Positions 1 through 64,000 of a DNA stretch of 64,000 bases are shown here, piece by piece. A program made the position numbers and the translations under genes. This DNA is from Adineta ricciae (lineage: Eukaryota > Rotifera > Eurotatoria > Adinetida > Adinetidae). Every line of letters begins with the position of its first letter. Positions within the stretch are counted from its first letter, which is position 1. The stretch lies in NCBI GenBank assembly GCA_905250025.1, contig CAJNOJ010000225.1, positions 1 through 64,000 of the forward strand. Direction: 5' to 3'. A model generated the notes under the pieces. It was not told the origin of the DNA. It saw only the letters and a list, made by a program, of their open reading frames with translations, and did not search any database.

Positions 1-1457
1 CGGAAAAAAAACTTTACTGGAAATGTACAGTAATGAATTGTCCAGCACATATTCACACGGATACAAATAACAACTTACTGTACAAAAAAGGGGAGCACAA
101 TCATTTGCCTGAATCAGAGGATTTTATGGTGAAAAAATTTCGAGCCGCTCTCAAGGAACGAGTGGTAAATGAAACGATACCAATACAAAAAATTTATGAC
201 GAAGAAATCGTCAAAGCAAATTTTTCATCGAACACATACGTATGATTACATTTAAAAATACACCTTAATATTCTCTATTTTCAGAATCAGGTTTAAATCG
301 TGCACGAAGAAAACTGACACCAACATTACCTACATCAAATTTATTCGATATACCGCCTGGATATCAAACAACAGCATCGGGTGAAACATTTTTAATTTGT
401 GATAAAATGGTCTCTCGAAAAAAAAGGATGTTAATATTCAGCAGTCCAAAGCAGCTACAACTGTTATTTGATATTTCAATGGTTTTTCTTGATGGAACGT
501 TTTATGCAACACCGTCATTTTTCGATCAAATCTTTACTATCCACGGCTTGAAGTTTGATTGCGGTAAAATCTTAACTTTCTATAGAAAATCAACTGTGTT
601 TTTTTATCTTTTAGCTTTTCCATGTATATTCGCAGTGCTGCCCGATCGAAAAAAGCAACGTATCAAGAACTATTTCAAGAAGTAAAATCTATTGCGGCAT
701 CTATGGGTCAAATATGGCAACCCGATCAAATCATGTTTGATTTTGAAACAGGTCTCATGCCAGCAGTATCTGCAGAAGTAAAAAATCTCAATCAGTTTAT
801 CGGGCATATTCACTTTGCTTTTAGCTTCCTTTATGTGTTCATAAAGGCTGTTTCTATCACTACTCGCAGTGCTTGTACCGACGTATTCAATCTACTGGTT
901 TAGCTACAGCTTACTCTCAAGACGAAGCATTACGAAGTTGTTGCAAAAAGCTCATGGCTCTTCCATTTCTACCAATTAGTGAAGTTGAAAATGCTTTTTA
1001 TTCTTTACGTACAACAGCTGATCAAGAGGTAAAAAAAACTCCGTGATTTATTTTTATATTTTGATGATTATTGGCTAAACACTGTGCCTGTTGAAATGTG
1101 GAGCGTCCATGAATGTGATCATCGCACTAACAACATTTGTGAAGGTATCTATAATCTTATGCCTACATCAATAGATTGAAATATTTATATTTAGGATTTC
1201 ACAGTCGACTGAATCGAAGAATCGAAAGCGCACATGGAAATATGTGGTCATTCATCCGATGCATCATTAGCGAAGAAGCTCGGTTTCAACACTTGTATGT
1301 GCAAACCATCACAGGTGTACGACGTCGACCATTTCCACATTCTACAAATAGTATTCAAGGGCGTATTGATACGCTTATGGCTCGATATAACGACAAAAAC
1401 ATTGATGTGGAACAATTGTTGGACAATTTATCGTTACTCATTGGAAAGAAAAAATAA
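1..1457 (+). mobile_element. Decayed FLYWCH/MULE-type transposase, 5' end cut by the window
   Basis: The frame opens at the window edge with a FLYWCH-type zinc finger: LYWKC, then CPAHIHT, then GEHNHLP (about 12-130). Next comes a MULE transposase core: DGTFYATPSFFDQIFTIHG (about 491-548), PDQIMFDFETG (about 722-755), GCFYHYSQC (about 847-873) and DYWLNTVP, RTNNICEG and a C-terminal helix region (1070-1457). GT-AG introns of about 50 nt fit at 564-614, 778-825 and 1144-1194. Two frame breaks are not explained by introns: one at the A-run near 650-657 (PDRKK to KATYQE) and one at the A-run near 1030-1038. The first splice (near 240-284) also does not keep phase. Known role of the family: cut-and-paste DNA transposition. 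I infer a dead copy, or homopolymer sequencing errors. No terminal repeats were found. Confidence 0.75.
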
Positions 1458-2350
1458 TTTTTATCGCGACGATGGACATTAACTCTGTTCGAAAATTTTT
1501 TTCTAGTTGTTTATCATTTGAAAAAGTGTACTTTTCTTTTTTTCTCATTGCAATCGAATAAATATTTGATAATCAACACTAGACACGACTTTCCTATTCA
1601 TTCGACATTTTCCCCTTCGGTATTTTTCATTTTCGATATTTTTCCTTTCGACATTTAGCATACATACCAACGGATAGGAATATGCGTCTATCAAATGATC
1701 GACTTTCTCGAGTCATTCAGTCAAGCCGTAAAGATGATAACGGTCGTCTTTAATTTGTTTCATTATTTCCATTTTCTTCATAAATAAATATACAGAAATC
1801 TGTAACCAAATTAATATATATATATATCAACAATTCTTCCGTACTTCTCATGACTTCACGAGACTTCATGGGACTTTTTGGGACTTTTGTACTTCGGAAG
1901 TATAGAAGTCCGCTTGTTCCCCCTTGATTTTTCGACATTTTTCCCTTCGACATTAATTTTCGACGTTTTGACTTTCGATCTTTTTCAATCATACCAACTA
2001 CAACCATTGTTTTAAATTATATTCCTTGTGGAATTAAAACCAGTTTGTTTCTACTCAACTTCAAACGTAATTCACTCAGAAAAATGGTCAGCGAATTCAT
2101 CCGATGACCGTTACTTGTATTGCCTGAGAAATGTCGGCAAGACAAAGTTGGAAGAAAAAATATCCAAGTTCTTAACTGAATTCTTATCTTCTTTACCTGT
2201 TTCGAGCGTAGTGAAGTGACTTTCTTTGTGAGTGTTTTTCTTATCATCTCTACTTTTTTTTCTTGTGAGAGTTTGTTTAAGAACCAACAGATAACAGAAA
2301 TATTTTTGTCCCCGAAAAGATTCAAGAATAGAACGACGTCATTTGCTGCC
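1458..2350. other. Gene-free spacer
   Basis: No convincing coding frame. It holds short degenerate repeats of the type TTTTCGACATTTTTCCCTTCGAC (near 1600-1660 and 1925-1985) and a TA run at 1815-1825. The right end leads into the promoter of the ART-TPR gene. Confidence 0.5.
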
Positions 2351-2360
2351 TATATAAAAA
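2351..2360 (+). promoter_or_regulatory. TATA box of the ART-TPR gene
   Basis: TATATAAAAA lies 66-75 nt upstream of the ATG at 2426. It makes the upstream in-frame ATG at 2216 unlikely as start, because transcription should begin near 2380. Confidence 0.5.
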
Positions 2361-2425
2361 GAGAAGCGAATTTCTTCATTTTCACAAAAAAACAAAATAC
2401 TGTGAATTTCAGTTTATTCAACAGA

Positions 2426-4720
2426 ATGTACGCACAAAAATCAAAATCAAGTTCCACGACCAGAAAGCACGGTAATCAACCGCGACAACGCATGGTTCAA
2501 AACTACCTCTTAGTTTGGGTGGATGCCAATATCGATGAAAAGAACCAAGACTGTCAGAACACTTTGACACACTTACGAAGTGTTGTCAATGATGTCAATA
2601 TATACACTCAACCAGATGCTTGCGTTCAATTCCTCAACAGCATTGGTGACGAAAAAGCTTTCGTCATCACATCGGGATCCTTAGGGCAACACTTAGTTCC
2701 CGAGATTCATGGCATTTCACAAGTGAATGCCATCTACATCTTCTGTGGCAACAAATCCAGACATGAAACCTGGACAAAGAACTGGTCAAAAGTCAAAGGT
2801 GTTCACACAAATATCAAAGAAATCTGTGAAGCACTGACCACGGGTGTTAAACAATATAATCAAGATTCCATCGCCATGAGTTTTGTTACCGTAAGAGGAG
2901 AGAGTTCCAATGCCAATCTCAATCAATTGGAACCGAGTTTTATGTACACGCAAATATTTAAGAAGATTCTCCTCGAAATGGAGCACGACAAGCAAGCAAT
3001 CAAAGACCTGACCAATTACTGTCGCCAGCGTTTTCAAGACAACATCAAAGAGCACAAGGTTATCGATGAGTTTGAAGGTAAATATCGTCCCGATAAGGCC
3101 ATTTGGTGGTATACACGCGACTGTTTTACCTTCCAAATGCTCAATCAAGCACTTCGCACTTTGGATGGCGAAGTCATTATTAACATGGGATTTTTTCTCC
3201 ATGATTTACACAAACAAATACAACAGCTACACCAAGCGCAGGTCAGTAGTTACAGACGAAAACCTTTCGTAGTCTACCGTGGACAGGGCCTATGTAAGAC
3301 AGATTTTGACCAGCTATCGAAAACTGTTGGTGGTCTTTTATCGTTCAACAACTTTTTATCCACCAGTATTAAACAAGAGAAATCTCTTGTGTTTACCTAC
3401 AGCGCTCTCGGTGATCCCGACAAGGTGGGTGTTCTGTTCGTGATCATAATTGATCCCAATATTCCTAGTACTCCATTCGCATCGATTGGGGATCTTAGTT
3501 ATTTCGAAGACGAAGCAGAAATCCTGTTTTCCATGCACAGTGTGTTTCGAGTCGGCAAAATTCGACAAGTGGGTGACAAGAATAAACTTTATTATGAGGT
3601 GCAACTTCAGTTGACTGCTGATGACGATCCACAACTGCGTGTGTTAACGGACCGTATTGAAAGCGAAGTTGGCGGGGGTACAGGATGGCAACGTTTGGGC
3701 AACTTATTGCTTAAAATCAGACAACTGGATAAAGCAGAAGAACTGTACACTACGTTACTGGGACAAACATCTAACAAGAGTGACCGAGCACTCTATTATC
3801 ATCAACTTGGCTACTTAAAAAATGCTCAAGGTGATTATAAAATGGCTATAGAATACTATGAAAAAGCACTTGAAATCTGGGAAAAAACTCTTCCTTCGAA
3901 TCACCCTGATTTGGCTACTTCGTACAACAACATCGGTACCGTGTACATGAACATGGGAGAGTATTCAAAAGCACTTTCATTCTATGAAAAAGCACTTGAA
4001 ATCTGGGAAAAAACTCTTCCTTCGAATCACCCTGATTTGGCTACTTCGTACAACTGCATCGGTACGGTGTACTATAACATGGGAGAGTATTCGAAAGCAC
4101 TTTCATTCTATGAAAAAGCACTTGAAATCTGGGAAAAAACTCTTCCTTCGAATCACCCTGATTTGGCTACTTCGTACAACAACATCGGTGCAGTGTATGA
4201 CAACATGGGAGAGTATTCGAAAGCACTTTCATTCTATGAAAAAGCACTTGAAATTAGAGAAAAAACTCTTCCTTCGAATCACCCTTCGTTGGCTAATTCG
4301 TACGACTGCATCGGTTTGGTGTACAAGAGCATGGGAGAGTATTCGAAAGCACTTTCATTCTATGAAAAAGCACTTGAAATCCAAGAAAAAACTCTTCCTT
4401 CGAATCACCCTGATTTGGCCACTTCGTACAACAACATCGGTGCGGTGCACTACAACATGGGAGAGTATTCGAAAGCACTTTCATTCTATGAAAAAGCACT
4501 TGAAATTAGAGAAAAAACTCTTCCTTCGAATCACCCTGATTTGGCTACTTCGTACAACAACATCGGTGCGGTGTACTCCAACATGGGACAGTATTCGAAA
4601 GCACTTACCTATTTCGAACGTGCTTTGGACATTTGGCAACGTGCATTACCGGCGAATCACCCTCATATAAAAACTGTAAGAGAAAGTACCGAAAAATGTA
4701 AAAGAGCAATGACAAAATAA
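2426..4720 (+). CDS. ADP-ribosyltransferase-TPR protein
   Basis: Single-exon frame of 764 aa. The N-terminal third (aa 1-210) is a family-specific region beginning around NYLLVWVDANID. The middle (aa 240-400) is an arginine-type ADP-ribosyltransferase fold with the R-S-E triad: Arg in VVYRGQG, Ser-Thr-Ser in NNFLSTS, and Glu-x-Glu in EDEAEILFSMH. So the catalytic residues are present. The C-terminus has about eight TPRs; the last six are 42-aa kinesin-light-chain-like units (YSKALSFYEKALEI, TLPSNHP). Known of the family: ART enzymes move ADP-ribose from NAD+ to proteins or guanidino groups, and TPRs bind partners. Substrate and location are not visible; there is no signal peptide from the chosen start. 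Start chosen from the TATA box at 2351; the frame is also open upstream to 2216. A second, more diverged relative lies at 21313-24102. Confidence 0.85.
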   Translation: MYAQKSKSSSTTRKHGNQPRQRMVQNYLLVWVDANIDEKNQDCQNTLTHLRSVVNDVNIYTQPDACVQFLNSIGDEKAFVITSGSLGQHLVPEIHGISQVNAIYIFCGNKSRHETWTKNWSKVKGVHTNIKEICEALTTGVKQYNQDSIAMSFVTVRGESSNANLNQLEPSFMYTQIFKKILLEMEHDKQAIKDLTNYCRQRFQDNIKEHKVIDEFEGKYRPDKAIWWYTRDCFTFQMLNQALRTLDGEVIINMGFFLHDLHKQIQQLHQAQVSSYRRKPFVVYRGQGLCKTDFDQLSKTVGGLLSFNNFLSTSIKQEKSLVFTYSALGDPDKVGVLFVIIIDPNIPSTPFASIGDLSYFEDEAEILFSMHSVFRVGKIRQVGDKNKLYYEVQLQLTADDDPQLRVLTDRIESEVGGGTGWQRLGNLLLKIRQLDKAEELYTTLLGQTSNKSDRALYYHQLGYLKNAQGDYKMAIEYYEKALEIWEKTLPSNHPDLATSYNNIGTVYMNMGEYSKALSFYEKALEIWEKTLPSNHPDLATSYNCIGTVYYNMGEYSKALSFYEKALEIWEKTLPSNHPDLATSYNNIGAVYDNMGEYSKALSFYEKALEIREKTLPSNHPSLANSYDCIGLVYKSMGEYSKALSFYEKALEIQEKTLPSNHPDLATSYNNIGAVHYNMGEYSKALSFYEKALEIREKTLPSNHPDLATSYNNIGAVYSNMGQYSKALTYFERALDIWQRALPANHPHIKTVRESTEKCKRAMTK
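3908..4663 (+). repeat. Six tandem 126-bp units encoding TPRs
   Basis: Units start at about 3908, 4034, 4160, 4286, 4412 and 4538, each beginning near GATTTGGCTACTTCGTACAA. They are nearly identical at the DNA level, including at synonymous positions. Each unit encodes one 42-aa TPR. The last unit is the most diverged. Confidence 0.9.
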
Positions 4721-5339
4721 TAGATTACTGTACCTTCTTAGTTTGAAATAAAATGTAACGATTTACCCGCGCACGCACGCGTACAGAGTAGAACTCCGTA
4801 TAGAGATAGTAATAATGAAACATGGCGGAGATACACCCATCCAAGAAAGGCAGTACACATACATACGGACATAATTGTGTTTGACACATTACTCGGTATC
4901 AAAAGTGAGGACTTATGTGTGATTTGACAGGATTGCTTGTTTGCGTTGTTGAACCAGGCCTCGATTGCTGTTGATACGAATGAACGCGAAGGAAATCGAT
5001 GTATATTTATATGGATGACTATCCATTGTCTAGAATAGACTGAACACGAACATGATAGACAGATACAAAAGAGAGAACGTTAGTCCATGTTTTCATTCGT
5101 AGTTTCTGCCCCGTTGAGAGATAGTGCACCGAAGAGAGAAAATGAACGTCGAATCGAGAAAGGACGCATAAAGAAAGATATTAGTTATTTTTCTCTTGTC
5201 TGAAAGAACACGTTATAGTCGCGTTCAAAGTTCGTTTGCTTAACCCTACTCGTACCGGGCGGAGTAAAAAATGACACTGTTTGAAAAAAAATATCGAAAT
5301 ACATTCGAAATATTTGTTTTCTATATCATTCCACTCCTT

Positions 5340-5720
5340 GATTTAAGATTATGTCTCTAGTTCCCTTTTCTGAAAGAAAGGGTTATACAGCGTTTAAATG
5401 CTGGGCCAAAAAGCTTAAAGTTTATCTGTCGATCATCCTGTTTGTCCGATCCAATCACAAAATCAACATTTCTAAAATCAATGAAATTAATCGATGATTG
5501 TTAGAAAATGATCACCGACAAGGTAGTCGAGGTCGAGGACGAGGAATCAGCGGTAAGTTTCTCGAAATGCCAATTAGGTAATTAGCCACTTAAGCAATGA
5601 GAAATTTTTCGTGGTCGAGTATCGGTCGACGGAAGAGTAGTCGAGATCGAGGATCTCGAATCCGAGGTTAGTGTTGCTTACTTAATTATTAATTTTTCAT
5701 TAACTAATCATCACTTTTTA
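5340..5720 (+). repeat. Dispersed repeat, second copy inverted near 55480-55740
   Basis: Shared landmarks in order: TTCCCTTTTCTGAAAGAAAGGG, then GTTTGTCC with a CCAATCA block, then a GTTAG/TTTCTCGAAATxCCAATT block, then GCAATGAxAAATTTTT. The same order is read on the minus strand at about 55740 down to 55480. Identity is clearly incomplete, so this is an old mobile-element remnant. No terminal repeats or target duplication found. Confidence 0.6.
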
Positions 5721-6324
5721 ATATCCATTGTCAGAGTAGATCGAAGGATTTCTGACGTCGGGAAATTCGAATTTGAGGGTGAATTCCGTCTTATTCGCTG
5801 AGCCTGGGCTTGTTCCTTTCTCTTTACAAAGGATATATTTTTTCTTTATCTGTTCTGAAATCTTTTGTAGAAGATGGTGAGCTGAACGCTATTCATGAAC
5901 GTCATGTGTACAAAGATAGTAGCTCAAGAACTTATGCGAAAAGATCTAATGCATTGTACATAATGATGTTTCTAATTGAAAAATCCGAAAAAGTGACATG
6001 AACTTACGTTAGTATCATGTTTGCTTTTTAGGCTACATACATCTTGTCTTTTTATGGGAATTTAGTAGAAGCAGATTGCAAAGTGATATACCCGTCAGTG
6101 GAATTCCATCTTAGTAATTACAGACGCGTGGACTGTAGAAACAGTATTCTGAACACATGCAGCGCTATGAAAGATGTTCGTTTCGAAGCAAATCATGCAA
6201 TAAGAATTTCTTATCTAGTTTCTTTTGGTTGTCGAATGAATAGAAGATCATGACTGTCGGAGCGACAATAAAAGAAAACCCAATAGTTCAGTTTGAAAGC
6301 CGATCGAAGGCGAAAGGAATAACA

Positions 6325-6710
6325 GAGACAGCTTGGCAACGGCTAGCCGTGAGTGACCGACCGGAGGGAGGTCGAGGAACGACTAGACGTTTGTTTTGAA
6401 AATTACTTGAAAGATGAGATTTATCACTGTCTCAACTAAAGCCAATGGTTTTTGAACGAACATAATTGATGTTTTTTCGAGCTTCGAGAATAGGGATTGC
6501 ACATTATCAGCGCTTCAAATTGAACAGAGCAATAGAATATGTACTGTAAACTACACAATTACGAAGGGTTTTGATAACTTCGATCACAGATCGACTCAGT
6601 ATCAACGAGCTACTTCTTTATATGAAAAAACTATGAAAACTGATCATGTGTGTCAACGGCTAGCCGTGAGTGACCGACCGGAGGGAGGTCGACGAACGAC
6701 TAGGCGTTTA
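6325..6710 (+). repeat. Direct repeat of a GC-rich 50-60 nt block
   Basis: AACGGCTAGCCGTGAGTGAC followed by CGACCGGAGGGAGGTCG and an AACGACTAG core occurs near 6336-6385 and again at about 6655-6705, differing at a few positions. It contains two self-complementary motifs, CGGCTAGCCG and GACC...GGTC. A diverged inverted relative is near 55055-55090 (CACTCACCGCTAGCCGTTAA). Confidence 0.65.
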
Positions 6711-6929
6711 AATGCTAGATTAATCCTAAAGTGTACGCTTAGAATAACCTTCTAGGCTTCAGATAATTTTGAAAGGGATGTGACGAATGAATATTCCTCA
6801 ATGAAAATATTCGACAAAGTATCATTTTGTTGACAGGAGAGAAAAGAATCGGTTTATCGCTGGAAGACACAAGCGAATGTTCAAACTTTCAAGTAGTCTA
6901 CTGTATATCATCCGTCTGTGAGTGACTTA

Positions 6930-8112
6930 GCAGGGCTGCCATCCGTACCCCTTTTTGAGGTACAGTACCCCATTTGAACGATTTGTACCTCAAAAAAATT
7001 TGTACCTCAGAGGTACACAATTTGTACCCCATTTGAACTATTCTAGTTTGCATCAATCAAAAATCATCTTTGATTAAAATCAATAAATTTATTGACTGTA
7101 ATTAACATATTCATTCCCAGAAAAATGCGAAGGGGACGCTTCAGTCATATGAACCACTCATTATCTTCAATCGAACTCGATGCAAGTGAAGCAGTTGCTA
7201 CGGATGTCAGCTATAAGATACGACTAAATATTAAGATAAAAGTTAAAACCATCGTTCTTTTTCAGAAGCGCGAACACAGCTGATTAAAATCGTTATGGTC
7301 AAAAGAAATTAACAAATTATGGTAATTTGGTTCTGGGCTCCCATTCGACTAATATTTCCTCTAAAACCTATGTCAGTTATGGTATTAGTCAATGAAAACA
7401 TTGCATACGAAAAATATTCATATATAGAAAAATATATGTATCTTATCAAGCCTTGTATTTCATAGGCACGCTTGATTGATTTATGTAAACAAAGATTACT
7501 TGGAAAAAACCAAATGACGTCATTGAATATATATAATCGATGTAAAGCTAACATCATAATAATAGTTTCACATCGACATATAATTAAGTAAGATAGTCTG
7601 GCTCTAAGATCAATTAAAAATATTACTGTGTAAAATACGTTTATTAGTTAATGCAACTAGAGAAGACATACTTTAAGTAGAACCTTTTCTGAGAAGATCA
7701 GAGGGATTGATCTCTACTCGAATCGAAATATTTGAATTTTTAAAAACATTTCGAAAATTTATCGATGTCTCTAATATTTTTCGGCTGTCAAAATATTCCT
7801 GTAGTCGATTTCCCCAAACAAATTTCTGACTATGTCCTTGACTTTAAGGGAACTTATCTTTTTGAGCAAATACTTAGTGAAAAGAATGTGTACTCTGGGA
7901 ACAATCGTTTCGAACATAAAAACTAGAGTCCGAAGACTAATTTCAGAACAGACAAAAACAGTCAAAAAAGCTTTTTTGCAAAAAAATATTTTATGAACTG
8001 CATTTCTTGATGTCAATTCTTTAGTTAATCATGAAAAAATTGTGTACCCCACATGTACCCCATTCAAGAATTTTTGTACCCCTTTTTAGGTCTGACCAGA
8101 TGGCAGCCCTGC
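6930..8112. mobile_element. Non-autonomous TIR element with GTACCCC subterminal repeats
   Basis: The ends are inverted copies: GCAGGGCTGCCATC at 6930-6943 and GATGGCAGCCCTGC at 8099-8112. Inside each end are several GTACCCC/GTACCTC motifs in mirror order (about 6946-7035 and 8043-8085). The CAGGGCTG start resembles hAT ends, but the flanks (TGACTTAG and CCCCTCAA) do not form an 8-bp duplication. No transposase is encoded in the 1.2 kb interior, so this is probably an old MITE. Confidence 0.65.
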
Positions 8113-8834
8113 CCCTCAATCGCGAAGCGATAATCAAATACTACGTAGTTGATTGATAACTATTTCAAATATGTTTCACTAAATACAGTTGCGTAACTAT
8201 CATAAGCAGAGAGCAGCAGCTGAGAAATAATAGCAGAATGATACACATTCTATGAAATCAAATTTTTGACAAGCGCCTGTTTCAATGACGAGAGAAGAGC
8301 GTTGCTTGTAAGTGAAGGATGGGAGCAATACATGATATCCCAGGCCGACCAATCCCATACCCGGATCCTATCGGTTCCGTTATCAGATTTGTCAACCTGG
8401 GATAGAACTAATGTTATTGCACGCCAAATCTATCGTTGTTGCATTACGGTCACCGGTTACTATCCTTCATCTGCGAGGGATCGGTCAGTAAAGTGTCGAC
8501 ATATAGATGTCGCGTATCGAACTCTTTTACTTTAATTTAGAACAAGAAAGAAAATGGTAAAAAATTGTTATTTTATATAAACGAATTTTCTGCCAAGTTT
8601 CAGTTCTTAACAACATGTTCCACGTCACAGTATAGAATTTAATCGATTGATGAATGCATTTTCATCTCTTATGCTCAGTTGACTGTATGAATAGAAAAGA
8701 AGGGAAAAAGCCAGTGTTCATGGTAGCATGACTCATACATGCTGGAATTTACCAAGTGCTATGTTTTCCTTCTCCATTCATGCAAGGATCAAGTTACCGC
8801 GTCATAATTCAATATTTCATTACTGGTACAAACA

Positions 8835-11800
8835 ATGCGTTTAGCACCGAACAATCGTAGAGAGGGACAATTGGAAATACGTCAATTTTTTGTGAGTAGT
8901 ATTACTCGATTCAATATGTTTGACCGTTTTTCGAGAAATTCAGTTTTCCTATGCTACAGTTAGTGGTGCGTATATGGGCGAGTCTACATACCATTTTCAA
9001 AATAGTCGCATTGAAGAATCTTCTAATTTCTAGTTTGGAAATTTAATTCTATATGAACACCCTATCTAAAGTTTCCTTTGATCCTAATATCCTGACTGGA
9101 AATTGAGAAAGTTAAAGATGTCTGAGCAATTCAGTGGATCTGATAACCAAATTCAACTTCCAAACAATCGCATCAATTCTCAGTAATATTATTACTATCT
9201 CTCATTCTGAAAGTTCTTTCATTTTTGTAAATGAAAATGTGATATTTATTTTAATTTTGGAAGAGAATGAATGATTCATCCTTCGAACAACAATGGTCTA
9301 CCTCATTTAAGCCTGCCATAGAAATCCTATTAAAAGCTCCAAAATGCTGCTCTAACGCTGTTTATAGAGAGCTGTTCCACAATGTTTTCGCAATCTTACT
9401 GCACGGATATGGAGAAAAACTGTATGGAAATATGCGTGAATTAATTCATGAATACCTTGTCAAAGAGGTACGCCATATTGATATTTTTATCGCTTATTCT
9501 TTCGTTCTGTAACAAGTTAGATCAAAACTTATTGAATCACCTTCATCAGAGTTCTTCGCTGTGTTCCAATCAACATTGGAGAAGCATGACGAAAGTATGT
9601 CATTTATTTCTAAACCTTTTCAATTCAGAGATCGGGTCAGTAAGCCACCAGAAAAGTTTGAAACAATCTATGATTTGGGTATACGATTGTTTCGAGAAAA
9701 TATCATTCTCTCTTCTAGTATACAAGAATGCTGTATAAACGCATGGCTGGAAATGACTTCTCAGGAGCAATGCGGTCGAGTTGCAGACAGGGCAATTGTA
9801 AAAGATATTTCTGAATTGTTAACAAAATTTAATGTCAACAAAGATTACATCGATCGTATAGAATCTCAAGCAATGTATTTGCAGCGTTCGGCTGAATTCT
9901 ATCCATCTGAAAGTATACGATTATTGACTGAAAATGATGCATTGGAATATATTCGAAAAGTTAAAGCGTTATTCGACGACGAAATGGATCGTGCTAATTT
10001 ATATTTTGATCAATCAATAAAACACCGTTTCGTTCAGTTATTAGTGGAAGAATTTATCAATAAACATCGAAAACATTTGGTAGAAATGGAAAAGAAGCAC
10101 ATTGGTGAAATGTTGAAAACAAACCAATATAAACAATTGGAGAACATTTATAAAGATTTTCAAGCCGTACCAGAAGGTTCATCGATTATCATCGATTGTA
10201 TTGGCGAATATATACGTCAAACTGATCTTGAAAACAAAAGCTTTCGTTATTTTGTCGAAGATTTCATTGATTTGAAAGATAAACTCGATGGATTTTTGGG
10301 GAAAATTTTTAATTTTGGTCCAGTTATCGTTCAAAATTTTGATTGTGACTTCGAATACTTGATGGAATTGAATCCAAATAGTGAAGAATATCTGGTGTCA
10401 TTTATCGATGAATATTTAGATGACGAACAAAATGATTCCATTCAAAAGTTGACAAAAGCAATTCTTCTATTACGTTTCCTGAAAATTGAAGGTCTTTTTG
10501 AACAATATTTCAGTCGTTTGAAGGAAAAATCGGTTTTCAATCAACTGTTTCAATCAAATCAATATGAAATCCTTTCAATCGTTTATAGAAATTGTCAACA
10601 AATGCCAAATGTTCGTTCTACGTTGATCGAATCAATGAGTCATAACTTACGTCAACGAGGCCAATCATCGATGACTTCATTCATGAAAGATCTTGTGGAT
10701 TTAAAACACATATCCGATGAATTTCTTATGAAATCTTTTCGTTATGATCATGAATTCGTCAAACAGAATGACTCCGATTGGAAATATCTCGTAAATTCAA
10801 ATGGATCTTTTCCTGAACATGCTTCCTTATTCATTAACGATCAAATGAAAAATAATGACGTCGAGAAAGCCGAAAAACTACTCGATAAAGCCATTCAACT
10901 TGTCGGTTATTTAAAAGAAGAAAATACTTTTCGGGAATATTATCAACAACATTTAGCAGAGCATCTTCTTTCCAATCAATCGATCTCATCAGATCTGGAA
11001 GATTATACGTTATCATTACTGAAGAAGAATTTCGGTAACTTTTTCATATCCAAATTCGAGTGTATGCTGACGGATATTGTCATTTTATCAAAATCATTGA
11101 ACGGAGATTTCCGAACTCATACAATTCAAAACAGACCCGATTTACACGGCATTGGTTTAACTGTAAACGTTCTGAAAACGGATGTTTGGCCAATTTCTCC
11201 TTTGAACAACGGATGCACTCTGCCATCAACAGTAGACGATGCCTATCGATGTTTTCAAGATTTTTATGTGAAAAAACACCCTGGTCGCCGATTAATGTTA
11301 TTGCCACAAATAGGTTCAGCAGATTTGAAATTAATGATAAATCAACGAAAATATCTTCTTCGAGTATCAACATATCAAATGACGATTTTAATGTTATTTA
11401 ACCGAAGAAACAAATGGACACTTGATGTGAGTTTGAGGACGGAGAGTGAGATATTTCATATATTTTGACATTGTAGGAAATCCTTCAGGAAACAGATATA
11501 AACAAAGATGACGTCGAAGAGGCATTAATACCATTAATTATCAATAAAAAGATCGGAAATATTCTGGTAAAACAGCCACAAAATGAAACAATTTTACCGG
11601 ATGATCAATTTCTCGTTAATGATCAGTTTATATCGGAACATATTTACGTGAAAATTCATTCATTGAATGTCAAACTGAACAAGAAATTAAGACGTGAACA
11701 TATTGAAGTCAAACTTCAACGTGAGCACGAGAACGAAATCCGTGCTGCGATTGTACGAATTATGAAATCATCTGGTACGATGGCACACAATCAGCTTGTT

Positions 11801-12040
11801 ACTCAAGTAAACGTTTGATTTCGTTACAACAATAGAAACTTTCTTTTCCATAGGTCATAGAATCATTGATATGTCGTTTTACACCAAATTCTGAGTCAAT
11901 TGAACGAGAAATAAAACGAATAATTGAAACAGAGTATATTTCACAATCGAATGATGATCGGTATGTGACACATGTTACAATTAATTCGTCTACTCTTTGT
12001 CTTTATTTGATTTAGAAAAACTTACAACTACGTTGTCTGA
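8835..12040 (+). CDS. Cullin-3-like ubiquitin ligase scaffold with an apparent internal duplication
   Basis: Six exons fit: 8835-8891, 9264-9467, about 9516-11426, 11477-11806, 11854-11960 and 12016-12040, giving about 877 aa against about 768 for animal CUL3. Landmarks: the N-terminus LEIRQFF...EILLKAP, then GYGEKLYGNMRELI; FREYYQQHLAEHLL opens the cullin homology domain; then STYQMTILMLFNRR. The C-terminus has the neddylation site IVRIMK with its lysine, a winged helix, and an RKTYNYVV end. Known role: a scaffold joining BTB adaptors to RBX1. About 10110-10540 and 10545-10960 look like two copies of the segment before the homology domain. The 9467/9516 junction is odd: coding phase needs an intron starting GT and ending AA (or TA...AG), so a one-base error or lesion is possible. 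The first exon is inferred from IRQFF aligning with the CUL3 start. Confidence 0.8.
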
Positions 12041-12564
12041 GATAGGATTCTTTTTAATCGAGAATAAAGCATATGTTCTATCTCTTTTTTTGAAGGTGAG
12101 GATGACAGTCAATAGATAACACTCAATCCAACTATTATACCAAATTTTTGTTAAAATTCAGGAATAAATATGAATGTTTACACTTCCATCATTTGTTTCG
12201 TTTTATTTATTTTTCTATTATATGAATTAATTTTATTACGCTTTTCTTTTACATTTTTCAAAACTTTTCCTATAAAAGAAAGACTCTACAGGGCGATTGA
12301 TAAATAACTCCCTATTTTAAATTCTTATAACTCTCGAACAACAAAAGCTATCATCCTGATTCTTTCACCATTCTATAGCATGGACTATGGCATTTTGTTT
12401 CATATAAAACAAATCAATTGATTGTCGGATTATATAGGATGAAACACCAAATTTGTTCAGATAATATCTGACAAGTAGCGCTCATCTGTTGGATTCGCTG
12501 ACCCTCTTCTGAAAGAATTACAAGACTCAGATAAAAACTCTAACGTATATCTCACTCTCCCAGG
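12041..12564. other. Spacer downstream of the cullin
   Basis: AT-rich, no coding frame. At 12478-12510 it holds AGCGCTCATCTGTTGGATT followed by GCTGACCCT, which matches the left arm of the hairpin repeat at 54743. Confidence 0.45.
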
Positions 12565-12790
12565 TTATTATGGCACGGTCGGTTCCGACCATTTCCTTGC
12601 CGCCGGATTCCGGCCGGAAGTTCAAACGTAGGTTCCAGTCATTTCCCGACTGTTTCCTTCAAACTTCGAGCTGGCAACGGTCAGGAACTGATCGGATATT
12701 TCCTGTGCAATTCCAGCCGGAATCGAGAAGAGCTGTATCGGAACCCACTCAGATTTCAACGGATCCAGTCGCCGGAATGATCGACCTGTC
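12565..12790. repeat. GC-rich repeat fragment related to 38560-38680
   Basis: GC content rises sharply over the flanks. ACGGTCGGTTCCGAC near 12576 is the reverse complement of the segment near 38577. GATTTCAACGG and CCGGAAT motifs also recur in the other copy. No coding sense on either strand. Confidence 0.45.
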
Positions 12791-12954
12791 GTGAAATTAC
12801 ACGTATGAAGACGAGAACGAGAGCGATCTGATGAGTATTTAATGCATCGCCAATAGGTTTTTTCGCCTTTTGATCGATCCACAATATAAGAATGATCATC
12901 AAAATCCAAACGTGGTTTTCTTTTCGTTGTGCCACAGTTTGAAATTGTTGCCAT
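12784..12954 (-). pseudogene. FLYWCH zinc-finger fragment
   Basis: About 57 residues read as a FLYWCH finger: TTKRKPRLDFDDHSYIV, then KTYWRC and a basic stretch ending RLHTC. The Y/F, WxC and downstream Cys positions fit the family, but the closing His-x-His is missing. The frame runs into the GC-rich repeat at 12790, so the gene is truncated. FLYWCH domains sit at the N-terminus of MULE transposases such as the one at 1-1457, and I infer a fragment of a similar element. Confidence 0.5.
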
Positions 12955-13968
12955 ATTAGAATCAAGTACAATAACAGAACAGTTGTGTCTCTTGACACAA
13001 TTATAGCTACAACAATTAATTGGCTCATCTTCACTCTCATATGATTTTAACCTGATCCAATTCAATTCTTTGATTCTCTTAGTAGTCAAAAGCAATTATT
13101 AATTGCTCTAACAAAGACAGTGTCTGCACTGATTGATCAATGCGCTTAATTTTCTTGTGCTGAACTGATTCCCAAATGTGCAACATTGCGGAATAGGATG
13201 TATTCTCGAGCATCATCCTGGAAGAAGAAAAGGTACGTCGAGAATATTCGAACAACGAAAGAAGAATCAACTATCTCTACCTCTTTTTCGCCCATTGCGC
13301 TTTCTCACTTCAAGATAAATCGTAGATGAGGAAAAAACAAAATATTTCAAAATATATATATGTGTATCGATCGATGTCCGCCACTTCGTGTGACACAGCC
13401 GTCGATGATGTTCAAGAAGCGAGAGAGAGGTGATCAGTTCCCCTTCATTTAGAAGATTGTCTAACAGGAATAAATACGGCTAGTTAAATCATTCTATTTC
13501 TGTCAATTAGACAAATACATACGAGCTGATTAACTTGATTCACAATATTCATGTTTTTTGGAGTCAACGCTTTATTTGTAATTAAACGAACAGTTTACAA
13601 GGAAGGAAAAAACACAGAACGAAAGGAGAGAGAGAAGAAAACAAACAACGGACAGACGGGTCATAAAGTTGGGAGGAGAGAAAAGATTAAAAAATACAGT
13701 TAGAAAGGTTGGGGCGTTGGTTGGGCTCGAGAGCGATGTGTTGGAAGGCAGTTTAGTGGTAGTTATCTTCGAAGGAACGAGCCTATGTATACGTCGATAA
13801 TCATCTTTTCTTCGTTCTCGATCAAACGTTTTGTACGTAATTCCGATATAACAATTTTCGTACAGATTCGGCCAACCAAAGAATGATCAACGTTCAAACC
13901 TTTTCCTCATCGTCTTCATGTATATTTCGAGGAGTAGCCTCTGCTGCAAAACGTTCCTCATTTTGTGA
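12955..13968. other. Spacer, no gene recognised
   Basis: Purine-rich stretches (GAAAGGAGAGAGAGAAGAAA near 13620) and a TA run near 13350. No frame with coding character was seen on either strand. Confidence 0.4.
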
Positions 13969-14259
13969 TCAGCGAATTAGCCGTTGTTGATCAACCATAA
14001 CTTGGAATGTGTCTCGATGGTTGAGATGAAGATGATTGATGCAATTGATTTTTCGACGAGTCGTTGGTAGCGAGCAAACAGGACACAAATAATTTGCATT
14101 AGCTGAAATACAATAAACATGAGTGGTAACAAAATCTCGGCAGCGATTCTGTTCATTGATGCTGAGCTAGTCTCGAGTTTGATTCAAACGTTGCTTACCG
14201 TTGACAGATGGGATAATATCGTCAAACAATTTGGCAATGGAATTGGTAACAGCAGACAT
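13969..14259 (-). CDS. Small spliced C2H2-like zinc-finger protein, 64 aa
   Basis: Two exons on the minus strand: 14199-14259 (from ATG) and 13969-14102 (to TGA), with a 96-nt intron that opens GTAAGC and closes TTTCAG. The joined frame starts MSAVTNSIAKLFDDIIPSVN and continues with one finger: CPVC, then CINHLHLNH, so Cys-x2-Cys and His-x4-His spacing is visible. The rest is basic. Function unknown; a nucleic-acid-binding or adaptor role is inferred only from the finger. The hAT transposon at 14328 is inserted 69 nt upstream of the start codon, in the presumed 5' UTR or promoter. The stop may hide a further splice, since the downstream sequence is acidic and could be coding. Confidence 0.5.
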
Positions 14260-14327
14260 CTAGAGGCACAGATCAAAGCGAGAAAATGATCGTTATCTTC
14301 AACACTACTGTCGAATTTCGTGGATAG

Positions 14328-17300
14328 CAGAGATGGGCGATCCAACGGGGTCGACCCGCGGGGCCCGCGGGGCCACGTGGTAACGGGCGGGCGGGCCGGT
14401 ATTAATTTTCTTATGGACGATCCGGGCGGGTAACGCTGCGGAAAAAAGTAAAAGATACGCGGGCGGGTGGGTAGAAATCTTCACGGGTTCGGGCGGGTAG
14501 AAAATTTTTTCGGGGCATCATGAAGCACTGTCAAAAATCATCTACAGATGTCTTTATTTTACGTATGTGATATATAATGTGTTGATTGGCTCGTTTCTTC
14601 AACCTTTCAGTTATAATCCATTTGTTCTTTGTCTCCTCTATCCATTATCCCCCTTCTATGCCATATTAAAACTCAATTAACGCTATTGAATTATTGATCT
14701 GAGAAGACAAACTGAAACTAGAATTCATTTAATTTTAGAATTGATATTCATTGTTGGTTCTTTCTGTCTTTAATAAAATGATTGAATTGTGCGATTTATC
14801 ATCGGACGATGAAACATGTGATGTTGTCACATCATCAAATACCATTGATTCAACATTAGATAAAGTTGGTTCATCACCAAACGCTTGTCGTTCTCCTGGT
14901 CAAAGTTTAACAGATTCAATTGAATATAGTACATCGAATATCAAGAGATTTTTAAAAGAACAGCCGGACAAATATGTACTTGTGAATAACCACAAAGTCA
15001 ATCCAACAAAACCAGCTGCCTGTTGGAATCGTTTTTCTCTCCCTGCAGTGAAAGATGAAACTGGTCGTAGTACTGTCATCAAAAACTTCGCAACGTGTCG
15101 ATCTTGTTACACCACTTATTCATTCAGTCTTGGATCAACTAAATCATTAAATTCGCACAAATGTGCACCATCGACGCCATCATCTCCATCGTTTAGGTAC
15201 TTCAATTATCATAATTTTACAATCTAATATATCGATATTTGTAGCATCAGAACACAATGGAAATCGAAGACCAGCCAACTTTGTGGTGGAAAAAAGGTCT
15301 CATTGACATCAATTATTACAAAGTGGGTGTGTGAGAGTATGCGTCCGCTCAGTATTGTCGAAGACAATGGTTTTTTAAACATCATTCAAGAATGTTTAAA
15401 TTGGAATAGCGGTGAGAAATACCTATTTAAATTTGAATGACCATTCAACTATCTATTTTTCTGAATTAGGTCCCCTCGCTGGTGTTAATATAAAGGATAT
15501 TGTCCCTTCGAGATCGGCAATTGCACGAGAAATTACTCGGCAAGCGAATGAAATTCGCGAACGTCTAGGCGTTGAACTGAAAGATGCAGCGAATAAAGGA
15601 TATTTATCGATTAGTCCAGACCTTTGGTCTGACAAGTACAAGCAAAACAGCTATCTTGGACTAACAGCTCATTATGTTGACGATGATCATGTCTTACATT
15701 CAGTTATTCTCTGTTGCGAACCCTACAATGAAATCGATAAACGTGCTGATAGTGTTCGAAAGGTTAGGAATAATATTTGATACAAGTTCTCCTCAATTTG
15801 TCGTCTTTTCAATTTTTGTTGTGTCAACGAACAGGCAATTACTACAGCGCTTTCTCGATTTCAACTTGATGTTTTAATGGACAAAATCACGTATGTATGT
15901 GATCGTGGCAGTAATCTGGTGAAAGCATTAGAAGATTATGAAGTTGTTCATTGTTTTCCTCATCGATTAAACAACGTGGTCAAGCGAGCGTTTTATAGTG
16001 CTGGTACAGCAGAGAAGAACGAGAAAAAGAAGAAAGGGTCAACAAAGAAGAACCCGAACAATGACCAATTTAGTCGAATTTCTTTTATCTCAGATGATCA
16101 AGATCCTTTGATGGACTACGATGATCGAGACTCTAGTGAGAGCGAAGATGATGATGAGGATGTTGTTCTCGATGCAAAAACAGTTGAGCTGGCACTTAGA
16201 AATTTTTCACCGTCTCCTGAATGCGACCATATCAATGTGTTAGAGAAAGACTTGCCTCTTCCAGCCACTCACGTTTTGGCAACGATTGTTCGATGTAAAC
16301 AATTATGTTGTTATGTGAAACGGGTATTCATAGCTTTTACCTTATATTGATCTATTCCTTAAACCACTTACTCATTTTTTTATAGGTGAATTGGAATCCG
16401 CTACTTCAACAATTGAAAAAAGCCACGATAAAACAAGAAATCATTGTCAGATGGCTTTCCATGTCACAGTTACTCGAAAGTATCCTTTCTTCATACTCAG
16501 CATTAACTAATATTGCAAGCGAGAAAGGGACTCTTCATACTCTTCCTTCAATCGATGTAACATCACTAGCCTCTATCGTTAGTTTATTTTCACCGTGGAA
16601 ACAGGTAATAGAACGAATACAATCAACCAATACACCATCACTTCATCTTGTTGTTACGTCTCACTGGTATCTTCTTGAGAGCATGACCGTGACCAAAGAG
16701 GAGCTATCTGATAAAACAGCTCAAGGTAAATCATTTGATAAAAAAGAATCGAGGAACAAACTAGTTTTTTCAGGTATTGTTTTTTTTAAAACTCGAGCTC
16801 GACAATTATTGAAAGCAATGTTTGCCATTCACGAAATGCACTGGATCGCTGCAGTACTTAATCCACGAACACGTATGCTGAAAATAGCAACCGACGCTGA
16901 ACGGTGTCATGCACATGGCTTAGTTTGCTTTAAGATTGCAAAGATCATAGAAACAGATCGAATTAATAGTAATCAATCAATGCAATCTGTAGAAACAGTT
17001 GCTCCATCGTCGCCTCCTCATAAGAAATATAAATCTTTTACAACACAATTTGATGATGATGCCAGCTTTAATCAAATAAACTATGACCCGACAAATACGA
17101 TGCGAGCTCGCCGTGAATTAGATGCTTATTTGCAATTAGACTTATCGAAGTCTACCTATTCTGCAGAGCAGTATGATGATCCATTATTGTTCTGGAAGGA
17201 ACATGAACGTATTTTGCCTAATTTGTCAAAATTATCGAAAATGGTATTCAGTATTCCTGCCTCTTCTGCTGCTGTAGAACGGTCATTTAGCGCTGCTGGC

Positions 17301-17715
17301 TTTATCATATCCCAAAGAAGAACTAATCTCAATCCATCAACAGTCAATGACATGATGCTAGTGCGATCAGCTGCTGCTCATTTGAAGAGTGCAGTTTGAA
17401 TTTCTCTTCTTTTTCTTTATTATAAACTATTTGGTTATGTTTGATAAATGATTCAAAATAAATTAAATCATAAACTTAAAGATCTTCTGGTTTATACGGG
17501 CGAGGCGGGGCCCGTCGCGATTTCCTCGGGGCGGGCGGGTCAGCACAGAGAATTTGCCCTACGGGGTCGGGCGGGACGAGTTCTAAAATGTACGGGCTTG
17601 GGCGGGGCGGGGTGCGTTTTGAAAAAGTGCTCACGAGGCACGAGTCGGGCGAGTTGGTATTTCCGAAAAGACGGGCCCCGCGGGTCATCGCAATTTCATG
17701 CCCCGCCCATCTCTG
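14328..17715 (+). mobile_element. Complete hAT DNA transposon with 8-bp target duplication
   Basis: The ends are inverted: CAGAGATGGGCG at 14328 and CGCCCATCTCTG (one position shifted) ending at 17715. The flanks are identical: GTGGATAG at 14320-14327 and again at 17716-17723, the 8-bp duplication typical of hAT insertion. Both subterminal regions (about 14340-14520 and 17500-17700) are GC-rich, with GACCCGCGGGGCCCG motifs, and unlike the AT-rich interior. Length is 3388 bp. It carries one open transposase gene, so it may be a recent or even active copy. Confidence 0.95.
14778..17399 (+). CDS. hAT-family transposase
   Basis: Exons 14778-15196, 15245-15411, 15470-15762, 15835-16323 and 16386-17399 join in phase to a 793-aa frame with no stop. 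A sixth 48-nt intron (16726-16773, GTAAAT...TTTCAG) is a multiple of three and would shorten it to 777 aa. Domains: a BED-type finger (aa about 75-130, CRSC...HKC); the RNase H-like core with DLWSDKY and YVCDRGSN supplying the two aspartates; an acidic insert (16100-16170); and the C-terminal dimerisation domain with SSAAVERSFSAAGFI and QRRTNL. Length and domain order are those of full-size hAT enzymes. It cuts and rejoins DNA at the element ends. I chose ATG 14778 because the open frame upstream to 14751 has no ATG. Confidence 0.93.
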
Positions 17716-18290
17716 GTGGATAGGCGATGGATTCAATGGAAGAATGAATGTGAAAAGATTTGACGTCAGATTCGTTCTATTTCAAGAAATATTCGAGCAA
17801 GATACGTTGGATAGACCAGGACAAGTAAGACGACGAATATAAACATAAGCAGCTAGAAGAAGAACTAATCGGACGATCTGGACGCGCGCGCTCTATTTTA
17901 GAATAATACCAAAGGAAAGAAAGAAAGAAGGAGAAAATGCAAGGAGGGAAACAAACTAAATAGAGAGAAAAGAAAATCACAGCTATGACAAAAATCTAGT
18001 AAAATGAAGCTCATGGTAACAGTGAGAAAATCATCGATGATTGTTTCCAGACAATCGTGGAAGCCGATCAAAATGGATTACGTTTCGAAATATTCGCTCG
18101 CTTCGAATCACTATCGATCACTTGTCACTTTTGCGTATATTCTTGCATACAGATTGACTTAGATTCAAGGCGAACTTTCAAGTTTATTTTGTTTTATTTC
18201 ACGCAGCTCTATATAGGTTATAAGGTATTAGGCCACCATTGCTTGTGCAAACAATCATCATTTGAAAGTTTGCACCTGTGCCAAGTGAAC
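17716..18290. other. Spacer right of the hAT element
   Basis: It starts with the right target-site copy (17716-17723), so it continues the 5' flank of the small zinc-finger gene that ends at 14320. No coding frame seen. Confidence 0.4.
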
Positions 18291-18593
18291 TTATTTATAA
18301 ATTTTCTGTAAAGATCGACTATCTCCTCGCAGATCCTGATATTTGGTATTAATCAACGGATAGTCTTCAGTTTCAACTACATATTCCATTACACGAACAA
18401 TGCCATCACGAAAAACATTCTCAATGAAGAAAATTTTTGAACACGGACATAGTTTTTCTTCCAAGCTTTGATCATTATACGTAGAGGAAAAAAGAGGATT
18501 AAGATCGGTATCGTGGTACAGAGAGTGAAGGACTATGCGATCAAGAAGCTTGCAATGGAAATCGTTCGGAGAGAATATCTCGAAGAATTTTCT
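18291..18593 (-). CDS. Unrecognised terminal exon, about 100 aa
   Basis: On the minus strand, after a possible acceptor AG at 18594-18595, an open frame runs to TAA at 18291. It starts RKFFEIFSPNDFHCKLLD and includes LYHDTDLNPLFSSTYND, IFFIENVFRDGIVRVMEYV and DLRGDSRSLQKIYK. Its codon use and mixed hydrophobic/charged pattern look coding, but it has no early Met and I do not recognise the family. It could be the last exon of a gene whose upstream parts lie toward 19730, where the HAD-like fragment sits. Intermediate exons were not resolved. Confidence 0.35.
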   Translation of the reverse strand, partial: RKFFEIFSPNDFHCKLLDRIVLHSLYHDTDLNPLFSSTYNDQSLEEKLCPCSKIFFIENVFRDGIVRVMEYVVETEDYPLINTKYQDLRGDSRSLQKIYK

Positions 18594-19550
18594 CTTGTAT
18601 TAAAACTCCATTAAGTGCATTTTTTGTCAGCATCAGAGGATGGAATCTCAATTGTCCAGCATAATTGTGACAGAGCACCGAAAACATGTCAATCGAGTCA
18701 GCAGTTTGTGTTCAATTGATCTGTTGGTCAGGACATTGTTTTCGAGTGTCTTCGGAAAGTAGCCTGTCTCCAGCTCTTTCTTCGATCAGTCGCATCTATA
18801 TTTCATCACGCAACTAATTTGACCGAGCATCATTCAATGCATCTCTCTAATCTGTTAAACTAACGGCTAGTAACGTATTAAAACAACAGCTACAAGATAT
18901 GGTTGTGTTCAGTTTAATAAATATCAATGTAAAGCGCAGATTCAACTGATTGACGTAGAAGAAAATGTTTAAGTAACTAATTTTCCATCAATGGTTTGAA
19001 ACGACCAGTTTTGCGATGGAATCTTTCCGACAAGCCTCCTTACTCATTAGTAGAAAGTGAATGTGAAATGAATATAAGCTAACAATTGGATAACTGTGTT
19101 GAAAGTTTTCTGAAATGGTTTTTCGAATAATTCAGAGAATGCATTGGTGCCAGAGAAAAAAATCTAAAAGTTACGGCTTTTTTCAGTAAAAACAATGATA
19201 AGATATCTCTTTCGGATTTGTATGTGGGAAAATTACGTTTTGCACCTCTTTGTTTTCCGAACTTACAACACAGATGCTTGTTACGAAACTCGCGACAAAA
19301 AGAAACTCAAAATTTCACCACGGAGTCGGTGAGACCACACTCTAAGTAAATTATCAGCGTTTTTTGAATGGATGGAGGTGTAAAATGAGCACTTCCATGA
19401 AGTGAAAGCGAATGAATCCGTCCCGTCTTGCTTTTCGATGAACTTAGGCCTTCATTGCCGACTCTAGAGAGTATTTTTGCATTATTTCTAGACAAGAGAT
19501 TTCCAAAAATGCGTCCTAAAATCGGAAAACGATTCTGAACCTCCGGTCTA

Positions 19551-19730
19551 GACACCATTCGAGAAACTCGCATCAATATTCGGACGTTTCCACACTAAAA
19601 TGGACTCTTCTTTGAATTCAAAATGATGATTTTGTTCGATTTGGGTATGTGTCAGTTGTGATTTGTCTTCCGCCAAAACCAGCGCATCATCAATATCAAC
19701 TAAGAGTAACTTCTTTCTCGTATTAACCAT
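19551..19730 (-). pseudogene. Fragment resembling a CTD/NIF-type HAD phosphatase
   Basis: A 59-aa minus-strand frame starts MVNTRKKLLLVDIDDALVLA and continues to ILVWKRPNIDASF. The order DxDxx near the start, then V-W-K-R-P about 40 residues later, is the opening of FCP1/SCP-type phosphatases. The usual Thr or Val after the second Asp is Ala here, and the frame stops just after the RP motif. A second frame (19307-19576) overlaps its end, so a frameshift is possible. I infer a degraded or truncated gene. Confidence 0.35.
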
Positions 19731-20283
19731 ACATATATGTATATTATTGATATTACATTACTTTAGTATATAGAATATGAAACGATTGGCTGAAATGAAA
19801 ATGATGCAGTTATGGTGACGACAGATTGCATAGTTTAGTTAGGCGTTGAATTTGTGAGAGTCCTATACGTTCGATTTGTATGAACAGAAGATATGATAGT
19901 AACCTTGTCGTTCTGTTAGTGATTGTCGCTATATCTTACGAACGAAAGAAAAGAAAAGAAAAGAAAAAGATAACGATAACGATCACGTGTTACTACCAGT
20001 TAGAACTCAATGTGTGATCGAAGTGTGATGATTGTTGACGAGGACATGTGTTTTATCTGATGGATACAAGTATTGATGTATCTTACAATTCTATAACGAA
20101 AAGAATACTCTCAAGCACATTTTGATTCGTTCGTGAGAGAACGTCTACTGTGAATATGGTTCTCTTTGTACTTGATGACTTGTATCAAATGGTCGATGCG
20201 TACAGAATCATTCAGACTATCCATTGGAAAGACAAATGTCTTCGACGAACGAATTCGAGTAAGGTTGATTTTTCTTTATCTTG

Positions 20284-21266
20284 ATGAATAAAAGATTTTT
20301 ATTTCTTTCGCAAAAAAGGAACCGAGAGAAGAATAGTCATGAACTATATTGGAATGATTTAAACAAAATGAAATTTCTTGGTCTTTTATCAGCAAGTTCA
20401 CTTGTTCTACGTACATGTTTCCATCCGTTAGCTGTGATCAAGACTCGTCTTCAAACACAAGAGAAACATTCGAAATTAACAACATTTCAACTTGGAAAAC
20501 AAATATTCTTCAACGAAAAGATCCGGTTCGGTTTTTATCGTGGATATTCAATTAGTCTCTGTGCACTTTTATTCGAACCAGTTTTCATGACGACATTAGA
20601 AACAACACGAAGTTATCTAGAAAATCGTCGACCAAATTCGATCTCACTTTCCCAATGGAATACTTTGACGAGTTTGTTCTCTGCTAGTACAGCTGCTCTC
20701 ATTCAACAGACATTTCTCGGTATGATTAAAATCTGTTTCCATGTACATCGACGTTGAGTTTTTCTTTTTCACTAGTTCCAATCGATGTCTTAACTCAACG
20801 CGTAATGATTACTCGTTCATGTGATGGAATTCGAATAAATGATATCATGCGTGATATTTATTATCGATCTGGTGACGGTTTGCGTGGTTTCTATAAAGGT
20901 TACTTAATAACATTGTCAACTTCGCTTCCATTCAATTCAATCATTTGGACGCTCTATTGGAAAGTTCAACATCGACTCGAAAAATGGATTCCAATCAAAT
21001 ATGATCGAACGATAAGTCCTTTATCGGCGACAGTTGCAGCACTCTTAACATCGTTATTAACTCAACCGATTGATGTTTTGAAAACACGTCTGCAAGTGTC
21101 AGCAACGAGACATTCACTATGGAAAACGTTTCTTATTCTCATGAATAAAAGAGGTTTTGGGGGTCTTTTTTGTGGTTCATTACCTCGTGCATGTATTGTT
21201 GTACCAAATTCTGTTCTGATGATGTCGCTTTATGAAACGATCAAACGCGCTTCAGTTAGAAAGTAA
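20284..21266 (+). CDS. Mitochondrial carrier, SLC25A44-like
   Basis: Two exons, 20284-20719 and 20776-21266, with a 56-nt GT-AG intron; 308 aa, close to the usual 300-315. Three carrier repeats are visible. Their signature helices are HPLAVIKTRLQ (first, acidic residue replaced by Ala), VPIDVLTQRVM (second, split by the intron) and QPIDVLKTRLQ (third). The start YWNDLNKMKF matches the W-E-x-L-D-K lead-in of SLC25A44, the branched-chain amino acid carrier of the inner mitochondrial membrane; the assignment is by family resemblance. An internal ATG at 20368 is an alternative start. It is convergent with the ART-TPR gene at 21313, with only 46 bp between their stops. Confidence 0.85.
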
Positions 21267-21312
21267 TTTATTTTGAAATAGATAATCAAGCTTTGCAACC
21301 TCTTTTCATGTT

Positions 21313-24102
21313 CTAAATATAGACCTTTAAAATATCTTCAAGGATCCGTAGATTTTCTTCGTATTCTTGCAAATCAGGATGATCGGGCGGTAATGACTTT
21401 CTTGCAGTATCCAATGCTTCTTGGTAGAAAGGTAACGCTTTTGAATATTCTCCTATATCGGTAAGTAAAGAACCAATAGTGTTTAGTTTTGTTGCTAAAT
21501 CAGGATGATTGGCGGGAAGGACAGTTCGACTGATTTCGAGATATTTCTCATAGAATTCTAGCGCTTTTGAAAAGTTTTTCATGTTATCGTATAAATCGCC
21601 AAGATTGTTGTACAGAACAGCCAAATCAGGATGATTCGATGGAAGAGATTGCTTATACACATCCAACGCTTTTTCATAGTATTCTAAAGCTTTCGAATAA
21701 TTACCTGTTCTTTCATGAATAGTTCCAATGTTGCTGTATGTACTACCGATACTTGGATGATGTGAAGGTAACGTTTCTTTCTTGATATCTAAAGCTTGAT
21801 AATAGCACTCTAATGCTTTTGGATAATCGTCCATTATATCATACATAGATCCAATGTTGTTGAGACTAATAGCCAATTCCGGATGATTCGATGGAAGAGT
21901 TTTCTTGTAAATTTCGAAAGCTTTTTGATAATATTCTAACGCTTTCGTATACTCGCCGATGTTGTCATAGGCCGAGCCCATGTTATTGTACGTTTGTGCA
22001 AAACTAGGATGATCGTGAGGAAGTAATCGCTGACGAATTGCAAGAGATTTCTCAAAAAATTCCAGCGCTTTCGAATATTCACGTAATCGATCGTAAGCCG
22101 CTCCCATGTTCCCGTAGACACTTGCTAAATCAGGATGATTATGGTTGGGATATACTTTGTAACAGATATCACGAGCTTTTTCGTAGTACTTCAGTGCTTC
22201 ACTGTAGTTCCCCATAGTGTCGAAGAGCGTAGCGATATTATTGTAAGTTGCAAAACGTTCGTGATGGTTTGGCAGAAGCGATTTTTCTTGAATTGCTAGC
22301 GTTTTCTGGTAAAATTCTAATGCGTTTGTAAGTTTTCCTGCTTTTTCATATATGATAGCAATATTTCGATGGATCACAGCTAGACTTGGATGATTTGATG
22401 GTAAAACTTTTTGTCTGATCTTCAATGACTTTTCATAAAATTCCAAAGCTTTTGAATTATCCTCCAATGAATTATACACTGTACCGATATTGTTATAGAG
22501 TGTTCCCAATGCAGGCTCATCGGGAGGAAGAGTTCTGTGATAAATTTCTGAAGTCTTCTCGTACATCGAGAGAGCTTTATAATAGTCTCCAAGTTTATAA
22601 AACACTCCACCAATATTGCTGTAACTAGAAGCCAAAGCAATATCACCTTCCGAAAACGTTTTAAGGTGCAATTCAACTGCTTCCTGATAGAGATTAAGAG
22701 CTTCCGTATAATTACCTGTACCATTTGATATCATACCCAACTGATGGTAGCAATTCGCCAATCCTTCATAATTATCGCTCGATAGTGAGCCCATCAACGT
22801 TAAATACACTTCCTTAGCTTCACTGAAATGTCCCACTTGGATGAGCAGTTGTCCCAACCGACTCCATCCTGTACTTCCTGCTGTCTCTTTTTCGAGCTGT
22901 TCTCCGAGTACTTGCAGGTCGCGATCTTCGTCATTCGTTAACACGAGTTTCACTCGCCAAAGAACATCGTCCACCTGCTCCATACTTTCAATTCGAAACA
23001 CACTGTGCATCGAAAACAACACTTCACCCTCGGAATCCTCATAGTAACTCATACTGCTCACCAGAGCAAACGGCGTCGACTTCACCGCTTGATTAATCTT
23101 CATTACGAACAGCACAGGAACTGTATCCGGATCCTGTGGAGGTATCGGACAGAACGTGAGAGCTGTTTCTCTTTCTACACTCGTTGACGTAAATGCATTG
23201 AACGACAACAGACCACCCACACTTTTACGAATATTCTCGAACTCACTTTTCACGACGCCCTGTCCTCGATATAACACTCCAGGACTCCAAACTGCAGACT
23301 GAAATGTATAGAGTTCGTTGAGTTGTTGATGCAGATCGTACAAAAAGAAGCTCATTTTGATGATGATTTTACTGTCCATGAGTCGAAGAGCTTGATTGAG
23401 CATTTGGAAAAGAAAACAGCCTCTTGTGTACCACCGAATCGCTGAGTCAGGCTTATAGTTTTGTTCGAATTCGTCAACAATGCTTAGTTGGACTGGCTCA
23501 GTTTGATATTGCTCACGCAGAAACTGAACAAATCGTTCTTTTGTGTGTAGATGACGATCGATATCGAACAAGATTTGTTTGAGCAATCGAGAATACATGA
23601 ATAATGGCTCCAGTTCATTGAGATCGTATTTTGAACAGTCGGCGGGTGAGATGACACTGATTGGAACTGAGTCATGATCATATTGTTTTGTTTTTTGATT
23701 GATCGATTGACAGATGTTAGCAATGGTACGAAAATATCCTTTCAATTTAGGTGTAACGTCGTTGAGTTGTTGAGAAGGTGGTATAGTATCATTGCAGAGA
23801 ACATAAATGGAATAGATTTGAGGTATGTCGTGAACGAGAGGGATGAGCTGTTGTGCGAGTGGATATTGTAGTATGATGAATACTTTGGTATGTTGTAAAT
23901 CTGTGCAAAAATCGATGCATTGGTCAGAATCGTTGTGTAGCTCGACGGTATCTATTATTTTTGATGTTTGTGTGAGTAAATATTTATATTCATCGTTATC
24001 TACATTCATATTCGGATCCAACCAGAGAAGAGCAATATTTCGAAGAACACGACGGCATCGAATAGGTCGTACAATTCTGGTTTCATCCTCTATGCAATTC
24101 AT
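21313..24102 (-). CDS. ADP-ribosyltransferase-TPR protein, long form
   Basis: Single-exon minus-strand frame, 929 aa from the chosen ATG at 24102. The frame is open to 24219, but the added 39 residues are not shared with the relative at 2426, where the family block begins soon after the start (here NIALLWLDPNMN). The ART domain keeps the triad: VLYRGQG, NAFTSTS and EDSEGEVLFSMH. About twelve TPRs follow, eleven of the 42-aa kinesin-light-chain type. Unlike the gene at 2426, these repeats differ clearly from each other, so they are older. Inferred role: NAD+-dependent ADP-ribosylation with partner choice by the TPR tail. The target is unknown. Confidence 0.85.
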   Translation of the reverse strand: MNCIEDETRIVRPIRCRRVLRNIALLWLDPNMNVDNDEYKYLLTQTSKIIDTVELHNDSDQCIDFCTDLQHTKVFIILQYPLAQQLIPLVHDIPQIYSIYVLCNDTIPPSQQLNDVTPKLKGYFRTIANICQSINQKTKQYDHDSVPISVISPADCSKYDLNELEPLFMYSRLLKQILFDIDRHLHTKERFVQFLREQYQTEPVQLSIVDEFEQNYKPDSAIRWYTRGCFLFQMLNQALRLMDSKIIIKMSFFLYDLHQQLNELYTFQSAVWSPGVLYRGQGVVKSEFENIRKSVGGLLSFNAFTSTSVERETALTFCPIPPQDPDTVPVLFVMKINQAVKSTPFALVSSMSYYEDSEGEVLFSMHSVFRIESMEQVDDVLWRVKLVLTNDEDRDLQVLGEQLEKETAGSTGWSRLGQLLIQVGHFSEAKEVYLTLMGSLSSDNYEGLANCYHQLGMISNGTGNYTEALNLYQEAVELHLKTFSEGDIALASSYSNIGGVFYKLGDYYKALSMYEKTSEIYHRTLPPDEPALGTLYNNIGTVYNSLEDNSKALEFYEKSLKIRQKVLPSNHPSLAVIHRNIAIIYEKAGKLTNALEFYQKTLAIQEKSLLPNHHERFATYNNIATLFDTMGNYSEALKYYEKARDICYKVYPNHNHPDLASVYGNMGAAYDRLREYSKALEFFEKSLAIRQRLLPHDHPSFAQTYNNMGSAYDNIGEYTKALEYYQKAFEIYKKTLPSNHPELAISLNNIGSMYDIMDDYPKALECYYQALDIKKETLPSHHPSIGSTYSNIGTIHERTGNYSKALEYYEKALDVYKQSLPSNHPDLAVLYNNLGDLYDNMKNFSKALEFYEKYLEISRTVLPANHPDLATKLNTIGSLLTDIGEYSKALPFYQEALDTARKSLPPDHPDLQEYEENLRILEDILKVYI

Positions 24103-24586
24103 TCGTAAAACTTTCTGCGTCTGATGAATGCAAAAAAGCGAAACCAATGCAAAGTTTACAGCTAATCTACAGGAAAGAAAAACGAATGCTTTTTTTTCGT
24201 CTTCCTTTTCTGATACCATAAAAAAACTTTTTGAAGGAGAGAACAGATCAACCGTCGTAGTTAGTAAGTTGGAAAAAGCCTACTGTTGTCGAAGCCATTC
24301 TGCTCTTACTCTCAGACATCATATTTCGTTTAGAACAATATGTGTAATAGAAAAATTGATGACATTGTCAGAATTTCATTTTTTCCATTGCCTGTTCTAT
24401 TCTGGATGATTTCAATCTTTGATCAAGTTTCTTAGTATCTATTTGTTGTAACAATATAATGAGTCATGAAAAGCCGGGTTATAAAATCATGCAAAAGAAC
24501 AAATATGTATTTGAATTGGTATTGCGTTCGATTACAATCTATACGTTTTGATCTTTTTGTCAATTCAAAAATGCTGATTTTATTCC

Positions 24587-24595
24587 ATATATAAG
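24587..24595 (+). promoter_or_regulatory. TATA box of the pentapeptide-repeat gene
   Basis: CATATATAAG lies about 42-50 nt upstream of the ATG at 24636, a usual spacing for a short 5' UTR in this window. Confidence 0.4.
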
Positions 24596-24635
24596 TAATA
24601 CAAAAGTATATGCTGTCATATACCGATTTAATCCT

Positions 24636-26116
24636 ATGAAAACACCATCCAAATCTTGTCCAAAAGCATCACCTTCGAAATCGAAGGGAAGCAGCTGTTT
24701 GAAAGTAATTAAATTTCTCCTTGCAGCTTTTCCTTCGGTTGTTTTTGGGGTATTTACAATCGTTTTCACGGTTCAACAACATATAACAGGTATTGAAAAT
24801 CGCAAACAAGATCAAAAGCAAGCCGATGAACAAAACATTCGTTCAACTTTCGAAAACTACATTGACGACATTTCCAATCTTTTACTTGACGAGAAATTTA
24901 ATCGTAGTAATTCCGAGCATTTGTTGCATATCCGTGTGAAAACCTTGACTACTCTTCGTCATGTTGACATTAATCGAAAACGAGATATAATCTTATTTCT
25001 TTATGAAAGTCGACTGTTACGAAATGATGTTCCGTGTAATGAACGACTCTCGTTACAAGATGCTGATTTAGACAAACTAACATTCCAAGGTTCATCGTCG
25101 AATCCTATTCAACTTGACAATCTATACTTACCGGGAGTTTATCTATCGAACGCAGTTTTTCATTGGTGTATATTAGACTACGCTGTTTTCGATAATAGTT
25201 CGATGGCAAATGTTAGATTTATCAATTCAAGTATTTCTCATGTGACTTTTCGAAGGATTTACGCTCCTGATGCAATCATGGGAGATTTAGTATTTCATGA
25301 AAATGATTTCACTGGATCCATGCTTGTTCGAACATCGTTTGTCGGTGGAACTGATTGGAAAGAAGAAGTTGATTTAACAAATACGGATTTGCTTGATAGT
25401 CGCGGCAATCACGGACAATTAATTAATTGGAATTCTGTTCCGGAAAATGTATTAATTCTTGTAAATGCACGGTTACCAAATGGATCTTTCCATCAGATCA
25501 ATTCAACCGAATTAATCAGCGATGGTGGAGCTGAATTAGGTGTAAGTCTGTTCTTATGATATCAAAGAAAATAATTCACTGAAAATTTACTTTAAAGTGT
25601 CAGATAAATCTAACTGAGAACACATGGAAACATGGACCGTACGGTTCAAAGATAATACTATCGCCTATATCAACCCATCCTTCAATATCAATTTCATCTT
25701 CTAATGAAAACTGTTATTTTCTCGCTGATTCGCTTAATGCATCGTCGTTAAGTCAATTAATCGATGTACATTCATTCTCCGTGTTAATTCATAGCGAACA
25801 GGCTCGATATAATATGTCGGCGTATCTGACTTGTTCACAGGACAAATCAAGCGAAGCGTGGATCAAATTAGTTTCTCTGAAAAACAATTATCTATGGATA
25901 GATTCACATAAAGGTAAACAATTGTGAAGAGATTATTTGTGAAAGAAAAGTTAGATATTTTTAGTTCACACGAATCAAGTAAAACCACGAAATATATTTG
26001 CAACAACTGGGAATATACCAAGATATACTCGATTTATTCGAGTTGAACTTCATGCGTATATCAGAGAGAGTTATGCACATTGTGTTTTTGATAATCTTCG
26101 GTTGAGAATATTTTGA
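24636..26116 (+). CDS. Membrane-anchored pentapeptide-repeat protein
   Basis: Three exons join in phase: 24636-25541, 25598-25913 and 25965-26116, giving 457 aa. Order: a basic Ser/Lys-rich N-terminus; one membrane segment (aa about 25-48, KFLLAAFPSVVFGVFTIVF); a helical linker with RSTFENYIDDISNLLLDE; a run of pentapeptide repeats (aa about 145-235, units such as LDNLY, LSNAV, FDNSS); and a C-terminal beta-rich domain ending VFDNLRLRIF, which recalls galactose-binding-like folds. Pentapeptide repeats form a right-handed beta helix used for binding. Function is not known. The segment from 25829 on recurs after the N at 28668 as a truncated copy. Confidence 0.75.
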
Positions 26117-26162
26117 ATTAAAGATTTTATTCGAGAAGAAAATATCGTTATGAAACTATTTT

Positions 26163-26824
26163 CTATGAGTCGTCTGGTCCGTCGTCACTGTCATGAATGC
26201 TCTCTTCGGAAGCTTCGGCGACTGATTTGATATTTTCTAAAAAATAATCTGTCAAGATGAAAAGTCGAGAGATTGAAAACAAAACTTACCTATGTGTTCG
26301 ACTTTGTTGACCTGCTTCTTTTTCATGGGAATTTCATCTGAATGAGGTTTTTGTCGTGATTTCGAATTCTCTCTAACCAATTTTCGAGTTGGACTATGAT
26401 TTCCAGTTGCCTTTTGTGTTGTCGGTTTTCCTTGCACATTTAAATGATCAATGGTAGGTTTACGTTCTGGACTCTGACTATCGACTTTTCTACTTGTTGC
26501 CTTTTTCACTTGAACATTAGAATTGTCAACTGTCATCGATTTTTGAAGTTTACCAAGATTCTTAACCTTGATTTGTGTAGCTGAATGATCAGGTATAGAT
26601 TTACGACGTGAACGAACATTGTCGGCTACTTTTTTCTGTTTATCCGTGTTTCCCATATCTTCAGGAGATTTTTCTGAAGCTATGATAAAAAGACAAAGTC
26701 GTTTTAGGGGTCTGTCGATCGAAAACAAACCTGCATGAGATTTATGACGAATTGGAGATTGTTTGTGAGTAACAGTTTTGTTTTTATGCTCCTTCTTAGA
26801 AGCGTTTGTGTCTGGAGAAGACAT
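26163..26824 (-). CDS. Basic, SP-motif-rich disordered protein, 185 aa
   Basis: Three minus-strand exons: 26731-26824, 26290-26679 and 26163-26236, all with GT-AG borders and matching phase. The protein is Lys/Ser/Thr-rich and low in hydrophobics, with repeated Ser-Pro near basic residues (QSPIRHKS, NHSPTRKL, SQSPERKP), and ends in an acidic tail (SEESIHDSDDG). That suggests a disordered, possibly nucleic-acid-binding or phospho-regulated protein, but I do not recognise the family. TATATATAG on the minus strand at about 26862-26871 sits some 40 nt upstream of the ATG. A close copy lies at 29003-29661. Confidence 0.6.
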
Positions 26825-26871
26825 TGCCGAAGATGCAATTCAGTGCAAGTAAGTCGTTACTCTATATATAC

Positions 26872-27761
26872 GAGAAAAAAAGAAATGCGAAGTTGTAGTA
26901 TGCGATTAGAGGTCTCTTATTGAATGAAATGCGTCATTTTAACAAAGGTTCGTGGGTTTAATTTGGAGAAAAGGAAGAAAAGTAAATCCGCAATTATCGA
27001 TTTTTTTCTCTCTTTGTTTTATTAAATACTGTTTAATTATGTATCTGGGTTATTTATCGGAAATAAGTCGCATCATGAAAAGAAAGGAGAAAAGAAACTT
27101 TTCTTTTAGTTATACTCTAAAAGCAAAATTACTTCATACAGTCCATGAACGTAAGTAACAAAAAAATAGAGTTAAATAAAAGCAAACATATATAGCTGAG
27201 AGTCGACTTTCGATTCACTTCGACAGAGAACATTTGTATTCGATAATTGCCTGAATCGTATATACTTCAATTATCCGATGTTTGGATGTTTCAGTTAAGT
27301 AGAGAATCCCATTGGTATCCATGTACATCAGATTAGATCGAATGTCCTCTCGATCGAAATCAGTTCGATGGAGAATTTTTGTCTGCTTGTACCGAAAATG
27401 GTTCCATCTCAATTGAATTTCTCAGTTTCAACATTGACTCAAAAATTATCTTATCCGCTCACGGCATTCTCCATGGATTAATTGGACTTTCACTTTTGTT
27501 TTGATCAAATTTTGATGACCATATTGACAGATATTATTTTCAAACTTATGCATCCAACTGAGTATTTGTTATACAATCTGCGTTTACCGAATAGAATATT
27601 GGCTTTGAAAAAGCCCTACCATGTATGAAAATTGTGCATTCACACTCTTATCTAACGAAAAGCTTTCAACATGAACGAGAGTATTGCAAAAATTTTGTGT
27701 AATTACTATTATTCTGTTTTTCTTTTCATCATTCTCAGCATTTCACTCACGTGGAGAATAG
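26872..27761. other. Intergenic between basic protein and TIR gene
   Basis: No gene recognised. Present again, with small indels, at about 29710-30474. An ATG at 27671 (MNESIAK) followed by a possible GT...AG could be a first exon of the TIR gene, but I could not fix the phase. Confidence 0.35.
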
Positions 27762-28667
27762 AACGGGAAAGACATATTTGAAAAAATCTCTCTCGAAGAA
27801 TTACTTGCTGTTGTGCAACACAAGATGAATGTAGTTGATGGTGCGATAATTGATCAAGAATGTGCTTCACTTCTCAAACAATCTGATATCAATCAACTAA
27901 ATCAATTTCTTGATGTTGTTACGATTCAACTAACGAAATCTTCATCAATGACAAGCGACTACAATCTCATCAACAAAATCGTTTTAACTTTGATTACCGT
28001 TGATACTAAACAACTATTTAAACAGCGTCAACTTATTCAACATCAACTCTTGGTTATTCTTCGAGATTATTTAGTTAAACTATTATTCGAACAGGATCAA
28101 ATTGCCTTAGTTAATAACTTATCAATTTTTTTCCATGATATTTGTTCTTCTACTCTTGTGGGTAATGGGATTGATAAACTCATGATTTATACACCTTTGG
28201 TAAACAAAATCTGCGTATTCTTTAATGAGATCGAAAACTATGCTCGAGAAAGTCAACAAATTGAAATAATCAATCGTTTAATGCTGATTTATCAAAACAT
28301 GCAAATGACTCGTTTGGATACACGAGATGACTCAACTTTAGAAGTTTTATTTCTGAATATTTCTACATGTTTTTCTTCAAAGTTTTTTCTTCAAGCCCTT
28401 CAAGCTTTATCAACAAATCTACCAAATTTGAACAGTCTTCTCTTCGACACATCTGTCGAATTTCTGTATTGGCAACCTTATGAAGATAGTCTGTCACGAA
28501 AAAACAGTCTATTTACCATTTACAAGGTATTGGTAGGTACAACTGCCGATTTACTATCATCTCCACCACCGATTGAACCCATTGTGCGACTTGCTCGTCT
28601 ACTTGCCTTGTTGGTTATGGTTACTGATGGCACAGTTGATGATAAAGATTATTATAATCTTATTGAT
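27762..28667 (+). pseudogene. 5' copy of the ARM-TIR-SAM gene, cut at an N
   Basis: After a possible acceptor AG at 27760-27761 the frame reads NGKDIFEKISLEELLAVVQ and continues as the same helical-repeat region found at 30475. Only about 300 codons are present before the N at 28668, where the sequence jumps back to the end of the pentapeptide gene. It differs from the second copy by scattered substitutions (for example DDST versus GDGST), so it is an allele or homologous copy and not a repeated read. No TIR domain is present here because the contig ends. Confidence 0.7.
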
Positions 28668-28668
28668 N
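28668..28668. other. Single-N assembly join
   Basis: The sequence after it restarts at the equivalent of 25829, giving a 2.7-2.8 kb repeat of the locus. Confidence 0.9.
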
Positions 28669-28956
28669 ACTTGTTCACAGGACAAATCAAGCGAAGCGTG
28701 GATTAAATTAGCTTTTCTGAAAAACAATTATCTATGGATAGATTCACATAAAGGTAAACAATTGTGAAGAGATTATTTGTGAAAGAAAAGTTAGATATTT
28801 TTAGTTCACACGAATCAAGTAAAACCACGAAATATATTTGCGACAACTGGGAATATACCAAGTTATACTCGATTTATTCGAGTTGAACTTCATGCGTATA
28901 TCGGAGAGAGTTATGCACGTTGTGTTTTTGATAATCTTCGGTTGAGAATATTTTGA
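28669..28956 (+). pseudogene. 3' copy of the pentapeptide-repeat gene
   Basis: It begins in the middle of the second coding exon (TCSQDKSSEAW), keeps the same last intron and ends at the equivalent stop at 28954-28956. It differs from 25829-26116 at several positions. It starts directly after the N at 28668, so it is a contig end, not a separate gene. Confidence 0.8.
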
Positions 28957-29002
28957 ATTAAAGGTTTTATTCGAGAAAAAAATATCGTTATAAAACTATT
29001 TT

Positions 29003-29661
29003 CTATGCGTCGTCTTGTTCATCGTCACCGTCATGAATGTTCTCTTCGGAAGCTTTGGTGACTGATTTGATATTTTCTAAAAAATAATCTGTTAAGATGA
29101 AAAGTCGGGAGATTGAAAACAAAACTTACCTATGTGTTCGACTTTGTTGACCTGCTTCTTTTTCGTGGGAATTTCATCTGAATGAGGTTTTTGTCGTGAT
29201 TTCGAATTCTCTCTAACCAATTTTCGAGTTGGACTATGATTTCCAGTTGCCTTGTGTGTTGTCGGTTTTCCTTGCACATTTAAATGATCAATGGCAGGTT
29301 TACGTCGTGGACTCAGACTATCAGCTTTTCCACTTGTTGCTTTTTTCACTTGCATATTGGAATTGTCAACTGTCATCGATTTTTTAAGTTTACTAAGATT
29401 TTTAACTTTCGCCTGTGTCGGTGAAGAATCATTTATGAATTGACGACGAGGACGAACGTTGTCGACCACTTTTGTCTGTTTATCCGTATTTTCCGTACTT
29501 TCCGGAGACTTTACGGTAGCTGCAAGAAAAGGGGAAGTCCTTTTAAGATAGTCGGACGAGAACAAACCTGTTTGCGATTTCTGACGAATTGGAGATTGTT
29601 TGTGAGTAACAGTTTTGTTTTTATGCTCCTTCTTAGAAGTGTTTGTGTCTAGAGAAGACAT
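29003..29661 (-). CDS. Second copy of the basic SP-motif protein
   Basis: Same three-exon layout as the gene at 26163-26824, with the same intron borders and an open frame. It differs by many replacements (for example LFSSDYLKR in the first intron region, SSPTQAKVKNL and RRQFINDSS in exon 2), more than the flanking DNA would suggest. Family unknown. Likely the allelic or homologous copy brought in by the join at 28668. Confidence 0.6.
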
Positions 29662-30474
29662 TGTCGAAGATGTACTTCAGTGCAAGTAAGTCATTACTCT
29701 ATATATACGAGAAAAAAAGAAATGCGAAGTTGTAGTATGCGATTAGAGGTCGCTTATTGAATGAAATGCGTCATTTTAATAACGGTTCGTCGGTTTAATT
29801 TGGAGAAAAGGAAGAAAAGTAAATCCGCAATTATCGATTTTTTTCTCTTTGTTTTATGAAATACTGTTTAATTATCTGCGTTATTTATCGGAAATAAGTC
29901 GCATCATGGAAAGAAAGGAGAAGATGAACTTTTCTTTCAGTTATACTCTAAAAGTAAAATTACTTCATACACAGTCCATGAAGTAAGTAACAAAAAAATA
30001 GAGTTAAATAAAAGCAAACTTGTGTAGCTGAGAGTCGACTTTCAGTTCGCTTCAACAGAGGAACGTTTGTATTCGATAATTGCCTGAATCGTATATACTT
30101 CAATTATCCGATGTTTGAATGTTTCAGCTAAGTAGAGAATCCCATTGGTATCCATGTACATCGGATTAGATTGAATATCCGCTCACGGCATTCTCCATGG
30201 ATTAATTGGACTTTCATTCTTGTTTTGATGACTATATTAACAGATATTATTTTCAAACTTGTGCATCCGACTGAGTATTTGTTATACAATCTGTGTTTAC
30301 CGAATAGAACATTGGCTTTGAAAAAGCCCTACCATGTATGAAAATTGTGCATTCACATTCTTATCTAACGAAAAGCTTTCAACATGAACGAAAGTATTGC
30401 AAAAGTTTTGTGTAATTACTATTATTCTGTTTTTCTTTTCATCATTCTCAGCATTTCACTCACGTGGAGAATAG

Positions 30475-33300
30475 AACGGGAAAGACACATTTGAAAAAAT
30501 CTCTCTCGAAGAATTACTTGCTGTTGTGCAACACAAGATGAATGTAGTTGATAGTGCGATAATTGATCAAGAATGTGCTTCGCTTCTCAAACAATCGGAT
30601 ATCGATCAACTAAACCAATTTCTTGATGTTGTTACGATTCAACTAACGAAATCTTCATCAATGACAAGCGACTACAATCTCATCAACAAAATCGTTTCAA
30701 CTCTGATTACCGTTGATACTAAACAACTATTCAAACAGCGTCAACTTATTCAACATCAACTCTTGATTATTCTTCGAGATTATTTAGTTAAATTATTATT
30801 CGAACAGGAACAAATTGCCTTAGTTAATAACATATCAATTTTCTTCCATAATATTTGTTCTTCTACTCTTGTGGGTAATGGAATTGATAAACTCATGATT
30901 TATACACCTTTAGTAAACAAAATCTGCACATTCTTTAATGAGATCGAAAACTATGCTCGAGAAAGTCAACAAATTGAAATAATCAATCATTTAATGCTGA
31001 TTTATCAAAACATACAAATGACTCGTTTGGATACAGGAGATGGCTCAACTTTAGAAGTTTTATTTCTGAATATTTCTACATGTTTTTCTTCAAAGTTTTT
31101 TCTTGAAGCACTTCAAGCTTTATCAACAAATCTACCAAATTTGAACAGTCTTCTCTTCGACACATCTGTCGAATTTCTGTATTGGCAACCTTATGAAGAT
31201 AGTCTGTCACGACGAAACTGTCTATTTACGATCTACAAGGTATTGGTAGGTACAACTGCCGATTTACTATCATCTCCACCACCGATTGAACCCATTGTGC
31301 GACTTGCTCGTCTACTTGCCTTGTTGGTTATGGTTACTGATGGCACAGTTGATGATAAAGATTATTATAATCTCATTGATCATTCAATTTCAATGCTTGA
31401 TCTCGATACAAATGCTACAACAAAACGATTGCTTCTTAATACTTTATGCCATTTNTACAAGGTATTGGTAGGTACAACTGCCGATTTACTATCATCTCCA
31501 CCACCGATTGAACCCATTGTGCGACTTGCTCGTCTACTTGCCTTGTTGGTTATGGTTACTGATGGCACAGTTGATGATAAAGATTATTATAATCTCATTG
31601 ATCATTCAATTTCAATGCTTGATCTCGATACAAATGCTACAACAAAACGATTGCTTCTTAATACTTTATGCCATTTAACATATAACATCGACATGACAAT
31701 ACATATGAAGAACAATTCCTCGCTAAAAGCATCACTAGTAAAATTGAGTGAATCTGAGGATTCGGAAATATCTTTCGATGCATATCGTATTTTAGCTGTG
31801 ATTATGAATGAAGATGATATTAAAGCACTGACGAATACAAGTAAAATTGTTGCGATATTTTATCTGTATTTTATTAGTATGATGAATGATCCAATTCAGA
31901 AAACTGCTTTTCATAGTTTACTTCATAGCCTAAAAAGTAAGTTCTGTTCTGTATTACAAAGGAATATTCAAATCTTTCTGTTAAATGGTTTAGGTTTAGT
32001 ACAACACGATCAGGTTAAAAAGGAACTAATTGAAAAAGATTTCGTTCCATTGCTTATTCAATGTGCAGTGGAAACAAGTTCGATCAAAATTCAACAATGT
32101 GCATTGGAAATTCTACTTTCGCTTTCTTTTTACAAAGACACTTTGAATATGCTAGAGCAAGATACGAAATTTATGACTACGCTAAAAACGCTAAACACCT
32201 CAAGTGAACTGAGCATACAGCGAACCGTTAACCATTTACTTTGGCAATTCGAACAAAAGAACAAAACACTCGTTTCGTCATCGAGTTCCACTTGTAATAT
32301 TATGCTGAGCTATTCACATAATGATAAAAATCTATGCTTTCAAATATACGATCATCTCGTCAAAGATGGATATAATGTCTGGCTTGATCGAGATCAAATG
32401 CATGGAGATACAATGACAGCGATGGCAAATGCTATCGAAAAATCAGAATTTGTCATCATCTGTATGTCGGAAGCATATAAACAAAGTCCGTACTGTCAGG
32501 CGGAAGCACATTATGCATTCGAACGACGTCGAAAGTTGATTCCGTTGGTAATGAAGTCAAAATATAAACCCGATGGATGGTTGGGAATAATTGTTAGTNT
32601 CTGGCTTGATCGAGATCAAATGCATGGAGATACAATGACAGCGATGGCAAATGCTATCGAAAAATCAGAATTTGTCATCATCTGTATGTCGGAAGCATAT
32701 AAACAAAGTCCGTACTGTCAGGCTGAAGCACATTATGCATTCGAACGACGTCGAAAATTGATTCCGCTGGTAATGAAGTCAAAATATAAACCCGATGGAT
32801 GGCTGGGAATAATTGTTAGTGGAAAGATTTACGTAGATTTCACTAAACATCAATTCGATCTAGCTTGTTCAATGCTTAAAACTGAAATCGAAAAGAAACA
32901 GCAAACTGAAAGCATCGCTTCTAAGCCATTAGCAAAAACAACAACTGATTTATCTGCTCCATGTACGTCATCAATAGTTCCTATGAAACTACCACATTGT
33001 ATCGATGTCTGGTCTGCAGATCATGTTCGTTCATTTCTTGTTGCTAACAATTTCACATCACTTTTACCCGTTTTCACTGATTTTAATGGTCAATTGTTAC
33101 ATCAAGCATATATCATGTGCCAACTAAATCGAGAAACTATGTTTCATTCAATGAAGAGCGAAGTCGCAACGTGTGAACATGTTGCGCCACTAACACTCGG
33201 TACTTATCTTCATTTTCTCAATGCCTTGAAGCAGTATATTCCAATATCTAACAGTGATACTGCACAAACACCAGCGTCGATGATTTGCAGTGTTATGTGA
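30475..33300 (+). CDS. Helical-repeat (ARM-like)-TIR-SAM protein
   Basis: The frame begins NGKDIFEKIS after a possible acceptor; the first ATG in it is at 30538. It runs to TGA at 33298-33300. Order: about 580 residues of ARM/HEAT-like helices; a TIR domain (IMLSYSHND, then YNVWLDRDQMHGD, then EFVIICMSEAY, then YCQAEAHYAFERRRKLIPLV, then GWLG...YVDF); a linker; and a SAM-like domain (DVWSADHVRSFLVANNF to LHFLNALKQYI). The Glu in CQAEA sits where NAD+-cleaving TIRs such as SARM1 have their catalytic Glu. SARM1 uses the same modules in the order ARM-SAM-SAM-TIR. Two 221-nt segments are repeated after the Ns at 31455 and 32599; 221+1 is divisible by three, so the frame stays open. The true protein is probably about 775-790 aa. 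Confidence 0.75.
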   Translation, partial: NGKDTFEKISLEELLAVVQHKMNVVDSAIIDQECASLLKQSDIDQLNQFLDVVTIQLTKSSSMTSDYNLINKIVSTLITVDTKQLFKQRQLIQHQLLIILRDYLVKLLFEQEQIALVNNISIFFHNICSSTLVGNGIDKLMIYTPLVNKICTFFNEIENYARESQQIEIINHLMLIYQNIQMTRLDTGDGSTLEVLFLNISTCFSSKFFLEALQALSTNLPNLNSLLFDTSVEFLYWQPYEDSLSRRNCLFTIYKVLVGTTADLLSSPPPIEPIVRLARLLALLVMVTDGTVDDKDYYNLIDHSISMLDLDTNATTKRLLLNTLCHXYKVLVGTTADLLSSPPPIEPIVRLARLLALLVMVTDGTVDDKDYYNLIDHSISMLDLDTNATTKRLLLNTLCHLTYNIDMTIHMKNNSSLKASLVKLSESEDSEISFDAYRILAVIMNEDDIKALTNTSKIVAIFYLYFISMMNDPIQKTAFHSLLHSLKSKFCSVLQRNIQIFLLNGLGLVQHDQVKKELIEKDFVPLLIQCAVETSSIKIQQCALEILLSLSFYKDTLNMLEQDTKFMTTLKTLNTSSELSIQRTVNHLLWQFEQKNKTLVSSSSSTCNIMLSYSHNDKNLCFQIYDHLVKDGYNVWLDRDQMHGDTMTAMANAIEKSEFVIICMSEAYKQSPYCQAEAHYAFERRRKLIPLVMKSKYKPDGWLGIIVSXWLDRDQMHGDTMTAMANAIEKSEFVIICMSEAYKQSPYCQAEAHYAFERRRKLIPLVMKSKYKPDGWLGIIVSGKIYVDFTKHQFDLACSMLKTEIEKKQQTESIASKPLAKTTTDLSAPCTSSIVPMKLPHCIDVWSADHVRSFLVANNFTSLLPVFTDFNGQLLHQAYIMCQLNRETMFHSMKSEVATCEHVAPLTLGTYLHFLNALKQYIPISNSDTAQTPASMICSVM
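31455..31455. other. Single-N assembly join
   Basis: 31456 onward repeats 31234-31454 (221 nt) without visible difference, inside the helical-repeat region of the TIR gene. Confidence 0.95.
32599..32599. other. Single-N assembly join
   Basis: 32600-32820 repeats 32378-32598 (221 nt) with about three differences, inside the TIR domain. Confidence 0.95.
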
Positions 33301-34065
33301 ATTCAAGCGTCGAGTTTTTTCCTCAGTCTTGTAGAACATTGTTTGTTCTATTCCTGTATGAGAATTTCTTTTATTGATTAACAAAGCACTAAGAAACAAC
33401 AGGTAGGAAATACGGTGAAACGTACTCCATCATTGCTTTTTCTCAGAAAAATATACAATGCGAGAACGATATAACAAAGAGGCTTCCATTAAGAGAAAAG
33501 AAATATAAAATTCAACAGAGAACTTCCATATACTCGCATATCGTGATCGATCAGACGGTATCATTTTCCTTTCGCGACACTGAAAATGAGTCTCTTTCGA
33601 TGAATTATATTTGCTGTTACCGATAGCCATAGATGACATTATTAGAGTTTCCAGTTTTCTTCACTCATATATCGTTTTCATAGTGAAATCAGTGCTTGCA
33701 TTAGAATGTGCTACGTACGTATTTACTTTTCCAACGGTTCTCTGAGCAATCCAACAGTATTTTGATGTATCATTCTATTCATCGATATAACGTGAAATAA
33801 GAACATTCACAAATCAACAATCATGGAATCCAAATGTACAAAGTGTTATGCTCTTCAATTTTCACAACTACTTTGTATTCATCATTTCTATTTAAACCAA
33901 ATGATTGACGTCGCTTTTCAATGACGTGATCTCGCGAAATTGCATCGTCAATCAAACCTTCATGAGAAAATCCTATGACAAGATGACGTAGCATTTTCAG
34001 ACCGCCAACAAAAATATCGACGAGTGGTACAGTGCAATCAAGTGAGTATACATCAGTTTCGATAT
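33301..34065. other. 3' flank of the TIR gene with F-box gene 3' exon on the minus strand
   Basis: No separate gene at 33301-33820. From 34065 down to about 33831 the minus strand encodes the last part of the F-box protein (CTVPLVDIFVGGLKMLRHL to LYIWIP), the counterpart of 35310-35560. The block is repeated at 34768-35560 with small indels. Confidence 0.65.
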
Positions 34066-34066
34066 N
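34066..34066. other. Single-N assembly join
   Basis: The sequence jumps from the F-box 3' exon back to the TIR domain (equivalent of 32378). Confidence 0.9.
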
Positions 34067-34767
34067 TCTGGCTTGATCGAGATCAAATGCATGGAGATAC
34101 AATGACAGCGATGGCAAATGCTATCGAAAAATCAGAATTTGTCATCATCTGTATGTCGGAAGCATATAAACAAAGTCCGTACTGTCAAGCGGAAGCACAT
34201 TATGCATTCGAACGACGTCGAAAGTTGATTCCGTTGGTAATGAAGTCAAAATATAAACCCGATGGATGGTTGGGAATAATTGTTAGTGGAAAGATTTACG
34301 TAGATTTCACTAAACATCAATTCGATCTAGCTTGTTCAATGCTTAAAACTGAAATCGAAAAGAAACAACAAACTGAAAGTATCGCTTCTAAGCCATTAGC
34401 AAAAACAACAACTGATTTATCTGCTCTATGTACGTCATCAATAGTTCCTATGGAACTACCACATTGTATCGATGTCTGGTCTGCAGATCATGTTCGTTCA
34501 TTTCTTGTTGCTAACAATTTCACATCACTTTTACCCGTCTTCACTGATTTTAATGGTCAATTGTTACATCAAGCATATGCCATGTGCCAACTAAATCGAG
34601 AAACTATGTTTCATTCAATGAAGAACGAAGTGGCAACGTGTGAACATGTTCTGCCACTAACACTCGGTACTTATCTTCATTTTCTCAATGCATTGAAGCA
34701 GTATATTCCAATATCTAACAGTGATACTGCACAAACACCAGCGTCGATGATTTGCAGTGTTATGTAA
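34067..34767 (+). pseudogene. 3' copy of the TIR-SAM gene
   Basis: It starts within the TIR domain (WLDRDQMHGD) directly after the N at 34066 and runs to TAA at 34765-34767. It carries the Glu of CQAEA and the whole SAM-like domain, with a few replacements against 32600-33300 (for example ELPHC for KLPHC, NEVATCEHVLP for SEVATCEHVAP). It is a contig-start copy, probably an allele. Confidence 0.8.
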
Positions 34768-35309
34768 ATTCAAGTGTCGAGTTTTTCCCCAGTCTTGAAG
34801 AACATGCGCAAATGTAAAACATTATTTGTTCTATTCCTATGTAAGAATTTCTTTTATTGATTAAAAAAGCACTAACGTAAGAAGCGCCAGTTAGGAAATA
34901 TGGTGAAACGTACTCCATCATTGTTTTTTTTTCAGAAAAATAGACAATGCGAGAACGATACAACAAAGAGGCTTCCATTAAGAGAAAAGAAATACAAAAT
35001 TCAACAGAGAACTTCCATATACTCGCATATCGTGATCGATCAGACGGTATCATTTTCCTTTCGCGACACTGAAAATGAGTCTCTTTCGATGAATTATATT
35101 TGCTGTTACGGATAGCCATAGATGACATTATTAGAGTTTCCAGTTTTCTTCACTCATATATCGTTTTCATAGTGAAATCAGTGCTTGCATTAGAATGTGC
35201 AATGTACGCATTTACTTTTCCAACGGTTCTCTGAGCAATTCAACAGTATTTTGATGTTTCATTCTATTCATCGATGTAACGTGAAATAAGAACATTCACA
35301 AATCAACAA

Positions 35310-37907
35310 TCATGGAATCCAAATATACAATGTATTATGATCTTCGATTTTCACAACTACTTTGCATTCATCGTTTCTATTTAAACCAAATGATTGACGT
35401 CGCTTTTCAATGACGTGATCTCGTGAAATTGCATCGTCAATCAAACCTTCATGAGAAAATCCCATGACAAGATGACGTAGCATTTTCAGACCGCCCACAA
35501 AAATATCGACGAGTGGTACAGTGCAATCAAGTGAGTATACATCAGTTTCGATATATGACAAAGATGGAAAACGTTCAACGATTTTCGATCCACACTTCGG
35601 CGGAAGATACGCATAATCTGAAACTAAATTTAGTTGCGTTATTCGACCAAAAGCGAGAAGATGGTAAGGATCGTCGATGAAGTCAGACGAGAAAAATAAT
35701 GAAGTGGGCATAATAAGCTTTGTAACATTGACACATGCTCTAAATTTACAAAAAGAAACAGATCACTGTATAATATTTATTCATAGAGTATATTTGCAAG
35801 AAGTAGACTTACAATAAAACATGTGGTACAACGTATAGTCGTGGTGGGTTATTGGTATGCTCAAATTTCAAAGTCGAAACAGTGGATAAATCAATAAGAG
35901 ATGAAAGATTTTTAACATATTGATATGATTCATTCTCATATGAATGTGTAAAAACTAAACAAAAGCAAACAACAAATAAACATATGACTACTTCATGAAA
36001 GAATTAACAATAATCTATCGATATACATTTGCTTACTTGACTTATAGATGCTTTGGAATAGTTGAGACATATCCAGTAATTCGAAGGATAAGTCTATCGT
36101 AAGAAAATTGACATTTCTAAACGGAATCTTTGAAGATGGTTCAATATTTTGTTTTTCCATATATGTCGGCATATAAAACGTTACTGCATCGTTATGTGAT
36201 TGATATCGGTAGATACTACCATTTGACATATCCGAGGATATTATTTTGACCGTGTTACAACATATATCTACTTCGATCGGACATTTATATCGTGGTGGCA
36301 GATATCTGTAATTCAGTGTGCGCAAAACAATCTGCTCATCTAAACATAACCATACCGTTCAAAATAAAAGTTTTAAAAAATAATCAAAATCACGATCTAT
36401 TTAGAAAATGATCGGAGTCATTCAAAACGGGAAAACAAGAATCCTGTGATGAAATCCACGATGAACGAATAAAACTCATCAGAGATTGTCAACAACTATT
36501 CCATATAGAGCTTTTGTTTTAACTACTATGTATACTTTTATTTCCCCAAAGCATTATAAACATCCTCTCAGCTGTAATTTTTGCAAAAACACCTAGTCTC
36601 TGATGCTCTTGACAGAACTATTCTTACATGTCATCCTTTTCTATAAACAAAAGAACATTGTTTTCACTTTACTTTCCACAGTATCTGACAGATTCGAACG
36701 TAAGTCTATTGTCCCCTTTTATCGTTCACAAACTCAATAAAAGTCATATGATATTCTTTACTTACACGGCATGAATTCTTCAAGGATTTTCCATCGACTG
36801 ACAGCCATATGCCAACTATCATAGTGTTTTTGAAAATAATTGAACGAGTGAAGGATCATGGTCGAATCTACTAATTTCTCACAGATTAGAAAAGACATGT
36901 GAAAATCAAATTTCTTCAGATTTGCCACGTGACTCGTGAATAATCGTTGCCAGCTGTGTCCATCAACTAACAAATCCATATATGATGCATTCATATGGTC
37001 ACTGACGAGATTAACACAAAATTCTTCAAGATTAGGCACACAAGGAAGAATAGAATTCAGTGAACGAACATCAAATTGTGTAAATATCTGCAGTTCCAAT
37101 CTTTTCAATGGCGATATTGTGGATGACTCGTGTTCATTCACTGACAATAAATTTGGAGTACTGAAAAGAAAATGAATATTATCTTGTATCGCATTCATTT
37201 CCATTCCATATACACTTACTTGATATAATTATCTTCTGATTTTGTGGCTTTAAGCATAACATTTAGTTTGCGTAATGCAGTACACATACGAAGAAGAGGA
37301 ATCAAAGAATAGATCGATATCTTCTCTTGTGTTCCATAAAACAGCAATTCCAAATAAGTAAGTTTTGTATTGATGATCATACTTGTGGCTAATTCAGGAT
37401 GGTCATGATGGAAGCGAAGAGTAACCGAACGGAGCGAGGATAGTTCATTTAACACAGTCATTCTGGTAAACGCATCTGCATGAATTCTACATAAGTTACC
37501 TTCATCAGGATTATAAGATTGAACGATATGAAATGAGACCATCTGGGTTTGTAGTCTTAATTTCTCGATAACATTCGTCAGTTTAGACGATGTGTCCATC
37601 GACGAAAATATGCAGGAACGAAGGTTAGGAAAGCTGTGCCGATTAAAAAGATATGCAATCACATTTCTCTGATCATGTATTCTATCACAAACTTGGAGCG
37701 AAATGACTTGATCGGAATGAAAAGTCAGATTATGAGATAGGAACTTAATTTGATGATGACTATATGTAAAATCAATAATTTCAAAATGGATGAAATACGT
37801 GAATTAAGAGAGTTGAATGCCAGAAATAAGTCAAATGCATTTAAGTAATCAAAGATTTCACAAAATAGCTCGTTGGACAAATCTTCCAATTTGAAGCCCG
37901 TTTTCAT
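35310..37907 (-). pseudogene. F-box/LRR-like gene broken by a 19-nt deletion
   Basis: Five minus-strand exons: 37220-37907, 36766-37160, 36037-36339, 35813-35954 and 35310-35739. All have GT-AG borders, and phases agree from exon 1's second half onward. It starts MKTGFKLEDLSNELFCEIF, an F-box; the rest is LRR-like solenoid (SFPNLRSCIF, TALRKLNVML, VPNLEEFCVNL). F-box proteins link substrates to SKP1-CUL1 ligases. Near 37783 this copy lacks 19 nt present at about 54229-54247 in the other copy. The deletion is flanked by TAA and shifts the frame, leading to a stop. The intact form would be about 658 aa. Either a pseudogenised allele or a local error. Confidence 0.75.
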
Positions 37908-40900
37908 TGTATTGTGTGAAGAATTGACAAATATGTATATGAAACAAGGAGCGAGCCGAGGCGTATAACAGTGCAATTGATAACATGACCAATAAATAAA
38001 CAGGGCATTATATTCATGCATGTTCGACGTCAGCCGTCCATATTTCCCAATGTTATGAATGATTGAAACACAATGAAAGAGAAAAAAAATACGACAATGA
38101 TAACTTCTTTGTTTAAAATGGTATTGAACGATAAAATGTGTCAAACAAACAAAAAAAAAAAGAAACGGGCCGGTAGTACAACGGCACTTCTGCACTTTAG
38201 TGACACTATCACATCGCACACACAGTTGTCGTGAGGGTGAAAGGGATGGGTGTGACTAAACTGCAGTTGTACCAAAAGTTTGTTTCGTTGGTTCTAAGCG
38301 ACAACAATTCGCTTCTCTTCCCAATCTAAAAAAAACAAGCTAAAATAATAATTCCGTTTGCATACACATACGTTCACTTACAGGAGGACCATGCGTAAAA
38401 TGCAATAGACCATACCACGCCCGTAGCGAATGACAATATCCCGAACGCAATCCAGAAATATCGATGTTCTCGAAGTTCTTGATGAGCAACTTGAATAAAT
38501 AAACAAATTTCATAGGGAAAATCATCCTAAGCATCAATTGCGACCAATCGTAGCAGCCCAGGTCGAAAAATCCGGTCCGGAACCGACCGTTGCCGGGTTT
38601 ATCCGTACATTTCATGGAAGCAAGATTCCAGATCGGATTCAACCGGTTGAAATCCGCCCGATTCCGGCACTACCCAAACGGAAAAGTGGGGAATCCCATC
38701 AACAACTTCCGTAACATTCCAACGAACCACAACCTCTCGGAAGCTAACAAAACCGAACCAATCCGACAAAATCACTAAACACACGTATCGAGCTGCAATA
38801 AAATGCATGACCGCATACTGCCAAAATCCAAAAAACAACGCTGTCATAATTCATTCTACTAACAGAAACCCCACGAACTCATAACAACCTTCCCCGCATT
38901 TGAAACAAGCCCAGCGTCAATACCAGTGGATTGCATGTTGCAATGCAGGATTCCCAGCGGATTTCGCGCTGGACTGCAATCGGGTTACCAATCCAAGAAA
39001 ATAACTTATACATCTCCAACTAGCTTTTTGGTTATGGATTGCCACGGTGGGTGTCTGGAGTATCTATGGCGTGTAGTTTTTGGGTGAGTTTTGGTAGGAT
39101 GTTTGGTAATAATAGCGGGAAAAAGTTGGAAAAGATGGGAGTGGTAGTTTTATGTTTGCTCACGATTGGTTACGTTTCGCCGGATCAGAAGGTTGCTTGC
39201 CAGTTATGGGCGGTTCTTGGTTTAGAGAAACGGTTGGATACTGGGTGTGGTGCGGGAAGAGGAGGGATTTTCCAGCAAATGTGCGGGAAATTTTTTGGCG
39301 ATTGCAATATTTTTTGTTTCCGTAGGGTTATTTTCTGATCCGGCTGTTTTCTGTGAAATTATTTTAATCGGAATTTCGGGGCATTCCGGTCTGGAACACT
39401 GCTTCAACATTCCTATGGCTTTCCGTCGGGAATCTTTCGGATACGGCGAGAGCGGGTCGGAATGAGCCGGAAAAGGGCTGCCTTCCCTTCGGTACCGATT
39501 GTATCCTGAGGCCAGAACGTTCGTCCTGGGAGTGAACCAGCCCAACGTACGAAAAGCCAGGGCGCTAGCCACAGCGGTTTGATAAATCTTATAAAAACCT
39601 TGAACTAAGTTGACAACAAAAGCGTTTAAAAAGAAAGAGAAATATTTATCCTACTCTTTTTGTTGCAATGGAGTCACGGAAACGGCCTGCATTTCCCAAA
39701 GATTTCATCTAGAGAGACGAGAGAATTAGTTGCAGTTCTCGATGTACCTCTTAGATTTGAACATAATAGTAAGGAAAAGGAGTCGTTAGACATAAATAAC
39801 GCTCGTCAAGGCAGACTCGCTTTACCTTCGACTGATTCTTTTAAAATAAACGACATATAGTGAAATGATTTCTTGAAACGTTTTTTATTTCGAAAAATTG
39901 AAGATGATATTCACATACACAATAACGTTAGTTTTCAGTTAACGATACAAATTCCACAATATGAAAACAAGTTTAGTGACAAAAATAAACCACCTTTACT
40001 CATAACTGCAAACATTTAGAGACTTAGATAATGCTCGCCGAGGCAGAGTGGCTTAGCTCTTCACTGGTTTTCTTTTCATTCCACTCATTTCGTAAAGACT
40101 TTTCAGAAGATATATCAAACCATTCATCTCGCAGTCGGTCGTGGACTCGATATTGGGCATTATATATATAGCCTATACAAAGGGCACGCGTCTTTCTCTT
40201 CGACGCTTCGAAAACAATTAAGCTACTTTAGCAAAATCATAGATGAAGAAGGCTTTCAGATAGCATCTGGCGTTCATTTACTGGAGGTTATGGAAGGAGA
40301 CTCACACAGCTAAATAATATAACGTATTGAATGACTGCTTTCCTGATTCATTCATCCTAAATATCCAATTTGTCAGCTTTAAAGACCGCGATAACTGATC
40401 GGTCAATTTCACAATCCCTCACAGTTATCGATTTGCTTTATCAATCTTCGAATTCTACTCGTGAAGTCACTATCAATGTTGCCTTTTGACTCTCACACAA
40501 GCACACCCCCATATGCAGTATTTGTCGTTATATGACCCTCTCTCCAGACCAGAGAATATCTAATGTGTGCATATGCATATCCATAATATCTTATCGTATC
40601 GGTTAATTTATTGCTGCGGCCAACGTCTGTTTAAGACCTAAGACTCTTTCCCTGGCATATAAAAACTAGGCTCGGTTAACCTTTTAACAACTCCAAACAA
40701 TATTTTGTTAAATTTTGAGCATTTTCGAAAAGAATGTTTTTTTTTACCTTTGACCTTTGGCCCTGCCACAGACAAACTATTTTTTTGTATGACCCTCCTT
40801 TCAGTCGAGGGAATAAAGCTACACAATATCAATACTCACTTGTAGATATTATTTGTATGCATCTACAAGGAAATAAAATATAAGACGAAAGACGTCAAAG

Positions 40901-41034
40901 ATATAATTATTTCCTGCTTGGTAACAATGACTTTTTTCTCATTATTTTTGTTATTATTTTTGTTATTAAAAAGAGCAGAAAATTGTTAAGATATTCTTCT
41001 TTATTTTGTAGAAGATACTCAAATAGTAAAAAAT
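37908..41034. other. Gene-poor stretch with GC-rich core
   Basis: From 37908 to 38273 the sequence also occurs at 54380-54741. From about 38560 to 39570 GC rises clearly over the AT-rich surroundings. 38640-39010 is A/C-rich, then 39030-39300 is G/T-rich. A minus-strand frame at 39222-39572 is open over 116 codons but has no recognisable domain. Nothing convincing was found at 39600-41034 apart from the repeat listed separately. Confidence 0.4.
40340..40815. repeat. 475-bp repeat, second copy at 45673-46150
   Basis: It begins TTCCTGATTCATTCATCCT and ends CCTTTCAGTCGAGGGAAT. The other copy starts directly after the N at 45672 and differs by scattered substitutions and small indels (for example near 40755 versus 46090). 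After the shared end both flanks diverge. Confidence 0.8.
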
Positions 41035-42006
41035 ATGAATATTCAAAGTTCTAACATAACATGGGAATTAGAAGAAACGTCATCTCGATTAAATTTAAAA
41101 CAACGTTTAATAACAATGACATTATTAGCCGCATTTGGTATCCCATTTGTAATTTGTTTTCTATTATTTTATTCGCTTACGAAAAACTTTACTTATCGAT
41201 CGAATAAATCATCATGTTATTTTATTAATTTTAATGAGTAATTTTTCAATCATAACAACTGAATTACCATTTACATTGCATTTTCTTTCATTAGGAAATG
41301 TTCCAACTTTGAATCTTTGCAAATTTTGGATCTTTTGGGATTATAGATCTGAAGCGGTGCCTTTATTTTTAACAATGTATGCTTCAATTGAACGATATTT
41401 ATTAACATTTCATAAACAATTAATATTAAAGTCTAAAAAGATCTTTCATTTTATTCCAATGCCAATTGTTTGTTTATATACAATTGGAATAAATGGATAT
41501 CTTGTTTTATTAATTCCATGTGAAATCGATCATAAAATTTTATTCGAATGTGTTTGTTTGTGGTGGTGCATGTTATTTTTATTATTTCATTTCAAATATT
41601 TATGATACAATTGTTGATGTTATGTTACCACCGTTTATTATTTTAATTTTCAATTTATTAATTCTTATTCGTGTTATTATAAAGAAATAAAATATTTCAT
41701 CAACAGTTGTCGTACCGAATACTTTGAAAAAAAAATCGACGAATGATTTTGCAATTGTTATCGATTAGTTTTTTGAGTTTAGCAACTTGGATACCTTGGT
41801 TTGTGATTATTTTAGGAGAAGATTTTTATGATCCATCATTTGCACACGAGTTTATCGATATTGTTATTCATTATTTACCATATTTTTCAAGTTTTCTATT
41901 TCCACTTGTAGCATTGATTGGCTTGCCCGAAATTCGAGCTGAATTAAAGAAAATTAGCAGACAACAAACAATTGCTTTGAATACAATTAATCCACTTAAT
42001 TTGTGA
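41035..42006 (+). pseudogene. Decayed seven-transmembrane receptor (class A-like GPCR)
   Basis: Fragments in three frames line up as one receptor: TM1 (LLAAFGIPFVICFLLFY); TM2 after a frame change near 41180 (HHVILLILMSNF); a TM3 region ending YASIERYLLTFHK, where ERY replaces DRY; TM4; TM5 after a change near 41590 (DVMLPPFIILIFNLL); and TM6-TM7 after another change near 41700 (LATWIPWFVIIL, LFPLVALIGLPEIRAELKK). At least three shifts and no fitting introns point to a pseudogene. The sequence is unusually AT-rich. Known of the family: plasma-membrane sensing; this copy should not make a receptor. Confidence 0.7.
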
Positions 42007-42210
42007 ACATTTCACAAATAAATCTTCGAACTGAATATATGTACTGAAACTAAAACCAAGTTATTCCTATTTTTACAGAGTTTAGTTTTTTTTCGATATA
42101 TTTTAAAATAAAGCACACTATATGAACATCGATATGCGATTGTCATTTTGCCGAAGGGAGTCAGAAAAAGTAAAAAAGTATGCTTTTGCCGCTTGTCGTT
42201 GCGTTAAAAT

Positions 42211-42951
42211 TCAGTCATTACAATGAATTATTTTAATTGGTTCATTTAATTTTTCTAATTTCAATACGATAAATTCTCCATGTGTATGATGGTTGTCTAG
42301 ACATTTCGTTTGATTTTCGCTGAATTCTTGAAAATCTTTCCATGTTTTCATATTTTCAGGTTCGACGGTTAACTTTTGAAAATCTAAATCAAACTTTTCT
42401 AAATTTTCCAAGAAAAATTTCAAAATGAATTCTTCATTTTGTGCTCGTAACTGATAAATGTTTTTCTTTTGTTCCATGTGATATTGATTATATTTGTAAA
42501 TATTTTGATCTGTAAGTTCGTTTTTACACGGTGTATCGAATTGAATCGAAAGTTGAAAAACTTGTCCACAATCCGCATTAATCTCAATAACTTTTCCATC
42601 ATATTTTTGCGGATCAATTTCTTTAATCGAATGCCAAAAATGTTCGCCCTGTGAACATTCTTCATTCATTCTCTCATACTCTTCCAAACTTCGTTCTTCA
42701 GCCACTTGTTTTGCATGAATTTGGTAAATTTCTGGCAAATCATATTCTGCATCTGGATAAAATTTTGGTGTAATTTCATGACCATTCAGTGTCACAAAGA
42801 CATGAGCATCATGTAAATCACGCGCTCGTAGAAAATAATATTTAATTTCATATTCCCATCCCTCTCCGTCGAGTAGTTCATTTGCATGCGCGAGTTGAAA
42901 GAGTGACATAGTTAAGTTTCTAGACGAGGTGTCTCTGACTTTATATTTCAT
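42211..42951 (-). CDS. Hypothetical 246-aa protein
   Basis: Intronless open frame on the minus strand. It is acidic and rich in Glu, Asn, His and aromatic residues, with no signal peptide, membrane segment or repeat. Blocks such as GWEYEIKYYFLRARDLHDAH, QVAEERSLEEYERMNEECS and EFILKFFLENLEKFDLDF suggest a folded alpha/beta protein. A second Met at residue 15 (MSLFQLAHANELL) could be the start. I do not recognise the family. No intron in a window full of short introns could mean recent transfer or retroposition, but many genes here are single-exon. Confidence 0.5.
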   Translation of the reverse strand: MKYKVRDTSSRNLTMSLFQLAHANELLDGEGWEYEIKYYFLRARDLHDAHVFVTLNGHEITPKFYPDAEYDLPEIYQIHAKQVAEERSLEEYERMNEECSQGEHFWHSIKEIDPQKYDGKVIEINADCGQVFQLSIQFDTPCKNELTDQNIYKYNQYHMEQKKNIYQLRAQNEEFILKFFLENLEKFDLDFQKLTVEPENMKTWKDFQEFSENQTKCLDNHHTHGEFIVLKLEKLNEPIKIIHCND

Positions 42952-45391
42952 TTCAAAAGTATTGCTGTTTGGTTGTGAAATAACTTTGAATTAGATAAGA
43001 GCAAAGAGTTTTTTTTTTACTCAATGTAAGAAAGCTGAAACAATTACTTGTCCACGATAGATTGTAAATGGTGTTTCTCTTTAGAAGTCTTTATTTACAT
43101 ATTCTAACTATTGATAACGATCTTCGGTAGAGAAACCAAACAGAATGTTGACTTAATATGCTCTGTTAAGTAATCGAAACAGAAATGAATCACGTGTACA
43201 CCAGCAGAAAGCATCTGGCGAATAATAATCTGACTGAATATTCATCTTAAATTTTGAGCTGGGCTGGAGAAGATAAACTGCATAAAACAGTAATTGGACG
43301 AGATCAGCCGGCGAAATAAATGTCTTCAACAGTTTTTTTTAATGATGACTGAGAGTTTCAAACGAAGATATAAGCCTTCGATGTTTTCAATATTTTCGAG
43401 CATCTTCTGATAGATCACCAAGTAAAATCCGTTTAATTGAGTATAAACTTATTTAATCTTAAAAAGTAATGAAGTCACGATGCAGATTAAAATAGATCTA
43501 GAAATTGACACTGAAATCTATATTTCACACTTACTTTCGAAAAATTTAAACTATGCTCTTGCTTAGAACATTGTACATCACCATAGTTGTAAACATAAAT
43601 AAATGGAATATTCCCTCGACTAAAAGGAGGGCCATGTCGAAAAAGATAGTCAAAAAACCGAAATTCGTTTGTGTGTGTGTCTGTCGCAGGTCAACTTTTA
43701 GTGATATGATGAAAACTCTATAGGCTGACGTGTCAAAGTGGCAATGATGTCTACAAATGAACGACTGGGATGGAGAATAAATATCAGAGTAAAAGAAAAT
43801 TAATCAAAGTTCTATTGCAGAAATCAGATTCAGCAACGTCTTTGCGTACAAAACTGCAACCGAAGCAACTGTGTTGTGCAATGGAAAACCGGAAACATAA
43901 GGACCGCAAATGTCGAAATTTTGAGCATGTTGCTTTTTCTAACCAGTACAATTTCTCCGTATGTCATACGTTCGCCATAGATATTTCGTATTTGTCATCG
44001 GATACCCATGCTAATGCCATATAATGAAACTGCGCAAATACCTGCATCAGAACTGTTGCTCCAAACAAAATTTCAACTATCGCTCAGAAAGCTCTTTAAG
44101 ACCATTCCATATCACACCCGCAGGTCGCCGCGCTTCCAATCGCTCAACAGTCGAAATGAGTAATATCTGTATATTCAAGAAAACCCCTTTCCTATATAAC
44201 CACTGCCCACTATACCGGCCATCATCTCACATAAATGCGTGAGAAATAGCGCAGGTCTTGATTCGCATGGAACCAAACGGTCACTCATCGCTTCTACCAC
44301 ACCACTTTAGACAAAGACTACTGCATCCAAAAAATACCCTCAAGATAACTGGGAAAAACCAAAACTTCTTCGAATGTCAAAGTGAATGCAATTCGACAAT
44401 ACACAAGCAGATTCATACATATACACCATCAAATCTGAATCTTCATTCCTATACACAGAGTAAAAACGCCGATCCTCCCAGTTCCCCGCTACCCAATTCC
44501 ATCAGCGCAGCAAATTCTTATTCAACGTTGAAATGAAGCTTCTTTCACTTCATACACCATGTAATCGCGAAAATCATGAGGCTCGATATCCAAACTACAT
44601 TCCCCTTATATATAAAAACCTACGACTTCAATCCTTCTAATAAAGAACAAAATTCGACTTTACCATCAAATTCTCACCACCCCTGCACATATACCGATGT
44701 CGACCAAATCTAACAACATACCCGTGAGCCTTTCTCCATCTGACAACATAATTTCTGAGCATCACATCTCCTTTGTCACTGCGAAACATAATTCCTATTT
44801 CACAAAAAATCACGAACGATATCTACAACCGATCGTAAAAGCGACTTCCCAGTTCAGAATCACACCCACAATCCATACATATCCAACCGCGCATATCTGT
44901 GGATACACTTTTGTGTGATTATTTGATTTTGGAACGTGAGTTAGATGAAGGTGGATGATTAGTTAGAACGAATATACTTGTGTGAGGGTGAACATACAAC
45001 GTATAATAATGGTCGATCTGATCGTGACGGTATGGGATGGAAGCACATGATCTGTGCATGTATCATAGTTTGTTATCACGATTGTGTAAGAGATAATGCG
45101 GGCATATGTGCTTTCAGTTGGACGTGTTGAAGCTAATTTCATTCATTTACTATTCCGGTTTAGTGAAGCTCGTTGCTCTTCTGTCTGTTGGAAGTCACTC
45201 GGCATTCGTGTTGAATCGTCCTCTCTGAAATTAAAAAGTGTAATACTGTTTTGAATAAATTCAATTCATTGTAGTGTAAGTTTTCAAAGTTGAGAAATGA
45301 TGCGATTGACGAAATTAGTGGAGATGAATTCGAGGTTTAGATAGAATGTACCATTTTTTCCGAATTGATTTCCTTTTCGTTTTGATTTGGT
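42952..45391. other. Gene-free stretch with strong base skew
   Basis: About 43960-44910 on the given strand is rich in A and C and poor in G. 44911-45140 switches to G/T-rich. Short open frames in the A/C-rich part (44024-44918) look like by-products of the skew. A GT run is at 43665. Confidence 0.45.
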
Positions 45392-45646
45392 ATGGGTCCA
45401 TATGTTTTGAAAGTCTCAAATTATGATACGCAAATTATCACATACAATTTGTGTGATGCGGCTAAATTGCTTGAACAGATAACAGCTGTGATCAATGAAA
45501 AAGTTCGCAATGGAGTTCATAAACTTGTGAGCATACTTGCTGTTCACAATACAGTTATGCTCATTAATATGCTACTGCTTTTACTAATGATTGTTGCTAT
45601 CGTTATCTGCTGTTTATTTCAACATTGTCGGAGTACAGCTGTATAG
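45392..45646 (+). CDS. Small protein with C-terminal membrane segment, 84 aa
   Basis: The frame MGPYVLKVSNYDTQIITYNL is followed by a helical part (AAKLLEQITAVINEKV) and one strong hydrophobic segment (aa 58-75, LINMLLLLLMIVAIVICCLF) with a short Cys/His tail. It may be the last exon of a larger single-pass protein; the frame before the ATG was not resolved. The N at 45672 follows closely. No family recognised. Confidence 0.3.
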   Translation: MGPYVLKVSNYDTQIITYNLCDAAKLLEQITAVINEKVRNGVHKLVSILAVHNTVMLINMLLLLLMIVAIVICCLFQHCRSTAV

Positions 45647-45671
45647 ATAGATGTCGTGGACGAACCACAGG

Positions 45672-45672
45672 N
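45672..45672. other. Single-N assembly join
   Basis: The sequence after it matches 40340-40815. Confidence 0.85.
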
Positions 45673-46200
45673 TTCCTGATTCATTCATCCTAGATATCCA
45701 ATTTGTCAGCTTTAAAGACGGCGATACCTGATTGGTCAATTTCACAATCCCTCATAGTTATCGATTCGCTTCATCGATCTTCGAATTCTATTCGTGAAGT
45801 CACTATCAATGTTACCTTTTGACGCTGACACAAGCGCATCCCCATATACAGTATTTGTCGTCATATGACCCTCTCTCCAGACCAGAGAATATCTAATGTG
45901 TACATATGCATATCCATAATATCTTATCATATTAGTCAATTTATTGCTGCGGCCAACGTCTGTTTAAGACCTAAGACTCTTTCCCTGACATATAAAAACT
46001 AGGCTCGGTTAACCTTTTAACAACTCCAAACAATATTTTGTTAAATTTTGAGCATTTTCGAAAATAATGTTTTTTTTTACCTTTGACCCTGACACCCACA
46101 AACAGACATACAAACTATTTTTTTATATGACCCTCCTTTCAGTCGAGGGAATTATATAGATCTAGCAGAGGTATCTCTAACATATTATCTGTAAATGATA

Positions 46201-47177
46201 TAAACCCGTCCCTATATTAGAAGCCCCTCTCATATTAGAAGCACTCCCGTATTAGAAGCCCCCTCTGAAAGAAGCGATATGAAAGAGTATTAGAAGCCCA
46301 TGGGCTTATATTAAGTCCAAGATTTAAAATTTTTCCAAAATCATTCAAATTTTGTTTGGAGCGTCTACAAAACATAAACAGATGTTCATTGTACATTATG
46401 CTTTATAAAATTAGTGTATATATTCTTCTTTTATCTTTTCCATTATCATACATTCTATCGTATGTTTGTAAAATCAAAAACAGTTCAATGTTGCAACTCG
46501 ATCTCAATTAAACAAATATGTAAGACAGAAAAAATGCTCTAGTCTTATTTAAGAACAACGAAGTGATTGTATAACAATTAGTCATACACGTATGTTGATG
46601 TTTGATACTTTAACTGTTTGAAAGAGAAAAATGCACTGAATGAATGAATGCTAGATAGACATCTATGTACAAATAAATCTCGACGATGGCATTCACATAT
46701 CGTTCAATTAAAATATCTTTCATTAGAATTATTCTTTCCATTAGTTATGTATCAAATAGAAGAGCATCTTGCACCATTATCAGCCATTGTTACAAACTCG
46801 TTCTTAGATGAATCCATTTCCGACGATGATTCCGGCGTCGAAATTACGTCTCTTATCGAGGAAAATGAAAATGATTTAATCAAATGGACTACATATTTAC
46901 AACTTAATTCGGACAGTGACGAAGATAGCGATGAGAATTGTTCTTCGACTCAACCTGCATCACTCGTTAATTATTCGTTGTCAGAATCATCCAGCGAGGA
47001 TGAAAACTTATTACAATCATGAGTCAAGATAATTGAAATAAAAGCTTTCTCATTTTTTTTATAGTTTTACGCAAAAGTCATATTAGAAGCCCTCCCATAA
47101 TAGAAGCCCCCCTCAAAAAGTTTTAACCACAAACAGTTTAGAAGCCCCCTGGAGCTTCTAATACGGGGAGGGGTTTA
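46201..47177. mobile_element. 977-bp TIR element flanked by TA
   Basis: Left end TAAACCCGTCCCTATATTAG and right end, inverted, TAAACCCCTCCCCGTATTAG. TA dinucleotides flank it at 46199-46200 and 47178-47179, as in Tc1/mariner/pogo-like insertions. The motif ATTAGAAGCCCC is repeated several times inside both ends, in direct orientation on the left and mirrored on the right. The interior carries a 124-codon acidic frame (46648-47022). Confidence 0.75.
46648..47022 (+). pseudogene. Acidic ORF inside the TA-flanked element
   Basis: 124 codons, with HSHIVQLKYLSLELFFPLVM, then DESISDDDSGVEI and SDSDEDSDENCSS. It has the look of the Asp/Ser-rich tail seen at the end of some pogo/Tigger transposases, but no DDE motif is present. 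I infer a remnant of a deleted transposase gene; low certainty. Confidence 0.3.
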
Positions 47178-47179
47178 TA

Positions 47180-47964
47180 CAGCCATGCCATCCACGATCG
47201 TTGGTATTTGAAGTACTTGATATGGCTGAGTATTTTATCACATGGCATGAAACTAAGCTAACTCAATTTCTTTCCATCTAATCTATCGGTCACGGCTTCA
47301 TCATTACTTTCTTAGATTATCTATACGTCAGCACAACTAACGGGCCACATAATTAAGTCATGACTGAACTACTAGTCGTTGTTAGAGACGCTGTAGATTA
47401 TGTATAAGTAAGAACAGAACATTGAATATTATGAGTAGACGGCGGCAGACTCTTTTTTAATTGATTTTTTGTATATGGTCAGAGAGGAATCATGAGAAGA
47501 AAAGAGCGAAAACTTAATGACATGCAAAAGCTCACTCCGACTCCACTCCAGCTCCGCTCCGGAAGCGGAGTTAGCTCCACGGAGCAGGCGCTCCGGAGTC
47601 GGAGCCGCCCATCTGTGATTACACCAGACACATTTCGAAGCCATCTGATGAAACCCTTGAGCAAGATCGAAACCGGTAGAGAATTTTAAATTTGAAGTTG
47701 AGGAAGAGAAAACGAGATAAGAAACGAAAAGAATATCAAAAGGCTGCTTGAATGTGTCGATACCAGAACATCCAAAGCGATGTTCCGTTCGAATAAGACT
47801 ACGAAATAGTAAAAAGATAAGCATAACTCATACGAACAGCGGCAACAGCATCTTTTCAATATAAAGTACTAAAAGCCTGTAAAGTAGTTGTCACTCAAGA
47901 TGCAAATGTCGCCTATTCCAAAATAATTACGACTTTGATGTCTGTCTTTGTTCATTAGATAAAC
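47180..47964. other. Spacer with a GGAGC-rich palindromic patch
   Basis: 47535-47610 is a short GC-rich patch in which GCTCCGGAAGCGGAGTTAGC and nearby GGAGC/GCTCC motifs can pair with one another. No gene recognised. Confidence 0.4.
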
Positions 47965-48580
47965 CAGAGCTGGGCAACTCAACTCAAAAAGGTATTCAAT
48001 TCAATTCAATTCAATTCATCGACAGTAATATGCAACTCAATTCAATTCAGTGGTTTCTAGAAATTTTTTCAACTCAATTCCATTCAATTCATGTAGCATG
48101 AAAATTTCTTGCAACTCATTCAATTCAACTCGTGAATCAAATTGAATTGAGTTGAATTGGGCCCCGAGTTGTGCCGTTTTTAGGTAAAATATGTAGTTTT
48201 TAATGGGTAGAAATTAGGAAAATTACGTTTCACAATATAATAAAACATTGTTAAACAGAACACAACACTTTATCTTGATGAAATTTGATAAATAAATTTT
48301 TGTCTCTCTCAATTAATAGAATATTTTTCTGAATTGAGTTGAGTTCAATTCGGAGATAACAAAAAATAATTTTCAACTCAATTCAATTCGATTCAGTGAC
48401 TTTCGAAAACTTTTCTCAACTCAATTCAATTCAATTCGTCAATTCAGAAAAATTTTACCAATTCAACTCAACACAATTCATCAACTCAAAAAAAGCATCG
48501 TCAACTCAACTCATCCAACTCAAAAAATGAGTTGAGTTGAATTGAGTTGGCCGATTTTTGAATTGAGTTGCCCAGCTCTG
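47965..48580. mobile_element. hAT-type MITE built of CAATT-like pentamers, 8-bp target duplication
   Basis: Inverted ends CAGAGCTGGGCAACTCAA (47965) and TTGAGTTGCCCAGCTCTG (ending 48580) are flanked by identical AGATAAAC at 47957-47964 and 48581-48588. Both halves consist largely of tandem CAATT/CAACT units reading toward a less repetitive centre (48180-48320), so the single strand could fold into one long hairpin. It encodes nothing. End sequence and duplication length are hAT-like; the autonomous partner is not the element at 14328, whose ends read CAGAGATGGGCG. Confidence 0.92.
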
Positions 48581-48588
48581 AGATAAAC

Positions 48589-49237
48589 ATAAAATCAGAA
48601 GTGACATTCAACCAATATCGCCAGACCAATTATCGGAAGATGTAGACTCGAGTCCTGCTCTGATTTTATGATATTTACGGGTAAGTTTTTTGTACTTATC
48701 TTAGCATACCACTGTGGACACTTAGAATATATTTGGATCTTTAGTCTCGTGGACAGATGAGAAGATTTCTAATATTTGATTCTTTTCGTATCTATCTTTA
48801 AAGTCGCTCTCACCCACATCAATGCCGGCTGATATCGAAGTAGATGACTTCTTCACTTGCTTTTCGACCTGTTCGTAGGCTGAAAAAGGTAAGCATCTTC
48901 TTTCGGCAATTCGCTCTTTGTCTTGCAAATTCTCTAAACTATCTTAGTTTTCATGTTTAAAAAACATATATATGATTGCCCTTGCGGTATTCCATAGTCG
49001 GATTTCCTAAATTCTGTCTATGGTTTGAAACTAGCAAAAAAACTCGATACAAGATGCACGTAAGCTGCTTGCATGGCCATCCGTACCTGCATTCACATCG
49101 CACCAACGGTCCCCCTTATTCTACATGATACGATGAAGTGAAAAGGAGTGTTATATTATCATGATTAAAATAACAGATAGTCTTTATTCGCGTTGTATAC
49201 ACCAAATTACGATAAGGCTAGTCATCCATCTTCGTCG
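48589..49237. other. Spacer
   Basis: A 68-codon minus-strand frame at 48722-48928 has no recognisable domain. Nothing else seen. Confidence 0.35.
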
Positions 49238-50305
49238 TCACAGTGGGTTATATAGTTCAGCACTTCGCAACACTGCAAGATCGTGTCCTCCCGTAATTAA
49301 TACTTGTCCGTCTCCAATCACAGAAGCTGCGTGACCATAGCGGAGATGACTCATGTTACCGGTCGGCACCCAGACATTGCCTATGGGATCGTACAACTCG
49401 GCATTGATTAGATGTTCGTAGCTGTCTAATCCTCCAGTAACTAGCACCATCCCAGTTTTCACTACCGAAGCAGTGTGTTCATACCGTCCAATGCTCATGG
49501 GTGCAGACATTGCCCATGTTCCTTTCATTGGATCGTACAATTCCACCGAACTAAGAACGATGCTATTGCTCATTCCACCTGCGACGAGCACTTTGCCATC
49601 TCTTAAAACTGACGCTGTATGCTTATATCTTGGACCAGCGAGAGACGGTCCAATAGTCCAAGATCCTGTTAAAGGATCATACAGCTCACATGAGTTAAGA
49701 GCAGCATTGTCTTTCCCGCCAATCACCAAAACTTTACCATTACTCAAAGTGATGGCAGTGTGATGATATCGATGGTAGCGCATCGCTTTAATCATGAGCC
49801 AGGATCCTGTTAACGGATTGTATAATTCCGCAGTGTTGAGGGCATTTCCATCCCATCCTCCAGTTACCAGCACTAAACCGGTCTCTAATACCGATACAGT
49901 ATGATATTGTCTTGCGCGAGTCATGTTCCTGATGCTTTTCCACACGTTTATGGACGGATCGTATAACTCGGCTGTGGCTAGGACCAAACCGTAGCTAGAG
50001 CCACCCGTGACCAGTAATTTTCCGTTCTCCAGCAGAGATGCCACATGCCAAGCCCGTGTGTCTATCATATCACGTGCTTTTTCCCAAGTGTTTCTACTTG
50101 GGTCGTACAGTTCGGTGCTTTTCAAAGTTCCAATGTTTCGTCCTCCTGTAACTAAAACTTTCGCATTCAACAGCAGAGTCATTGTATGATCCCGTCTTGA
50201 TTGGATCATGTTTTGTACAATGTTCCACCCTAAACAGGAGTAGAAGGTGACTATCAGTAAAAAGAAAGTTACTTTTACACCCTGAAAAACTCTGCAAACA
50301 AACAT
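49238..50305 (-). CDS. Secreted kelch-repeat protein, bacterial-type repeats
   Basis: Intronless 355-aa minus-strand frame. A hydrophobic N-terminus (KVTFFLLIVTFYSCLGW, aa 11-27) looks like a signal peptide. About seven kelch units of about 47 aa follow, each with R-x-x-H-T, NGKVLVTGG and TAELYDP elements. Seven units are enough to close a beta-propeller. The GKVLVTGG...AELYDPxxxxW pattern is that of bacterial secreted kelch proteins more than of animal KLHL proteins, and no BTB or BACK domain is present. Partner or ligand unknown. A second in-frame Met at residue 33 would remove the signal peptide and is less likely. Confidence 0.8.
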   Translation of the reverse strand: MFVCRVFQGVKVTFFLLIVTFYSCLGWNIVQNMIQSRRDHTMTLLLNAKVLVTGGRNIGTLKSTELYDPSRNTWEKARDMIDTRAWHVASLLENGKLLVTGGSSYGLVLATAELYDPSINVWKSIRNMTRARQYHTVSVLETGLVLVTGGWDGNALNTAELYNPLTGSWLMIKAMRYHRYHHTAITLSNGKVLVIGGKDNAALNSCELYDPLTGSWTIGPSLAGPRYKHTASVLRDGKVLVAGGMSNSIVLSSVELYDPMKGTWAMSAPMSIGRYEHTASVVKTGMVLVTGGLDSYEHLINAELYDPIGNVWVPTGNMSHLRYGHAASVIGDGQVLITGGHDLAVLRSAELYNPL

Positions 50306-52348
50306 AATCTAGATTGAATATGAAAATGCTATCAACGAATACTCTACAGCTTACATCTTGCTCGTCAAAGTCGAAGTTTAGGATGATGGAGGCTATCTAT
50401 AATGATAAGATTCAATAGCCCATTTCTCCTATTCGAACAATCACAATGCAAGCTTCGATAAAACTATGTCCAGAAAACAATTCAATACTGATTAATCTCT
50501 ATGGAGAATTCAACCATGAGCTTGCTAATCAGCTCTTGTTGTACGGAGAATCTGTTTCATACAACTAGCTGTCGTGTAGACATACCTACGTTTCTTCCGC
50601 TTACACCTTGGAAATGCTGTTTCATTATAATACAGATGCTTGGCGAAACTGGAAGGGATATGAAGCTTCTACGAACAACACACTTCGACACACAAAGCTT
50701 CTATAAACTTGGCAACGAACTATCCTTGGAAAATGTACTATGATTTCGGATAGCATTGGCAATCTAGGTAACACCATGCAGGATATAATAGAAATAGAAA
50801 TCTGACGGATTTCACATTCTGCATGAATAATTCATCAATGTAACGAGTGCTACAGAATCAATCGACCTTTCAGAATTTTTGCAAGAGCTCTCTTGACTTT
50901 TATCCAATCTGTGTGACTGTTTTCTTGATCAATGCGTCTATCTAATCTCTAAGAAAACGGATAATTTTTGTTCAAGTCAGTAAGTCATATCACATTCAGG
51001 TTAATAAACGGTAAAGACGTGCAAAAAATATCGTACTTTCAAAGTACCGAAACGGTGATACTTCATCAGAAACTTATCGCGATCTGAGTGCTGGATTCGA
51101 TCTAATACTAGTAAAGAGGTGACACCAAAGGATCCAGGCCTACGTCTGTATAACAGAACGATCGATTTGTCACTTTGTGATGACTAGAAGGTCAGCTGGG
51201 GAAAATGTGTGAACTAAGTTCGAACAAACTTCGGAAGAAAGAGTCTTTGAAGGAACTATTAATCATGCTTGTTATAGTCCAAGAGTATAAAAATAAAGTA
51301 TTCAGGAACGACTCGATCCTCCATAAAGATGGAACAAAGCCACCCCAATGCCATTTAATGCAACAATGGTACAGCAATAATCTTTTATCGTATATCGGCA
51401 AAGATCGTCGGCATTCAAATAGGATAGCTTTGAATCCTCTGGACTATGTTATCTGATACAAATTTGCCAATGCTACCCGTTAGAACAAGGTCGGGTAAAA
51501 AAGAACAATGATTAAGCAATTAAAATCATCAGTGAAAAAGATCTAGAGAATTAAGTGTCTTGCAACGTTGTGCTAATTGAACCGATCGGTTATATTATTT
51601 TTCTCAAAGTGGAGAGGATTATCTACCATAATAAAACGGAAATCTCTATTTACATTCAATCGCGCTATCTGTTTTTATAAAGAATAGCTAGAGACGAAAG
51701 TGGTCCATAATTTTGAGAAGCCCTATATCAATCTGTAGCGATCAAATAAAACTCCTCAACAAAACACCTCTATGGTAAAGTAGTGCTAAGTGATATATAG
51801 TGGCACTTTTTGTACAATAGTTGATTATATAGAAACTGAAGAGATATGTGTTTAAAATTAATAAGTAACTCTCGGCCGAATGACACTGGTGGCTATCGAC
51901 TAAAACATTCTAAGCATTTTCTTTTGTGCCCCGAACACCCCCTTTCATCATAAAATGAGCCCTCTCACGGTCTGACTTGCGAGTCTTATTCACAAGACAG
52001 ACACATGTCTCAATTAGTCATTGAATCGTTTTCTGCTTCAATGTTGATTATTCGTCATTTACACATCTTTTAACAGGTTTCCACGACTGGTATTGTTTCA
52101 TGACGTGATATAAAATGCATTCAGAGACAACTATTCTCAGTCTCTCGTTCTAACATACATGTATCAAACACCTTCGCTCCTAACTGTGTCGCATTCAAAA
52201 CATCAGCACTACTTGCATCATGTCTGTTTCTGATAACAGCGTACACGAATTGAGACGAAGAAGTAGGATGAGTCCATCACAACGTCATATCCAATTAATC
52301 TAATCACCTACTTCTGTAAACTTCAGAATACATCTGCACCAGACGCTG
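50306..52348. other. Gene-free spacer
   Basis: No coding frame, RNA gene or terminal repeat recognised. A few 60-90-codon frames lack domain or splice context. Confidence 0.4.
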
Positions 52349-52802
52349 CACTGATAAAAATTTTCGTAGAATGATAAACCCTCAAAAAAGGGTTTATAAC
52401 TGAAAAATTCGTTTATCAACGTGATCAATCCCTTGATCAATCCTTTTTTCTTAATAAACCCCAAAAAGGTATATTATCCGTTGCAAACTGATAAACCCAA
52501 CAGTTTATTGTCTCTTGATAAACCCTTTTCCCGTTGATCGACTGGATCAATTCTAATCGAAAGGTTTCTTGGAATTGATGATAAACTCTGAGTTTGAGGG
52601 TTGATTCAGTTGATCAACGGGAAAAGGGCTTATCAAGGGACAATAAACTGTTGGGTTTATCAGCTTGCAACGGATAATATACATTTTTGGGGTTTATTAA
52701 GAAAAAAGGGTTGATCAAGGGATTGACCACGTTGATAAACGAATTTTTCAGTTATAAACCCTTTTTTCAGGGTTTATCATTCTACGAAAATTTTTATCAG
52801 TG
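52349..52802. mobile_element. 454-bp foldback element
   Basis: The two halves are near-perfect inverted copies of about 200 nt: it begins CACTGATAAAAATTTTCGTA and ends with the reverse complement at 52802. The loop is about 52545-52600. Both arms contain alternating GATAAACCC/GGGTTTATC and TTGATCAA motifs. No frame is encoded and no clear target duplication was found. Confidence 0.85.
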
Positions 52803-53280
52803 TGTTCCCTTGATCAAATCTTTCTAACTATAATATGAGCATGAGAAGCCGCTTTCACTTCCTTTCGTCAGTCAATGCTCCCTCCCCCTCCCTGCTCCTT
52901 GCTCCATTCCAATCACCTCTTACCTATCTTCAATCGTCTCTCTTGCAGCCCCTGTTCGATCTTAGCTTTTCCCCTTATCACTCGTTCGAAATAGATCAAT
53001 TTACTACACCTACAGTTGTCGGCTATTGTCAATCCACCTTAGTTTTTTCACGTCAGGCGTTGGTACACAACACAAGCACAAATATACATATACATTCATC
53101 CAGAAAACCATGAACATCGTCATAAAAAGTGCTACATGTATGCGAATGTCAACGTTTTCACATAGCTTGAGTTTCCCTTACTACGGTTTTGTCAATTCAT
53201 TATAACATGGTATTTTCAGATGCATCACTGAGGTTTTTAAGAGACGGAAAGAATATAAACGCATCTAATGCAGCATTTCA

Positions 53281-53457
53281 CTAGAGCTTACCCATAGTGT
53301 GCGGAATTAAAGTCGTGGTAGGATTCACATCTGGTTTAGCGTGACCCTTTTGTGCTTTCAAACCGAGAACTATACCGACTACCACTCCAGTGATAATGAG
53401 GAGGCATACGATCACGGCACAAGCGCCAATAGCCAATCCGTTGCTCCCTCTACCCAT
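53281..53457 (-). CDS. N-terminal membrane-anchor exon
   Basis: The minus-strand frame from ATG 53457 reads MGRGSNGLAIGACAVIVCLL and on through a hydrophobic helix to KAQKGHAKPDVNPTT. It ends at a good splice donor (ATGG|GTAAGC) near 53290, so the short ORF is probably the first exon of a single-pass protein. TATATAAG on the minus strand (about 53516-53523) favours this ATG over the one at 53493. Downstream exons were not identified. Confidence 0.45.
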   Translation of the reverse strand: MGRGSNGLAIGACAVIVCLLIITGVVVGIVLGLKAQKGHAKPDVNPTTTLIPHTMGKL

Positions 53458-53739
53458 AATGTAGAACAAAGAAGAGTGTGAAAGATTTTGCACGTATATG
53501 GCTGATGTATGTCACTTATATATCAATGCTTAGCATGTAGATGCAGTTCTTCCAACATACTATCTGTGTTGACAATTATTCATCGAAACTACGATAAGAA
53601 CACGTCCACGAAGTTTTCAACCCCTTCTCTCGCACACAATTCTGAGGGTGAAGGTGAGGGTGAGATCGTTGTAAAGCTACCACGAAGAAGCTAGCACGAA
53701 CAAACGATGTGTTAGCTAAAAACTTTTTTACCAACTATG

Positions 53740-53974
53740 GCCCATCCCTGAAAACTATACAATTCGACTCAGAATTTAATTCTGCATCGAATGATGGTAC
53801 CTTTATTCGCGGGACAAGCTTTTGAACACTTTTTATCTATATCTTTGTTCGTTTCCTTTAGATCTATTTATAATCCAGATAGAATTTTTCCAAAGTTTGT
53901 CCCGCGAATAAGAGTACCATCATTCGATGCAGAATTAAATTCTGAGTCGAATTGTATAGTTTTCAGGGATGGGC
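53740..53974. repeat. 78-bp inverted repeat ending at an N
   Basis: Arms 53740-53817 and 53897-53974 are inverted copies with few differences, around a 79-nt loop. The outer ends read CAGGGATGGGC outward, close to the hAT ends elsewhere in the window. The right arm stops at the N at 53975. Confidence 0.85.
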
Positions 53975-53975
53975 N
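53975..53975. other. Single-N assembly join
   Basis: The sequence after it matches 37523-38273, the 5' part of the F-box gene. Confidence 0.9.
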
Positions 53976-54379
53976 ACGATATGAAATGAGGCCATATGGG
54001 TTTGTAGTCTTAATTTCTCGATAACATTCGTCAGTTTAGACGATGTGTCCATCGACGAAAATATGCAGGAACGAAGGTTAGGAAAGCTGTGCCGATTAAA
54101 AAGATATGCAATCACATTTCTCTGATCACGTATTATATCACAAACTTGGAGCGAAATGACTTGATCGGAATGAAAAGTCAGATTATGAGATAGAAACTTA
54201 ATTTGATGATGACTATATGTAAAATCAATAACTATACGAAGACAAGGTAATTTCAAAATGGATGAAATACGTGAATTAAGAGAGGTGAATGCCAAAAATA
54301 AGTCAAACGCATTTAAGTAATCAAAGATTTCACAAAATAACTCGTTGGACAAATCTTCCAATTTGAAGCCCGTTTTCAT
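53976..54379 (-). CDS. 5' part of an F-box/LRR gene, cut at an N
   Basis: Starts MKTGFKLEDLSNELFCEIF, like the gene at 35310-37907, and stays open for about 134 codons (LPCLRIVIDFTYSHHQIKF, then SFPNLRSCIF) until the N at 53975. It includes the 19 nt missing from the other copy, so this is the unbroken version of exon 1. Upstream sequence to 54741 also matches the other copy. Confidence 0.75.
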
Positions 54380-54742
54380 TGTATTGTGTGCAGAATTGAC
54401 AAATATGTATATGAAACAAGGAGCGAATCAGGCGTATAACAGTGCAATTGATAACGAGATCAATAAATAAACAGGGCATTATATTCATGCATGTTCGACG
54501 TCAGCCGCCCATATTTCCGAATGTTATGAATGGTTAAAACACAATGAAAGAGGAAAAAAATACGACAATGATAACTTCTTTGTTTAAAATGGTATTGAAC
54601 AATGAACTGTGTCAAACAAACAAGAAAAAGAAACGGGCTGATAGTGCAACGGCACTTCTGCACTTTAGTCATACTATCACATCGCACACACAGTTGAGGT
54701 GAGGGTGAAAGGGATGGGTGTGACTAAACTGCAGTTGTACCT

Positions 54743-54807
54743 AGCGCTTATCCGTTGGATTGGCTGACCCTTTTCGGAAAGTATCAGAAAACTAGTAGAT
54801 AAGCGCT
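54743..54807. repeat. Hairpin with 10-bp perfect stem
   Basis: AGCGCTTATC (54743-54752) pairs with GATAAGCGCT (54798-54807). The left half and loop (GTTGGATTGGCTGACCCTTTT) recur at 12478-12515, where the right arm is lost. Confidence 0.65.
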
Positions 54808-55054
54808 CTCACTTACATCTCAATCTAATTGGGTTCGAACTGAAGTCACTTTTATGCTCATTCTTTCATTTTCTGCTGCATTCATGTCAGATTACTTTCA
54901 ATTCATTTGCCCAAAGACGTAAACAAAACGAACACCGTTTATAAAAATTTATTCATCGACTCTCTTCAGACTACTCTGAATAAAAAATCAATTTATTTTC
55001 ACTTATTTTATCTCCTCTAAGCAATTGAAATAAACACCTAGTTGTCTGTGGGTC

Positions 55055-55745
55055 TGCCTCCGATGGGGCACTCACCGCTAGCCGTTAATGTCCAACTTTC
55101 ATTCTTCCATCTAATTTAGAGTTTCCTTCCATTTCCTGCTGAAGAATCACCAACTTTGTGTCGTTGTGACTGTCCAAAACAACATTTCTCAGAGGAAGTA
55201 TTACTTTGAGTGGTTAGCATCAGACAATGTTTGCGTAATATAACTGTTTGTATAATCGTGATGTTATCAATGTGGTGATGTGTATGAATATCCAATAATC
55301 CGATGTTAATCAGCTATTTCGTTTCAGTTCTACATATTGCTGCTTCAAACACTATCGCCTAAAAAGACTTCCTTGCACAAAAAGACCTTTGTCTAAAAAA
55401 CAGAACAGGATTTTTTATTGAGAAACAAACAACAGATTACAGATCTTGGGAACAGATTACTCTTCGATCAACCCTTACTCGACAACCAAAAAATTTTTCA
55501 TTGCCTAATTCGTAATTGGCCAATTGGAATTTCGAGAAACTAACTTCAGATTCGAGATCCTTGACCACGATTACTTTGCAACAATCACTTCTTAAGGAAC
55601 ATCATTAAGTTTTCATTGATTTATGAAATTCTGCAATCTGATTGGCTTGGACAAACAAACAAATTTAACCAGTTTTAACGCGGCTAATAACCCTTTCTTT
55701 CAGAAAAGGGAATTATATTTGAAAGAATTAAAGCAAGACAAATAA
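55055..55745 (-). repeat. Inverted copy of the dispersed repeat at 5340-6385
   Basis: Read on the minus strand from 55745: TTCCCTTTTCTGAAAGAAAGGG, the TTTCTCGAAATTCCAATT block, then near 55090 AACGGCTAGCGGTGAGTG. The order agrees with 5370, 5560 and 6336 on the plus strand. No coding frame. Confidence 0.55.
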
Positions 55746-56045
55746 TATCCATGGCGTCTTGTTCGTATTATTAACGCAACTTTGAAATAAACGTATAATT
55801 CAAAAGAGTACAAAGTCAACACAGCACTCAAGAATAGAAAGTTGGAGCTATGTACAACATGCGTCAGTATAAAGAGCGAGAGAAAATATATTTTAAATTC
55901 CCATATGAAATCTCTTTTATTGATTAAAAACGCACTTCTGTGACATCAACAAAATAAATATCAATTTTTTCACACACACCTTCATTTGTTAAATACATGA
56001 AAAAAAAATTTTTTGCCCACATCATATTCACCGTTCGAATGCATG

Positions 56046-56664
56046 TTAACTCGACGTCCATGTTGAAAAGCGCACCAACAAATATATACTGATCGTCAGT
56101 GCTGTCAAAGCAAACAGTCCTATAACAGCACCGAATGTAATTATGATTGCCTTCGAACATTGTAATGGATTTCGTTCAAATGAATCCATTCGTGGATAAT
56201 CATAGTAGTTGCCCGATGGATATTGTTGTTCATATGCTGATCGATATGGATAGCCATTCGGATAGAAATCTCCACTGTTGTCTTTTAGTGGCTCATGATA
56301 AACACCTTTCCTAAGAGTAGAGAAATGCTTTGGAACAAAGCATCAAGTGATCAAAAGAAACAAACTTATTTTTAATTTTATCAGCATGATTCGAAAGAAC
56401 TGGTGATAGATCGTGCTGATTTAGTTGTGCCCGTGTTGATAACGGTCCGTATGAATTTATGGTTGGATTGACATGAGTCGATGGAGAATAATTATCCAAA
56501 TATTGATGCGAATATGGATCTTCGTTTACTGGAAATATCTATGAAATTCACTTCGTTAGAATAGGAAAGCCATTGCAGGGAAAGAAGAATGTTGTTACTT
56601 TCGATGGATTTTGAGAAGGAAGGATGCGAGGAACTACCGGAATATATGGCGAAGCATATTCCAT
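56046..56664 (-). CDS. Tyr/Pro-rich single-pass membrane protein, 167 aa
   Basis: Three minus-strand exons, 56599-56664, 56366-56538 and 56046-56310, join in phase through GT-AG introns of about 60 nt. Protein: MEYASPYIPVVPRILPSQNP, a Pro/Tyr/Asn-rich soluble part (FPVNEDPYSHQYLDNYSPS, then GYPYRSAYEQQYPSGNYYDY), one membrane helix (AIIITFGAVIGLFALTAL) and a short tail (VRFSTWTSS). With no signal peptide, the Tyr-rich part is probably cytosolic; its Tyr-Pro motifs could serve as adaptor or phosphorylation sites. That is inference; the family is not recognised. Confidence 0.6.
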
Positions 56665-57431
56665 AATTATTCTTTTGATAGAAGCAACAGCACGATAATA
56701 ACAAACCAAAGAAATTTCGATCGCAACAAAATCAATTTGGAATTCAAGAGAGAATGTACGAAGCCCTTACAATACTCATCTATATTGAGATTTTGTTTCG
56801 AGAAAAAAAAAGAAACGATGGAAGCTCTTTTTTCAGTAAGAGAACGGCTTGATTACATGATCGAGGAGGTATCTATCAGGGTTTTTTTCAATAAAATTCC
56901 ATGTACTTATACATCACGATCAGTAAACTGATAGCTAGTATTTCATTGATAGTCACCGATCACATAAGAGAATCAACATATTTCTTTGTGCATATGTTTT
57001 ATTCAGTGTTATTTTACATTGAAGTTTAATGCATTCCTCAGAGACCGGTATTTTCATCTATATGCAAATGTGAACGAAGGAAAATAATCGTAAGGAAGAA
57101 TGAAAGAACAGGAGAATAAATCAAATAATGAAGTGAGATTTTTTAAATTGAACTAACGCAACATATTCTTTCCTTTACCATATGTTTTAATCTAGAAGAA
57201 GTACAATCTTCTCTCGATACTGAAACTAAGTTAGGATAGTTTTCTTCTATTTCTCGATTGTTTGTATCAATGAATGTGGAAATTAAATTAAATACACGGA
57301 TAACAATATAACTTAAATGTATAGGGAACGTTGTTTACTTCGCGATATGATATCTCACGGCAGAACGAACAAATTTCTATTGTTAGTAGTTTGTGCCTTT
57401 TACTTTTCAAGTTTAATATGCAACAAAGCAG
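56665..57431. other. Intergenic, upstream of lyase copy 1
   Basis: From 57084 it matches 60286 onward, upstream of lyase copy 2. An out-of-frame ATG frame at 57317-57532 overlaps the true lyase start and is a shadow. Confidence 0.45.
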
Positions 57432-58755
57432 ATGAATATTCGCGCAATTTTGTCGTTATTAATCTTTGTACTAGTGAAAGCCAAAGATTCGGGCAGTTTC
57501 ATCCATCCTGGATTACTGCACAGTTCAAGTGATCTTCTGCGCATGAGATCAATGGTGACTGGTGAAAGGGAACCATGGAACACGGCATTTTTGTCTTTTG
57601 CAGCTGATAGCCACTCATCATTGTCTTATTCCATTCAAGGTCCAGATACCATTGTCACGCGCGATCGAAAAATGTCTAATGTCGGGAACAACCATCTCGC
57701 ACATGATTCAGTGGCGGCGTTACAGTTAGCATTGATGTACTCCATTACTAGTAACGTATCCTATGCAGCACTAGCAACTAGAATCCTGGTATCGTGGACG
57801 AACACATTGACCATTATCAATGGTACGTAACTTCCTATCTGCATTTGCATTGATTGTATAAAATAAATTGTTAATCTAGGTTCGGATGCACAACTTGCAG
57901 CTGCTCTATCAGGCACACAACTAGTTAATGCTGCCGAAATCATACGTTATACATATTCTGGATGGTCTTCTGAAGATATTTTCAAGTTCGAAAACATGCT
58001 CGTGAACATCTTCTATCCACCTACAAGTCAGACAACTCCAACCCTGGAGCAACAGTATCCATTGTAAGCATTATTTTTCGCTGAAAATCAATTGATTCGT
58101 TTATTAATGAGTATTCACTTTTCTTTTAGTGAAGCTAATTGGGGCACAAGCGGTGAGAAAGCAATTATTGCTTTCGGAATTTTTCTCAATAATCGAACGA
58201 TGTATCAGTATGGAAAAAGTCTTATCAACAGTTCCAAGTGTGCAAACTTGACTGGTACAATCAATCCCGAAGGTCAAGCATCAGAATCAGGAAGAGATCA
58301 GGCGCATACACAACTCGGTATAGGAAACCTAGGAGAAGCCTTCCAAATGGCATGGAACCAAGGCGAAGACTTGTTTTCACTTGTTGATAATCGTTTATTA
58401 GCTGGCTTTGAATACACAGCAAAATACAATCTTGGTTACACGGTTCCTTACAATGAGAGCTTCTATCGATGCGACGCTTTCCTAGTTGGCGGACCCTGGC
58501 CAATCATTTCAAACACCACTCGTGGTATGTGGCGTCCTATCTGGGAACTTCCGTATGCTCACTATGGTTCGATTAAAGGTTTATCAATGCCATTTACTCT
58601 CCAGCAAGTAAGTTTTTGGCAATTAAAACCAACAGGACACTTTTCACTTTTAATAGATCAAACGCAATTCTCCTGATGGACCTAATCCCGCCAATGCGAT
58701 CGCGGACAATGCGGCCTGGGAGACTTTACGCTTTCGTCTCGATCCAACCCTGTAA
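57432..58755 (+). CDS. Alginate-lyase-like secreted protein, copy 1
   Basis: Four exons, 57432-57822, 57880-58063, 58130-58607 and 58657-58755, join in phase to 383 aa. A signal peptide is visible (MNIRAILSLLIFVLVKA). The mature part starts SFIHPGLLHSSSDLLRMRSM, then NNHLAHDSVAALQLALMYSI, EANWGTSGEKAI, ESGRDQAHTQLG and NRLLAGFEYTAKYNLG. These blocks are typical of the all-helical alginate-lyase fold (Pfam Alginate_lyase) in bacteria and fungi, which cleaves uronic-acid polysaccharides by beta-elimination. Substrate here is unknown; exoenzyme or digestive use is inferred. The introns show it is a settled nuclear gene if it was acquired by transfer. Copy 2 at 61094 has the same structure. Confidence 0.8.
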
Positions 58756-59329
58756 ATCTTTATCTTTTAACGCTCTTCGAAAATTTATACATGAGTTTTC
58801 GAAGAAAGCACGGATTATCTTTATTACACCAGATGGAAATAAATGAAAAAAGTAGCAATCAACTTCTATTGATAGTTCAGGACAACCCTTCTACATCTCA
58901 AAGAGAATAACTAATATCCCTCGAGTGACGATGGCAAATCAGACTGTTGTCACCCACTAATTGTGAGTTTCATTATCACAAAATTTCGATCGAACTCCAT
59001 TGAAATAACGAAGAACTGTTTGGATATCTGGTTATATTTTCTCGAAAGACGTATGCCCTGTAAGAAATTGCGTTTTGGGAGTACAGATTCTGTTTAAATA
59101 AATTTCCTGATTAGTTTCTCTAATTGATTTATTCAAAGAAGTCGTCAATGGAGAAAAAAAACCCTATACAGTACAATAAATGTCTCATTCAGTTAATGAA
59201 TTTTCCTTCCGTCGTCATTGTACAGAAGGAAAAAACCTGTGAGTCATATATTTGCGTCATTACACAAGTTTGACGCGATAATATAAGAACCTATCGATTC
59301 TTTTTTTCTTTACTTTATATACCAATACA
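58756..59329. other. Spacer between lyase copy 1 and F-box copy 1
   Basis: No gene. It also occurs after lyase copy 2, with small deletions. AATATAAG near 59280 is a possible TATA box for the F-box gene. Confidence 0.45.
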
Positions 59330-60167
59330 ATGCCGACGCGACTGGAAGATTTACCGAATGAAGTGCTCTTCGCGTGCTTTGATCATCTCAATGCGTATGA
59401 GATCTATGAATCATTTTCGAAGTTAAATACTCGTTGTGATGATCTTATTGACAACATTGGTCTTTATCTCAATTTCACCAATACTTCAAAAACAAAATTT
59501 GATAAGTTTTGTTTGAAATTGTTATTGAACCCTCGAATAGTGTCATGTGTAAACAAATTAATGCGTTTCTTTCGTTCTTCTCATTAGACGAATTTTCTCA
59601 TCTTCGATTATTATCTTTGTCTGGTATAAATGATAATCATCTGAAAATGCTCAAGTCAACTCTTCCATCAATGCCTCAATTATCTTCTGTCTATTTAGAA
59701 TCCCAAAGTCCAATGAATGAGATATTCTCTCCAACGAATGTCTACTTACCAATCACGAACTTAACAACACAATATCTCGAATTCTCTGAGCTACTTCAGA
59801 TCCTTCACGATCTTCCACTGTTGAATTGTCTTAATGTAGGATACATTAATTCAGAATACGATTCTGATGAAGACTTATCTAATCAATTGTGCAATGCTGT
59901 TCATTTGCGAAAACTCAATATCAATGAGTTTCCATATTCATTTGAAAAGATCAAGATGTTATTGCAATGCACACCTAATTTAGCCCATTTAGCATTATCC
60001 GCCCACAATAACTTGAGTATGTTCGATGCTCATCAATGGGAAGATCTGATAGTATCATCATTACATAATTTGAATGCATTCAAATTTTCTTTTACTACCA
60101 CTAATGCTAATAAAAACATAATGTCGAAACTGAAACAATTTCGAAGTGATTTTTGGCTAAAAAAACA
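59330..60167 (+). pseudogene. F-box/LRR gene copy 1, broken by a 34-nt deletion
   Basis: The start ATG is intact: MPTRLEDLPNEVLFACFDHL, an F-box. After NPRI the frame is lost because 34 nt present in copy 2 (about 63177-63210) are missing; CTCGAAT occurs at both sides of the deletion, suggesting slippage between direct repeats. The LRR-like part continues in another frame (FSHLRLLSLSGINDNHLKML, LRKLNINEFPYSFEKIKML, TPNLAHLALSAHNNLSMF) until the N at 60168. F-box proteins choose targets for SKP1-cullin ligases. This copy cannot make a full protein as given. Confidence 0.75.
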
Positions 60168-60168
60168 N
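60168..60168. other. Single-N assembly join
   Basis: From about 60286 the sequence repeats 57084 onward. Confidence 0.85.
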
Positions 60169-60449
60169 ACAAAAAAAAAACATTCTAAGTGGTTCGTTTG
60201 TTTTTCCATCTCAATTTTGCGCCTTTTATAATGAACGAATTTCGACTAAGTTTAATTTTGCCTGAAACTTAATTCTGCCTATGACATAATCGTAAGGAAG
60301 AATGAAAGAACAGGAGAATAAATCAAATAATAAAGTGAGATTTTTTAAATTGAACCAACGCAACATATTCTTTCCTTTACCATATGTTTTAATCTAAAAG
60401 GAGTACAATCTTCTCTCGCTATTGAAACTAAGTTAGGATAGTTTTCTTT

Positions 60450-60905
60450 TATTTACGCTTTTCGTCTACAACAATTTGGCTATCATCTATGTGATCGCAT
60501 GATATGCTAGATGTTATTTATCCTTTTACCTAAACTGTTTGGAAAGAGCTAAAACGGCTGGATAAAAGATGCAGTTTGATCTGGTAGAACTTCACTTGAG
60601 ACAGCTCGGTTTTTTGTAAAGGGCATAAAATTTTTCATTGAATACAGTGAGAATACTAATAGAAATACATTTACACAAAATATATGCGGAGCAGCATTGA
60701 ATTTCTTATTCGCCGTTGTATTCTCAGCCATCGTGTTATTTGGTAAACGATAACATGCAGAATCAATGAAAATATCCAACTCGATCAACGTGATCTAGAT
60801 TGTATATGCTCTAACGCTGAAATCTATTAATTTCGATCAATGTTGAGAAAAAATATACGCACTACACCCTGCAAAGGCAAGAGAATTTATCATTCTACTA
60901 ACCTT
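60450..60905. other. Insertion of about 460 nt present only upstream of lyase copy 2
   Basis: Copy 1 runs directly from TTTTCTTCTATTTCTCGATTG (57240-57260). Copy 2 has extra sequence between the matching points. It carries a minus-strand frame (from about 60734, MAENTTANKKFNAAPHIFCV) with one possible membrane helix. No terminal repeats seen. Confidence 0.55.
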
Positions 60906-61093
60906 ATTGTAGTACTCGATTGTTTGCATCAACGAATGTGGAAATTAAATTAAATACACTGATAACAATGCGCCTTTAATGTATAGGGAACGTTGTTTAC
61001 TTCACGATATGATATCTCACGGCAGAACGAACAAATTTCTATTGTTAGCAGTTTGCGCCTTTTACTTTTCAAGTTTAATATACAGCAAAGCAG

Positions 61094-62419
61094 ATGAATA
61101 TTCATGCAATTTTGTCGTTATTAATCTTTGTACTGGTGAAAGCCAAAGATTCGGACAGTTTCATCCATCCTGGATTACTGCACAGTTCAACTGATCTTCT
61201 GCGCATGAGATCAATGGTGACTGCTGAAAGGGAACCATGGAACACGGCATTTTTGTCTTTTGCAGCTGATAGCCACTCATCATTGTCTTATTCCATTCAA
61301 GGTCCAGATACCATTGTCACGCGCGATCGAAAAATGTCTAATGCCGGGAACAACCATCTCGCACATGATTCAGTGGCGGCGTTACAGTTAGCATTGATGT
61401 ACTCCATTACTAGTAACGTCTCCTATGCAGCACTAGCAACTAGAATCCTGGTATCGTGGACGAACACATTGGCCATTATCAATGGTACGTAACTTCCTAT
61501 AATCTGCATTTGCATTGATTGTATAAAATAAATTGTTAATCTAGGTTCGGATGCGCAACTTGCAGCTGCTTTATCAGGCACACAACTAGTTAATGCTGCC
61601 GAAATCATACGTTATACATATCCCGGATGGTCTTCTGAAGATATTTTCAAGTTCGAAAACATGATCGTGAACATCTTCTATCCACCTGCAAGTCAGACGA
61701 CTCCAACCCCGGAGCAACAGTATCCATTGTAAGCATTATTTTTCGCTGAAAATCAAGTGATTCGTTTATTAATGAGTATTCACTTTTTTTTAGTGAAGCT
61801 AATTGGGGCACAAGCGGTGAGAAAGCAATTATTGCTTTCGGGATTTTTCTCAATAATCGAACGATGTATCAGTATGGAAAAAGTCTTATCAACAGTTCCA
61901 AGTGTGCAAACTTGACTGGTACAATCAATCCCGAAGGTCAAGCGTCAGAATCAGGAAGAGATCAAGCGCATACACAACTCGGTCTGGGTAACCTAGGAGA
62001 AGCCTTCCAAATGGCATGGAACCAAGGCGAAGACTTATTTTCACTTGTTGATAATCGTTTATTAGCTGGCTTTGAATACACAGCAAAATACAATCTTGGT
62101 TACACGGTTCCTTACAACGAGAGCTTCTATCGATGCGACGCTTTCCTAGTTGGCGGACCCTGGCCAATTATATCAAACACCACTCGTGGTATGTGGCGTC
62201 CTATCTGGGAACTTCCGTATGCTCACTATGGTTCGATTAAGGGTTTATCAATGCCATTTACTCTCCAGCAAGTAAGTTTTTGGCAATTGAGATCAACAGG
62301 ACACTTTTCACTTTGAATAGATCAAACGCAATTCTCCTGATGGACCTAATCCTGCCAGCGCGATCGCGGACAATGCCGCCTGGGAGACTTTACGCTTTCG
62401 TCTCGATCCAGCCCTGTAA
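61094..62419 (+). CDS. Alginate-lyase-like secreted protein, copy 2
   Basis: Exons 61094-61484, 61545-61728, 61794-62271 and 62321-62419, with the same exon lengths as copy 1 (391, 184, 478 and 99 nt); 383 aa and fully open. Replacements are few (for example GLGNLGE for GIGNLGE, DSDSF for DSGSF). The first two introns differ by an indel of 3-4 nt. Signal peptide MNIHAILSLLIFVLVKA and all family blocks are retained. Whether this is a second gene or the other allele depends on the join at 60168. Confidence 0.8.
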
Positions 62420-62967
62420 ATCTGTATCTTTCAATTCGACTTACTTTTCTACTTGTTTTAACGCTCCTCGAGATTTTATACATGAGTTTTTGAAGAAAGC
62501 ACGGATTATCTTTATTATACCAGATGGAAATAAATGAAAAAGTAGCAGTCAACTTCGATTGATGGTTCAAGATACTCCCTTTACATCTCAAAGAGAATAA
62601 CTAACATTCCTTGAGTGACGATGGCAAGATCGAACTCCATTGAAATAACGAAGAACTATTTAAATATCTAGTCATATTTTCTCAAAAGATGTATGCACTG
62701 TAAGAAATTGCGTTTTGGGAGTACAGATTCTGTTTAAATAAATTTCCTGATTAGTTCCTCTAATTGATTTATTCAAAGAAGTCGTCAATGGAGAAAAAAT
62801 TCTATACAGTGCAATAAATGTCTCATTCAGTTAATGAATTTTCCTTCCGTCGTTATTGTACAGAAGGAAAAAAGCTGTGAGTCATATATTTGCGTCATTA
62901 CAAAAGTTTGACGCGATAATATAAGAACCTATCGATTCTTTTTTCCTTTACTTTATATACCAATACA

Positions 62968-63817
62968 GTGCCGACGCGACTGGAAGATTTACCGAATGAA
63001 ATGCTCTTCGCGTGCTTTGATCATCTCACTGCGTATGAGATCTATGAATCATTTTCGAAGTTAAATACTCGTTGTGATGATCTTATTGACAACATTGGTC
63101 TTTATCTCGATTTCACCAATACTTCAAAGACAAAATTTGATAAGTTTTGTTTGAAATTGTTATCGAACCCTCGAATCAAAGATCAAATTCGTTGTTTAAA
63201 ACTCTCGAATAATTTCACATGTAAACAAATTGATGCATTTCTTTCGTTCTTCTCATTAGACGAATTTTCTCATCTTCGATTATTATCTTTGTCTGGTATA
63301 AATGATAATCATCTGAAAATGCTCAAGTCAACGCTTTCATCAACGTCTCAATTATCTGCTGTCTATTTAGAATCCCAAAATTCAATGAATGAAATATTCT
63401 CTCCAACGAATGTTTAACAACACAATATCTCGAATTTTCTGAGCTACTTCAGATCCTTCACGATCTTCCACTGTTGAATTGTCTTAATGTAGGATACATT
63501 AATTCAGAATACGATTCTGATGAAGACCTATCTATTCAATTGTGCAATGCTGTTCATTTGCGAAAACTCAATATCAATGAGTTTCCATATCCATTTGAGA
63601 AGATCAAGATGTTATTGCAATGCACACCTAATTTAGCCCATTTAGCATTATCCGCCCACAATAACTTGAGTATGTTCGATGCTCATCAATGGGAAGATCT
63701 GATAGTATCATCATTACATAATTTGAATGCATTCAAATTTTCTTTTAGTACCACTAATGCCAATAAAAACATAATGTCGAAACTGAAACAATTTCGAAGT
63801 GATTTTTGGCTAAAAAA
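62968..63817 (+). pseudogene. F-box/LRR gene copy 2, start lost and broken by a 20-nt deletion
   Basis: At the position of the copy 1 ATG the codon is GTG (ACAGTGCCGACG for ACAATGCCGACG). The first 149 codons are otherwise open, including the 34 nt missing from copy 1. After FSPTNV a 20-nt deletion relative to copy 1 (about 59742-59761) produces an immediate TAA at 63415-63417. The LRR-like part then resumes in a shifted frame to the N at 63818. So both copies are broken, at different places. Confidence 0.75.
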
Positions 63818-63818
63818 N
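63818..63818. other. Single-N assembly join
   Basis: 63819 onward repeats 63597 onward (221-nt step), but in details (ACTACCACTAATGCTAAT) it follows copy 1. Confidence 0.9.
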
Positions 63819-64000
63819 GAAAAGATCAAGATGTTATTGCAATGCACACCTAATTTAGCCCATTTAGCATTATCCGCCCACAATAACTTGAGTATGTTCG
63901 ATGCTCATCAATGGGAAGATCTGATAGTATCATCATTACATAATTTGAATGCATTCAAATTTTCTTTTACTACCACTAATGCTAATAAAAACATAATGTC
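63819..64000 (+). pseudogene. Partial LRR segment of the F-box gene, third copy
   Basis: EKIKMLLQCTPNLAHLALSA and the following residues as in the copies above; cut by the N on the left and by the window edge on the right. Confidence 0.7.

Follow-up and report, generated by a model that had tools for sequence, protein, structure and literature searches.

A divergent CUL3-like gene of the bdelloid rotifer Adineta ricciae with an internally duplicated stalk segment

A CUL3-like gene of the bdelloid rotifer Adineta ricciae raises two linked questions: whether a part of the cullin stalk is present twice within one protein and, if so, whether the lengthened protein serves as a scaffold or is on its way to decay. 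The gene lies in the window analysed here, a stretch of 64,000 nucleotides (C225:1-64000) with a GC content of 0.31-0.42 per 2 kb, taken from an assembly of 130.5 Mb in 1033 contigs. It was modelled at 8835-12040 on the + strand, with six exons (all coordinates below are on this strand unless marked) and a product of 865 aa.

Comparison of the gene model with the ordinary CUL3 gene of the same genome (contig C61) and with a paralog on contig C255 places the N-terminal assembly (NA) motif of CUL3 in exon 1 (MRLAPNNRREGQLEIRQFF, 8835-8891). The motif reads QLEIRQFF in the window gene, KMKIRQFF in C255 and KMRIRQFF in C61 (KKMRIRQFF with the preceding residue); the window and C61 versions differ at three of eight positions, and IRQFF is kept in both the window and C255. 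Exon 2 (9264-9467), aligned with C255 and C61, encodes the first part of cullin repeat 1 (CR1), including the BTB-facing helix H2, and is followed by intron 2, modelled at 9468-9551 with its acceptor, CAGAG^TTC, at 9551/9552. The intronless exon 3 (9552-11426) then covers the rest of CR1, CR2, the two copies discussed below (a and b), the four-helix bundle and part of the cullin homology domain; it is included in an open frame of 651 codons without a stop (9513-11468; Pfam Cullin, E 1.6e-104). Exon 4 (11477-11806) completes the cullin homology domain and carries the neddylation motif IVRIMKSSG, with the lysine at position 809 of the model; both this domain and the lysine (IVRIMK) are retained. 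Exon 5 (11854-11960) encodes the Cullin_Nedd8 (winged-helix B) domain and exon 6 (12016-12040) the C-terminal KTYNYVV and the stop; the canonical C61 protein ends in KMYSYVA. Apart from the intron 2 acceptor, the splice sites are sound, as is the last exon. The whole modelled protein matches Pfam Cullin PF00888 (E 8.3e-121) and Cullin_Nedd8 PF10557 (E 1.5e-18).

Several other features of the window were recorded. Two closely similar ORFs, at 58068-58673 and 61750-62316, the first of which matches alginate lyase PF05426 (E 4e-6), are possibly foreign genes; foreign genes are common in bdelloids. A TIR-domain ORF at 30475-33297 is accompanied by partial copies at 27762-28706 and 33979-34767, with unreadable residues at the joints, and these repeats likely arose by local duplication or through a problem in the assembly. 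Tetratricopeptide repeats occur in long ORFs at 2180-4717 and, on the - strand, at 21316-24279, the former also matching ADP-ribosyltransferase PF03496 (E 3.5e-8). The telomere pattern TGTGGG was uninformative as a bdelloid mark, the pattern and its backward control matching about equally often (14 and 30 against 12 and 26).

The original prediction, that this is a CUL3-like protein, agrees with the structural databases, since the best PDB matches of the exon-3 protein are human CUL3 entries (8h34, 4ap2, 4hxi). In a phmmer search of the PDB, CUL3 (3.4e-81) was followed, far below, by the CUL4A/CUL4B family (CUL4A, 1.3e-44), then by CUL1 (1.2e-28) and APC2 (2.6e-5). The gene resembles CUL3 in its NA motif, cullin homology domain, Cullin_Nedd8 domain and neddylation lysine, and its introns 1, 2 and last three fall at the same places as in canonical C61; a loop of C61 (human about 561-583) is missing. 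The predicted excess of about 110 aa over CUL3 was roughly right: the model is 96 residues longer than the 769 aa of the C61 protein, assuming that intron 2 is spliced to the in-frame acceptor at 9551/9552. Exon 1, the loss of the ancestral intron 2 acceptor and the existence of paralogs had all been absent from that first reading.

The duplicated segment consists of copy a (10107-10532; 142 aa, model residues 273-414) and, immediately downstream, copy b (10533-10970; 146 aa, model residues 415-560). As had been proposed, the two adjacent stretches align to the same part of CUL3: copy a matches human CUL3 287-434 (E 1.3e-14) and copy b matches 288-453 (E 1.3e-23; 288 to about 441 for the copy itself, 453 being reached with flank). 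They also align significantly with each other, one of the checks by which the prediction was to be judged (BLASTP, 42/139 identical, E 9e-20), with a local score of 180 against a mean of 31.3 and a maximum of 47 in 300 shuffles. The resemblance that cullin repeats share in general was considered as the source of this match and rejected, since the controls stay inside the shuffle range: CR3 of ordinary CUL3 scores 34 against its own N-terminus (shuffles, mean 33.4, maximum 56), and copy a scores 40 against what remains of its protein on the N-terminal side and 40 on the C-terminal side (maxima 56 and 48). For copy b the corresponding scores are 54 and 29 (maxima 66 and 63), the 54 lying about 3.8 s.d. 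above its mean yet below the shuffle maximum. At the DNA level, an ungapped repeat finder applied to 9200-12100 detected nothing repeated over more than 23 nt, from which it follows that the duplication is old. The internal duplication is certainly real, as well as old. Because both copies lie in the one uninterrupted frame at 9513-11468, losing one of them by splicing would require an intron within it.

The repeated unit had been equated with cullin repeat 3, which it does cover; it is not CR3 alone, as it also reaches into the beginning of the C-terminal domain. The construct in which the N-terminal domain of CUL3 was crystallised is described as residues 20-381 (PMC3616122), and since it ends at 381, the unit amounts to most of CR3 together with some 50 residues from the C-terminal domain. 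The CR3-containing segment is thereby present twice, a departure from the CUL3-type N-terminal domain with its exactly three cullin repeats, and the extra copy may fold as a fourth repeat. The conjecture that the unit corresponds to a single structural period of the stalk gained no support: in a comparison of the helices before repeat 3 with the first helices of the four-helix bundle, the hhalign score (10.7) fell within 60 column shuffles (mean 9.6, maximum 16.9).

Searched with the window exon-3 protein, the genome gave 30 matches, the gene itself included. The C255 paralog (about 33.9-36.7 kb) has a complete frame of 861 aa that is 41% identical to the window gene over exon 3, with five introns bounded by GT and AG; its copy a aligns to human CUL3 287-430 (E 3.7e-9) and its copy b to 302-454 (E 3e-17). 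A 3' fragment lies on the same contig at C255:53.9-54.4 kb. Contig C144 carries three broken copies, at about 73-75 (L033), 101 (L050) and 111 kb (L044/L047), about 67-69% identical to the window gene and with 5, 6 and 5 stops within the compared stretches, some of them common; that all three are broken suggests that the family decays often. The copy at 73-75 kb carries both segments, and the 111-kb copy ends abruptly beside a tandem repeat. The remaining matches include canonical CUL3 genes on C61, C69 and C20, 50-77% identical to human by piece, and more distant cullins. Since no other copy exceeds about 70% identity, the assembly shows no allelic version of the window gene. Among ORFs of at least 80 aa at the five loci tested, none is shared in the flanks of the window and paralog genes, and short blastn matches lie just upstream of the gene, at 8194-8334 with L050 and at 8812-8951 (exon 1) with L044/L047/L048. 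In viral contigs and prokaryote genome contigs, no relative was confirmed among 330, 7 and 170 pattern matches.

To relate the copies, a CR3 tree was built from 12 sequences: three each of copies a and b, the human one, three canonical rotifer-type and two CUL4-like ones, the third C144 copy being omitted. The a copies group together (93/93), as do the b copies (99/97) and all six (98/97); the place of the six relative to human CUL3 and the canonical CUL3 genes of the genome is an open fork, and both C255 rows are long branches. AU tests reject a pairing of the two window copies (p 5e-107) and of the two C255 copies (p 0.004), so that a separate duplication in each paralog is rejected by tree and tests alike. 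As a copies group with a copies and b copies with b copies, one duplication predates the split of these genes, and the simplest account of the sequences would be a single event in the paralog line before its copies separated.

The intron pattern gives some indication of how these genes may have arisen. Canonical C61 (L038) has eleven introns as modelled, of which the duplicated genes (L031 and the window gene, 9552-11426) retain five, two at the start and three at the end, without the six in the middle; the duplicated segment sits inside the resulting intronless stretch. Exon duplication at existing introns was rejected because the C61 introns in the region do not coincide with the ends of the unit, and it is also disfavoured by the absence of the six middle introns from the duplicated genes. 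The pattern suggests partial cDNA conversion, which would have been followed or accompanied by duplication of the segment. One of the canonical genes shows a twin exon of its own: in L034 (C69), the exon SAVKNACQMLMNLGID...QQSAEFYR occurs tandemly twice (2763-2882 and 2985-3104), as against once in C20 (L035), perhaps as a mutually exclusive pair or a recent exon duplication.

Whether the long frame has been maintained was assessed from substitution rates. Over 624 codons, the window and C255 genes differ with a dS of 0.96 and a dN of 0.445, giving a dN/dS of 0.46 (95% 0.36-0.59); by part, the ratio is 0.46 before the copies, 0.32 in copy a (0.15-0.58), 0.69 in copy b (0.44-1.09) and 0.43 in the C-terminal part. 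For the C144 copy at 73-75 kb, compared over 560 codons, it is 0.37 (0.29-0.48), with 0.29 in copy a and 0.33 in copy b. Constraint is clear for copy a, while for copy b the comparison with C255 includes neutrality and that with C144 excludes it. The ratios against the 101-kb copy, the third C144 copy and the C255 fragment are 0.50, 0.56 and 0.65, respectively. Ordinary CUL3 (C61 versus C69, 733 codons) has a dN/dS of 0.065; a ratio about seven times higher, the doubled 287-434 segment and the six missing middle introns are among the features that set the window gene apart from CUL3 and C61. Nonsynonymous and synonymous changes number 65:47 on the window lineage and 71:38 on that of the broken C144 gene, against a neutral expectation of 3.03:1; the two lineages are indistinguishable (Fisher p 0.33), although the C144 copy is broken. 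Both dN/dS and lineage counts below neutrality indicate that the protein has been under selection, and the window frame has therefore been constrained, though weakly and far less than ordinary CUL3.

Two features of the window gene bear on its present state. The ancestral acceptor of intron 2 is lost: its position reads ACAA^GTT, as in the C144 copy L047, against ACAG^GTT in the C144 copy L050 and an AG acceptor followed by GTT or GTC in the canonical genes (L034, L038). For the ancestral donor, the nearest in-frame acceptor is the one used in the model, CAGAG^TTC at 9551, which removes 12 residues; another in-frame GT-AG pair is 9436/9516. The second feature is the BTB-side face of repeat 1, scored at Leu52, Phe54, Leu57 and Ile122 as named in PMC11074293. 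Of these four residues, the window gene keeps one, C255 two and C61 all four. When positions 55, 58, 62, 119, 121, 125 and 128 are added, which we take to belong to the same face, 3 of 11 residues (seven of the positions thus being presumed) are identical to human in the window gene, 9 of 11 in C255 and 11 of 11 in C61. The window gene retains L57, I119 and R128 (the last within an alignment anchor) and has a proline at 122; C255 departs from human only by L52D and I122V. With its BTB face apparently changed and its acceptor lost, the window gene either splices through another in-frame site or is beginning to decay. On sequence grounds, C255 is likely the better, working example of a duplicated-type scaffold, and the window gene may be failing or changing partner.

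The alternative that survives best takes up the darker side of these observations: the window gene would be a recent or incipient pseudogene, in which the duplication has no present function, while perhaps being functional in C255. We regard this as a serious but doubtful reading, one that falls short of an even chance. The acceptor loss common to the window gene and the broken L047, the apparently altered BTB face, the raised dN/dS with lineage counts like those of a broken gene, and the three broken relatives on C144 all speak for it. Against it, 651 codons have stayed free of stops at a dS of about 0.5 from the broken C144 copy, when 5.1% of random single changes create a stop; the splice sites elsewhere and the last exon are in order, the 65/47 ratio on the window lineage is well under 3.03, and alternative in-frame GT-AG pairs exist (e.g., 9468/9551 and 9436/9516). 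It is rather improbable that the gene encodes a dominant-negative or regulatory cullin, which would keep one binding end (RBX1/NEDD8 or BTB) and, its longer arm making it a poor ligase, titrate partners. Its rapid evolution alongside slow canonical CUL3 genes would suit such a role, as would the changed CR1 contacts combined with retained cullin homology and neddylation domains, but C255 keeps 9 of 11 repeat-1 positions and the NA motif, as a working scaffold should. Finally, an artefact of assembly or gene model (a chimeric contig, or two genes read as one) is rejected, as copies a and b share one open frame, the same order recurs on the independent C255 (41% over exon 3) and C144 (about 67-69%) copies, and there is no recent DNA repeat able to be mis-joined.

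The window gene is a divergent CUL3 paralog whose single in-frame tandem duplication predates the window-C255 split; the reading that we favour, and to which we give about an even chance, is that its product is an elongated CUL3-type scaffold with altered geometry. The N-terminal stalk of CUL3 is described as three five-helix repeats, BTB proteins being bound by repeat 1 together with the N-terminal extension (PMC4668279, PMC11074293). Internal duplication of the equivalent of human CUL3 287 to about 434 would repeat part of this rod in frame, and copy a would pack on copy b roughly as repeat 3 packs on the C-terminal domain. Human CUL3 residues 342 and 346 were mutated to R and D, stabilising the isolated N-terminal domain (PMC3616122); the corresponding positions are hydrophobic in all six of the aligned paralog copies (the broken C144 gene contributing two), which fits such a packing. 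If the copies stack, the rod from the N-terminal adaptor end to the RBX1 end would become longer or bent, and the resulting CRL3 scaffold would present the ubiquitin-loaded E2 to the BTB-held substrate in a different position. RBX1-like and BACK-domain genes are present in the genome, with 35 BACK matches and 75 for zf-rbx1; three of the latter have E <1e-16, and the others may belong to different RING proteins. The further step, that a working long-stalk CUL3 has been retained, is more tentative and somewhat less probable than not; it would give this bdelloid a second CRL3 class, with a rod longer by about one repeat and a new distance and angle at the catalytic end.

The known atypical members among cullins and cullin-domain proteins, CUL7/CUL9 (PARC) and APC2, also deviate from the usual architecture (PMC2785787, PMC11257990). 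Among the open-access papers searched, none was found to describe a cullin in which the CR3 segment is repeated. To our knowledge, CUL7/CUL9 and APC2 have gained or lost domains and show no such repeat. The function of cullin ligases is considered to rest on the geometry that relates the substrate receptor to the RING end, the classic rigidity argument being that for CUL1. Strict geometric conditions are also described for CUL2 ligases (PMC10997478). A duplicated-stalk cullin kept open in two diverged paralogs would let this geometry be tested in a protein that evolution has accepted and, if the reading is true, the long-stalk CUL3 of A. ricciae would be a natural experiment on how much change in cullin geometry is tolerable.
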